Assembly (NCBI GenBank): GCA_905479835.1
Contig: CAJQNZ010000028.1
Span: 1-46,856, forward strand
Length of the DNA stretch: 46,856 nucleotides
Reading direction: 5' to 3'
Origin: an uncultured Flavobacteriaceae bacterium
Lineage (GTDB): Bacteria > Bacteroidota > Bacteroidia > Flavobacteriales > Flavobacteriaceae
The notes beneath the pieces were generated by a model. The model saw only the letters and a list, made by a program, of their open reading frames with translations, was not told where the DNA came from and ran no database searches. The translations under genes and the position numbers were made by a program. Shown one piece after another: positions 1 to 46,856 of this stretch. How positions within the stretch are numbered: position 1 is the stretch's first letter; every line of letters begins with the position of its first letter.

Positions 1-1
1 A

Positions 2-322
2 TTATTATTGGAAAATGTTGAAGGTTCTACTTTCAATTATAACTTTAAAAACAACTTGATACAATTCAACGATTTTAATATGAGCTATGCTGGAATTCCA
101 GAATATGATTTTAATGATCCCTCACATTTCCAAAACAACATTTTCAATGAGATACCTCATTTCCGTGGACCCTATGAAAACGATCTGATTATCGGTGATG
201 AATCTGGCGGAAAAGGGTTGGCTAGCCCTACAGATGCAATGCTAGTTCCTGAAGATATTTTAGGAGTAAATAGAACTTCTGTTCCAGATATTGGTGCATA
301 TCAACATATAATTTTTGACTAA
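2..322 (+). CDS. C-terminal end of a choice-of-anchor Q / beta-helix surface protein (5' partial)
   Basis: The reading frame is open from the first bases of the window, so this is the tail of a gene that starts upstream. The apparent TTG start at position 8 is probably just an internal Leu codon. The last ~40 residues carry the ending typical of choice-of-anchor Q / parallel beta-helix proteins of Bacteroidota, a DILG-like segment followed by a PDIGAYQ motif. Such proteins are usually exported and surface-exposed. No T9SS sorting domain follows, and the protein stops a few residues after the motif. The ligand or substrate cannot be inferred from this fragment. Family call likely, function unknown. 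Confidence 0.6.
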   Translation, partial: LLLENVEGSTFNYNFKNNLIQFNDFNMSYAGIPEYDFNDPSHFQNNIFNEIPHFRGPYENDLIIGDESGGKGLASPTDAMLVPEDILGVNRTSVPDIGAYQHIIFD

Positions 323-406
323 TGAAAAGTGCTGGATAAAAGGCTTCACTAAAGAAAATAATTAATTACAATCAGCACCTCACCATTAAAATAACAACTA
401 TAATAC

Positions 407-1087
407 ATGAAAAATATAATCATTACAGGAGCAAGTAGAGGAATCGGTTTTCAAATGATACAATTATTTGCAAATGCCAATTGTAATGTTCTTGCTATTT
501 CTAGGAATCTTGATCCAGTTTTAAAATTAAACAACCCAAATATTTCTTCACTATCAATTGATATAAGTAATGAAAAAGATATACTTAAAGTGTCTGATTA
601 TGTGAAAAACAATTGGAAACAAGTAGATGTATTGATTAACAATGCAGGAAAACTGGTCAACAAACCCTTTTCTGAAACCTCTGTATCTGATTTTATGGAT
701 GTTTATAAAGTAAATGTATTTGCAGTAGCAGAAATGACGAGACTCATACTTCCCTATTGCATAAAAGGAAGCCATATCCTTACTGTGAGTAGTATGGGAG
801 GAATTCAAGGCAGCATGAAATTTCCAGGACTTTCAGCATACAGTTCTTCCAAAGGTGCAGTTATTACTTTGGTTGAATTATTGGCTGAAGAATATAAAGA
901 AACAGGAATTGCATTTAATGTATTGGCTCTAGGTGCCGTTCAGACAGAAATGCTTGAAGAGGCTTTTCCTGGTTTTATAGCGCCAAATTCTGCACTTGAA
1001 ATGGCTGAATATATTTATGATTTTGCGCTGACAGGAAATAAATTCTATAACGGAAAAGTATTACAAGTTTCTAGTTCTACACCTTAA
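407..1087 (+). CDS. Short-chain dehydrogenase/reductase (SDR) family oxidoreductase
   Basis: A 226-residue classical SDR, predicted to be a cytoplasmic NAD(P)-dependent oxidoreductase. The Rossmann glycine motif TGASRGIG lies at residues 7-14, NNAG follows in the middle of the protein, and the catalytic Ser (about S129), Tyr145 and Lys149 are present (YSSSK). The Ser-to-Tyr spacing is about 3 residues longer than in the commonest SDRs. A basic residue (Arg11) in the glycine motif slightly favours NADP(H), which is an inference. The substrate cannot be told from sequence. It stands alone, 84 nt after the upstream gene and convergent with the next gene, 10 nt from its stop. Confidence 0.85.
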   Translation: MKNIIITGASRGIGFQMIQLFANANCNVLAISRNLDPVLKLNNPNISSLSIDISNEKDILKVSDYVKNNWKQVDVLINNAGKLVNKPFSETSVSDFMDVYKVNVFAVAEMTRLILPYCIKGSHILTVSSMGGIQGSMKFPGLSAYSSSKGAVITLVELLAEEYKETGIAFNVLALGAVQTEMLEEAFPGFIAPNSALEMAEYIYDFALTGNKFYNGKVLQVSSSTP

Positions 1088-1097
1088 AAAATGGACT

Positions 1098-1487
1098 TTA
1101 TTTCTCTATTTTCGGATGCGTTCTAAAAATATATGCAAAGCAAATTGCAAAAATAGAATATATAATAGCCAATCCGATAATTACTTCATTGTGGAACTCA
1201 ATTTTCGACACAATTTTAATCAAAGCAAGAGCTCCAACTCCAAAATTCATCAAGTTACCAATTGCAATAGGTCTATTATAAATTCCACCAATACGCGAAT
1301 CTTTTGCCATCCAATTCATCAATGCAAAACCTAGATACAACGCACTCATTAACTGTAAAAAAAGCAGACTTGCATTATTTGAATCACTATTTAAATAAAC
1401 ATCAATCTCTTTGGTAAAAAAAGAAAGCGTAATTCCTATCAATCCAAGAAAAAAAGCACTAGATACCATCACAATTTTTGTATTCAT
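1098..1487 (-). CDS. Small hypothetical membrane protein (about four transmembrane segments)
   Basis: A 129-residue hydrophobic protein with about four predicted membrane helices: residues ~5-24, ~40-60, ~75-92 and ~100-122. The first helix is followed by a short polar loop rich in Asp, Ser and Asn. The N-terminal helix could also be read as a signal anchor. No catalytic motif is visible and I do not recognise the family. The gene is monocistronic, convergent with the SDR gene and divergent from the SprT-like gene. The ATG start at 1487 is the only reasonable one, because it directly precedes the first hydrophobic segment. Confidence 0.6.
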   Translation of the reverse strand: MNTKIVMVSSAFFLGLIGITLSFFTKEIDVYLNSDSNNASLLFLQLMSALYLGFALMNWMAKDSRIGGIYNRPIAIGNLMNFGVGALALIKIVSKIEFHNEVIIGLAIIYSIFAICFAYIFRTHPKIEK

Positions 1488-1542
1488 ACTTATTAATTTT
1501 AATTAAAAATTCATTATATATTAAAGATACGCAAAGAAATAA

Positions 1543-1550
1543 TACATTTG
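1543..1550 (+). promoter_or_regulatory. Bacteroidota -7 promoter box upstream of the SprT-like gene
   Basis: The octamer TACATTTG matches the Bacteroidota -7 consensus TAnnTTTG. It ends only 6 nt before the chosen ATG at 1557, so a transcript starting at the usual distance would have almost no 5' leader. No clear -33 TTG element is present at the expected distance. A chance match in AT-rich DNA remains possible. Confidence 0.4.
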
Positions 1551-1556
1551 TTAAAT

Positions 1557-2147
1557 ATGCACAATATTCTAAAAAAACACATCCCTGAGGCTTCTATAAG
1601 TTTAGTCATTGAACTACTAAATAAGTATCCGCATAAATTAAAAATTGTCAATCAACGCCAGACCAAACATGGTGATTTTAGGATGTTAAAAAACAGAATG
1701 TACCAAATCACAGTTAATATAAATCTTAATAAATATCAGTTTTTATTGACATTTATTCACGAAATCGCACATCTAGTCACACATATTAATTACAAGAGAG
1801 TTCAGCCACATGGAAAAGAGTGGAAACGCACTTTTCAACATTTAATGCTTCCTTTTTTAGACCCAGAAATTTTCCCAAACGAACTACTTCCTCATTTGGC
1901 AAATTATCTTAAAAACCCTAAAGCTAGTTCAGATTCAGACGTACATTTATCGCTTGCGATGAAACAGTATAGTGAGAAATCAGATAAGAGTTTTATATTT
2001 GAAGTTCCTATTGGTAAAAAATTTGAATATAAAAAGAAAGTTTATCTTAGAGGAAATAAAAGAAGAACAAGGTATGAGTGTATTGAAACACATTCAAAAC
2101 GTTCATATCTTTTTAACCAAAATGTAGAAGTATTAATACTTATATAG
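1557..2147 (+). CDS. SprT-like zinc metalloprotease domain protein
   Basis: A 196-residue cytoplasmic protein of the SprT-like family. The zinc-binding HExxH motif is HEIAH at residues 68-72, and a conserved downstream HGKEW (His85) is the probable third ligand. The region before it, with the KTKHGD-like segment near residues 34-40, also fits the family. The C-terminal ~60 residues are basic and Tyr/Lys-rich and look like a small treble-clef-type region, but without a clear Cys4 zinc ribbon. An in-frame TTG nine bases upstream could serve as start. The ATG at 1557 is preferred because known relatives begin about ten residues before the first conserved helix. It is followed after 4 nt by the nucleotidyltransferase gene, so the two are probably cotranscribed. 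Relatives include DNA-protein crosslink proteases, but this function is not demonstrated here. Confidence 0.75.
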   Translation: MHNILKKHIPEASISLVIELLNKYPHKLKIVNQRQTKHGDFRMLKNRMYQITVNINLNKYQFLLTFIHEIAHLVTHINYKRVQPHGKEWKRTFQHLMLPFLDPEIFPNELLPHLANYLKNPKASSDSDVHLSLAMKQYSEKSDKSFIFEVPIGKKFEYKKKVYLRGNKRRTRYECIETHSKRSYLFNQNVEVLILI

Positions 2148-2151
2148 AATT

Positions 2152-3228
2152 ATGGATAAAAATTATTATGCAGTCATCATGGCTGGAGGGGTTGGATCTC
2201 GTTTCTGGCCAATGAGTACTCAGGAAAACCCAAAACAGTTTCACGATATGCTGGGAACAGGAGATTCATTAATCCAAAAAACATTCAGCAGACTAGAAAG
2301 ATTGATTCCTTCTGAGAATATTTTAATATCTACCAATAAAAGATATAAAGATTTAGTTTTAGATCAATTGGAAAATACTACCAAAAAGCAATTGTTACTT
2401 GAGCCTTGTATGAGAAATACTTCTCCTTGTATATTGTATGCAGCTCTTAAAATAAATGCTATAAATCCTGATGGCGTAATGATCATTGCTCCTAGTGATC
2501 ATTGGATTGAAAATGAACCTGAATTTATAGAAAATATTGAAACTTCTTTTAAATTCTGTCAAGAAAACGATGTACTGATGACCCTTGGAATTCAACCTAG
2601 TTCTCCCAATACTGGTTATGGTTATATACAGTATGAAAATAACGAAACTGAAATAAAAAAAGTAAAACAATTTACCGAAAAACCTAATATAGAAAACGCT
2701 AAAAAATTTATTGAAAGTGGAGATTATTTATGGAATGCAGGAATTTTTATATGGAGTGTAAAAAGTATTTTAAAGGCGTTTGAGAAGAGTTTACCAGAAA
2801 TGTATTCGCTATTTTGTAAAGCAAAAAATGTTTACAATACAGAGTTTGAAGATGACTTTATTAATACAAATTATGCAAATGCAGAAAATATATCTATAGA
2901 TTATGGAATCCTAGAAAAAGCAAAAAATGTTCATGTATTACCAGTAAATTTTGACTGGAATGATCTTGGAACTTGGGGTTCATTGTATAACAAACTTTCT
3001 AAAGATGAAAATCAAAATGCGTCTGTAGGTGGTAAAACAATTTTCAGGAATTCTTCCAACAATATTGTGAGAACTCAAAACGGAAAGCGTGTTGTTATTC
3101 AAGGACTTGATGATTATATTGTGGTAGAAAAAGAAGATGTTTTACTGATATGTCCAAAAAGTGACGAACAAGAAATCAAGCAAATATCAAATCAAGTAAG
3201 AATTGATTTTGGGGAAGAATATGTATAA
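2152..3228 (+). CDS. manC: Mannose-1-phosphate guanylyltransferase
   Basis: A 358-residue nucleotidyltransferase that should make GDP-mannose from GTP and mannose-1-phosphate, feeding GDP-sugars into exopolysaccharide and glycan synthesis. The N-terminal nucleotide-binding signature GGVGSRFWPMS (about residues 12-22) and the downstream FTEKP motif (about residue 175) are both typical. A left-handed beta-helix-like tail follows (about residues 280-350). The length matches the short form of the enzyme, without the phosphomannose isomerase domain of bifunctional ManC/AlgA. It starts 4 nt after the SprT-like gene, and the DUF389 gene follows after 10 nt, so the three are likely one transcript. 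The enzyme is widespread in Flavobacteriaceae. Confidence 0.88.
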   Translation: MDKNYYAVIMAGGVGSRFWPMSTQENPKQFHDMLGTGDSLIQKTFSRLERLIPSENILISTNKRYKDLVLDQLENTTKKQLLLEPCMRNTSPCILYAALKINAINPDGVMIIAPSDHWIENEPEFIENIETSFKFCQENDVLMTLGIQPSSPNTGYGYIQYENNETEIKKVKQFTEKPNIENAKKFIESGDYLWNAGIFIWSVKSILKAFEKSLPEMYSLFCKAKNVYNTEFEDDFINTNYANAENISIDYGILEKAKNVHVLPVNFDWNDLGTWGSLYNKLSKDENQNASVGGKTIFRNSSNNIVRTQNGKRVVIQGLDDYIVVEKEDVLLICPKSDEQEIKQISNQVRIDFGEEYV

Positions 3229-3238
3229 AAAATAGTGC

Positions 3239-4648
3239 ATGGAATCAAAATTTGAAAAAAAGATAGAAACAGAAAATTCAGCAGAAGGTTATGCAGGAAT
3301 ATGGAGTAATATAAAAGACTTCGTAGTTGACACATTAAACATCCGTCATGATACGGATAAAAATGGTACTATTCAAGATGTAAAAGACAATATATCGATG
3401 AAAGGTCATACAGCTTGGATTCTTGTATTTTCGATATTGATTGCCTCAATAGGGTTAAATGTAAGTTCTACAGCAGTTGTAATTGGCGCCATGCTTATAT
3501 CACCATTAATGGGACCTATTCTAGGTGTTGGACTCTCTATAGGAATCAATGATATTGATACTTTAAAACGTTCATTTGTCAATCTAGGCGTGATGATAGG
3601 AATTAGTTTATTTACGTCATTTCTATTTTTTTTAATTCCTATTTTCAGAGAAGAAACCCCTGAATTGATGGCAAGAACTGCGCCTGACGTGCGTGATGTA
3701 TTTATAGCAATTTCTGGTGGACTTGCATTAATTATTGCACTGAGTAGGCGCTCTCAACAGACCAATACTATTGCTGGTGTTGCAATTGCAACTGCATTAA
3801 TGCCGCCTTTATGTACAGCAGGATATGGACTTGCTGTAGGGAATCTAGAGTACTTTTTTGGAGCGATGTTCCTATTTACAATTAATACAATTTTTATTGC
3901 ACTGGCTACTTTTTTGATAGTAAAGTTTCTTCGTTTCCCAATGGTAAAATACATTAATTCAGCCAAGAGGAAACGCATTGCTCAATTGGCGTCATTCATT
4001 GCTTTGATCATTTTCGGATTTAGTGTATTTCAATTTTATCAGTTATTTCAAAGAGATCAATTTGTTCAAAAATCACATCGTTTTATTCAAGAAATGAAAG
4101 ATGAAGGTATCAGTATTATAGATGAAGAAGATGAAAATATAAATTATGAAAATAACAGTATAAAACTTGTACTTTATGGAAAAACCCTAACTCAAAATGA
4201 AATTATTGATTGGGAAACAAAATTAACCAACTACGGATTGGAATCAACAAAATTAAATATCCAACAAGGTGCAGACGATTCAGATTTACGAGCTGAAGTA
4301 CAGAATTTAACCGAATTATATTCTCGTAATCAAGAAATTATTTCTTCTCGGGATGGAAAAATTAAGCAAAGTGAAGAAAAAATAAAACAACTAGAAAATG
4401 AGTTAAATAAATATTATAAAGTTCCTTTTTCTAATATAAGTCAAGAAGCGAAAATTAATTATACAGGATTGAAAACACTGAGTTATGCGAATGTTATTTC
4501 AACCAACTTTAAAGCAACAGACACCTTATCAGTTTTTTCAGCATCATGGTATGATTCAATAAAAGATAATAAAAAACAAGAACAACAATTAAAATTGTGG
4601 TTAAAAGCACGATTGAGTTTAGATACTTTAAAAGTAGTAAGAGAGTAA
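3239..4648 (+). CDS. DUF389 domain-containing integral membrane protein
   Basis: A 469-residue membrane protein. About six membrane helices lie between residues ~55 and ~255, with the DUF389 hallmarks GAMLISPLMGPI (first helices) and ATALMPPLCTAGYGLA (about residues 182-197). The C-terminal half is soluble and charged and includes a likely coiled coil at about residues 345-390. The biochemical function of the family is unknown. The gene is the last of a likely three-gene unit and is followed after about 20 nt by a strong terminator hairpin. The start is the ATG 10 nt after manC. Confidence 0.8.
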   Translation: MESKFEKKIETENSAEGYAGIWSNIKDFVVDTLNIRHDTDKNGTIQDVKDNISMKGHTAWILVFSILIASIGLNVSSTAVVIGAMLISPLMGPILGVGLSIGINDIDTLKRSFVNLGVMIGISLFTSFLFFLIPIFREETPELMARTAPDVRDVFIAISGGLALIIALSRRSQQTNTIAGVAIATALMPPLCTAGYGLAVGNLEYFFGAMFLFTINTIFIALATFLIVKFLRFPMVKYINSAKRKRIAQLASFIALIIFGFSVFQFYQLFQRDQFVQKSHRFIQEMKDEGISIIDEEDENINYENNSIKLVLYGKTLTQNEIIDWETKLTNYGLESTKLNIQQGADDSDLRAEVQNLTELYSRNQEIISSRDGKIKQSEEKIKQLENELNKYYKVPFSNISQEAKINYTGLKTLSYANVISTNFKATDTLSVFSASWYDSIKDNKKQEQQLKLWLKARLSLDTLKVVRE

Positions 4649-4669
4649 ATAGTTTCCTTTTAAAACAAA

Positions 4670-4695
4670 AAATCCGAAGTTTTCACTTCGGATTT
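4670..4695. terminator. Rho-independent terminator after the DUF389 gene
   Basis: An 11-bp perfect stem (4670-4680 with 4685-4695) has a 4-nt loop and is flanked by A-tracts and T-tracts. It can therefore end transcription from the DUF389 gene and also, on the other strand, from the tRNA-Lys side. Confidence 0.8.
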
Positions 4696-4702
4696 TTTGT
4701 TC

Positions 4703-4788
4703 TTGTGACTTGGCTGGGGCTTCCTTCGACTTCGCTCAGGATAAACTTCTCGCCTTTTTTTTATTAAAATTGTGACTTGGCTGGGGCT
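4703..4788. repeat. Duplicated 3' end of tRNA-Lys flanking a short palindromic element
   Basis: A 19-bp sequence that includes the 3' end of the tRNA-Lys gene occurs twice as a direct repeat, at 4703-4721 and 4770-4788. The 48 bp between the copies begin with a palindrome, CCTTCGACTTCGCTCAGG (about 4723-4740). This resembles the small dispersed palindromes (REP-like) seen in many Bacteroidota genomes. The second copy is inside the intact tRNA gene and the first is a remnant. Confidence 0.7.
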
Positions 4789-4845
4789 CGAACCCAGGAC
4801 CACCTCCTTAAAAGGGAGGTGCTCTACCAACTGAGCTACCAAGTC
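4773..4845 (-). tRNA. tRNA-Lys (anticodon TTT)
   Basis: Read on the minus strand, the sequence folds into a complete cloverleaf. The acceptor stem is GACTTGG paired with CCAAGTC. The D-arm is GCTC/GAGC, the anticodon stem CCTCC/GGAGG encloses the loop CTTTTAA (anticodon TTT), and the T-arm is CTGGG/CCCAG with TTCGAGC. The discriminator base is A and the 3' CCA is not encoded. Length 73 nt. Confidence 0.97.
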
Positions 4846-4905
4846 GTCCTTTTCCGCTTTTTGCGGCAGCAAATATAGAAGTCTTTTTCTTTAAAACAAA
4901 CCCTT

Positions 4906-5676
4906 TTACAGTTTACTTTCCTTTAAATAAACTTCACGGATTTTTTTAAATAAATTGGAAGAATAAACGAAATTTACAATAGCTTCATTATCAGTAATAA
5001 CCATCTGCTTATTAGTGCCTTCCCATGCTTTATGACCATCTTTTAAAAAAATAATTTTTTCTCCTATTTCCATCACAGAATTCATATCATGAGAATTTAC
5101 AACAGTAACCATTTGATATTCTTTGGTGATTTCTTGTATTAGGTTATCTATCACTGTGGCTGTCTGCGGATCCAATCCAGAGTTAGGCTCATCACAGAAT
5201 AAATATTTTGGATTCATTACAATTGCTCTTGCGATAGCAACACGTTTTTGCATACCACCAGAAAGTTCGGCTGGAAATTTTCTATTGGAACCCAGTAAAT
5301 TTACTCTCTCCAATACAGCATCAACTCGGATCAGCATTTCTTTTTTTGACTGATTGGAAAACATCTTTAAAGGAAACATTATATTCTCCTCAACAGTCAA
5401 CGAATCAAACAAAGCACTTCCTTGAAACAACATTCCTATTTCAGTTCTTAATTCTCTTTTTTGCTCAATATTCAAATCTTTATAAACCCTTCCGTCAAAT
5501 GAAATAGTCCCCAATTCTGGCGTGTGTAATCCTAATAAACTTTTAAGAAAAACTGTTTTACCCGAGCCACTCTGTCCTATAATAAGATTGGTTTTTCCTT
5601 TTTCAAATGATGTTGTAATACCCTTTAAAATATGTGCATCACCAAAACTTTTATGTAAATTTTTAACTTCTATCAT
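4906..5676 (-). CDS. mlaF: ABC transporter ATP-binding protein, Mla type
   Basis: A 256-residue ATPase of the MlaF/Ttg2A type, which powers phospholipid or sterol-like transport between the membranes. The Walker A motif GQSGSGKT lies at residues 34-41. The signature LSGGMQKRVAIARA and the Walker B region FCDEPNSGLDP are intact, and the LSGGM form is characteristic of this subfamily. Its start codon overlaps the stop codon of the upstream permease gene (TAATG), so the two are translationally coupled. No MCE-domain substrate-binding gene (MlaD) follows within the window, so that partner must be encoded elsewhere. Substrate specificity is inferred from family only. Confidence 0.88.
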   Translation of the reverse strand: MIEVKNLHKSFGDAHILKGITTSFEKGKTNLIIGQSGSGKTVFLKSLLGLHTPELGTISFDGRVYKDLNIEQKRELRTEIGMLFQGSALFDSLTVEENIMFPLKMFSNQSKKEMLIRVDAVLERVNLLGSNRKFPAELSGGMQKRVAIARAIVMNPKYLFCDEPNSGLDPQTATVIDNLIQEITKEYQMVTVVNSHDMNSVMEIGEKIIFLKDGHKAWEGTNKQMVITDNEAIVNFVYSSNLFKKIREVYLKESKL

Positions 5677-6416
5677 TATCCTAAAAGCATTTGAGTTAAG
5701 AAATAATTCAAGGTAATAATTACTACACTTGTCCAGACAACCGCTTGAGTACTCGCTCTCCCTACTTCAAGAGAACCTCCTTTTACATAATATCCATGAT
5801 ATGCTGGAACTGTTGCTATGACAAATGCAAAGACAACCGATTTAACCATAGCATATTTGATAAAAAAAGGATTGAAATCCATTTGGATTCCGTTAATATA
5901 GTCAGTTGTATAAAATAAATCCGTTAATATCCCTGCTGCCCATCCTCCGAATATTCCTAAAAACATTGCAATCAATACCAATAATGGATAGAAAAATAAA
6001 GTCGCAATTACCTTTGGCAAGACTAAATAGTTTAAAGAATTAATTCCCATCACTTCAAGTGCATCAATCTGTTCAGTAACTCTCATAGTTCCGATACTCG
6101 AAGCAATATAAGAACCTACTTTTCCTGCCAATATAACAGAAGTAAATGTCGGACCAAACTCTAAAATCATAGAACGTTTTGTTGCAAATCCTATTAAATA
6201 TTTAGGAATAAAAGGACTGTCAACATTCAACGCAGTCTGAATTGCAACAACTCCACCTATAAAAAAAGAAATGAACATAATGATCCCTAAAGATTTTAAA
6301 CCCAAATCATCAATTTCTCGAAACAACATCTCTCGGAACACTTTCCATTTCTGAGGTCGTTTAAAAACCTGTCTCAACATTATAAAATATTTACCGATAT
6401 GCTCGAGATAATTCAT
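5676..6416 (-). CDS. mlaE: MlaE-family ABC transporter permease
   Basis: A 246-residue inner-membrane permease with about five to six hydrophobic segments. The conserved block around EFGPTFTSVILAGKVGS and the TEQIDALEVMG motif identify the MlaE (DUF140) family, whose members form the channel of the Mla intermembrane lipid transporter. The gene overlaps mlaF by one base and is transcribed before it. It is divergent from the pafA operon, separated by 112 nt. Length is normal for the family. Confidence 0.9.
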   Translation of the reverse strand: MNYLEHIGKYFIMLRQVFKRPQKWKVFREMLFREIDDLGLKSLGIIMFISFFIGGVVAIQTALNVDSPFIPKYLIGFATKRSMILEFGPTFTSVILAGKVGSYIASSIGTMRVTEQIDALEVMGINSLNYLVLPKVIATLFFYPLLVLIAMFLGIFGGWAAGILTDLFYTTDYINGIQMDFNPFFIKYAMVKSVVFAFVIATVPAYHGYYVKGGSLEVGRASTQAVVWTSVVIITLNYFLTQMLLG

Positions 6417-6494
6417 TCAATTTCTTTTTGCTAAAATAACATATAAATAACGTTTTCTTCAAAAAAATAAAAAAGATTATCACTCATAAAATTG

Positions 6495-6502
6495 TACATT
6501 TG
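6495..6502 (+). promoter_or_regulatory. Bacteroidota -7 promoter box upstream of pafA
   Basis: The octamer TACATTTG fits the consensus TAnnTTTG and lies 26 nt before the pafA start, a typical distance. A convincing -33 TTG was not found. It would drive the whole pafA-glpD-glpT-glpQ unit. Confidence 0.5.
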
Positions 6503-6528
6503 TAAATCTCAAAACGAACACTAATTCA

Positions 6529-8202
6529 ATGAAAAAATACTTTTCCATAATCACAATGCTCTTGTTTTTAAGTAATTGCAAATCTCAATCATTAAACTCT
6601 ACTGCAGAAATTGATTCTCAAATAAAATCTTCCAAACCCAAACTTATAGTTGGAATTGTAGTAGATCAAATGCGTTATGATTATTTAAATAGATTTTATA
6701 ATAAATATAGTGAAGGTGGTTTTAAAAAATTAATGACCAAAGGCTATATGATCAACAATGCTCATTTTAGTTTTTCTGCTACCAAAACCGCTGTAGGTCA
6801 TTCCTCAATTTATACTGGAACTACACCAGTTAATCATGGAATACTTGCAAATGATTGGTATGATAAATCTTCAAAAAAATATATAAACTGCGTCGGTGAT
6901 ACTCGATATAAAACAATAGGAACCTCATCTGATAAAGGTCAAAAATCACCTTATAGATTGCAGACAACTACTATTTCTGATCAACTACACCTCGCACAAA
7001 ACATGAAAGGAAAAGTAATAGGCATGAGCAGTAAAGATCGAGGCGCGATTCTTCCAGTTGGCCATACTGCCGATGCTGCTTACTGGTATGATGGCGGTAA
7101 TCATGGAAAATTTATATCGAGTACCTATTATTTGGAAAACCTTCCTAAATGGGTTGTGGATTTTAATAATTCTGGAAAAGTAGAAAACTATATAAATACA
7201 CCTTGGAATACCTATTATGATATCACTACTTATACCGAAAGTATTGAAGATAATAATGTGTATGAACAAACACTTAAAGGAGAAAAAACACCGACATTTC
7301 CACACAATATTCCTGAATTAAGAAATAAAAATGATAATTATAGTATCATCACTGAAACTCCATTTGGCAACAGTTTACTTACCGATTTTGCGATTGCCTC
7401 AATTAATGCTGAACAATTAGGAAAATCATCTTTTACCGACTTTTTAAGTATTAGTTATTCAAGTACGGATTATATCGGTCATGGATATGGAGTTGTGTCG
7501 AAAGAAATTCAAGATACATATATTCGGTTAGACAAAGATATAGAACGGCTTATAACACATCTAGACTCAACTGTAGGAAAAGAAAATTACACCCTATTTT
7601 TAACAGCAGATCACGGTGCAACTCATGTTCCTCAATATTTAATAGACAACTCTATTCCTGCTAATTATTTTGACAAAAATAAATTTAAGGCTTTTGTAAA
7701 AGAGGTGACGTTAAATAAATTTGGAACAGAAAAATTAATTGAAAATATTTCTAACAACACTATTTATTTTGACAAAAAAGAATTGAATCAATTAAAAATA
7801 GACCAAGGAATTGTGCAACAAATTATTGCAGATGAAATCATCAATTATGATGGTATTTATAAAACGGTTACTGCAAGAACATTACAGACAACCAATTTCA
7901 CAGAAGGAATTCTTTCACATATTCAAAACAGTTATAATCAAAAATTATCAGGAGATGTTTTATATGCATATGAACTCTCTACAATCAGTAATTGGTATGA
8001 AAATAAAGGAGGAACTACACATGGCTCTGGTTATAATTACAATACCCATGTACCGCTATTGTTTTATGGAAAAGGTATAAAAAATGGAGCCTCAAACTCT
8101 TATTATCGTATTATTGATATTGCTCCAACAATCTCAACTTTACTAGGAATTGAATTTCCTAACGGAAATACGGGAACAGTAATTACAGAAGTTTTAAAAT
8201 AA
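6529..8202 (+). CDS. pafA: PafA-type alkaline phosphatase, predicted lipoprotein
   Basis: A 557-residue alkaline phosphatase of the PafA family, which releases phosphate from phosphomonoesters outside the cytoplasm and does not require phosphate starvation in known relatives. An N-terminal hydrophobic stretch ends in a lipobox (LSNC, Cys17), so it is probably a lipoprotein. Visible active-site elements are Asp46 (VDQMR), the nucleophile Thr87 in KTAVGHSS, Asn108 (NDW), Lys169 and Arg171 (SSKDRG), a DYIGHG metal site, ADHGATHVP, and a late THVP histidine site. These correspond to the known PafA Thr, Asn, Lys and Arg phosphate-contacting residues. It is the first gene of a four-gene operon, with glpD following after 5 nt, so glycerol-3-phosphate metabolism is the likely context. 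Confidence 0.88.
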   Translation: MKKYFSIITMLLFLSNCKSQSLNSTAEIDSQIKSSKPKLIVGIVVDQMRYDYLNRFYNKYSEGGFKKLMTKGYMINNAHFSFSATKTAVGHSSIYTGTTPVNHGILANDWYDKSSKKYINCVGDTRYKTIGTSSDKGQKSPYRLQTTTISDQLHLAQNMKGKVIGMSSKDRGAILPVGHTADAAYWYDGGNHGKFISSTYYLENLPKWVVDFNNSGKVENYINTPWNTYYDITTYTESIEDNNVYEQTLKGEKTPTFPHNIPELRNKNDNYSIITETPFGNSLLTDFAIASINAEQLGKSSFTDFLSISYSSTDYIGHGYGVVSKEIQDTYIRLDKDIERLITHLDSTVGKENYTLFLTADHGATHVPQYLIDNSIPANYFDKNKFKAFVKEVTLNKFGTEKLIENISNNTIYFDKKELNQLKIDQGIVQQIIADEIINYDGIYKTVTARTLQTTNFTEGILSHIQNSYNQKLSGDVLYAYELSTISNWYENKGGTTHGSGYNYNTHVPLLFYGKGIKNGASNSYYRIIDIAPTISTLLGIEFPNGNTGTVITEVLK

Positions 8203-8207
8203 AAGAA

Positions 8208-9767
8208 GTGAAAAGAAAAAACTTACTTTCAAAAATTGAAACTCAAGAGATTTGGGACGTAATCATTATTGGTGGTGGTGCTTCAGGTTTAGGAACTGCA
8301 ATTGAATCTGTAACACGCGGATACAAGACACTTTTACTTGAACAACATGATTTTACCAAAGGCACTTCAAGTCGAAGCACCAAACTTGTACATGGTGGTG
8401 TACGCTATCTATCGCAAGGAAATGTTCCATTGGTTTTTGAAGCATTACGTGAAAGAGGTTTTTTACAAAAAAACGCGCCACATCTAGTATCCAATCTTTC
8501 TTTTCTTATTCCTTCCTATTCTTGGTGGAGTATTCCTTTTTATACAATTGGATTGACAATTTATGATTTATTGGCTTGGCGATTGAGTTTCGGAAGATCC
8601 AAACCTCAATCAAGAACGAAAACGATTGCTCATATTCCTACTATTAAAAAGACCCACTTAAAAGGAAGTGTTTTATATCACGATGGACAATTTGATGATT
8701 CAAGATTGGGGATAAATATGATGCAAACAATTCTTGACAAAGATGGTATTGCATTGAATTACATGAAAGTAACTGGTTTTCAGAAATTGAATAGTAAAAT
8801 TAATGGCGTTCAATGTAAAGATCAAGAAACAGGAAAAGAATATTATATTCAAGGGAAAACAGTGATCAACGCTACAGGAGTATTCGTCAATTCTATTCTT
8901 CAGAAAGACAATCCAAATGCCAAAGACGCAGTTACTGTAAGTCAAGGTGTTCATCTTGTAATAGATCGTGAATTTCTACCTTCAAGTTACGGATTGATGA
9001 TTCCTAAGACCAGAGACGGAAGAGTACTATTTGCCGTTCCATGGCATAACAAAGTTATTCTTGGGACAACAGATGTTGAAAAAGAAGTTTCCTCTTTAGA
9101 ACCTGAAGCAACAAATGATGAAATCGATTTTATATTGGAAACCGCAGGAAGGTTTTTGTCAAAAAAACCGACTCGTAAAGATGTCAAAAGTGTATTTGCA
9201 GGATTACGACCATTGGCAGCGCCACAAAATGAAAATGAATCAACCAAAGAAATTTCTAGAGGTCATAAAATTCATACTTCAGAAGCAGGGCTAATTACCG
9301 TTATTGGAGGGAAATGGACTACCTATAGACAGATGGGTGAAGATGTAATTGACACCATGGAGAAAGAAAATAATAGCCCTAGAACACATTCTTCCACAGA
9401 ATACCTTAAACTTCACGGATATAAAGAGAATGTAGATTTTAACAATCCATTTTATTATTATGGTTCAGACACTGAAAAAATTGAAATTCTTATTGAATCT
9501 GATCCTAGCCTCAAAAAATGGATCAGTGAAGAATTAAAAATTAACAAGGCGCAAGTAGTTTGGGCATTCAGACACGAAATGGCAAGAACAGTTGAAGATG
9601 TATTGGCTAGAAGAACAAGAGCCTTATTCCTCAATGCGAAAGAAAGTATGCGTATTGCACCAGTAGTTGCCAAGTTATTGGCACAAGAATACAACTACGA
9701 TTCAGATTGGGAACAGCAACAAATTGAGCAGTTTAATTCAGTCGCAGAAAAATATCTATTAAAATAA
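8208..9767 (+). CDS. glpD: FAD-dependent glycerol-3-phosphate dehydrogenase
   Basis: A 519-residue enzyme that oxidises glycerol-3-phosphate to dihydroxyacetone phosphate and passes electrons to the quinone pool from the inner face of the membrane. The N-terminal FAD-binding motif [10 protein letters not shown] (about residues 20-29) is followed by the GlpD signatures [15 protein letters not shown] and, later, [10 protein letters not shown]. The C-terminal cap domain (about residues 400-515) is present. Translation probably starts at GTG, 5 nt after the pafA stop, because no ATG lies before the dinucleotide-binding strand. glpT follows after 5 nt. The operon lacks glpK and glpF, so the supply is likely glycerol-3-phosphate rather than glycerol. 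Confidence 0.94.
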
Positions 9768-9772
9768 TTCAA

Positions 9773-11116
9773 ATGCCATTTAATTTTTTCAATCCACCAT
9801 CCGATACAACTTCAATGCATGAGGACAACATTGATGCGACGTATAAAAAATTGAGATTACAGGTGTTTTTGGGAATATTCGTTGGATATGCAGGCTATTA
9901 TTTGGTCAGAAAAAACTTCTCATTGGCAATACCAGACTTAATCGAAGAAGGCTTTACCAAAGGACAACTTGGACTAGCACTTTCAGGAGTTTCTATTGCA
10001 TATGGATTGAGTAAATTTTTAATGGGAAATGTTTCCGATCGCAGCGATGCGCGTAAATTCATGCCAATAGGACTTGCCTTTTCAGGGATTATTATGATTG
10101 TAATGGGAGTATTCCCATTTGCCACATCCTCAATCACAATCATGTTTCTTTTACTTCTTTTAAACGGATGGTTTCAAGGAATGGGCTGGCCTCCAAGTGG
10201 TCGTGTAATGGTGCATTGGTTTTCAATAAAAGAAAGAGGCACCAAAATGTCATTATGGAATATTGCACACAATATAGGTGGTGGCTTAATTGGACCATTA
10301 GCAATACTCGGAGTTGCATGGTTTAACGATTGGCATGCAAAATTTTATTTGCCAGGAATAATTGCCCTGTTTATTGCTCTTTTTATTTATTTAATGGTAA
10401 AAGATCGCCCAGAATCTGTTGGATTACCAGCAATTGAAGAATATAAAAAAGACTATCCAGAACATTATTCTCAAGAGACTGATAATGAATCTATTTCTGC
10501 CAAAGAAATATTTACTGAATATATTTTCAAAAACAAATTGTTATGGCTCATCGCAATCGCCAATGCTTTTGTGTATTTGGTAAGATATGGTGTATTAGAT
10601 TGGGCGCCGACCTATTTATCTGAAGAAAAACAATTTTCTATGAACGAAACAGGTTGGGCTTATTTCCTCTACGAATGGGCAGGGATTCCTGGCACATTAT
10701 TGGCCGGATATTTAAGCGATCGATGGTTTAAAGGAAAACGTGCTCCAGTAAGTATTCTATATATGTTATTGGTATTAATTGCTGTTATTATTTACTGGAA
10801 AAATCCTGCGGGAAACCCATTGATTGATAATTTAGCATTGATAGCCATTGGATTTTTAATTTATGGACCTGTAATGTTGATAGGTGTTCATGCCTTGGAT
10901 TTGGTTCCAAAAAAAGCAGCAGGAACTGCTGCAGGATTTACGGGTTTATTCGGTTATCTGGGAGGTGCTCTTATTGCAAATGCTGCTATGGGATATATTG
11001 TCGATAGTTATGGATGGGATGGTGGATTCAACTTATTGATTGTTTCTTGTATTCTTTCAATTGTATTGATAGGATTTACCTGGAAAATTGAAAATAAAAA
11101 AAAATTAAATTCTTGA
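9773..11116 (+). CDS. glpT: Glycerol-3-phosphate transporter (MFS, organophosphate:Pi antiporter family)
   Basis: A 447-residue major-facilitator protein with 12 predicted helices, of the GlpT/UhpT family that exchanges organophosphates for inorganic phosphate. Two arginines match those that bind phosphate in E. coli GlpT: Arg46 in YYLVRKNF and Arg271 in [12 protein letters not shown]. The sequence MGWPPSGR and the [15 protein letters not shown] segment are also family-typical. It lies 5 nt after glpD and 4 nt before glpQ. The substrate is inferred from these residues and from the neighbouring enzymes. Confidence 0.93.
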
Positions 11117-11120
11117 TTTT

Positions 11121-12260
11121 ATGAAAAATAGTATTGTAATTGTATTCTTTTTTATACTAATAATAGGATGCCAAGAATCTAAAAAAAATGAAATGAAATC
11201 AATAAACACCTTAAGCAAAAGAGCTATAAAAGTGCGCGACTATATGAAGAAAGATATGGTAATTGCACATCGTGGCACAACATATTGGGCACCAGAAGAA
11301 ACAGAAGCAGCGTTTCGATGGGCAAGAAATATCGGTGCCGATTATCTAGAACTAGACTTACAGATGACCAAAGACAATGTTCTGATTGCTTTACATGATG
11401 ATGATTTAAGACGTACAACCAACATTTCTTCTATTTTTACTGATAGAGATTCTCTCCCTACAGCCAATTTTACTTTAAAAGAATTACGAAGTCTTGATGC
11501 AGGTTCATGGTTTAATATTTCAAGACCAGACCAAGCAAAAAAAAGTTTCGAAAATCTTAAAATTATGACTCTACAAGATGTCCTCATGATTGCAGAAGGA
11601 TATCATATAAAAAAAGAGAGTGGTGTTCCTGCCAAAGAGATGGTATCAGGAATATGGACTGGACAATATCTTTATGAAAAAGATCCAAATGACAATGGCA
11701 ATAGGCCTGGAGTTTATGCAGAAACTAAAACGGAACATTTTGAAAAAATATTGGCAGAGGAATTAAAAGAATTAGGGTGGTTAATTACTTCCAATCCTAA
11801 AAAAATAGAAACGTTTCCAAACAAAGTAACTATTGCAAACTCTGAGGCTCGCTTTATCTTACAATCATTCTATCCTGAAAGTATCGTTGAATTGGAAAAA
11901 CATGTCCCTAATGTTCCAAAATGCTTATTGTTATGGAAACCAGATATGAAAGGCGAATTAAAAACGACTTATCAAGAAACAGTAAATTTTGCAGTAAAAA
12001 ACAATGTGCAAATAATTGGTTCTAGTATTGCTGGAGAGCCCAATAATTATGGCGAATTAACTGCCCCATGGATGACAGAAATGATTCATAAGACTGGAAT
12101 GGTTATTCATCCTTATACATTTGACACAGTAGATCAATTGAACAAATATCATAAAAGACTTGATGGTGTGTTTACCAATCGTGCAGATCTTGCCTTAGAA
12201 TTTTATGGAAGAAAAAGCAGTTCTTCTTCAGAAGAAATTTTAAAAGATTTAGGATATTAA
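11121..12260 (+). CDS. glpQ: Glycerophosphodiester phosphodiesterase, predicted lipoprotein
   Basis: A 379-residue GlpQ-type phosphodiesterase that cuts glycerophosphodiesters (deacylated phospholipids) into an alcohol and glycerol-3-phosphate. A signal sequence ends in a lipobox (IIGC, Cys17), placing it in the periplasm or on the outer membrane. The catalytic entry motif AHRGTTYWAPEET (first catalytic His in AHRG) and the metal-site segment LELDLQMTKDNVLIALHD, with Glu, Asp and the second catalytic His, are intact. It is the last gene of the operon, so its product feeds GlpT and GlpD. No clear terminator hairpin follows; repeat-rich DNA begins about 90 nt downstream. Confidence 0.92.
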   Translation: MKNSIVIVFFFILIIGCQESKKNEMKSINTLSKRAIKVRDYMKKDMVIAHRGTTYWAPEETEAAFRWARNIGADYLELDLQMTKDNVLIALHDDDLRRTTNISSIFTDRDSLPTANFTLKELRSLDAGSWFNISRPDQAKKSFENLKIMTLQDVLMIAEGYHIKKESGVPAKEMVSGIWTGQYLYEKDPNDNGNRPGVYAETKTEHFEKILAEELKELGWLITSNPKKIETFPNKVTIANSEARFILQSFYPESIVELEKHVPNVPKCLLLWKPDMKGELKTTYQETVNFAVKNNVQIIGSSIAGEPNNYGELTAPWMTEMIHKTGMVIHPYTFDTVDQLNKYHKRLDGVFTNRADLALEFYGRKSSSSSEEILKDLGY

Positions 12261-12375
12261 TTTGTTAATTCTACTACAGTCTGAAAAAATTAAAGACTTC
12301 TTTAATAAAAATATTGCTTCGCTTTAACTCATAAAAAAATCATAACTTGACGTTGTGGCTTTTGTGTTTCTTACT

Positions 12376-12437
12376 CGCTAACGGCACTTGTTGAAAACTA
12401 GCGCTAGCGATTACATGACATTATAGGACCAGCAGGG
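12376..12437 (+). repeat. Structured hairpin repeat, copy 1
   Basis: Copy 1 of a five-copy family. A GC-rich imperfect hairpin (12376-12409, outer arms CGCTA and TAGCG, inner arms rich in CTAG) is followed by a conserved tail of the pattern TGACATnnTAGGACCAGCAGGG. It is GC-richer than its surroundings. Confidence 0.75.
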
Positions 12438-12442
12438 AGCAC

Positions 12443-12560
12443 GAGAAATTTATAATTTCTATTCATAGAAATCTAAAACACAAAAATATAACGAAATTGC
12501 TACCGCTAGTATTTACTAGTGGACACAAAGTTTGGCACTATAAGTTGTAATGAAAAGACA
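12443..12560 (+). repeat. 118-bp core repeat, copy A
   Basis: A 118-bp segment is repeated at 13746-13863 with only about five mismatches. It contains its own hairpin at 12503-12522 (8-bp stem CCGCTAGT with ACTAGTGG, ATTT loop), which is the inverted relative of the flanking hairpins. Hairpin-repeat copies lie on both sides, giving a composite element of about 260 bp. Confidence 0.85.
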
Positions 12561-12574
12561 TTTTTTTTCTTACT

Positions 12575-12633
12575 CTTACCGCAACTAGTTACAAACTAGC
12601 GGTAGAGATTACGTGACATACTAGCGCCATCAG
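12575..12633 (+). repeat. Structured hairpin repeat, copy 2 (diverged)
   Basis: Copy 2 has a CTCTTACCGC..GCGGTAGAG hairpin at 12573-12606. Its tail TGACATACTAGCGCCATCAG is shared almost exactly with copy 5. Both arms have changed together relative to copies 1 and 3, so that pairing is kept. Confidence 0.7.
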
Positions 12634-12706
12634 AGGCAGTTAGCTTTAATACCTTAAACTAAAAAACTACCTCAATTACTTAAAGTAGTTTCTATATATT
12701 TCTTAT

Positions 12707-12764
12707 CGTTAACGGTACTAGTAAATACTAGCACTAGCGTGTGCGTGACATTCTAGGACCAGGG
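12707..12764 (+). repeat. Structured hairpin repeat, copy 3
   Basis: The hairpin at 12707-12739 has arms around an AAAT loop (ACTAGTAAATACTAG centre), followed by the conserved TGACATTCTAGGACCAG tail. It lies about 30 nt beyond the stop codon of the minus-strand toxin gene. Confidence 0.75.
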
Positions 12765-12795
12765 ATGTTGCTACTTTTTTATGTTAAAGAACTTA

Positions 12796-13104
12796 TTACT
12801 TTTTTAAAACTTTTATCAACTTTTTAATACTTTGATTATTATCCCAAAAAGCTGTAATCACAATTTTATCATCTACTATTCTATAGAAAATGCTATAGTG
12901 TTCTAACAAAACTACACGATGATTTCCATATTCTGAAATTCTACCCATTTCTGAAAATGAAAGTATCAACTTAGTTCTTTCGTTAATTACTTTCAGTAAT
13001 CGTTTAGAATACTCTGTACTTTTATTTCTCTTATTCCAATACTTAAAAATGTGATTACGTTGTGTTAATGCTGTAAGTGTCCAACGCAATGTTAGTTTAT
13101 CCAT
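12796..13104 (-). CDS. Type II toxin, RelE/ParE family
   Basis: A 102-residue basic protein with the RelE/ParE layout. An N-terminal helical segment (LTALTQRNHIFKYWNKRN) is followed by the beta-sheet core, with GNHRVVLLEHYSIFYRIVDD and the terminal strand IVITAFWDNNQ. In this superfamily, members either cut mRNA on the ribosome or poison DNA gyrase. The sequence here cannot decide between them. It overlaps the upstream antitoxin gene by 13 nt, the usual antitoxin-first order. Hairpin-repeat copy 3 lies just downstream. The toxin appears intact. Confidence 0.82.
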   Translation of the reverse strand: MDKLTLRWTLTALTQRNHIFKYWNKRNKSTEYSKRLLKVINERTKLILSFSEMGRISEYGNHRVVLLEHYSIFYRIVDDKIVITAFWDNNQSIKKLIKVLKK

Positions 13105-13322
13105 TCAGCATCCATTTTGTCAATTTCAGACTGTGATATTAAATCTCCATTTTCTATATCAGCATCACTCATTTTTAGCATTTCTATTTGCTCTTTAGTC
13201 AATGAAGTAGATGTTTCATTATTAGAAGATAGTATTTTATTGAATGCTGATAATAATTCTTCATTCTTAATAGAAAGAATTTTATCTATTATACTGTGTC
13301 TTATTTGTTCAATCTGTGCCAT
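13092..13322 (-). CDS. Antitoxin of the RelE/ParE pair
   Basis: A 76-residue acidic protein that starts at an ATG giving MAQIEQIRHSIIDKIL. A longer open frame extends 14 codons upstream, but that extension is hydrophobic and contains the likely promoter region, so the internal start is preferred. The C-terminal half (SDADIENGDLISQSEIDKMDAEW) resembles the flexible toxin-binding tails common in flavobacterial antitoxins of this type. It should bind and neutralise the adjacent toxin and repress the pair. Its DNA-binding fold is not obvious from sequence. The toxin gene overlaps its last 13 nt. Confidence 0.72.
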   Translation of the reverse strand: MAQIEQIRHSIIDKILSIKNEELLSAFNKILSSNNETSTSLTKEQIEMLKMSDADIENGDLISQSEIDKMDAEWIN

Positions 13323-13364
13323 AACTATATTTATTATACTGTAAATATACGAAAAGTACATCAA

Positions 13365-13677
13365 TTATCATTCCTAATTATTTAACCCACCTACTATTTT
13401 CAGTAGCTAAAAAACTATTTTTCTATTCAATTAATTAGAAAGGAAAGTATTTATTCACTTCTTTCGTTAAACCTTTAATGTCCTTAACTATAAACTTTTC
13501 TGTAGAAAAATATATGTATGTCCACTTGAATATTGTGCTTTTCTTAAATCGTATTCTTTGACCCAATTATAAATTACTGATGCTCTTAATTGATACAAAC
13601 CCTCAAACCCATACACTTCTTTTTTTTTAGTTTCTTTACTAATGATTGAAATAGATTTTGAAATGCATTATTTCCAT
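13365..13677. other. Stretch between the antitoxin and hairpin copy 4
   Basis: No intact gene is present. About 70 nt of AT-rich DNA precede the frameshifted recombinase remnant (13435-13677), which fills the rest. Confidence 0.6.
13435..13677 (-). pseudogene. Frameshifted C-terminal remnant of a tyrosine recombinase/integrase
   Basis: Three frames on the minus strand join into the end of a Bacteroidota tyrosine recombinase. The pieces are SDGNNAFQNLFQSLVKKLKK, then GLYQLRASVIYNWVKEYDLR with KAQYSSGHTYI, then STEKFIVKDIKGLTKEVNKY ending at a TAA (13435-13437). The LRAS arginine and the GH(T)Y element match the conserved Arg and His of the catalytic box. The usual GHRYVSSTE region is interrupted. 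The first shift is in the A9 run near 13620-13628, the second near the T5 run at about 13508-13512. The N-terminal three quarters are missing, and similarity begins exactly at the edge of hairpin copy 4. It is clearly dead and points to a past mobile element. Confidence 0.75.
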
Positions 13678-13740
13678 CGCTACCGGCACTTGTTGAAAAC
13701 TAGCGCTAGCGGTTGCGAGACATACCTGGACGAGCAGGGA
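13678..13740 (+). repeat. Structured hairpin repeat, copy 4
   Basis: The hairpin at 13678-13711 is nearly identical to copy 1 (a single change, CGCTAC for CGCTAA, in the first arm), followed by the conserved tail ending in GAGCAGGGA. It abuts the recombinase remnant on one side and core copy B on the other. Confidence 0.75.
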
Positions 13741-13745
13741 ACTGA

Positions 13746-13863
13746 GAGAAATTTATAATTTCAACTCATAGAAATCTAAAGCACAAAAATATAACGAAAT
13801 TGCTACCGCTAGTATTTACTAGTGGACACAAAGTTTGGCACTATAGATTGTAATGAAAAGACA
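13746..13863 (+). repeat. 118-bp core repeat, copy B
   Basis: The second copy of the 118-bp core, about 96% identical to 12443-12560 and in the same orientation. It carries the internal hairpin at 13806-13825 and is again flanked by hairpin copies on both sides. Confidence 0.85.
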
Positions 13864-13880
13864 ATTTTTGTTTTCTTACT

Positions 13881-13972
13881 CGCTAACGGTACTAGTAAAT
13901 ACTAACACTAGCGGTTGCGTGACATACTAGCGCCATCAGGGGATTAGATGACATTCTAGAACCAGCAGGGGA
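13881..13972 (+). repeat. Structured hairpin repeat, copy 5, with a duplicated tail
   Basis: The hairpin at 13881-13913 resembles copy 3. Two tails follow: TGACATACTAGCGCCATCAG, and then a second TGACATTCTAGAACCAGCAG, each followed by GGGATTAG. The end of the repeat overlaps the 3' end of the 121-residue gene on the minus strand. Confidence 0.75.
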
Positions 13973-14301
13973 TTAGACCTAACATCCTCTAACTCCTTTC
14001 TTTTTCTTTCTACCCATTTTAAACAAGCAATGTTATTGTAAATGTTTGGCTCTAATAATTGTTTCGTGTTTAACTTTTTATCGTCAACACCTTTTTCATA
14101 GATATAATTAAAAGTCTCATCTTCCTTCTCAATAAAAGGAACTATATATTTATTGATTAGTCCTTGTATGTCTGAACTATTAAAAATTGAATTTAAATTC
14201 TCTAAGTCTTCAATTGCACACTGCTTAGAATGCTTTTGATACTCTTTGTAAGTGCTTTTAGTAGTAAGCAGTATTAGTTTTGCTCTTTCATCTACATTCA
14301 T
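13936..14301 (-). CDS. Hypothetical protein whose C-terminus is encoded by repeat DNA
   Basis: A 121-residue, charged, mostly helical protein with no signal peptide or membrane segment. I do not recognise the family. Residues up to about 105 (WVERKRKELEDV) look like ordinary coding sequence. The last ~14 residues are translated from the tail of hairpin copy 5, so the original gene was probably truncated, or its stop replaced, when the repeat arrived. It is transcribed on the minus strand like the toxin-antitoxin pair, and in both cases a hairpin repeat sits at the 3' end. The 208 nt upstream contain the terminator of the RHS unit. Confidence 0.5.
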   Translation of the reverse strand: MNVDERAKLILLTTKSTYKEYQKHSKQCAIEDLENLNSIFNSSDIQGLINKYIVPFIEKEDETFNYIYEKGVDDKKLNTKQLLEPNIYNNIACLKWVERKRKELEDVRSNPLLVLECHLIP

Positions 14302-14465
14302 TTTGGGTAGTTTTATGTAAATATAAGAAATAAAGAAACCAAAGAAAGAGAAGTAATGTATTCAGATAAATCCTATTTCACCCCCTTCATTCTCACCCTC
14401 CCCATATCTATCTCCAACAACACATTATCCTTTCGCAAACTAATGCTTTGATACCTAAAAAGTAA

Positions 14466-14493
14466 AAACCACAACTGTTTAAAATTGTGGTTT
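14466..14493 (-). terminator. Rho-independent terminator after the RHS-module genes
   Basis: A 9-bp stem AAACCACAA / TTGTGGTTT with a 10-nt loop is followed on the minus strand by a T-rich run. It lies 17 nt after the stop of the 162-residue gene and so closes the three-gene RHS unit. Confidence 0.7.
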
Positions 14494-14509
14494 GGGTGCG
14501 GGTGGTTGA

Positions 14510-14998
14510 TTATTTATCAATTTTTATATCAACATCATTATGTTGTTTTGTGTTGTTTTTTAACACAATGAATTCTTTAAACTCATTAATAAATCTTAAT
14601 AATTTACCATCATCAAAATTTTCTATGCCTCCAATGTCGATATAATTTGTTGTATTTGAAACCCTATAACCATTTTTAAAGCTATTTTTTATAAAAATAT
14701 CTCTATTCTTTATTGATAAGATTCTTAAAGTTTTATTTCCTTCACTTTTATTAATAAAAATTCCTTCAGGATGTATATCTTTTATTCTTATTTGATAAGA
14801 TTCCAATAGAATATTATTATTTGATAATTCAAAAAGTAAAGTTTCTTTCTGTTTTAAATAATTTAATTTAAATTGAATATTCTTATTTGAAAGGTTCTTA
14901 AAAGATATTTGATACTCGTCATTTACATTTTTCTCTTGACTATAACAATTTATTGAAATCAAAAGAGTAAATATTGAAATAAGTAAAAATCTACACAT
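14510..14998 (-). CDS. Hypothetical exported protein, last gene of the RHS unit
   Basis: A 162-residue protein with a signal peptide (hydrophobic residues 4-20, ending CYSQ), followed by a Lys/Asn/Ile-rich, beta-strand-like soluble domain. No known domain is recognised. It overlaps the preceding 128-residue gene by 8 nt, so the two are probably translated together. Being directly behind an RHS toxin-like gene, it could be a periplasmic immunity protein, but this is inferred from position alone. A terminator follows. It is very AT-rich, more so than neighbouring housekeeping genes, as is common for acquired immunity genes. Confidence 0.5.
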   Translation of the reverse strand: MCRFLLISIFTLLISINCYSQEKNVNDEYQISFKNLSNKNIQFKLNYLKQKETLLFELSNNNILLESYQIRIKDIHPEGIFINKSEGNKTLRILSIKNRDIFIKNSFKNGYRVSNTTNYIDIGGIENFDDGKLLRFINEFKEFIVLKNNTKQHNDVDIKIDK

Positions 14999-15377
14999 AA
15001 TAATTATTGAATTTTTTTATTGCTTTCCTCTCAATGTTCATAACAATTCCAGCTATTATAAATGGTATGATAATAACTAAACCAAAGATAAAAAATACTC
15101 CTCTAAAATTTAAAAGGAAATTATCATCCCAAAAGTAGTTATATACTATATATCCTAAAAACAGAGAAATTAATATAGCAAAAATATAAAGTAATTTTAT
15201 ATAGTTACTTTCAACTGCCTTAATATTGTTTGGTGTTATTTTGTTTTCGTGATTACAATTCAAACATTTTTTTACTATAGATGATTCATAAACTAAATAA
15301 TATTGTCCTCTATCTTTTATTTTTAATTTAGTATTATTTACACTTTTACACTTTTCACATTTATAGGTTAACATCAT
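14991..15377 (-). CDS. Hypothetical two-helix membrane protein with a Cys-rich N-terminus
   Basis: A 128-residue protein with two CxxC pairs near the N-terminus (CEKC and CLNC, ~30 residues apart), which look like a small zinc ribbon. Two membrane helices follow at about residues 60-80 and 90-113. Its start overlaps the stop of the RHS gene (4 nt) and its end overlaps the next gene by 8 nt. Position and overlap suggest that it protects the producer against the RHS C-terminal domain. No sequence match to a named immunity family is claimed. Confidence 0.5.
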   Translation of the reverse strand: MMLTYKCEKCKSVNNTKLKIKDRGQYYLVYESSIVKKCLNCNHENKITPNNIKAVESNYIKLLYIFAILISLFLGYIVYNYFWDDNFLLNFRGVFFIFGLVIIIPFIIAGIVMNIERKAIKKFNNYYV

Positions 15378-16351
15378 AATTTGCCATCTTTTTTTAACTT
15401 ATGATAATCGCTTGCCGCCTTTTTTACCCAATCCGTTCCTAGGCCTTTATATTTATTTTTGTTTACTTGAAGAAATCTTATCCAAGAGTTATTAGATAGT
15501 TTTGAAAACCCTCCTTCAACTTTCTTGAAGCCTGGGGAAAAATTGTTCAAAGATTTTTGTTGACTTCTAACAACTCCATGAATTTCATCAATTCCAGGAA
15601 CCAAATTATCAAACATCTCTTTTAGAATTCCAGTTTCTGCAGCTAATACAAATCCTGACCTACTTCCATATTTGTTATCTAAATGCCTCCCATAATCACT
15701 ATTATTCCATATTTGGTCTCTTCTTGGTTTTCCTTGACTTTCCTGAGCTAAAATAGAATTATATTTATCTCCTCCTTCTTTCTTTGCTTCGTACCTTTCA
15801 GTTAATGCAAATTGATTATAAGCACCCTGATATTCATCAGGTAAATCTGACCAAAGGTCTACATTTGAAACACCATAGGTTACTTCACCATCAGAAAAAT
15901 TATTTTTAGAAACAGCACCAATATATATTTTACTCCCTTTAACCGAAGCTGTAGATTTTTTGTCATCATTCCAAAATATATGCTGCGTTTTATCATCTCC
16001 ATCAAATCCAACTAATTCAAATGCTCCAGTGTCAGAATTAACTCTCCATTCATACATTCCATCAGGGTCTATTACATTAATTGGATTGTTAAAGGCATAT
16101 CTATAAGGCGTAAGAGAATACTCCATCTCAGCTACAGGGTCTAAATTCATCCACCTACCCAATGCAGCATCATAATTCCTAGCTCCAAAATCAAGCCAGT
16201 TTAATTGATTACCTCCTAAGTTATCATCCTGTTCTTCTTTACCACCGAACCCATACTTATGGTCAACCCCAATAGGAGCTGCCCCATACCCTTTATGTTT
16301 TAAGCCGAAAGGGTAGTAGTCAGTTTTACCTGTTATGGATACCGTATACAT
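15374..16351 (-). CDS. Orphan RHS-repeat core C-terminal module, candidate polymorphic toxin
   Basis: A 325-residue protein that starts abruptly inside an RHS protein. The YYPFGLKHKGY-like region at residues ~12-22 and the RHS core signature (GARNYDAALGRWMNLDP, then YRYAFNNPINVIDPDG) are present up to about residue 98. The long repeat-bearing N-terminal part and any signal peptide are missing. The remaining ~225 residues form a variable C-terminal region, which in RHS proteins carries the toxin or effector. I see no certain nuclease or protease motif in it. The gene begins 5 nt after cdd and is followed by two overlapping small genes. It could be a displaced orphan module awaiting recombination with a full-length RHS gene, or a truncated relic. 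Confidence 0.7.
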   Translation of the reverse strand: MYTVSITGKTDYYPFGLKHKGYGAAPIGVDHKYGFGGKEEQDDNLGGNQLNWLDFGARNYDAALGRWMNLDPVAEMEYSLTPYRYAFNNPINVIDPDGMYEWRVNSDTGAFELVGFDGDDKTQHIFWNDDKKSTASVKGSKIYIGAVSKNNFSDGEVTYGVSNVDLWSDLPDEYQGAYNQFALTERYEAKKEGGDKYNSILAQESQGKPRRDQIWNNSDYGRHLDNKYGSRSGFVLAAETGILKEMFDNLVPGIDEIHGVVRSQQKSLNNFSPGFKKVEGGFSKLSNNSWIRFLQVNKNKYKGLGTDWVKKAASDYHKLKKDGKL

Positions 16352-16356
16352 TTAAT

Positions 16357-16839
16357 TTACAAAAATGATTTATCAAATGCCAGCGGCAATAAATCATGAA
16401 GAGCATCTGTTTTTATGATATTCCCAGATTGTCCCATAAAATAAATCTCAATAGGATCTTCTTGTTTCAATTCATATTCAGAAAGTGTCTGACGGCAAGC
16501 ACCACATGGAGCAACTGGTTCCGTAACAGGATTGTTTTCTGAACTCGCAGTGATCGCAATCTTTAAAATTTTAACATCTGGAAATTGTGATGATGCATTC
16601 CATACGGCAACTCTTTCTGCACACATTCCTGAAGGATATGCGGCATTTTCTTGGTTATTACCAGTTACTGTTTCACCATTTTCTAGAAGAAAAGCAGTTC
16701 CTACATGAAAATTGGAATAAGGCGCGTATGCGGTTTTACGAATCGCTATCGCTCTTACCATTAATTTCTGAATCTCAGTAGGAAGTTCATCGATAGATTC
16801 AAATACTGTTATTGATGTTGATAATTGTATTTTTTTCAT
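16357..16839 (-). CDS. cdd: Cytidine deaminase
   Basis: A 160-residue homotetrameric-type cytidine deaminase, which converts cytidine and deoxycytidine to uridines in pyrimidine salvage. The zinc site is complete: Cys73 and catalytic Glu75 in the CAE motif, and Cys111 and Cys114 in PCGACR. The N-terminal APYSNFHVGTA substrate segment is present. The gene lies upstream of the RHS module and downstream of porV, 26 nt away, on the same strand. A cdd-porV-porU-gldJ order is familiar from flavobacteria. It is intact. Confidence 0.95.
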   Translation of the reverse strand: MKKIQLSTSITVFESIDELPTEIQKLMVRAIAIRKTAYAPYSNFHVGTAFLLENGETVTGNNQENAAYPSGMCAERVAVWNASSQFPDVKILKIAITASSENNPVTEPVAPCGACRQTLSEYELKQEDPIEIYFMGQSGNIIKTDALHDLLPLAFDKSFL

Positions 16840-16865
16840 ATACTATAATAGTATAAATGAGATTT

Positions 16866-18029
16866 TTAATAATCTTCATATAAATCACCAAAATCAAATG
16901 CCAATGAAAATCGAAGTGTATTCTCTAATGGATTGTTAACATCTGATGAATTGAATAAATATGATATATCCAAGTTGGTACTTTTAAACTTAAATCCTGC
17001 TCCTAGGGTAAAATATTTTCTACCTCCTTTAAGATCACTTTCATTAAAATATCCTGCTCTAAGTGCAAAGGCATTGTCATACATATACTCAGCACCTAGC
17101 GCCCATGTAAACTCTTTTAACTCTTCACTTCCTCCTCCTGGAGCATCTCCAAATGATTGAAATACACCTTTGAAAAATTCGACATTATCGTCTTTCCCTT
17201 CAATAATCTCATCTGGAGTGGAAGGATCATTATCATGATCTCCATAAAGTGGTGGCGTAGGAACCAATAATTTAGTAAATTCTAATGTAGTGCTTATTGT
17301 ATTATAATCATCTAAAATAAAATCAAAACCTCCACCCAATTTTAAATTGGTCGGAATAAAATTTTCTCTTCCTCCATCAGTATAAGAAACTTTTGGCCCA
17401 AGATTGGACAAGTTAAAACCTCCTCTAAATCGACCATTAAAATCTCCATAATTATTTTCTTCTGATTGATAATAACCAGAAATATCTACTGCAAATGTAT
17501 TTACAGTTTTTAATTGAGAGTTATCTACTCTTAAAGCAAAATCTGATCGTATATAGCGCATCGTCACACCAAGTGAAAAAGTTTCATTCAGTTTCAACGC
17601 ATACGTTCCATCTAGAGATAATTCGTTTGGCTTTTCTTTTCCTATTTCATTACCTGCATTATCAGTTAATTGTATTTCACCCAAAGTAAAATATTTCATA
17701 CTTGTTGCCCACGCACTTCTATCATTAATTCTATTCCCAAAAGTAACTCCACCTAAAAACACATCATTAACCAATTGACGCATCCAAGGTGTATAATTAA
17801 CACCTAAAGAAAATTGAGAATTTAAAAAAGCATATTGTGCTGGATTATGATGTTGTGAGTTGGCATCTGCAGTTGTCGCAACACCTACATCTCCCATTCC
17901 TCCTGCTCTTGCATCAGGAACAATTAATAAAAATGGGGCTGCAGTTGTAATCGGATTTGGCTCGTCTTGTGCTTGTAAAGAAGGAATAACAAATAAAATT
18001 CCCAAAAGTGCAATTGTTATTTTTTTCAT
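16866..18029 (-). CDS. porV: Type IX secretion system outer-membrane protein PorV
   Basis: A 387-residue outer-membrane beta-barrel with a signal peptide ending at about QAQ (residues 19-21). The N-terminal motif PDARAGGMGDVGVATTADANS is diagnostic of PorV/LptO, the FadL-like barrel that shuttles T9SS cargo from the translocon to the attachment complex with PorU. Alternating hydrophobic strands continue to a C-terminal aromatic-containing strand. It lies 35 nt after porU on the same strand and is probably cotranscribed with porU and cdd. Length is normal. Confidence 0.95.
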   Translation of the reverse strand: MKKITIALLGILFVIPSLQAQDEPNPITTAAPFLLIVPDARAGGMGDVGVATTADANSQHHNPAQYAFLNSQFSLGVNYTPWMRQLVNDVFLGGVTFGNRINDRSAWATSMKYFTLGEIQLTDNAGNEIGKEKPNELSLDGTYALKLNETFSLGVTMRYIRSDFALRVDNSQLKTVNTFAVDISGYYQSEENNYGDFNGRFRGGFNLSNLGPKVSYTDGGRENFIPTNLKLGGGFDFILDDYNTISTTLEFTKLLVPTPPLYGDHDNDPSTPDEIIEGKDDNVEFFKGVFQSFGDAPGGGSEELKEFTWALGAEYMYDNAFALRAGYFNESDLKGGRKYFTLGAGFKFKSTNLDISYLFNSSDVNNPLENTLRFSLAFDFGDLYEDY

Positions 18030-18064
18030 TTAGTAATTAGTTAGTTTAACAAATATCTACTTTT

Positions 18065-21000
18065 TTATTGAAGTATTACTAGTTTCTCATATTTTTCTGC
18101 TTGCAGGTTGGACAACGGACTTTTTACATTTAATTTATAAATATAAACGCCCTTTCCTATTCTATCTCCATAATCATCCAATCCATCCCATGTAATCGAT
18201 CGTGACAAATTTCCATTGGACTGTACCGATTGATTGATTGTTTTTACTAATTTGCCCGAAACTGTAAAAATCTGAATTTGAACATCAAGATTTTCATTAG
18301 GTTTGTTATGATTAAACCAAAATTCTGTGTAATTAACAAATGGATTTGGATAATTCAATACGTTTTCAAGTACCAATTCATTGTCACTCACTACAATAAA
18401 TGTTAACGTAGCGCAGGAAGAATTATTGTATGTATCCCAAGCACATAATTCGATAGTATGTAATCCAGGCTCTAAATTTCTAAATGGAAATTTTACTTTC
18501 CCTTTGGTAAAATCATTTAATTCTGTCTGATAATAATCGTTTAAAACAATTGGATTGGATTGATCTCCATCCAAAATCGCAATAATATCATGATCTACAG
18601 CTGTGATAGAAGTATTTATACCACTTTCATCTTCAAGCAACGCTATAAATAATGGAGAAGCATTCGTATTGCCTCCATCTACAAATGATTCATCATTCAT
18701 AAACAATTGAATCTGTGGTCCTGTTGTATCTTCTGGAGCGTTCTCATTAATTCCACCGATAGTTACATCAAGACTATATCCTGCTTTATCAATACTATTA
18801 TTATCAGCGTAAAAACTGAGTTTCCCTTGACCATACGCAATTCTTAAATCTCTAGGAGCAATAAAATCAAATTTAAAATTGCCATTTTCTACTGCTGCTC
18901 TTCCTCTGAAAATTTTACTTTCTAATGCGTCAAACTCCATAATCATATTATGATTGTCATTATCTAGAGTTGACTTATTTATGGGTTTATCATATACAGT
19001 GACAGATAATTCTCCATTAAAATCATTTAAAACCATATCAGAAGCATCTGTTACAATCCCATCAAAACTCACTCTTGAAAGTGCCTTTATCGTATCTATA
19101 GATTGTGTAATGTCAATATCATTCATTCGAGTCAATTTAATATTGGGTTTTGGCACAGCCAATTTCATTGCTGGATCTCCCAAATAATAAATAAACAAAC
19201 GCTGACTTGCAGTAATCTGGTTCTTAACACTCATCAATGATTCTGCAATTGTCAATTCTTCACTTTCAAAATTTAATAAAACTTTCATCAATCGCTCATT
19301 TATAACTCTCCCTACATTTGTAAAAATTTCACGTGTTGTTGTTATCAATGCAATTGTTCCTCCTTCTTTATTCCAAATTAAATATTCTCCTCCTGATAAT
19401 CGCAATGGGTTGTCAAATTTTGAAAACTCACAGGTAATTGTAATTATTAAGGGTTGAGAATTAAAATTGCTCCAAGATTGAACTTCAGGAATTCCTAATA
19501 TTCGCTCTCCTGCCCATCCATCTTCTCCTCCATGCCCGAAATAATTTACCAATAAAGTTCCCGATTCTACAGAATTTGACAAGTCGGTATTTACATCAGG
19601 ATATCGTTGTCCTCCTGCAGTTGTACTTTGCTGATATGCATCAGAGAATATTTTTTTTACATTTAATATTGGTTTTCGCTCTTTAATACTATCAGCAATT
19701 TTCTCCATCGTACTCTGTAAGACAAATTCACTTGCAATGTCCAAATCATCTGCAACCAACGTCACTAAGTTTCGCCAATCTCCAAACGAATCAGGACTGT
19801 TATAGTTGATAATTTTATTTATCGCATCAGAAGCCTGGAGTACATCACTTACAGGAATTCTACCTGTTGCAACATCTTGTTTATCTGTAAAAGTTAACAA
19901 GCCTTCATTGGAATTCATCATCCCATAATAATCATCCGTTACGTAAGATGTTGCCAAGTTGAAACTCTCATAGGCTAAAAATGCTGGAACAATATTATTA
20001 TTTCCTACAATCCTATCTTTGTAATCATAGGAAGCATCACCAAACAAACATAAATATTTAATACGTTTTTCTGACGAACTCGCTGTATCATATAAAAACT
20101 TCGTAAAATCACGTATTGCTGTTAAGTCTGGACTACCTGAAGAAAATTCATTGTAGATTTTATCAATATCAATAACTTCAACTGTCAATCCTCTTTCTCG
20201 ATGGTATTCTGCTAATTTTTCAACTTCGTTCAATAAAAAATCTTTAGTAACGATTATATAATCAACATCTTGAAGGGCATGCAAATTTTGATTTTCTACC
20301 CTACTTTCAGGAATGGTTTTAGGAACATAATAATCAGTATCATTTAAAACTATATACTCGTTTACGATTCCTGTATTTGCTTTAAACTCAAAGGCACTTC
20401 CAGTTGATTGATTGGTTACTCTTATAGGGTTTAAAAAATCAGTGACATCCCATACTTGAGAAATAGAACTTGCATTTTGAATTTCATATTGAATTGTTCC
20501 TGTTGCAGTTTCAAGATCCAAATTTCTAAATCCAAATTGCTCTTCTCCAGCAATTAATTGTTTTTTTCCTATGACTTCTATATAATCTAAATAAGCATTT
20601 GCAGATGGGTTTCCATTATTATTAAATGTAATTTCTACTTGTACATCATCACCATTTGAAGAAATCGAACCGATACTTTCTCTTGCAAATGCATGTGTCA
20701 AACTTCCAGATAACACAGCCGGAAAATTCAAAGTAAATATAGATTGTCCATTTGCTTTAATTGACATTTGAGAAATTGAACTTGATTCAACGACTCCTCT
20801 TACACGAATATTAATATTGCTAGAACTCAACATATTTGAAAAAGGAATTGTAAATGTCTGTGTGTTTTCAATTGATAAGTTTTCTCCAAACCACTGTTGT
20901 CCTACAGCAAATAAACTTCTTTCATCTTTCTCATAAAATGTGTAATCATCATATGTAGTGATACTCTGTGATGAGTTTTCGTCAATAGGAATAGTATTCT

Positions 21001-21874
21001 CTATTCTCTTTCCTGCACTACCAGAAGTGGTAATAAAATAATACGATTGATCTGAAAAAATATTTTTTTGATGCCTTGTATTGGTTGGTAATAGATCCAC
21101 TTCCCAATTGTCTGGACCTATTCCATAAAATAATATATAATCATTCGCATCAAAACTACCATCTTCTCCTCCTACTACTTCTATTGTGTTTTCTTGTAAA
21201 TCTGAATTTCTAAAATCACTATTTAAAAAAGGCAGCATCTTTCCTCCATTTCCATAAATTTTGATATTTCTAGGATCAATTGAAGATGTATTTATTCCCA
21301 TACTTTGCAAAAATGAACGATCAAGTCTGAAAACTCCAGTAGTATCTATTGAAAATTTATACCATTCACCTGTTGATAATACAGAATTAAATGCTTTTGT
21401 AGATTGGAACTTCCTAGATATAGACTCTTTTTTAAGTTTATATTCAATATCAAATGAGGTAACTTTCTTGAAAACAGCCCCATCTTTTATTATTGGCGTC
21501 ATTTGTAAAACAATTTCTGAATTTCCAACAGATATTGCTTTTTTAAGACTACTTCTTAGTTCTTTGCTTAAATTTTTATTTTGAAATTCTCTTGACTGAC
21601 CATTTGATAAAGTTTCATATGACACATTCTTTATTTCATAGGATTCAACAATCATATTATCTGGAATACTCCATGAATCTGAATACGTAGGAATCAGGTT
21701 TTTATCTAAAAATTGATTTTTAATAAAAGGAATGTTGAGTTTATTTCCTCTGCTAGTATTAATTACCTGATTTAACTCCCATGACAAAACAACTTTTTTT
21801 CGAATTGAATGTTGAGAATAGACTTCAATAAATGAAAGTATAAAAATAAAAAATAGACATTTAATTTTATTCAT
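18065..21874 (-). CDS. porU: Type IX secretion system sortase PorU
   Basis: A 1269-residue surface protease-like sortase that cleaves T9SS C-terminal signal domains and attaches cargo to the cell surface. After a signal peptide (to about residue 20) come beta-rich domains, then a gingipain-type C25 caspase-like domain. Its catalytic dyad is visible as His781 in YFGHGGEDGW and Cys815 in ITCEFSK. The C-terminus contains YPNPF and GKGVYIYKL elements of its own C-terminal signal-like domain, as in other PorU proteins. It is the first gene of the porU-porV-cdd unit, divergent from gldJ with 182 nt between. All expected regions are present. Confidence 0.95.
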   Translation of the reverse strand: MNKIKCLFFIFILSFIEVYSQHSIRKKVVLSWELNQVINTSRGNKLNIPFIKNQFLDKNLIPTYSDSWSIPDNMIVESYEIKNVSYETLSNGQSREFQNKNLSKELRSSLKKAISVGNSEIVLQMTPIIKDGAVFKKVTSFDIEYKLKKESISRKFQSTKAFNSVLSTGEWYKFSIDTTGVFRLDRSFLQSMGINTSSIDPRNIKIYGNGGKMLPFLNSDFRNSDLQENTIEVVGGEDGSFDANDYILFYGIGPDNWEVDLLPTNTRHQKNIFSDQSYYFITTSGSAGKRIENTIPIDENSSQSITTYDDYTFYEKDERSLFAVGQQWFGENLSIENTQTFTIPFSNMLSSSNINIRVRGVVESSSISQMSIKANGQSIFTLNFPAVLSGSLTHAFARESIGSISSNGDDVQVEITFNNNGNPSANAYLDYIEVIGKKQLIAGEEQFGFRNLDLETATGTIQYEIQNASSISQVWDVTDFLNPIRVTNQSTGSAFEFKANTGIVNEYIVLNDTDYYVPKTIPESRVENQNLHALQDVDYIIVTKDFLLNEVEKLAEYHRERGLTVEVIDIDKIYNEFSSGSPDLTAIRDFTKFLYDTASSSEKRIKYLCLFGDASYDYKDRIVGNNNIVPAFLAYESFNLATSYVTDDYYGMMNSNEGLLTFTDKQDVATGRIPVSDVLQASDAINKIINYNSPDSFGDWRNLVTLVADDLDIASEFVLQSTMEKIADSIKERKPILNVKKIFSDAYQQSTTAGGQRYPDVNTDLSNSVESGTLLVNYFGHGGEDGWAGERILGIPEVQSWSNFNSQPLIITITCEFSKFDNPLRLSGGEYLIWNKEGGTIALITTTREIFTNVGRVINERLMKVLLNFESEELTIAESLMSVKNQITASQRLFIYYLGDPAMKLAVPKPNIKLTRMNDIDITQSIDTIKALSRVSFDGIVTDASDMVLNDFNGELSVTVYDKPINKSTLDNDNHNMIMEFDALESKIFRGRAAVENGNFKFDFIAPRDLRIAYGQGKLSFYADNNSIDKAGYSLDVTIGGINENAPEDTTGPQIQLFMNDESFVDGGNTNASPLFIALLEDESGINTSITAVDHDIIAILDGDQSNPIVLNDYYQTELNDFTKGKVKFPFRNLEPGLHTIELCAWDTYNNSSCATLTFIVVSDNELVLENVLNYPNPFVNYTEFWFNHNKPNENLDVQIQIFTVSGKLVKTINQSVQSNGNLSRSITWDGLDDYGDRIGKGVYIYKLNVKSPLSNLQAEKYEKLVILQ

Positions 21875-22056
21875 AATATAGTTTCAACGCATTAAGGTGT
21901 CTAATATTTTAAGACATTACAACAATACGCATAATAAAGAAAAAAAACAATCGTTATATAGACATCATTATGCTCTTAAGGCTAATAATTATTTAAAATT
22001 TTCTTGTGTAAAAATTTATTTAATGTAAATTGCGCACAAGGAAACTATAAAGTTGA

Positions 22057-23757
22057 ATGAATATGAAAAATATATTTGCTATTTCTAAGTATCTTTTGAT
22101 TCTATTACTTGCGGTATCAATTGTAAGTTGTCACAATAGAAACCCAAGAAGTGTTTCGTCACTTACAGGATGGTCATCTAAAGATAAAGCAAAAGCCGGA
22201 TTTGCTCCAGATAAAAATTACAAAGGGCAACTTACTCCTCCAGGAATGGTATTGATTGAAGGTGGCGCATTTACAATGGGAAGTGTTCAAGATGATGTAG
22301 TTTTTGATTGGAACACAACACCAGTTAAGCAACAGGTAAGATCTTTCTATATTGATGAGACTGAAGTAACGAATGCAGAATATAAATTTTATTTAGAATG
22401 GATGGCTCAGGTTTTCCCTCCTTCCAATGAAAATTACAAGCATGTATATAAATCAGCAGTACCAGATACTCTTGTATGGAGACATACGCTAGGAGCTAAT
22501 GAGATTTTAACTAAAACCTATTTAAGACACCCATCTTTTCAAGATTATCCGGTTGTAGGAGTAAGTTGGTTACAGGCGAATAGATACTGCAATTGGAGAA
22601 CTCAGATTGCAAATGAAAGAGTATTAATAGAAAAAGGAGTCTTAAAAGATTTATATGCTGATGATTCACTTACAGTCGAAGGTAAAAATCACTTCAATGT
22701 AAATACCTATCTTGAAAATCCATATTTATTATTTGATGGAGATACAGCAATTTATAAAAAGGGGTTACCTGATTATAAAAAGAAAAAAGGTGGAAGAGGA
22801 TCAAGAGACACATTTACTGGACGTCAAGTAAAAATGGATGATGGAATTTTAATTCCAGATTTCAGACTACCTACAGAAGCTGAATGGGAGTTTGCTGCAA
22901 AAGCGAATGCAGAGAATAGAGAATACAACAATATAAGAGGAAGAAAAAAATATTCTTGGAGTGGTAAATACACTCGTAATAAATCAAGAAGAAGTGTAGG
23001 CGACCAATTGGCTAATTTTAAACAAGGAAAAGGAGATTATAGTGGTGTTGCTGGATGGAGTAATGATGGTGCAGATATTACGATGCAAATAAAACAATAC
23101 CCTCCTAATGCATTTGGATTATATGATATGTCAGGAAATGTTGCTGAATGGGTAGCAGATGTCTATAGACCTATAATTGATAATGAGGCAAATGATTTTA
23201 ACTATTTTCGTGGAAATGTATTCAATAAACGTATGATTGATGCTGACGGTAAAGTTGTTGTAGCTGATTATAATAATATGGAATATGATACGCTTGATAA
23301 CGGAATGGTTCAAGCAAGAAATTTACCAGGAACAATAAAAACAGTTCCTATTACCAAGCGCGATGCTTATATGAAACCTAATTATGATCGTTCTTTTAAT
23401 ATTGATTCACGTGATGGAGATTTAGCTTCGACTAAAGAATATGAAAAAGATGAAGGAGAATTAGACTATAAGCCTAGAATGTATAATTCACCAGAAATAC
23501 CTAGAGAAATTGGTGAAAGTGGGTTAATGATTCAACAATATGATAAAAAAGAAAGAGTTACATTGATCAGTGATAAAGCCAGAGTTTATAAAGGAGGTTC
23601 ATGGCAAGATAGAGAGTATTGGTTGGATCCTGCTCAACGTAGATATCTTCCTGAATACATGTCAACAAGTTATATTGGTTTTAGATGTGCAGTTGATCGT
23701 TTAGGCCCTATGACTCCTAAAAGAAGAAAACGATTTAATTCTGATGTAGTAAGATAA
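22057..23757 (+). CDS. gldJ: Gliding motility lipoprotein GldJ
   Basis: A 566-residue outer-membrane lipoprotein with a lipobox ending VSC at about Cys25, required in flavobacteria for gliding and for stability of the T9SS motor and other Gld proteins. It has the FGE-sulfatase (formylglycine-generating enzyme-like) fold shared with GldK, visible as FYIDETEVTNAEYKFYLEW, FRLPTEAEWEFAAKA, GNVAEWVADVY and YIGFRCA. It is not expected to be catalytic. A second ATG two codons downstream could be the start. It faces porU across a 182-nt divergent promoter region and is followed by a terminator, then murF. Confidence 0.94.
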   Translation: MNMKNIFAISKYLLILLLAVSIVSCHNRNPRSVSSLTGWSSKDKAKAGFAPDKNYKGQLTPPGMVLIEGGAFTMGSVQDDVVFDWNTTPVKQQVRSFYIDETEVTNAEYKFYLEWMAQVFPPSNENYKHVYKSAVPDTLVWRHTLGANEILTKTYLRHPSFQDYPVVGVSWLQANRYCNWRTQIANERVLIEKGVLKDLYADDSLTVEGKNHFNVNTYLENPYLLFDGDTAIYKKGLPDYKKKKGGRGSRDTFTGRQVKMDDGILIPDFRLPTEAEWEFAAKANAENREYNNIRGRKKYSWSGKYTRNKSRRSVGDQLANFKQGKGDYSGVAGWSNDGADITMQIKQYPPNAFGLYDMSGNVAEWVADVYRPIIDNEANDFNYFRGNVFNKRMIDADGKVVVADYNNMEYDTLDNGMVQARNLPGTIKTVPITKRDAYMKPNYDRSFNIDSRDGDLASTKEYEKDEGELDYKPRMYNSPEIPREIGESGLMIQQYDKKERVTLISDKARVYKGGSWQDREYWLDPAQRRYLPEYMSTSYIGFRCAVDRLGPMTPKRRKRFNSDVVR

Positions 23758-23782
23758 ATCTTCTCAAAAAATATTATTCTTA

Positions 23783-23810
23783 AAAACCTCGTTTTAATTA
23801 GCGAGGTTTT
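23783..23810 (+). terminator. Rho-independent terminator after gldJ
   Basis: A 9-bp stem AAAACCTCG / CGAGGTTTT with a 10-nt loop and a T-run lies 25 nt after the gldJ stop and just before murF. It would make murF depend partly on readthrough or on its own promoter. Confidence 0.8.
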
Positions 23811-23823
23811 TTATTTTTATCAA

Positions 23824-25080
23824 ATGACAATAAAAAAAATTTACGACTTATATTCTGAATATTTTTTAGTAGATACAGATACTAGAAATATCAGGGAAAA
23901 CTCTATTTTTTTTGCTTTAAAAGGTGAAAATTTTAATGGAAATAAATATGCGGAAGAAGCCATTGAAAAAGGCGCAAAATATGCTGTTGTTGACGAACAA
24001 GAATATAAAACTACAGAAGCGATTATTCTAGTTGATGATGTATTGAAATGCCTACAAGAACTGGCAGTTTATCACAGAGAGAATTATAACTTTCCTATTC
24101 TTGCACTTACTGGTAGTAATGGTAAAACAACAACCAAGGAACTAATTAATGCTGTATTATCTCAAAAATTTAATACAGTCGCAACCCAAGGAAATTACAA
24201 CAATCACATAGGTGTACCACTAACACTACTTTCTATGACAGACCAAACAGAGTTTGGAATTATAGAAATGGGTGCTAATCACCTAAATGAAATTGAATTT
24301 TTATCAAACATTACTAAACCAAATTTTGGCTATATCACTAATTTTGGAAAAGCTCATATTGAAGGTTTTGGAAGTATTGAAGGTGTTATCAAAGGAAAAT
24401 CTGAATTATATGATTATTTAAAAAGCACAAATGGAAAAGCGTTTCTCAATCAGTATGACGAAATGCAATTAAAACAATCTGAAGGAATTCACACAATTCC
24501 TTTTGAAAAAACAATAACATTTATTGATGTCAATCCTTCAGTAAAAGTCGGTTTCAAAAATCTAGAAATTCAAAGTCAACTTATAGGTTCTTATAATTAT
24601 GATAATATTGCAGCTGCAATTACTATTGGTAATTATTTTGACATAGATGCAACAACAATAAAGAAGGCAATTGAAAATTATATTTCAACAAATAACAGAT
24701 CTCAAGTAATACAAAAAAAAGATATTAGAATTATCCTAGACGCTTATAATGCAAATCCTAGTAGTATGTTAGCAGCATTAAATAATTTAAAAAAAATAGA
24801 GGCTACTTCAAAAGTAGTTGTTTTAGGTGACATGTTTGAATTAGGATTAACTGCTAATGAAGAACATCAAAAAATTGCCGAATATGCAGAGGAGTTGAAT
24901 CTAAAATACGTCTTTTTAATCGGCGAGTTGTTTTCAAAAACAACAACCAAAAAAGCAATCAAGTATAGAGATTTTGAAACCTTTAAAAATGATTTTAGTC
25001 GTAAAAAACTCAACAATTCAACAGTACTTATAAAGGGCTCTAGAGGAATGAAACTAGAAAGAGTATTGGATTTATTTTAA
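23824..25080 (+). CDS. murF: UDP-N-acetylmuramoyl-tripeptide--D-alanyl-D-alanine ligase
   Basis: A 418-residue Mur ligase that adds D-Ala-D-Ala to the UDP-MurNAc-tripeptide in the cytoplasm, the last soluble step in peptidoglycan precursor synthesis. The ATP-binding P-loop TGSNGKTTTKE lies at about residues 97-107. Other family markers are NYNNHIGVPLTLL, EMGANHLNEI and DAYNANPSSM in the C-terminal domain. The length is slightly shorter than the E. coli enzyme (452) but normal for Bacteroidota. The 3' end overlaps the convergent kinase gene by 9 nt. The gldJ-murF neighbourhood is recurrent in flavobacteria. Confidence 0.94.
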   Translation: MTIKKIYDLYSEYFLVDTDTRNIRENSIFFALKGENFNGNKYAEEAIEKGAKYAVVDEQEYKTTEAIILVDDVLKCLQELAVYHRENYNFPILALTGSNGKTTTKELINAVLSQKFNTVATQGNYNNHIGVPLTLLSMTDQTEFGIIEMGANHLNEIEFLSNITKPNFGYITNFGKAHIEGFGSIEGVIKGKSELYDYLKSTNGKAFLNQYDEMQLKQSEGIHTIPFEKTITFIDVNPSVKVGFKNLEIQSQLIGSYNYDNIAAAITIGNYFDIDATTIKKAIENYISTNNRSQVIQKKDIRIILDAYNANPSSMLAALNNLKKIEATSKVVVLGDMFELGLTANEEHQKIAEYAEELNLKYVFLIGELFSKTTTKKAIKYRDFETFKNDFSRKKLNNSTVLIKGSRGMKLERVLDLF

Positions 25081-25920
25081 CTTATTTCTATGATATTCAA
25101 TTAATCCATCAATAGGCCTTCTTACTATACTGCCTATCGTGACATCGTGCTTTTTAGCAATTTTATGAATAATATCTGAAGAAAAATAAGCGATAGATCC
25201 AACAAAATGTACTGGAACTGTTTTATGATTATCAAAAACTCGTATCTTATTTTTAAAGAAATCTTTAATTCCTTTTTGAATCACATAATTGAAATATTCA
25301 TTTCTTTCATTTCTGAATATGAATTCAGCAAAAGAAGCTAAATAAGCATTCGGATTCTCTTTCTTATACACATTCAACTTTATGGTATCCGGATCTAAAT
25401 TGAAGTCATTTGAAAATTTAACACGAAGATCTTCTGGCATTTTTTTATAATAGTAATCTCTTATTAATTTCTTACCAAAATAATTTCCGCTTGCCTCATC
25501 CATCAAGATATAACCTAAAGATGGAACTACATTCTCAACTGTATTTCCATCAAAAAAAGAACTATTGGAACCAGTTCCAAGGATACAAACTATCCCTGGA
25601 CTCGTTGTTGTAGCATATAATGCTGCATAAGTATCTTCTTTAACAGTAACATCAGCATTAGCAAAAAAAGATTTAAAAATTTCTTGAAGAATAAGTCTCG
25701 GTGTTTCAGTTCCACAGCCTGCTCCATAAAAAAACACTTTAGTAACATTGTTTTTACAATCTTCTAAATCTTTATTTTCTAAAATTCTTTCTAAAAGGAT
25801 GTTTTCTTTAAAAACTGCTGGATTGAGACCTAAAGTTCTTGTTTTAAGAATAATTTTACCAGCAGCATCTAGTAAAATCCAATCACACTTTGTTGAGCCA
25901 CCATCAGCAATTAAAATCAT
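25072..25920 (-). CDS. BadF/BadG-family kinase, probable N-acetylglucosamine kinase
   Basis: A 282-residue ASKHA-fold kinase. The phosphate-1 motif DGGSTKCDW is at residues 6-14, the phosphate-2 region is VCILGTGSNSSFF, and a late HFVGSIAYF segment is the adenosine motif. Flavobacterial members are usually annotated as N-acetylglucosamine kinase, which would phosphorylate amino-sugars from peptidoglycan or chitin turnover. Substrate is inferred, and glucosamine or other sugars are possible. It is downstream of gap (20 nt) on the same strand as gap and pfkA, so it may be cotranscribed with them. It overlaps murF tail to tail by 9 nt. Confidence 0.78.
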   Translation of the reverse strand: MILIADGGSTKCDWILLDAAGKIILKTRTLGLNPAVFKENILLERILENKDLEDCKNNVTKVFFYGAGCGTETPRLILQEIFKSFFANADVTVKEDTYAALYATTTSPGIVCILGTGSNSSFFDGNTVENVVPSLGYILMDEASGNYFGKKLIRDYYYKKMPEDLRVKFSNDFNLDPDTIKLNVYKKENPNAYLASFAEFIFRNERNEYFNYVIQKGIKDFFKNKIRVFDNHKTVPVHFVGSIAYFSSDIIHKIAKKHDVTIGSIVRRPIDGLIEYHRNKLK

Positions 25921-25939
25921 ATACTATACAATTAATAAA

Positions 25940-27951
<2,012 letters not shown>

Positions 27952-27967
27952 AATGTTTTTATTATCA

Positions 27968-27975
27968 CAAATTTA
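27968..27975 (-). promoter_or_regulatory. Bacteroidota -7 promoter box upstream of pfkA
   Basis: On the minus strand the octamer reads TAAATTTG (consensus TAnnTTTG), 16 nt before the pfkA ATG. No -33 TTG is evident. Confidence 0.45.
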
Positions 27976-28030
27976 ATTCTAAAATAAGAAGAATACTATT
28001 TTTTTACATTTTTTCAACGATAACGTTTTC

Positions 28031-28052
28031 GAGAAACTGAATGAAGTTTCTC
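28031..28052 (-). terminator. Possible terminator hairpin after the hydrolase gene
   Basis: An 8-bp perfect stem GAGAAACT / AGTTTCTC with a 6-nt loop lies between the end of the hydrolase gene and the pfkA promoter. The T-run on the minus strand is weak, so this could be another kind of structured element. Confidence 0.4.
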
Positions 28053-28105
28053 TTTACAATTCTTCACTTTTTAGTAAAACTTATTAATATAAAATTTAAA
28101 GGAAT

Positions 28106-28903
28106 TTAAGAGAATTCATTTTTTACCTTTTCTAAAAAAACTTCTAAGGCTTCCCAATAAGTTTCATTTCCTTTAGTAGATTTCCATAAAACTCTTGATC
28201 CATGAATACCCTTTACCAAAGGTTTAAAATGATATAAAAAACCATTTACAGTATTCATTTCCAATTTATCTACTTGAGGAATTTCTTTTTGAGATGAAGT
28301 TACAAAAACTGGTTTTGTATAATCCTTTACTTTTTTTGAAAGTTGAATGCCTTTTAAGTATTCTCCTGGACTGAAAGAAACTACAGCTTTCACTTTTAAA
28401 TTTTCTTTTCCTATTAATAATACAAGAGAAGCGGAATAGGAACTACCTACTAGAATAATAGGTTGATTTTCATTTTCGATAAACATAAAATCAATTGCTG
28501 CTTCTATATCCTGTTTAGCGTCTAAGTAACTTGTTGATAACCCTTCTTCTAAAGCTCTTTGAGCGGTTTCATTTTGAATATTATTGATGTTATTACCAGA
28601 ACGTTGATCTATTGCAACACAAGAATAACCCAATTTATTTAGTTGCAATGCAGTATCTTTATATTCTCCTCGACTATAACCTGCTTGATGACATAATAAA
28701 ATTGTTGGTTTTAATCCGTTAACTTCATAAATATCGGCAGATATAAGCAAACCATCCATAGAAGGAAAAGTTGTTTTCATCACAAAAATGTTCGGTTCTG
28801 ATTGACCTTCTTTTATTTCGGCTTCCTTAACAGGTTCTTTTACTTTTGTTTGACATGAAATTACTAACCCAATAAAAAACAAAAATAATATGATTTTATT
28901 CAT
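28106..28903 (-). CDS. Alpha/beta hydrolase, predicted lipoprotein
   Basis: A 265-residue serine hydrolase with an N-terminal lipobox (VISC, about Cys17). The nucleophile elbow is GSSYSA (Ser in the GxSxS form), preceded by an oxyanion-type LLCHQAGYSRGEY segment. The terminal HG (GIHGSRVLW) carries the probable catalytic His. It resembles dienelactone hydrolase-like or acyl-esterase lipoproteins. The substrate cannot be inferred. It begins 4 nt after the DUF6526-like gene, so the two are likely cotranscribed. Confidence 0.72.
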   Translation of the reverse strand: MNKIILFLFFIGLVISCQTKVKEPVKEAEIKEGQSEPNIFVMKTTFPSMDGLLISADIYEVNGLKPTILLCHQAGYSRGEYKDTALQLNKLGYSCVAIDQRSGNNINNIQNETAQRALEEGLSTSYLDAKQDIEAAIDFMFIENENQPIILVGSSYSASLVLLIGKENLKVKAVVSFSPGEYLKGIQLSKKVKDYTKPVFVTSSQKEIPQVDKLEMNTVNGFLYHFKPLVKGIHGSRVLWKSTKGNETYWEALEVFLEKVKNEFS

Positions 28904-28907
28904 TTTT

Positions 28908-29336
28908 TTAAACTCGATAATTATCTGGTTTCCAATTTTTAATTGACTTTTTTATATCTTTTTCTGACATATTTTCAGCAATTGCTTTTTTAGCTAGTTC
29001 AGGAAACTCTTGATCTGAAGCGAATCGCAGTCCTATTATTTGTCGTGTAGAAAGATCACTACTTAAAGGTTTTCCTGTCAACAAATAATGTCTGAAGTTT
29101 TCCTCAACTTTGATTGCTCTATCTTGTGCTTTTAAAGCAAAAGAGCGAGAATAGAAAGAAATCAATAATAAAATTATAGCAACTAAAATTAATAATGTTG
29201 CTGAATAAAAATTTTCATGCCCTGATTTTATAGCATTTACAATTCCTCCGACTAACATTGCCATTATTAAAGCAAACATTGCATAGTGAAATCCCGGAAC
29301 CATTCTAGCATGATTTTTATAATTTTGTGTTTCCAT
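28908..29336 (-). CDS. DUF6526-like small membrane protein
   Basis: A 142-residue protein with two membrane helices (about residues 16-37 and 43-63). It begins with a QNYKNHARMVPGFHY segment, the conserved start of the DUF6526 family as I recall it. The rest is a charged helical cytoplasmic tail. No function is known for the family. It shares a likely transcript with the downstream hydrolase (4-nt gap). Length fits the family. Confidence 0.6.
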   Translation of the reverse strand: METQNYKNHARMVPGFHYAMFALIMAMLVGGIVNAIKSGHENFYSATLLILVAIILLLISFYSRSFALKAQDRAIKVEENFRHYLLTGKPLSSDLSTRQIIGLRFASDQEFPELAKKAIAENMSEKDIKKSIKNWKPDNYRV

Positions 29337-29488
29337 ATAAATAAAGTTTTAATTGTGAAATGTAAATATACTATTAAATATAAACTAAATAGTTTAGATA
29401 AGACTAAGCACTCTTTTAAAAAAAATATTTTTTATAACTAATATCTATATTCAACAATAACAAAATACTAATTTCTGAAATAAAAAAA

Positions 29489-29510
29489 CCCATCTAATTG
29501 CTTAGATGGG
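29489..29510 (-). terminator. Terminator-like hairpin without an obvious gene
   Basis: A perfect 9-bp stem CCCATCTAA / TTAGATGGG has a TTGC loop. On the minus strand a run of seven T follows, giving a canonical intrinsic terminator for a minus-strand transcript. The only minus-strand gene upstream ends 530 nt away, so it may terminate an unannotated small RNA. Confidence 0.55.
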
Positions 29511-29778
29511 AAAATTGCTATGAAAAAGATGTAGATAATTAAATCTACTCGACTAAAGTACGAATAATAAATACACCAAACTAAAAAAATGCAATTTCAC
29601 AAAAGATTTTAAATTAAAAAATCTGCTCTAATGGATATATTTAATTATTACTTTTTTACTTTTTTTTAAAATAATAAGGATATTTTTTGTTTATAACATC
29701 TATTTAACTTAATTTCAGCACTTTAAAAAGCTCTGAAAAAATAATATGAATTAAGTTAAAAAAATTCTTTTATTTATT

Positions 29779-29928
29779 ATGGAAACCAACGTGAAAATTA
29801 AAGTTAAAACTTCAAAAGAAGTTTTAATATTTGCAAAAAAAAACTACGAAACATATAAAAATCATTTTATATCTAGGAATTTACAACCAATGTCTTTTGA
29901 TAAGTTCGTTGAAAATTACAAAATATAA
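29779..29928 (+). CDS. Possible small protein of 49 residues
   Basis: A short ATG-initiated frame encoding a basic, helical-looking peptide (starts METNVKIKVKTSKEV, ends KFVENYKI). It has regular Lys/Glu/Asn composition and no low-complexity run. There is no strong ribosome-binding site, which is normal in Bacteroidota. I know no family for it. A chance frame in AT-rich DNA is a real alternative. Confidence 0.35.
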   Translation: METNVKIKVKTSKEVLIFAKKNYETYKNHFISRNLQPMSFDKFVENYKI

Positions 29929-30040
29929 ATTTGTATTAACTTATCAATCCTAAAGTTAAGTAGAATTAACTTGAAGTTTTATCATTAAAAAAAGCCATTT
30001 CTAAAAGTTATAAATCTATTTTAGGATGACTTATAATTAC

Positions 30041-30895
30041 TTACTTTAGTAACAGTTCTATATTTGATTCTATTTCATTTACTTCACCTATCATAACATC
30101 TATAGATTCAGAAACATATTCTGTATAGGTTAAATCTTCATTAATTTTAACCACATAATTACCAGCGCCAAGTCCTTGAATTGTAAAATCACCAAATTCA
30201 TTTGTAAAAGTACTTCCTAGTGATGTCGTTAATTCATCTTCATCGAAGAATAATACCGAAATATTTTCTAATGGAGTAGCAACAAGATCTTCAGAAGTTA
30301 ACTTTCCTATTACTTTCCCTTTTATTGACCCTGAATTGACTAGTGTGTTTACTCTGATTACAGGTTTTAAATTATACATCCCCGAACCTCCTGCCTCAAT
30401 AACAGATTTCTGAACATCCCAATCCAATATAAAGGTATATGAAAACCCAGAAACTAAAACTTCATTTAATTTCAACTTAAGACCTGACTGTTGTGCACTA
30501 GGCGTTTTTAATTCTATAGGAACTCCTGGCTCTTTATCTCCTTGATCAATGACTAAACTGTTTTCTTCATTTCCAAGAACCAATCTAATTTGTTTTAACA
30601 TTCCAGAATTAATAATTTCATCTGTCAATAGCAAATCATTATCAGCAACTAATTCAGTCAGATCAACTATTACAGGCTCAAAACTTTCAAAACTCCTCCA
30701 ACCCTCTTCATCTTCAGAACTATTATATTGAACATCAATAATATTTACATTTACCTCTAAGTAATCTCCTGGTGCATCAATCAACTTTAATTGCACTCTT
30801 GCAGTGTTTTCTGTTCCATTATCATCATTACAACTTTGAAAACATAAAGTTGCAATTATTAACATTACTAAAAAACTTATTTTTCTTAAAATCAT
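30041..30895 (-). CDS. DUF4382 domain lipoprotein with a carboxypeptidase-regulatory-like C-terminus
   Basis: A 284-residue predicted lipoprotein (lipobox FQSC, about Cys22, followed by an acidic DDN stretch). The DUF4382 domain spans about residues 30-185, with VQLKLIDAPGDYLEVNVNI near its start and the FILDWDV segment near its end. The last ~90 residues (GSIKGKVIGKLT through GDFTIQGLGAGNYVVKI) form a carboxypeptidase-regulatory-like / CarboxypepD_reg beta-sandwich. The role is unknown. Such proteins are probably periplasmic or surface-anchored. It stands alone, with long non-coding regions on both sides. Confidence 0.8.
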   Translation of the reverse strand: MILRKISFLVMLIIATLCFQSCNDDNGTENTARVQLKLIDAPGDYLEVNVNIIDVQYNSSEDEEGWRSFESFEPVIVDLTELVADNDLLLTDEIINSGMLKQIRLVLGNEENSLVIDQGDKEPGVPIELKTPSAQQSGLKLKLNEVLVSGFSYTFILDWDVQKSVIEAGGSGMYNLKPVIRVNTLVNSGSIKGKVIGKLTSEDLVATPLENISVLFFDEDELTTSLGSTFTNEFGDFTIQGLGAGNYVVKINEDLTYTEYVSESIDVMIGEVNEIESNIELLLK

Positions 30896-31249
30896 CTTTT
30901 TTATTTTTTTTTAATGTGGAAAGTAACCAATTGTGATATTATATCTAATGATCATTATATATAACTAAAAAACCTATTAATTATTGTAAAATTAATTCTA
31001 ATGAAAAAATCATCAGGTTTTTAATTGATTTGGGCGTTGAAAAATTAATATATGCTCACTATTTCTCCTCTTATTGAAAGAAGCAATGTCTCACAATTTT
31101 GGCGAATCCTATTTTTTATTTATTTCCTTACCCAAATAAATTTGTAACGGCCTTAAACAAAAAAAGTCCTGCATTTCTGAAATATCCATTTTTCAATATT
31201 TCTGAAAATAAAAATTCCGATGAAAAATTCATCGGAATTATGATTGATG
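30896..31249. other. Non-coding stretch between the DUF4382 gene and tRNA-Val
   Basis: No gene was found. The half next to the tRNA contains the tRNA terminator (31213-31239). The half next to the lipoprotein gene presumably holds its promoter, but I see no clear box. Confidence 0.55.
31213..31239 (-). terminator. Terminator after tRNA-Val
   Basis: An 11-bp perfect stem AATTCCGATGA / TCATCGGAATT with a 5-nt loop is followed on the minus strand by TTTTTATTTT, 11 nt beyond the tRNA 3' end. Confidence 0.8.
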
Positions 31250-31324
31250 TGGGCAATGAGGGATTCGAACCCCCGACCCCCTCGGTGTAAACGAGGTGCT
31301 CTGAACCAACTGAGCTAATTGCCC
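31250..31324 (-). tRNA. tRNA-Val (anticodon TAC)
   Basis: On the minus strand the sequence gives a full cloverleaf. The acceptor stem is GGGCAAT / ATTGCCC and the D-arm GCTC / GAGC. The anticodon stem CCTCG / CGAGG has loop TTTACAC (anticodon TAC), and the T-arm has GGTTCGAATCC-type sequence. The CCA end is not encoded. Confidence 0.96.
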
Positions 31325-31383
31325 TAAGCGGATGCAAATATAACTGAGTTTTTGATTATTACAAATTTTTTAATGAAAAATAA

Positions 31384-32601
31384 TTAAACTATTTCTGCCA
31401 CAACAAATGTACTTCCTCCTATAAAAATTATATCATCATCTAACGCATTTCTACTAGCAACTTCAAATGCTTTACTTACAGAAGAATACACATCTCCTTT
31501 CAATTTAAAACCCAAACATATATTCATTAAATCCTCAGCATCCAGTCCTCTTGGAATATTTGGGCGGCAAAAATAATAAGTAGCATTCTCAGGAAATAAT
31601 GGTAGAATTTCTTCTAAATCCTTATCATTAACAACCCCTAAAACGATATGCAAGTTCTTGTATTCTAAGTTTTGTAATTGATTCATAACATAAAATAAAC
31701 CTTCTCTATTATGTGCAGTATCACAAATTGTTAATGGAGAGTCGCTTAACACTTGCCATCGACCTAACAAACCTGTATTGCGAACTACATTTAACAAGCC
31801 ATTTATAATTTGGTTTTCTGAAATTGAAAAGTTTAAATTTTGCAATACATGAATCGTTTGAACTGCTGTTCTAGTATTTCTAGACTGATAAATCCCCTTT
31901 AAATCAGATGCATATTCATCTGTAATATTTTGTTCTGCCAAAAATAAATCAGAATACGTTTCAATTGCCTTCTTATAAAAAACAGAATGAACTTCTTTTT
32001 GATACTCGCCTATAACAACTGGAGTATGCTTTTTTATAATTCCTGCTTTTTCAAACGCTATTTCAGGCAATGTATGCCCTAGCATCTGTGTATGATCAAG
32101 TCCTATATTGGTAATTACCGAAATAAGTGGTGTAATAATATTCGTTGAATCAAGCCTTCCCCCTAACCCTACCTCTACAATAGCAATATCAACCTTATGC
32201 TTGGCGAAACTTTCAAATGCAAGACCGACTGTCATTTCAAAAAAAGACAATTTGTTTTTGTCAAAAAAAGAGGCATTTGAAGAAATAAAATCAACAACCT
32301 CATCTTCTGAAATTGGCTGACCATTTATCTTAATTCGTTCTCTAAAATCTTTTAAATGTGGCGAAGTATACAACCCAACTTTATAACCAGCCTCTTGTAA
32401 TATAGAGGCAAGCATATGACTTGTAGATCCTTTTCCATTGGTTCCTGCAACATGTATAGATTTAAATTTTCTCTCAGGAAAATTAAGATGTTCTGAAAAC
32501 GCCAAACTATTAGTAAGGTCTTTTTTAAACGCTGTTTTACCATGATTTTGATACATAGGTAATTGCGAAAACATCCAATCTAAAGTTTCTTGATAATTCA
32601 T
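31384..32601 (-). CDS. folC: Bifunctional folylpolyglutamate synthase / dihydrofolate synthase
   Basis: A 405-residue Mur-ligase-fold enzyme that adds glutamate to dihydropteroate and to folates in the cytoplasm. It has the P-loop VAGTNGKGSTSH (about residues 49-60), followed by YTSPHLKDFRERI, VEVGLGGRLDSTN and CDTAHNREG in the C-terminal domain. Length is typical. It is downstream of the TonB-family gene on the same strand with a 90-nt gap, so it may be the last gene of the exbB-exbD-tonB unit or have its own promoter. Confidence 0.94.
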   Translation of the reverse strand: MNYQETLDWMFSQLPMYQNHGKTAFKKDLTNSLAFSEHLNFPERKFKSIHVAGTNGKGSTSHMLASILQEAGYKVGLYTSPHLKDFRERIKINGQPISEDEVVDFISSNASFFDKNKLSFFEMTVGLAFESFAKHKVDIAIVEVGLGGRLDSTNIITPLISVITNIGLDHTQMLGHTLPEIAFEKAGIIKKHTPVVIGEYQKEVHSVFYKKAIETYSDLFLAEQNITDEYASDLKGIYQSRNTRTAVQTIHVLQNLNFSISENQIINGLLNVVRNTGLLGRWQVLSDSPLTICDTAHNREGLFYVMNQLQNLEYKNLHIVLGVVNDKDLEEILPLFPENATYYFCRPNIPRGLDAEDLMNICLGFKLKGDVYSSVSKAFEVASRNALDDDIIFIGGSTFVVAEIV

Positions 32602-32691
32602 TTTTAATTAATAATGAAATAATTTGTTAATGATATAATACAAAAATAGGTTCTTTATTCTACCATTAAAGTATTCTTTCATTGAACCATT

Positions 32692-33564
32692 CTAGTTGGA
32701 CAGAGAAAAACGATATTTAATAATTCCTGTTTGTGTACTTCCTGCATTTGAATCTTGCTGCCAAGTTGTTTTTAAAGCGGCTTCTTTGGCTCGGCTTAAT
32801 AAACATGTTGCTGTATTGGTTGAACCTTTAATTCCTGCATTTGCACGAATAACTTTACCGCTTCGATCAACCTGAATTGCAACGATGACAAGGCCTTCTT
32901 CTTCACAATCATAGGTTGGTTTTGGTTTGTTTAATGGTTTTCTATTTCCTAGTTGATAATCTCCGTTTCCACCAGATCCTCCATTACCATAATATCCATC
33001 AGCATTTGGATCACCGTTCTCATTTCCTTTATCTCCTCCTATCTTGTCATCGCCCTGACCTCCTGTTGCTGTTCCTTCTGAATTTTTAATTCCCCCCATC
33101 ATTTCGTCCAACTTCCTTTTTTTCTCTTCTTGTTCTTTTTTAATGCGTTCCGCTTCAGCCTGTGCTTTTCTTTCTGCTTCGGCTATGGCTTTCGCTTTTT
33201 TATCAGTTTCAGCTTTTGCTTTGAGACTTTCGGCTTCAGCCTTCTTAATTTTTATAGATTCTTCGGACTCATTTGTCATAACATCTTCGGCAGGAGCATC
33301 TTCTGAAGCAACCTCCTCAACTGTTTCTTCTACAACTTCTTTTTGTTCTGTAACTTCTGGTTGAATCTGAGTTTTAACAGGCTCAGTAGGTTGAATATTT
33401 CCACTTCCCATTTCAGATGTCCCAAAATTTACTGCAATTCCAGATTCTATTGGAGGATCTAGATATTTCATTCCTAAGAATAGTATCGCTAAGAGCAACA
33501 ACAACATTATGATTGTAGTTACTGTAGCCGACTTTCTCTTATGTATGGTATCAAGTAGTTTCAT
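32692..33564 (-). CDS. TonB/TolA-like energy transducer
   Basis: A 290-residue inner-membrane protein with one N-terminal helix (about residues 15-33). A long Glu/Ala/Lys-rich linker follows (about residues 65-155), probably helical and TolA-like, then a Gly/Asn-rich spacer. The C-terminal domain is TonB/TolA-like (about residues 210-290), with LVIVAIQVDRSGKVIRANAG. It would carry proton-motive energy from the ExbB/ExbD motor to outer-membrane partners. It directly abuts exbD with no gap. The helical linker makes a TolA-like role as plausible as a TonB role. Confidence 0.82.
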   Translation of the reverse strand: MKLLDTIHKRKSATVTTIIMLLLLLAILFLGMKYLDPPIESGIAVNFGTSEMGSGNIQPTEPVKTQIQPEVTEQKEVVEETVEEVASEDAPAEDVMTNESEESIKIKKAEAESLKAKAETDKKAKAIAEAERKAQAEAERIKKEQEEKKRKLDEMMGGIKNSEGTATGGQGDDKIGGDKGNENGDPNADGYYGNGGSGGNGDYQLGNRKPLNKPKPTYDCEEEGLVIVAIQVDRSGKVIRANAGIKGSTNTATCLLSRAKEAALKTTWQQDSNAGSTQTGIIKYRFSLSN

Positions 33565-33951
33565 TTATTTAGGTCTTACTGCCAATATCACTTTAAATCT
33601 ATTTCTATTGGCAATATCCATTACTGCAACTGCTTTTTCTATTGGCACACCTTCTTCTGCACGTAAAAGTACCGTTGGATTTTCATTATTGGAAAGTAAT
33701 GTTATCAATTCTCTTTCAACATTGGAAAGAGGTACAAGTTTATTATTTACATAAAATGTAGCGTCCTTTTTAATACTTATAGATACATTCTGAGTATTGG
33801 TAGATTTTCCTTTTGCTTTTGGCAGAATCATATCCAATGCATTGGGAGCATTAGAAGTCAACATAAAAAATATCAATAACAAGAAAACAATATCTGTCAT
33901 TGAACTCATACTGAATTCCGGACTCACTTTATTTCTTCCTTTGAACTTCAT
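33565..33951 (-). CDS. ExbD/TolR-family biopolymer transport protein
   Basis: A 128-residue protein with a single membrane helix (about residues 19-38). The helix carries the essential proton-conducting aspartate (Asp20 in MSSMTDIVFLLLIFF). A periplasmic domain of normal length follows, ending in FKVILAVRPK. It forms the stator with the ExbB/TolQ protein encoded upstream and works with the adjacent TonB-like protein. The gap to exbB is 91 nt and holds an imperfect inverted repeat rich in AAAGATT. Confidence 0.9.
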   Translation of the reverse strand: MKFKGRNKVSPEFSMSSMTDIVFLLLIFFMLTSNAPNALDMILPKAKGKSTNTQNVSISIKKDATFYVNNKLVPLSNVERELITLLSNNENPTVLLRAEEGVPIEKAVAVMDIANRNRFKVILAVRPK

Positions 33952-34042
33952 ATCTTATTTAAAAATTGAAAGATTCAAAAATTAAAAGATTTTTAAAACT
34001 GATTTTATTCAATCATTCAATCTTTTAACCCTTTAATCGGTT

Positions 34043-34723
34043 TTATACTGGTTCGTTTAATAAATCTAAAAACTCTACAGCCTTCGCTTCCATTTGATGG
34101 ACAACTTTATTGGTTTTCACAACTACATGATTGTAGGCCATGTAAGCAATAATTCCAACTATTAATCCTGCTACTGTAGTTGTCATTGCTGTATAAATTC
34201 CTGCTGCTAGCGACCCCATTTCTGCCTGACCTCCGCTACTCGCCATTTCATGAAACGCCAATATCATTCCGATCACAGTTCCCAAAAATCCTATCATTGG
34301 TGCGGCTCCAGCAATTGTAGCAAGAATACTCACGTTTTTCTCAAGTTTATACACTTCTAGTGTTCCCGCACTTTCAATGGCTGTATTAATATCTTCAAGA
34401 GGTTTACCGATTCTTGATATTCCTTTCTCAATCAATCTTGCTTCTGGAGAATTGGTCTGAGCACATAAAACTTTAGCAGCCTCTAATTTTCCACTGGAAA
34501 CTTGATCTTTTATCTGATTCATAAAATTATCATCCGTTTTTGAAACGGCATTAATGGCAAAAATTCGTTCAAAATAAATATAAAGTGCCACAACGAGCAT
34601 GAGCAATAAAATCCCAATAATTAATTGACCTCCTATTCCTCCATCCATTATCAAATTATAAATAGAAAGTGTTTTCTCTTCCGACAAAACTTCTTCTAGA
34701 ACTTCTTGCGTTTCTTGTTGCAT
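34043..34723 (-). CDS. MotA/TolQ/ExbB-family proton channel protein
   Basis: A 226-residue inner-membrane protein with three helices, at about residues 30-52, 125-150 and 170-192. The family signature AGAAPMIGFLGTVIGMILAF is in the second helix and TTVAGLIVGIIAYMAYN in the third. It is the first gene of the exbB-exbD-tonB motor unit, which harvests the proton gradient to power outer-membrane transport or envelope integrity. Intact and of usual length. Confidence 0.92.
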   Translation of the reverse strand: MQQETQEVLEEVLSEEKTLSIYNLIMDGGIGGQLIIGILLLMLVVALYIYFERIFAINAVSKTDDNFMNQIKDQVSSGKLEAAKVLCAQTNSPEARLIEKGISRIGKPLEDINTAIESAGTLEVYKLEKNVSILATIAGAAPMIGFLGTVIGMILAFHEMASSGGQAEMGSLAAGIYTAMTTTVAGLIVGIIAYMAYNHVVVKTNKVVHQMEAKAVEFLDLLNEPV

Positions 34724-34801
34724 GATATCTATTATTTTTTAATTTACTTTTATTTAACGAAATATATATTTGAAAATTGCGATGAGAGGATTTATAAAAA
34801 A

Positions 34802-34820
34802 ACCCGAGAATTTCTCGGGT
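34802..34820 (-). terminator. Rho-independent terminator after nhaD
   Basis: An 8-bp stem ACCCGAGA / TCTCGGGT with a 3-nt loop is followed on the minus strand by seven T, 13 nt beyond the nhaD stop. Confidence 0.85.
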
Positions 34821-34832
34821 CAAATTTAATTA

Positions 34833-36215
34833 TTAAACTATTGCTCTCATACCTATAAAGGCTATTGAACCTATAATAAAACCAACGGCTGCTAGCCAAG
34901 CAATATTTTTAAAGTACCAGAAAAAATCAATCTTCTCCATTCCCATTGCAACAACTCCTGCTGCAGAACCGATTATCAACATAGACCCTCCTGTTCCTGC
35001 TGAAAAGGCTACAAAATGCCATAAAGGACTATCAATAGGTTCTTGAAACATACCCATACTTGCTGCTACTAAAGGCACATTATCAACTACTGCTGAACCT
35101 ATTCCTAGAAGCATTACAACTACATCAGTATTTGGAATGATTTCTCTTAAGGATTCTGCTCCTAAAAACAACAATCCTAGAGATTCCAAAGCTGCAACTG
35201 CCATTAATATTCCAAAAAAGAATAAAACACTAGGCATTTCTATTTTCGCTAATGAACTATGAACTGGACTATGATGTCCATGAGAATCATCTCCTTCACC
35301 ATCAATAACATTAGAGATACTAAATTGCGACCTACTATATATTTCAGCAAATATACCTACTACCGATAATGATAACATCATCCCTACATATGGAGGTAAA
35401 TGTGTAATCACTTTGAAAAAAGGGACAAAAACAATTGCTCCCAACCCTAAGTATAACATCGTAGAACCATGTTTACTCTTTGAACCTTCATTATCTTCTA
35501 CAAGATCAATATCTCCTTGAAAAGGCTTTAAATAAGTTGCTATTAATGTAGGAACAATCATACACAATAAAGAAGGAATAATAAGATATTTAACTAGCAT
35601 TCCTGCTGAGACTTTTTTACCGATCCATAACATTGTAGTTGTTACATCTCCAATCGGAGACCAAGCACCACCAGCATTTGCCGCAATGATTATTAAACCT
35701 GCAAACCAAAGCCTTGTCGTTTTATCTTTAATAATTTTCTGAAGAATCGTAATCAATACAATTGTTGCTGTTAAATTATCAATAATTGCTGATAATATAA
35801 ACGCAAGAATAGCAAATATCCATAATAATTTTTTCTTGCTTCTGTACTTTATAAAATTCTTAAATGTAGAAAATCCATCGAAGTAATCTATAATTTCAAC
35901 AATAGTCATCGCTCCTAATAAGAAAAATAAAATTTCTGCTGTCTTACCCAAATGATGCAATAATGTTTCTTCTAATAAATGCCTCCTATGTTCTCCGTCC
36001 ATCAGAGCAAAATTTTCAGATCCATTAGTTCCATCGACTAATTGATGAGCTCCTGAATCAAACCAATTCGGAAAACCTTCAATTCCAAAGGCAACCAATG
36101 CCCATAATATCCCCATCATCGCCAATGCAGGAATAAGTTTATCTAGTTTCAAATTATGCTCTAAAGTAATTGCTAAATATCCTAAAGCGAATATTAAAAT
36201 AATTAATGTTTCCAT
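34833..36215 (-). CDS. nhaD: NhaD-type sodium:proton antiporter
   Basis: A 460-residue, ~12-helix ion-transporter-superfamily protein. Conserved segments include AIIDNLTATIV, NAGGAWSPIGDVTTTMLW and SAVVDNVPLVAASMGM, which are hallmarks of NhaD. It exports Na+ or Li+ in exchange for protons and supports growth in salty or alkaline conditions, in keeping with a marine lifestyle. A His-rich cytoplasmic-loop patch (DSHGHHSPVHSS, about residue 310) is present. It follows the amino-acid dehydrogenase gene by 12 nt and ends at a strong terminator, so the two genes are probably cotranscribed. Confidence 0.93.
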   Translation of the reverse strand: METLIILIFALGYLAITLEHNLKLDKLIPALAMMGILWALVAFGIEGFPNWFDSGAHQLVDGTNGSENFALMDGEHRRHLLEETLLHHLGKTAEILFFLLGAMTIVEIIDYFDGFSTFKNFIKYRSKKKLLWIFAILAFILSAIIDNLTATIVLITILQKIIKDKTTRLWFAGLIIIAANAGGAWSPIGDVTTTMLWIGKKVSAGMLVKYLIIPSLLCMIVPTLIATYLKPFQGDIDLVEDNEGSKSKHGSTMLYLGLGAIVFVPFFKVITHLPPYVGMMLSLSVVGIFAEIYSRSQFSISNVIDGEGDDSHGHHSPVHSSLAKIEMPSVLFFFGILMAVAALESLGLLFLGAESLREIIPNTDVVVMLLGIGSAVVDNVPLVAASMGMFQEPIDSPLWHFVAFSAGTGGSMLIIGSAAGVVAMGMEKIDFFWYFKNIAWLAAVGFIIGSIAFIGMRAIV

Positions 36216-36227
36216 ATATAGTTAAGT

Positions 36228-37460
36228 TTAGATAAGTTGTTTTAATGCGATTTCAAAAGCAGTTTTACATATTTCTGTCTTACTGTTATTTTGATAATGT
36301 GTTTTTATTAGTGCGTTTTTAATAGTATTGGATGTATCTTCAAAAATTTCTTGATCATTTAGCGGTAGTGACCTTTTTTCCTCCATCAAATATGCAAAAA
36401 CCCTTGCAATACCACAATTGGAAATGAAATCTGGAAGTAGACTCACTTTTTGATCAGTATACTCCATTATTGGTCCAAAAAATATTTCTTTATCTGCAAA
36501 TGGAACATTGGCTCCAGGAGAAATAACTTCTAATCCAGAGGATATCATTTGGGAAATTTGATTTTTAGAAACCAATCTTGACGCTGCTGCTGGAACAAAA
36601 ATCTCAACAGGTAATGACCATATTTTTTGATTAATTTCTTCAAATGGAATCATGTTCTGTGACACCAATTTATTACCATCTTTCCCAAGAAACAAGTCTC
36701 TCATTTCGCTCATAGAAAACCCTTCTTCATCAATCAACCCTCCATCTCTATCTATAATACCGACAACCTTGGCTCCTAGTTGAGTTAAATAATATGCTGC
36801 AGCAGAACCTACATTACCAAATCCTTGCACAACTGCTCTTTTTCCTTTTATTGAACCTCCATAGATCCCATAATAATGTTTTACAGCCTCTGCAACCCCA
36901 TAACCAGTTAACATATCTGCAACTGTATATTTTCTAGATAGGTCAGGAGAGAATTTCTTAGATTCAATAATTTTAATTACTCCGAGACGCAATTGCCCTA
37001 TTCTATTAATTTTATCTGCTTCTGAAGGCTTAAAATGACCATTGAAGATTCCTTCTTGAGGATGCCATACTCCACAGTCTTCTGTAATAGGTATTACATC
37101 TTTATCTGCATCGACATTTAAATCTCCTCCAGTTCCATAATAATGCTTTAATAATGGCGTAACTGCTTTATACCAACGTTCCAATACACCTCTTTTTCTA
37201 GGGTCATTTGGGTCAAAATTAATCCCAGATTTAGCACCGCCTATTGCAGGTCCAGATACCGTGAATTTCACTTCCATAGTCTTGGCCAACGAAAGAACTT
37301 CATTTTTATCCAAGCCTTTTCTCATTCTCGTTCCACCTCCTGCTGCACCTCCTCTTAATGAGTTTATTACTGTCCAACCCTCAGCATCTGTTTCTTGATC
37401 CTTCCAATGAAAAACTATTTCTGGCTCTTTATTCTCGTACTTCTTAAGTAATTCCTTCAT
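36228..37460 (-). CDS. Glu/Leu/Phe/Val family amino-acid dehydrogenase
   Basis: A 410-residue oxidoreductase that interconverts an amino acid and its 2-oxo acid with ammonia and NAD(P). The N-terminal catalytic domain contains RGGAAGGGTRMRKG and SGPAIGGAKSGI (catalytic Lys in GAKSGI). The Rossmann domain has VVQGFGNVGSAAAYYL. The length is shorter than classical hexameric glutamate dehydrogenase (about 450) and nearer to leucine/valine-type enzymes, so exact substrate is uncertain. It is followed after 12 nt by nhaD. Its promoter probably lies in the short gap before anmK. Confidence 0.88.
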   Translation of the reverse strand: MKELLKKYENKEPEIVFHWKDQETDAEGWTVINSLRGGAAGGGTRMRKGLDKNEVLSLAKTMEVKFTVSGPAIGGAKSGINFDPNDPRKRGVLERWYKAVTPLLKHYYGTGGDLNVDADKDVIPITEDCGVWHPQEGIFNGHFKPSEADKINRIGQLRLGVIKIIESKKFSPDLSRKYTVADMLTGYGVAEAVKHYYGIYGGSIKGKRAVVQGFGNVGSAAAYYLTQLGAKVVGIIDRDGGLIDEEGFSMSEMRDLFLGKDGNKLVSQNMIPFEEINQKIWSLPVEIFVPAAASRLVSKNQISQMISSGLEVISPGANVPFADKEIFFGPIMEYTDQKVSLLPDFISNCGIARVFAYLMEEKRSLPLNDQEIFEDTSNTIKNALIKTHYQNNSKTEICKTAFEIALKQLI

Positions 37461-37478
37461 TAATAAATTTTATACTTA

Positions 37479-37486
37479 CAAATATA
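37479..37486 (-). promoter_or_regulatory. Bacteroidota -7 promoter box upstream of the dehydrogenase gene
   Basis: The octamer reads TATATTTG on the minus strand, 18 nt before the start. It lies between this gene and the end of anmK, suggesting that the dehydrogenase-nhaD pair has its own promoter. Confidence 0.45.
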
Positions 37487-37491
37487 TCAAA

Positions 37492-38550
37492 TTAAGTACT
37501 AAAAATTTTACCGCTTGAATGGTCTTTTTTCGCACCTGTCACACTATGAAGGCAATTAACCTGATTATCAATACGCAACAAACCTAAAAAAGAAAATATT
37601 AACGCTTCTTTATAGTTGATTATAGTCTCATTTGGCACAATAACCTCATTTGAAATTACTTTTTCCAATTCATTGATAAGAAAAATATTAAATGCTCCTC
37701 CTCCAGTAATTAAAAGTTTTCCAGAAAATTTGATTTTATTTGAAATTTGAATAACAATATGCTGAATAAATGTTCTTAAGATATCTTCAATTTCAAGATT
37801 GTACTTCTCAATCAATGGAAACACTTCAGAAATGACAAACTCATAGCCTAGAGATTTTGGCATCAAACTTTTATAAAATGCTATTTCATTTAATTCTAAT
37901 AATAAATTTTTACAGACCTTCCCTTTTGAAGCCAAAATACCTTTATCATCATATTCCAACCCTTTTTTATTAGCATAAAAATTCATCACAATATTTACAG
38001 GACATATATCAAATGCTATTCTTTCATTCTTTTGTTCAAAAGAAATATTAGCAAACCCTCCTAAATTCAAACAATAATCATACTCCGAAAACAACAACTT
38101 ATCACCTATCGGGACTAAAGGTGCTCCTTGACCTCCTATTTCAACATCTTGCGTTCTAAAATCACACACCACCTTTCTTCCTGTAATTTCAGAAATTGTT
38201 TTTCCATCACCTATCTGCAAAGTGTATCCATTACCTGGATCATGAAATATGGTATGACCATGAGACGCAATGAAATCCAACATATTTATTTGGTGCTTCT
38301 CAATAAAATTATTTGTTAAAACACCTAGATACTTACCATACTCAATATCCAATTCTTTTAATTGATCTTTGGGCTCTGAAAAAGCATTTTTTAACCGTTG
38401 CTTCCATAATTCCGAATAGGGAATTGTATCTGAATGAATTATATCAAATGTATATTCTTTTCCTTTATTAAAGTTCACATAAACAATATCTACTCCGTCT
38501 AAGGAGGTTCCACTCATCAATCCAATTGAATATACTTTTTTCAAATTCAT
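37492..38550 (-). CDS. anmK: Anhydro-N-acetylmuramic acid kinase
   Basis: A 352-residue ASKHA kinase that opens and phosphorylates 1,6-anhydro-MurNAc released by lytic transglycosylases, giving MurNAc-6-phosphate in peptidoglycan recycling. The start motif GLMSGTSLDGVDIVYV is diagnostic. Later family segments are IASHGHTIFHDPG, CDFRTQDVEIGGQGAPLVP and LLITGGGAFN. Length is normal. It is divergent from the acyl-CoA dehydrogenase gene, with about 104 nt between the starts. Confidence 0.95.
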   Translation of the reverse strand: MNLKKVYSIGLMSGTSLDGVDIVYVNFNKGKEYTFDIIHSDTIPYSELWKQRLKNAFSEPKDQLKELDIEYGKYLGVLTNNFIEKHQINMLDFIASHGHTIFHDPGNGYTLQIGDGKTISEITGRKVVCDFRTQDVEIGGQGAPLVPIGDKLLFSEYDYCLNLGGFANISFEQKNERIAFDICPVNIVMNFYANKKGLEYDDKGILASKGKVCKNLLLELNEIAFYKSLMPKSLGYEFVISEVFPLIEKYNLEIEDILRTFIQHIVIQISNKIKFSGKLLITGGGAFNIFLINELEKVISNEVIVPNETIINYKEALIFSFLGLLRIDNQVNCLHSVTGAKKDHSSGKIFST

Positions 38551-38621
38551 TTCGTAAAAATACGAATCCTTTTAATTCTATTTCTACTATTTTTTTAACA
38601 ATAAAATTCAAACAAAACTAC

Positions 38622-38629
38622 TATCTTTG
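38622..38629 (+). promoter_or_regulatory. Bacteroidota -7 promoter box upstream of the acyl-CoA dehydrogenase
   Basis: TATCTTTG is a textbook match to TAnnTTTG, 25 nt before the ATG at 38655. Its position inside the longer open frame also argues that the true start is 38655 rather than the upstream ATG at 38526. No clear -33 TTG is seen. Confidence 0.65.
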
Positions 38630-38654
38630 CAAAAAAAACAAATACACATATTTT

Positions 38655-39797
38655 ATGGATTTTAGTTTATCAGAAGAGCATTTAATGATTCGTGAAGCTG
38701 CAAGAGATTTCGCACAGAGTGAGTTATTACCAGGAGTAATTGAAAGAGATAATGCACAATCTTTTCCAGATGAGTTGGTCAAGAAAATGGGAGAATTAGG
38801 GTTCATGGGAATCATGGTTGACCCAAAATATGGAGGAAGCGGTATGGATGCAATCTCTTATGTATTAATTATGGAAGAACTTTCTAAAATTGATGCTTCA
38901 GCCTCTGTAATGGTGTCTGTAAATAATTCACTGGTATGCTACGGATTAGAAGCATATGGTAATGAGGATCAAAAACAAAAATACTTAACAAAGCTTGCAA
39001 CAGGAGAATTTATTGGAGCGTTCTGCTTAAGTGAACCTGAAGCAGGAAGTGATGCTACCTCACAAGTAACTACGGCAGAAGATAAAGGAGATCATTATAT
39101 ACTAAATGGAACCAAAAACTGGATTACTAATGGTGGAAGATCTGATGTATATTTAGTAATTGCTCAGACTGATAGAAGTAAAAAACATAAAGGAATCAAT
39201 GCTTTTATCGTAGAAAGAGGAATGGAAGGATTTATTATTGGACCGAAAGAAGACAAACTAGGAATTCGTGGTTCAGATACTCATACATTGCAATTTAATG
39301 ATGTGAAAGTTCCTAAAGAAAATAGAATAGGTGAAGATGGGTTTGGGTTTAAGTTTGCAATGAAAACTTTATCTGGAGGTAGAATCGGGATTGCAGCTCA
39401 AGCATTAGGTATTGCTGGAGGTGCTTATGAACTTGCATTAAAATATTCTAAGGAACGTAAAACATTTGGCACTGAAATATGTAATCATCAAGCAATCGCT
39501 TTTAAATTGGCTGATATGGCAACTGAAATTGAAGCTGCAAGATATCTAGTTATGAAAGCTGCATGGGATAAGGATCAAGGAAATAGTTATGACATGTCAA
39601 GTGCAATGGCCAAGTTATACGCTTCGAAAGTTGCAATGGAACAGACCGTTGAGGCTGTTCAGATCCATGGAGGAAATGGATTTGTAAAAGAATATCATGT
39701 GGAAAGAATGATGCGTGATGCAAAAATCACTCAGATTTATGAAGGAACTTCTGAAATTCAAAAAATTGTAATTTCTAGAGGTGTGATAAAAGGATAA
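38655..39797 (+). CDS. Acyl-CoA dehydrogenase
   Basis: A 380-residue FAD enzyme of the short/medium-chain acyl-CoA dehydrogenase family, catalysing the first step of fatty-acid or branched-chain acyl-CoA beta-oxidation. The signature segments AFCLSEPEAGSDATS, ERKTFG and QIYEGTSEIQKIV are intact; the last includes the region of the family's catalytic Glu. An in-frame ATG 43 codons upstream exists. The start at MDFSLSEEHLM matches relatives and follows a promoter box. It is monocistronic with a good terminator 21 nt downstream. Chain-length preference cannot be read from sequence. Confidence 0.93.
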   Translation: MDFSLSEEHLMIREAARDFAQSELLPGVIERDNAQSFPDELVKKMGELGFMGIMVDPKYGGSGMDAISYVLIMEELSKIDASASVMVSVNNSLVCYGLEAYGNEDQKQKYLTKLATGEFIGAFCLSEPEAGSDATSQVTTAEDKGDHYILNGTKNWITNGGRSDVYLVIAQTDRSKKHKGINAFIVERGMEGFIIGPKEDKLGIRGSDTHTLQFNDVKVPKENRIGEDGFGFKFAMKTLSGGRIGIAAQALGIAGGAYELALKYSKERKTFGTEICNHQAIAFKLADMATEIEAARYLVMKAAWDKDQGNSYDMSSAMAKLYASKVAMEQTVEAVQIHGGNGFVKEYHVERMMRDAKITQIYEGTSEIQKIVISRGVIKG

Positions 39798-40094
39798 TGT
39801 TTATTTTAATAAATTAACAGCTGACTTCATGGAGTCAGCTTTTTTTATGCTTTTTTTCTACAAAATACACTTTTATCATAATCATAAAAAACAGGTTTAG
39901 AATTTATCAACTTGAAATATTACCTTATTTTTAATATCAAATATTATTATAAAAATATTTTTTTATCTGTTTTTAAATCTAAAAAAAATCAAATTGATGA
40001 GTTCTATAAATTCAATAACAATTATTTCATTTTTTATTATTTACTTTTATAATTAAAATCAGGAAATTAGGTCTTATAACTTAAAAATAACAAC
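39798..40094. other. Non-coding stretch before the PEP carboxylase gene
   Basis: It contains the acyl-CoA dehydrogenase terminator, then about 240 nt of very AT-rich DNA. No gene or clear promoter box is seen, but the ppc promoter should be here. Confidence 0.6.
39819..39840 (+). terminator. Rho-independent terminator after the acyl-CoA dehydrogenase
   Basis: An 8-bp perfect stem AGCTGACT / AGTCAGCT with a 6-nt loop is followed immediately by six T and starts 21 nt after the stop codon. Confidence 0.9.
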
Positions 40095-42674
40095 ATGTCA
40101 AACCAACCAAAAATTGCTAGATTTAATCAAAATGTACTGTCTAAATATCAAATATACAATAGTATTTTTATGACACTCCCTTTTGACTCAATTACAAAAA
40201 CAGGGGTTTTACTGCCGTTGTTTCATGAGACCTGTGAAAAAGGCTTTAAAATAGGTAATAATCCAACTGCAATCGTTCACACCTTTTTTGAAAAATATCA
40301 AGCAAGACGATCTCCAGAAAGCCAGATCAATTTACTCTTTCGTTTTATACAATATATTGAACGTCAAGTTGTATTGTTTGACGCGATTGAAGATGCTGCC
40401 TTCCCAACCGTTCATAATATGGATGGTATCGGTACATTAAGAAGTCTAAAAGAAAAGACAACTGCTGAAAATAAATTGGAAATACTTCAGAAATGTATTG
40501 AAGAATTTAAAGTGAGAATTGTCTTGACTGCTCATCCTACTCAATTTTATCCTGGATCAGTTTTAGGTATTATTACTGATTTAACAGATGCTATCAAGGA
40601 AAATGATTTATTACGCATTAATGATTTATTAGCACAACTTGGAAAAACACCATTCTTTAAGCATAAAAAACCAACACCTTATGATGAGGCTGTAAGTTTA
40701 ATATGGTATTTAGAAAATGTGTTTTATAAATCATTTGGAAAGATATATGATTACATTCAACAAAATATATTTGAAGGAAAACATATTGATAACGATATTA
40801 TTAATATTGGTTTTTGGCCTGGAGGAGACAGAGATGGAAACCCTTTTGTTACCCCAGAAATTACACTAAAAGTTGCAAAAAGACTAAAAGAAACAGTTAT
40901 AAAAAACTATTATCGAGATGTGAGAAAACTTCGCAGAAAACTAACATTTGAAGGAGTTGAAGAAAAAATAGTAGTTCTAGAAACTGAATTGTATAAAATT
41001 ATTACCAATAAAAAAACTCATTTAACATTAGAGAGTTTTAAATTAGACTTAAAAGAAATTAAACAACATATTGTTGATAATCATCAATCACTTTATGTTT
41101 CTGAAATTAATAGTTTGATAAATAAGGTACATCTATTTGGTTTTCATTTTGCCAATTTAGACATTCGTCAAGATAGTAGAAAACATGAAGAATATTTCAA
41201 TAACATGGTAAATACTATGATTGAAAACAAAAGTGAAAGTTTGCCTAAAAACTATCATAATTTATCAGAAAAAGAACAAGTTAAAATTCTTTCTGAAATC
41301 AAAGGTTCTGTTGATTTATCATTGATAAAAGATCAAGATACACTTAAGGCTTTAAACACCATAAAGGCATTAAAAACTATCCAAGAAACAAATGGAGAAA
41401 AGGCAGCAAATAGATATATCATAAGTAATAATCAATCAACATTGCATGTGATGCAACTATTTGCAATGCTTAAATTAGTTGCTTTTCAAGAGAAGTTGAC
41501 TGTTGATATTGGACCTCTTTTTGAAACGATTACAGATTTAAAAAATGCTCCAAAAGTTATGGAAGAATTATATACTAATCCAGTATATGCTGCACATTTA
41601 AAATCTCGTGGAAACAGACAGACAATTATGCTTGGCTTTAGCGATGGTACAAAAGATGGAGGATATTTAATGGCAAATTGGGCTATATATAAAGCAAAAG
41701 AAAACTTAACAAAGATCTCGAGAAAATACGATATAACCGTTATTTTCTTTGATGGACGAGGAGGTCCTCCTGCTCGTGGAGGTGGAAAAACACATAATTT
41801 TTATGCATCTTTAGGGCCTACTATAGAAGATAAAGAAGTACAATTAACAATTCAAGGTCAGACGATTAGTTCAAATTTTGGAACATTAGACTCTTCACAA
41901 TACAATCTAGAACAATTAATCAGTTCAGGAGTCCACAATAGATTAAGTGATACTGATTTAAGCATGCTTCCTGAAAATAGAATTGTTATGGATAACCTTG
42001 CAAAATTAAGTTATGAAGCTTATGTGAATTTTAAAGCACATCCAAAGTTTATTTCATATTTGGAGCATATGAGTACACTTAAATATTATGCTAAAACGAA
42101 TATCGGAAGTCGACCTTCTAAAAGGGGAAAAGCAGAAGGATTGGTTTTTGAAGATTTAAGAGCTATACCATTTGTAGGATCTTGGAGCCAATTAAAACAA
42201 AATGTACCAGGTTTTTTTGGAGTAGGAACCGCATTAAAAAGTTATGAAGATGCTGGTGAATTTGAAAAAGCACAACATTTATTTAAAACGTCAAGCTTCT
42301 TTAAAACATTGATTGAAAATAGTATGATGTCTTTGTCTAAATCATTTTTTGATTTGACTAAATACATGTCAGAAGATGAAGAATATGGTGAGTTTTGGAA
42401 TATTATTCATACAGAATACCAAACAACAAAACGTCTTATTTTAAAACTCACAGGATTTACGGAGTTAATGCAAGAAGAACCTGCAGGTAAAGCATCCATT
42501 GCAATTAGAGAATCAATTGTGTTACCATTGTTGACCATTCAGCAGTATGCGTTAAAAAAGATTCAAGAACTTAAAAAAGAAAAAGTAATCGATGAAGCGC
42601 AAATTAAAGTGTATGAAAAAATTGTGACACGCTCCTTGTTTGGAAATATAAACGCAAGTCGTAACTCTGCTTAA
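40095..42674 (+). CDS. ppc: Phosphoenolpyruvate carboxylase
   Basis: An 859-residue enzyme that carboxylates PEP to oxaloacetate to refill the TCA cycle. The active-site elements are the His in TAHPTQFYPG (about residue 150), the GFWPGGDRDGNPFVTPE segment and the Gly-rich RGGPPARGGG loop followed by KTHNFY. The LGFSDGTKDGG motif takes the place of the common SYSDSGKDAG. The C-terminus ends RNSA rather than the usual RNTG. These differences look like a lineage variant, not damage, because all domains are present and the length is normal. The gene is monocistronic, with a strong shared terminator before amt. Confidence 0.94.
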   Translation: MSNQPKIARFNQNVLSKYQIYNSIFMTLPFDSITKTGVLLPLFHETCEKGFKIGNNPTAIVHTFFEKYQARRSPESQINLLFRFIQYIERQVVLFDAIEDAAFPTVHNMDGIGTLRSLKEKTTAENKLEILQKCIEEFKVRIVLTAHPTQFYPGSVLGIITDLTDAIKENDLLRINDLLAQLGKTPFFKHKKPTPYDEAVSLIWYLENVFYKSFGKIYDYIQQNIFEGKHIDNDIINIGFWPGGDRDGNPFVTPEITLKVAKRLKETVIKNYYRDVRKLRRKLTFEGVEEKIVVLETELYKIITNKKTHLTLESFKLDLKEIKQHIVDNHQSLYVSEINSLINKVHLFGFHFANLDIRQDSRKHEEYFNNMVNTMIENKSESLPKNYHNLSEKEQVKILSEIKGSVDLSLIKDQDTLKALNTIKALKTIQETNGEKAANRYIISNNQSTLHVMQLFAMLKLVAFQEKLTVDIGPLFETITDLKNAPKVMEELYTNPVYAAHLKSRGNRQTIMLGFSDGTKDGGYLMANWAIYKAKENLTKISRKYDITVIFFDGRGGPPARGGGKTHNFYASLGPTIEDKEVQLTIQGQTISSNFGTLDSSQYNLEQLISSGVHNRLSDTDLSMLPENRIVMDNLAKLSYEAYVNFKAHPKFISYLEHMSTLKYYAKTNIGSRPSKRGKAEGLVFEDLRAIPFVGSWSQLKQNVPGFFGVGTALKSYEDAGEFEKAQHLFKTSSFFKTLIENSMMSLSKSFFDLTKYMSEDEEYGEFWNIIHTEYQTTKRLILKLTGFTELMQEEPAGKASIAIRESIVLPLLTIQQYALKKIQELKKEKVIDEAQIKVYEKIVTRSLFGNINASRNSA

Positions 42675-42704
42675 TAGATATCTTATAAAATTAGTTGTAA
42701 AACA

Positions 42705-42739
42705 AAAACCCTCAAAACAATATTAGCTTTGAGGGTTTT
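42705..42739. terminator. Bidirectional terminator between ppc and amt
   Basis: A 12-bp stem AAAACCCTCAAA / TTTGAGGGTTTT with an 11-nt loop lies between two converging genes. The A- and T-rich arms can act in both directions. Confidence 0.85.
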
Positions 42740-42765
42740 CTATTTATTAACCAATAAATTAATTT

Positions 42766-43998
42766 TTAATGCTCATTTAATCTAAAATCTGGATACGCAT
42801 CCATTCCATGTTCATGTGAATCAAGACCTTCAAGTTCTTCGCGTTCTGAAACTCTTATCCCAACAGTTTTCTTCAATGTATAAATAATTATAAAAGAAGA
42901 CACTATACAAAGTACAGCATAAGAAGCAACACCAATAAGTTGGCTTAAAAATTGAGATCCACCAGCAAGTTCTCCAAAAATACCAACTGCTAAAGTTCCC
43001 CAGACTCCACATACTAAATGCACAGCTATTGCTCCTACAGGATCATCTAATTTTAATCGATCAATTAATGAAACTGCAAATACAATGATCGCTCCAGCAA
43101 TCCCTCCAATAAGTATCGCATCCGTTGGACTCATCTGATCTGCACCAGCAGTAATACCAACTAAACCTCCAAGTATACCATTTAAAAACATGGTTAAATC
43201 TAAATTTTTATATTTAATAGTTGATACAAGTGCTGCAACTACACCACCTGCAGCAGCAGCTAAACAAGTTGTTACAAGTGTTAATGAAGTTAAAGCTGGA
43301 TCTGCAGATAAAACAGAACCTCCATTAAATCCAAACCAACCTAACCATAAGATGATAACTCCTGCAGTTGCCAATGGAATATTATGTCCAGGAATCGCTT
43401 GTATTTCTCCTTCTTTGAATTTTCCAATCCTTGATCCTAACAAACAAACTGCCACTAGTGCTGCCCATCCTCCAACAGAATGCACAAGTGTTGATCCTGC
43501 AAAATCATAAAAAGGAGTTGATAATTGGTCTAAAAATCCGCCTCCCCATTTCCAAGAACCTGCAATTGGGTAGATCAATCCAACATAGATTATTGTGAAA
43601 ATCATAAAAGGCCCTATTTTCATTCGTTCAGCAACTGCTCCAGATACAATGGTTGCAGCTGTTGCGGCAAACATTCCTTGGAATAAGAAATCTGTCCAAT
43701 ATGTATAACCTTCATTATAGCCTAGATCTAAATCTCCAGCATCAGTAAATGGAGCATCTAAACCAAAACCTGCAAACCCTAAAAATCCATTAAAATCTCC
43801 AGGATACATTAAATTAAATCCAACTAATGTGTATAATAATAATCCAACTGTGATAATAAACATATTTTTGAATAAAATATTTATTGTATTTTTTTGTCTT
43901 GTAAGTCCGATTTCTAAAAACGCAAAACCAAGATGCATAAAGAAAACGAGTGCCGTACAGATCATCATCCATACATTATTTATAGTAAGTAATTCCAT
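42766..43998 (-). CDS. amt: Ammonium transporter
   Basis: A 410-residue, ~11-helix Amt/Rh protein that moves ammonium across the inner membrane. The twin pore histidines are in GSTLVHSVGGW and GAIAVHLVCGVWG. Other Amt hallmarks are GFALEIGLTR-like FAFLEIGLTRQKN at the N-terminus, the DFAGSTLVHS filter region and WLGWFGFNGGS. It ends in a short soluble tail. Its gene follows the PII gene by 7 nt; in many bacteria PII binds and closes Amt, so the pairing fits ammonium-dependent control. It is the last gene of the porin-PII-amt unit. Confidence 0.95.
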   Translation of the reverse strand: MELLTINNVWMMICTALVFFMHLGFAFLEIGLTRQKNTINILFKNMFIITVGLLLYTLVGFNLMYPGDFNGFLGFAGFGLDAPFTDAGDLDLGYNEGYTYWTDFLFQGMFAATAATIVSGAVAERMKIGPFMIFTIIYVGLIYPIAGSWKWGGGFLDQLSTPFYDFAGSTLVHSVGGWAALVAVCLLGSRIGKFKEGEIQAIPGHNIPLATAGVIILWLGWFGFNGGSVLSADPALTSLTLVTTCLAAAAGGVVAALVSTIKYKNLDLTMFLNGILGGLVGITAGADQMSPTDAILIGGIAGAIIVFAVSLIDRLKLDDPVGAIAVHLVCGVWGTLAVGIFGELAGGSQFLSQLIGVASYAVLCIVSSFIIIYTLKKTVGIRVSEREELEGLDSHEHGMDAYPDFRLNEH

Positions 43999-44005
43999 AT
44001 TCTTA

Positions 44006-44344
44006 TTATTTTAAAGTTTGACCGCCTTTTTCGCCCGTTCTAATTCTGTACACATCATCAATTTGTGAGATAAATATTTTTCCATCCCCAATTTCACCTG
44101 TAGCAGCAGATTCAAGTATTGCTTTAATAGTTACACTTTCAAAATCATCATTTACAACGATTGATATATAGCGCCTTTGGATATCACTTGTACTATAAGA
44201 GACACCTCTATAGACATGCCCTTCTTTTTCATTTCCTAGTCCTGTTACATCCCAATACGAGAAGAAATTTACACCAACCTCATGCAGTGCTTTTTTAACA
44301 GAAGAAAATTTTGATTTTCTAATAATTGCTTCAACTTTTTTCAT
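44006..44344 (-). CDS. PII-family nitrogen regulator
   Basis: A 112-residue PII signal protein. The C-terminal ATG EIGDGKIFIS and RIRTGEKG signatures are clear, and the T-loop has a Tyr in the expected place (YRGVSYSTSD). It should sense 2-oxoglutarate and ATP/ADP and control the adjacent Amt. The T-loop is somewhat different from E. coli GlnB/GlnK (IQRRYISIVV follows it). It lies between the porin gene (15 nt) and amt (7 nt), all one transcript. GlnK-like by context. Confidence 0.9.
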   Translation of the reverse strand: MKKVEAIIRKSKFSSVKKALHEVGVNFFSYWDVTGLGNEKEGHVYRGVSYSTSDIQRRYISIVVNDDFESVTIKAILESAATGEIGDGKIFISQIDDVYRIRTGEKGGQTLK

Positions 44345-44359
44345 TTTATATAGTTTTAG

Positions 44360-45355
44360 TTAAAATTTATAAATAGCAGTTAATGTAAAGGCGCTTAAAC
44401 TTTTTGTAGCATCTGAATCATTGTCAACATATACATCTTCAGAATTGCTATCAAGACGTAATTCTGGTTTGATAGTTAAATTATCAATAGTATAACTTCC
44501 TGTCAAAGTAACAGCATACACATCTAAAGCATCAGTAGATGCATCGATATCACTTAACCAATCAAAATATTCACTTCTTAAACCGATTGAGAAACTATCA
44601 GAAATAGCATACTGAGGATACAAAGCAGCACCCATAAAACCTTCTCCATTATTATCTACATATGCTGCATTAATTCCTAGATAAAAAGAATCTGAAACAT
44701 CAAAACCTCCTGTATAATCTATTTCAAAACCTAGCACTTCACCATCATCATAATAAAGGTTTAAGTATTGACCTGCATATCCTAATTGAGTACCTAAGGC
44801 ATAACCTCCTGTTGTGTTTTTATTTACATCTGTAGGATTCATAAATGCTAGCATCAAACTAAAATCTTCAGATAAAGCAAAATCTGCTTTTATACCAACA
44901 TGAGAAAATGGTCCACTAGAAAATAAATAAGATGTACTGTAGTTGAAATTTCCAGTTGGCGAAATTACTTCATATCCTAAATAGGTGTTGAAACGTCCTA
45001 ATGTTAATTTAGTTTTTTCACTTACATTCCAATAAGCATATAACTGATTTAGATTATATCCTCCAGTTGCAGCATCACCTCTTGGTCCAAAAACCAAATC
45101 TGCAACTGCACCTACTTTTCCTTTTTCATAAGATGTAATAAGATTTGCCATTCCTAATGCAAAGCCATTTTCGTCTGCAAACGATGTTCCGAATGATTGA
45201 CTTATATCGTCTGATGAAGATAAATTTGTTTGATAATAAACATCGACACTTCCTTCTAAAGAAAATTGTTGCTCTTTAGTCTCTGTTTCTGTAGTTTCTT
45301 GAGCTGTTACTATTATTGAAGCCAATAATAAAGTTAAAGTAAATAATTTTTTCAT
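44360..45355 (-). CDS. Outer-membrane beta-barrel porin of the nitrogen operon
   Basis: A 331-residue protein with a signal peptide (starting MKKLFTLTLLLASIIVTAQ) and many alternating amphipathic strands, ending in an aromatic residue (AIYKF), which indicates an outer-membrane barrel. It resembles the OmpL-like porin families (BBP2/Gcw_chp type) rather than TonB-dependent receptors. A start four codons upstream (45367) is possible, but the Met at 45355 gives a standard signal peptide. As first gene of the porin-PII-amt unit, it may let nitrogen compounds cross the outer membrane. That role is inferred from context. Confidence 0.75.
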   Translation of the reverse strand: MKKLFTLTLLLASIIVTAQETTETETKEQQFSLEGSVDVYYQTNLSSSDDISQSFGTSFADENGFALGMANLITSYEKGKVGAVADLVFGPRGDAATGGYNLNQLYAYWNVSEKTKLTLGRFNTYLGYEVISPTGNFNYSTSYLFSSGPFSHVGIKADFALSEDFSLMLAFMNPTDVNKNTTGGYALGTQLGYAGQYLNLYYDDGEVLGFEIDYTGGFDVSDSFYLGINAAYVDNNGEGFMGAALYPQYAISDSFSIGLRSEYFDWLSDIDASTDALDVYAVTLTGSYTIDNLTIKPELRLDSNSEDVYVDNDSDATKSLSAFTLTAIYKF

Positions 45356-45408
45356 AATAATTAACATTTATCGTTAGTAAGCACTCAAAACTATATAAAA
45401 AATCATCA

Positions 45409-45423
45409 ACCCCCTAAAAAATA
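45409..45423 (-). promoter_or_regulatory. Inverted copy of the 15-bp putative nitrogen-control motif
   Basis: The reverse complement reads TATTTTTTAGGGGGT, identical to the core of both 43-bp repeat units (45467-45481 and 45510-45524). It points toward the porin-PII-amt side, 54 nt before the start of that operon. Confidence 0.6.
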
Positions 45424-45454
45424 CACCCTATTAAATCTATTTTTATTATTATTA

Positions 45455-45540
45455 TATTTTAATCCCTATTTTTTAGGGGGTATAATAAATTTAATGATAT
45501 TTTAATCCCTATTTTTTAGGGGGTATAATAAATTTAATGA
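45455..45540 (+). repeat. Perfect 43-bp tandem duplication, likely operator
   Basis: Two adjacent identical 43-bp units (45455-45497 and 45498-45540) each contain TCCCTATTTTTTAGGGGGT with an imperfect CCCTA / TAGGG dyad. A few extra bases of a third unit follow. The repeat lies between the divergent nitrogen-assimilation genes, so a regulator-binding role is inferred. Confidence 0.8.
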
Positions 45541-45807
45541 TATTTTTTTATAATATTCATATTTTAAAATTATTGTTTTTTTGATGAATCTTAATTTTTA
45601 ATGAATTATATTCAATGTTTTATTATTTTCGAAAACGATTTAGCAATAAAAATGAATTTTTGTTAAATTTTATTTATTGAAGATTCGATATTTTGACAGC
45701 ATATTAATTGTATTAATTGTATTTAAATAGTAGCATATTGTGAATTATTGAAAAGTGTTTGTGCTTTTTTTTTAATCAAAATCAAGTATATATATTGGTC
45801 ATATAAT

Positions 45808-45823
45808 AAGGGTACAAACCCTT
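45808..45823 (+). promoter_or_regulatory. Palindrome in the gltB leader
   Basis: A short dyad, AAGGG paired with CCCTT around TACAAA, lies 16 nt before the gltB start. It shares the GGG/CCC character of the upstream motifs and could be an operator or a small leader hairpin. Confidence 0.35.
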
Positions 45824-45839
45824 TAATAATTTTAGAATT

Positions 45840-46856
45840 ATGCTGAAGAAACAAGGACTTTATTTACCAGAATTTGAACACGATAATTGTGGCGCAGGAT
45901 TTATATGTAGTTTAACTGGAAAACGTTCAAATGATATTATTCATAAAGCATTAGAAATTTTGGTAAAACTAGAACATCGAGGCGCTGTAAGTTCTGATGG
46001 TATAACTGGAGATGGCGCAGGTATTTTAATTGATATTCCTCATAAGTTTTTCAAAATATTTTGTGAATTTGATTTACCAGAAATTGGAGAATATGCAGTC
46101 AGTAATGTTTTTCTTCCTAAAAAAAATAACCAACGGCAATATTGTATTGATGTTTTTGAAACTGAAATAAAAAATCAAGGGCTTAAACTTATAGGTTGGA
46201 GAGATGTTCCAGTAAATAGTGAAGTTTTAGGTACAGTTGCTAAAGTAACAGAACCGTTTGTAAAACAAATTTTTATTGCAAAAACTAACAAAAAACAAAC
46301 AGACAGGGAATTTAATTTAAAATTATTTGCGGCTCGAAAAATAGCAGAACATACTATATATAGTTCTAAATTATCTGAAGCACAATTCTTTTATCTTCCA
46401 AGTCTTTCTACTAAAATCATAATTTTTAAAGGTTTATTGAAACCTGAACACATAAATGAATATTATCTAGATTTATTTAATTCGGCTTTAGATACACGAT
46501 TGGCATTGGTTCATCAACGTTTTTCTACCAATACATTTCCAACTTGGGATTTAGCACAGCCGTTTAGATACATTTGCCATAATGGAGAAATAAATACCCT
46601 TCGAGGAAATGTATCTCGTATGTTTTCTCGTGAAGAGATTATGGAAAGTCCATTATTTGGAGAAGATATAAAAAAGATAATTCCAACCATTTTAAAAGGG
46701 AAATCAGATTCTGCAACTTTAGATATGGTTGTTGAGTTGTTGTTAATGACAGGTCGCTCACTTCCAGAAGCCATGATGATGCTTGTGCCAGAAGCATGGG
46801 AAAAAAACCCAAATATGTCTGACGCTAAAAAAGCATTCTACGAATACAATTCTTGT
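45840..46856 (+). CDS. gltB: Glutamate synthase large subunit (3' partial)
   Basis: The first 339 codons of the large subunit of glutamate synthase, which transfers the amide nitrogen of glutamine to 2-oxoglutarate to form glutamate. The N-terminal glutaminase domain begins after a 16-residue propeptide; Cys17 in NCGAGF is the expected mature N-terminal nucleophile. Further class II amidotransferase markers are KLEHRGAVSSDGITGDGAGIL, RFSTNTFPTWDLAQPFRYICHNGEINT and a late SDSATLDMVVELL segment. The frame runs open to the window edge. It lies opposite the porin-PII-amt operon, consistent with joint nitrogen control. Confidence 0.96.
   Translation, partial: MLKKQGLYLPEFEHDNCGAGFICSLTGKRSNDIIHKALEILVKLEHRGAVSSDGITGDGAGILIDIPHKFFKIFCEFDLPEIGEYAVSNVFLPKKNNQRQYCIDVFETEIKNQGLKLIGWRDVPVNSEVLGTVAKVTEPFVKQIFIAKTNKKQTDREFNLKLFAARKIAEHTIYSSKLSEAQFFYLPSLSTKIIIFKGLLKPEHINEYYLDLFNSALDTRLALVHQRFSTNTFPTWDLAQPFRYICHNGEINTLRGNVSRMFSREEIMESPLFGEDIKKIIPTILKGKSDSATLDMVVELLLMTGRSLPEAMMMLVPEAWEKNPNMSDAKKAFYEYNSC

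Follow-up and report, generated by a model that had tools for sequence, protein, structure and literature searches.

In cyanobacteria, NtcA, a protein of the Crp family, uses one palindrome near −35 of a sigma-A-type promoter before glnA, amt and glnB. The NtrC/sigma-54 system of Pseudomonadota has paired palindromic sites upstream of like target genes, and the operators of GlnR, TnrA and AmtR in Gram-positive bacteria lie before glutamine synthetase (GS), amt and PII genes, AmtR of Corynebacterium being a repressor that leaves its operator upon nitrogen shortage. Lrp, AsnC and AldR count GS genes, gltB and the alanine dehydrogenase gene (ald) among their targets and have a 15-bp site; Lrp sites combine short arms and an A/T-rich centre with helically phased repeats. 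To our knowledge, nitrogen sensing and response are poorly known in Bacteroidota, and a full-text search, which covered few subscription journals, returned no publication naming a regulator or motif such as that described below in its title or the opening of its abstract.

The element analysed here comes from a window of 46,856 nucleotides (the whole stretch of DNA under study) of an uncultured Flavobacteriaceae bacterium, where it lies between a porin-PII-amt operon and gltB. Comparison with relatives makes it very probable that the element is the operator of a nitrogen-assimilation regulon in Flavobacteriaceae, read by a dimeric protein as two dimers on the same face of the helix. It resembles the NtcA regulon in having a palindrome near the core promoter and the same kinds of target, but the palindrome is another one, it comes as a pair 53 bp apart, and no Crp/Fnr orthologue is common to the three genomes compared (G090, G212 and G183). 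With NtrC/sigma-54 it shares the kinds of target gene and the paired palindromic upstream sites; here, however, the promoters are of the TAnnTTTG type, and an exact sigma-54 core, GG-N10-GC, was found between site and gene at none of 44 two-site porin loci, on which ground sigma-54 control was rejected. The operators of GlnR, TnrA and AmtR are set apart by their consensus sequences. Lrp/AsnC sites are alike in their short arms, A/T-rich centre, phased repeats and GS, gltB and ald targets, but the CCC/GGG arms of the present element span 17 bp, against 15 bp for an Lrp/AsnC site, and LrpB, the AsnC-family paralogue most closely linked to the sites, is not in every site-bearing genome. Nitrogen-regulon operators are of a known kind, and the paired architecture is what is distinctive here. 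In a study of Flavobacterium psychrophilum, its sigma-54 promoters are assigned mainly to protein quality control, envelope stress and gliding (PMC9723704).

The original prediction started from three identical 15-bp motifs lying between two divergent nitrogen-assimilation units, and both observations hold. By Pfam, the minus-strand unit encodes a BBP2 porin, PII and Amt, and the plus-strand unit the large subunit of glutamate synthase (Table 1); the true porin start is probably 12 bases inside the ORF, at the second ATG, as in relatives. The exact 15-mers, TATTTTTTAGGGGGT, lie at 45409-45423 (−), 45467-45481 (+) and 45510-45524 (+), with no further exact copy in the window. The duplication of a 43-bp unit is perfect, as had been claimed (45454-45496 and 45497-45539, read from the sequence), and is followed by the 7-base start of a third unit; a repeat search frames it otherwise, as 84% over a shifted register. 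Dinucleotide shuffling of the 472-bp intergenic region, repeated 2000 times, gave 4 sequences with some 15-mer in at least three copies and 1 whose best palindrome score attained the observed 18.1. The 13-base core, TTTTTTAGGGGGT, was found at six places with at most one mismatch in the window's own genome, three of them in this region, compared with eight for a reversed control; the core is therefore unenriched elsewhere in this draft genome (1.9 Mb, 82% complete). A phosphoenolpyruvate carboxylase gene (40095-42674) is convergent with the operon, and such a gene lies on the operon's 3' side in 39 of the 80 porin loci described below (L036-L115). The gltB of the window is 88-89% identical to those of a congener, G003, and of G022, from another genus, and 65-70% identical to those of seven other congeners (L008 and L009 against L017, L023-L025, L027, L031 and L032), which suggests a transfer or an old paralogue swap.

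Table 1. Features of the operon and its upstream region, in window coordinates
Feature	Position	Strand	Basis
Ammonium transporter Amt	42766-43998	−	PF00909, E 2e-116
PII nitrogen regulatory protein	44006-44344	−	PF00543, E 7.6e-22
BBP2 beta-barrel porin, first gene of the operon	44360-45367	−	PF07642, E 2.7e-59
Predicted −7 box TAGTTTTG, TAnnTTTG type, of the porin-PII-amt operon	45386-45393	−	Coordinates and relatives' geometry
Putative promoter-proximal operator (minus-strand copy)	45409-45429	−	Inferred centre 45419
Seven bases, ACACCCT, in the outer arm of the proximal operator	45423-45429		In silico flip
Perfect 43-bp tandem duplication with the distal operator	45454-45539		Read from sequence
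Putative distal operator, copy 1, palindrome ATCCCTATTTTTTAGGGGGTA, centre 45472	45462-45482		PWM score 18.1
Putative distal operator, copy 2, from the tandem duplication, 43 bp farther out, centre 45515	45505-45525		PWM score 18.1
Large subunit of glutamate synthase, gltB, divergent, truncated at the window end	45840-46856	+	PF00310, E 8.2e-123

The loci named here are the best 80 porin alignment matches and come from many genera (Lacinutrix, Winogradskyella, Maribacter, Algibacter, Cellulophaga and others). A divergent gltB lies 386-511 bp off in 48 of these 80. The first gene of the porin/PII/amt operon has one or more sites in front of it at 75 of the 80: all 48 with a divergent gltB, L085, and 26 of the 32 others, where PII is the first gene and is preceded by sites. 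Among these best 80, the operon lacks a preceding site at L062, L086, L094 and L103, and the upstream sequence of L078 is 56 bp only. Within 560 bp upstream of the porin itself, at least one site was found at 53 of the 80 loci, including all 48 with a divergent gltB, and two sites at 44, with a centre spacing of 53 bp in 38, 52 bp in five and 54 bp in one. A symmetric position weight matrix (PWM) of 97 sites gave the consensus (A/C)CCC-N11-GGG(T/G), N11 being A/T-rich. Scores at porin-upstream loci are high by construction, since the matrix was trained there; the GS, ald, second amt (amt2) and PII-first loci are independent of the training set. L077 (position 4982) and L097 (position 4948) have sites before PII and, in the amt-porin gap within the operon, one additional strong palindrome located 16-41 bp upstream of the porin start.

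A gltB match was present in 29 of 60 genomes, the window's own included. Eleven gltB upstream regions were read by eye besides that of the window; none has the 43-bp duplication, and the region of G003 has a half-like match alone before gltB. Seven of the eight regions with a porin or PII operon divergent from gltB hold two inverted repeats with CCC/GGG arms and an A/T-rich centre. The dyad originally ascribed to the 15-mer is present, but the unit is a longer palindrome of 17-21 bp that extends past the 15-mer, and the minus-strand copy has its second arm disrupted.

In the window, the distal operator scores 18.1 against a best value of 5.7 elsewhere, outside the intergenic region. The proximal operator scores poorly as it stands: its promoter-side arm, AGGGGGT, is intact and its outer arm is disrupted. 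The −7 box is 26 bp away from its inferred centre and the next site 53 bp away, the same layout as in relatives. Flipping 45423-45429 in silico restores the palindrome and raises its score to 22.3, and since the reverse complement of ACACCCT completes a canonical palindrome, a tiny inversion may have taken place. The sites lie at promoter distance from the porin operon. In the genome from which the window comes, the glnA promoter carries a site, located between GSIII and GSII, with a score of 25.2; the congener G003 has no site before glnA.

TAnnTTTG is the −7 box of the main flavobacterial sigma factor. It occupies −12 to −5 (PMC9723704). At 29 of the 44 two-site porin loci, the only TAnnTTTG between the proximal site centre and the gene starts 25-27 bp downstream of that centre; 500 shuffles averaged 0.15 such loci and never gave more than two. 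Counted from the start predicted in this way, the two sites would be centred near −38 and −91. The looser TAnnTTT stands at 24-27 bp at 10 of 11 PII promoters and 6 of 6 GSII promoters, and the box distance is less regular at GSIII and ald promoters than at porin, PII and GSII promoters. Four loci depart from the −38 geometry: at L190 and L191 (amt2) and at L377 and L378 (GSIII, from other families), the nearer site lies directly against the predicted start codon.

The motif occurs at nitrogen promoters (PII, amt, glnA/GSIII and porin-PII-amt|gltB) in many genera and is far rarer elsewhere, in keeping with the nitrogen role first proposed for it. A blind scan of 249 family genomes, using as pattern the pair with its 53-bp spacing and up to two mismatches, found the pair in 155 genomes and in 147 of 235 genera, against 4 of 249 genomes for the reversed pattern. 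Among the matches listed, 27 of 30 pair loci adjoin a common set of genes: porin-PII-amt with divergent gltB, PII-amt beside crcB, GSII, GSIII, alanine dehydrogenase and a second Amt, all named by Pfam on representatives only. The exceptions are L155, L166 and L172, and L165, counted among the 27, adjoins a porin only. Of 19 further places, hand-picked among the matches listed in favour of second loci and unlabelled ones, 18 adjoin the same set (the exception is L193), and it is from these, not from the blind 30, that the second amt was added as a target. The pair was missing from 94 of the 249 genomes, a number of which have single sites.

In genomes picked for lacking the pair, single-site matches were present in 31 of 38, and 12 of the 30 single-site loci among the matches listed adjoin GSIII, GSII, PII, ald or amt2. 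GSIII upstream regions carried a site in 12 of 17 cases and none in the other five; G036, G123 and G234 are among the genomes whose GSIII lacks one. Small genomes have their sites at PII/amt, porin, gltB or GS genes. Scanning 12 genomes for single sites gave 39 forward matches and 7 for the reversed control; 23 of the 39 lie in the porin region, and the other 16 comprise 8 inside ORFs, 7 in intergenic regions and 1 before ald in G027. The seven intergenic matches were rejected as further targets, having no gene in common across these 12 genomes. A close GSII match was missing in 15 of 28 genomes searched, mostly picked for lacking the pair; 13 of the 15 gave a weak cross-match to GSIII and two gave none.

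At class level the pair was found in 7 of 295 genomes, compared with 4 for the reversed control, so it is unenriched in number. Two of the seven are family members with the pair at nitrogen genes, and in three of the other five it precedes GSIII: in G431 and in two members of a single genus, G540 and G397, whose site sits right at the start codon. The remaining matches, in G350 and G384, look like chance. A reach of the operator past the family is only suggested.

The site, its spacing, the promoter geometry and the regulon can be read directly from the sequences, and they support the original prediction of a binding site for an uncharacterised nitrogen regulator of Bacteroidota. From them we infer binding by a protein, cooperativity, a nitrogen response and activation. 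A putative dimeric DNA-binding protein would recognise (A/C)CCC-N11-GGG(T/G), and two dimers would sit on one face of the helix, 53 bp or five turns apart, at about −38 and −91; in the window, the tandem duplication would supply a third site at about −134. Nitrogen shortage would then lead to activation of the porin-PII-amt operon, the glutamine synthetases, alanine dehydrogenase and the second Amt. Activation of the regulon when nitrogen is short is the most likely mode of control, with activation judged somewhat likelier than repression. The account that best survives beside it is that a repressor holds the same operators and is released when nitrogen runs short, in the manner of AmtR. The proximal site would span about −48 to −28, over the place of the −33 element, and repressors typically have palindromic operators over the core promoter; a site at −38 would also suit one. 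At the 44 two-site loci, however, the proximal site stops before it reaches the −7 box and the distal one is placed five turns farther upstream, a layout that fits activators better, so that repression is a real possibility but the less probable one.

Whether the sites would also govern gltB, forming one bidirectional switch, is a separate question. The gene is divergent from the operon in 48 of the best 80 loci and belongs to the same pathway. Against this, the site pair lies 302-328 bp from the gltB start in the relatives' loci measured, the regions read by eye hold no palindrome at promoter distance from gltB, and at many loci the operon keeps its sites without gltB. In the window, more than 300 bp separate the gltB start from the nearest intact site, and on balance we think a bidirectional switch rather unlikely.

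Candidates for the reader of the operator were surveyed in small, nearly complete genomes, the families covered being Crp/Fnr, NarL-type, REC-AAA and Lrp/AsnC. The single Crp/Fnr match of G090 is not orthologous to those of G212 and G183 (no mutual match at E 1e-3), which match each other at 47%; this comparison took in these three genomes, a further match being present in G093, and very divergent HTHs could escape it. Related NarL/FixJ (GerE) proteins are present in G090, G093, G183, G185 and G211, and the shared type was not found in G212 (98% complete), where the only matches were a 941-aa protein and a fragment, of another type, at a contig end. On these comparisons, neither Crp/Fnr nor NarL-type proteins fit as the regulator. 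Pfam gave no DNA-binding domain for the REC-AAA proteins that lie close to the PII clusters in G090 and G212. Receiver-AAA proteins of the sigma-54 activator type that lack a DNA-binding domain (L248:1786-2949 (−) and L252:1264-2436 (−)) lie near dnaJ-grpE and the PII clusters, their loop reading GSFTSA or GAFTSA; the usual loop of sigma-54 activators is GAFTGA. The nitrogen cluster of G090 also contains, between an amt gene and PII-amt, a 216-aa ORF with no Pfam match (L248:11093-11740 (+)). LrpA, of the AsnC family, was set aside because it went unrecognised in G090: of the two AsnC matches there, one is LrpB (77% to the query) and the other, at 41% to LrpB, falls in the LrpC range. Elsewhere, LrpA is repeatedly found close to PII, amt, porin or glutamine synthetase genes (L252:12744-13199 (−), L254:14621-15058 (+) and 14 of the 80 porin loci), and in L252 it adjoins a DUF1684 gene.

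That some Lrp/AsnC-family protein reads the operator is doubtful, though several observations point that way. The shape of the operator, with short arms, an A/T-rich centre and phased repeats, resembles Lrp sites, and LrpA, as an AsnC subgroup, keeps company with PII, amt and GS genes. LrpB, another, is encoded close to the position that ald occupies in other genomes, and in G027 it is 2.7 kb from ald. All 36 site-bearing genomes chosen for the comparison have it (35 with the pair and the window's own), as do 20 of 38 pair-lacking ones (Fisher p 6e-7, uncorrected for phylogeny). However, LrpB-less genomes also have single sites at nitrogen genes, at GSIII in G202, G101, G025 and G020, at PII|gltB in G110 and at amt2 in G025, so LrpB cannot be the sole reader. 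The best matches of LrpB-less genomes, at 35-42% identity, fall in the LrpC range, few having been placed in a tree. LrpC, the third AsnC subgroup, seems universal, which is compatible with the role but not specific to it.

The palindromes might instead act as RNA hairpins of a leader, attenuator or terminator. Inverted repeats with G+C arms can fold, and at a few loci the palindrome abuts the start codon or lies inside the operon between amt and porin (L077 and L097). At the main promoters, however, the sites are upstream of the predicted −7 box and so outside that transcript, their spacing follows the helical repeat, the element keeps a similar distance to whichever gene comes first in the operon, and Rfam gave no match at E up to 1 in 45300-45900; we regard a role in RNA as very improbable. 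Chance repeats in an A/T-rich, low-complexity intergenic region, which shuffling rarely produces, can be dismissed, as the arms, spacing and promoter distance are conserved across genera and the comparative data refute it.

The genomic evidence for a conserved nitrogen operator in the family is strong. It is likely that Flavobacteriaceae, and perhaps other families of the class, have an undescribed, dedicated global nitrogen regulator that acts through paired palindromes five turns apart at sigma-A promoters, independently of NtrC/sigma-54, NtcA and GlnR. Given the operator, the promoter architecture and a list of targets, this regulator should be directly findable by DNA pull-down. Bacteroidota are major degraders of organic matter. 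The site model can be used to predict nitrogen control in many of their genomes, and nitrogen control in these bacteria becomes a directly testable question.
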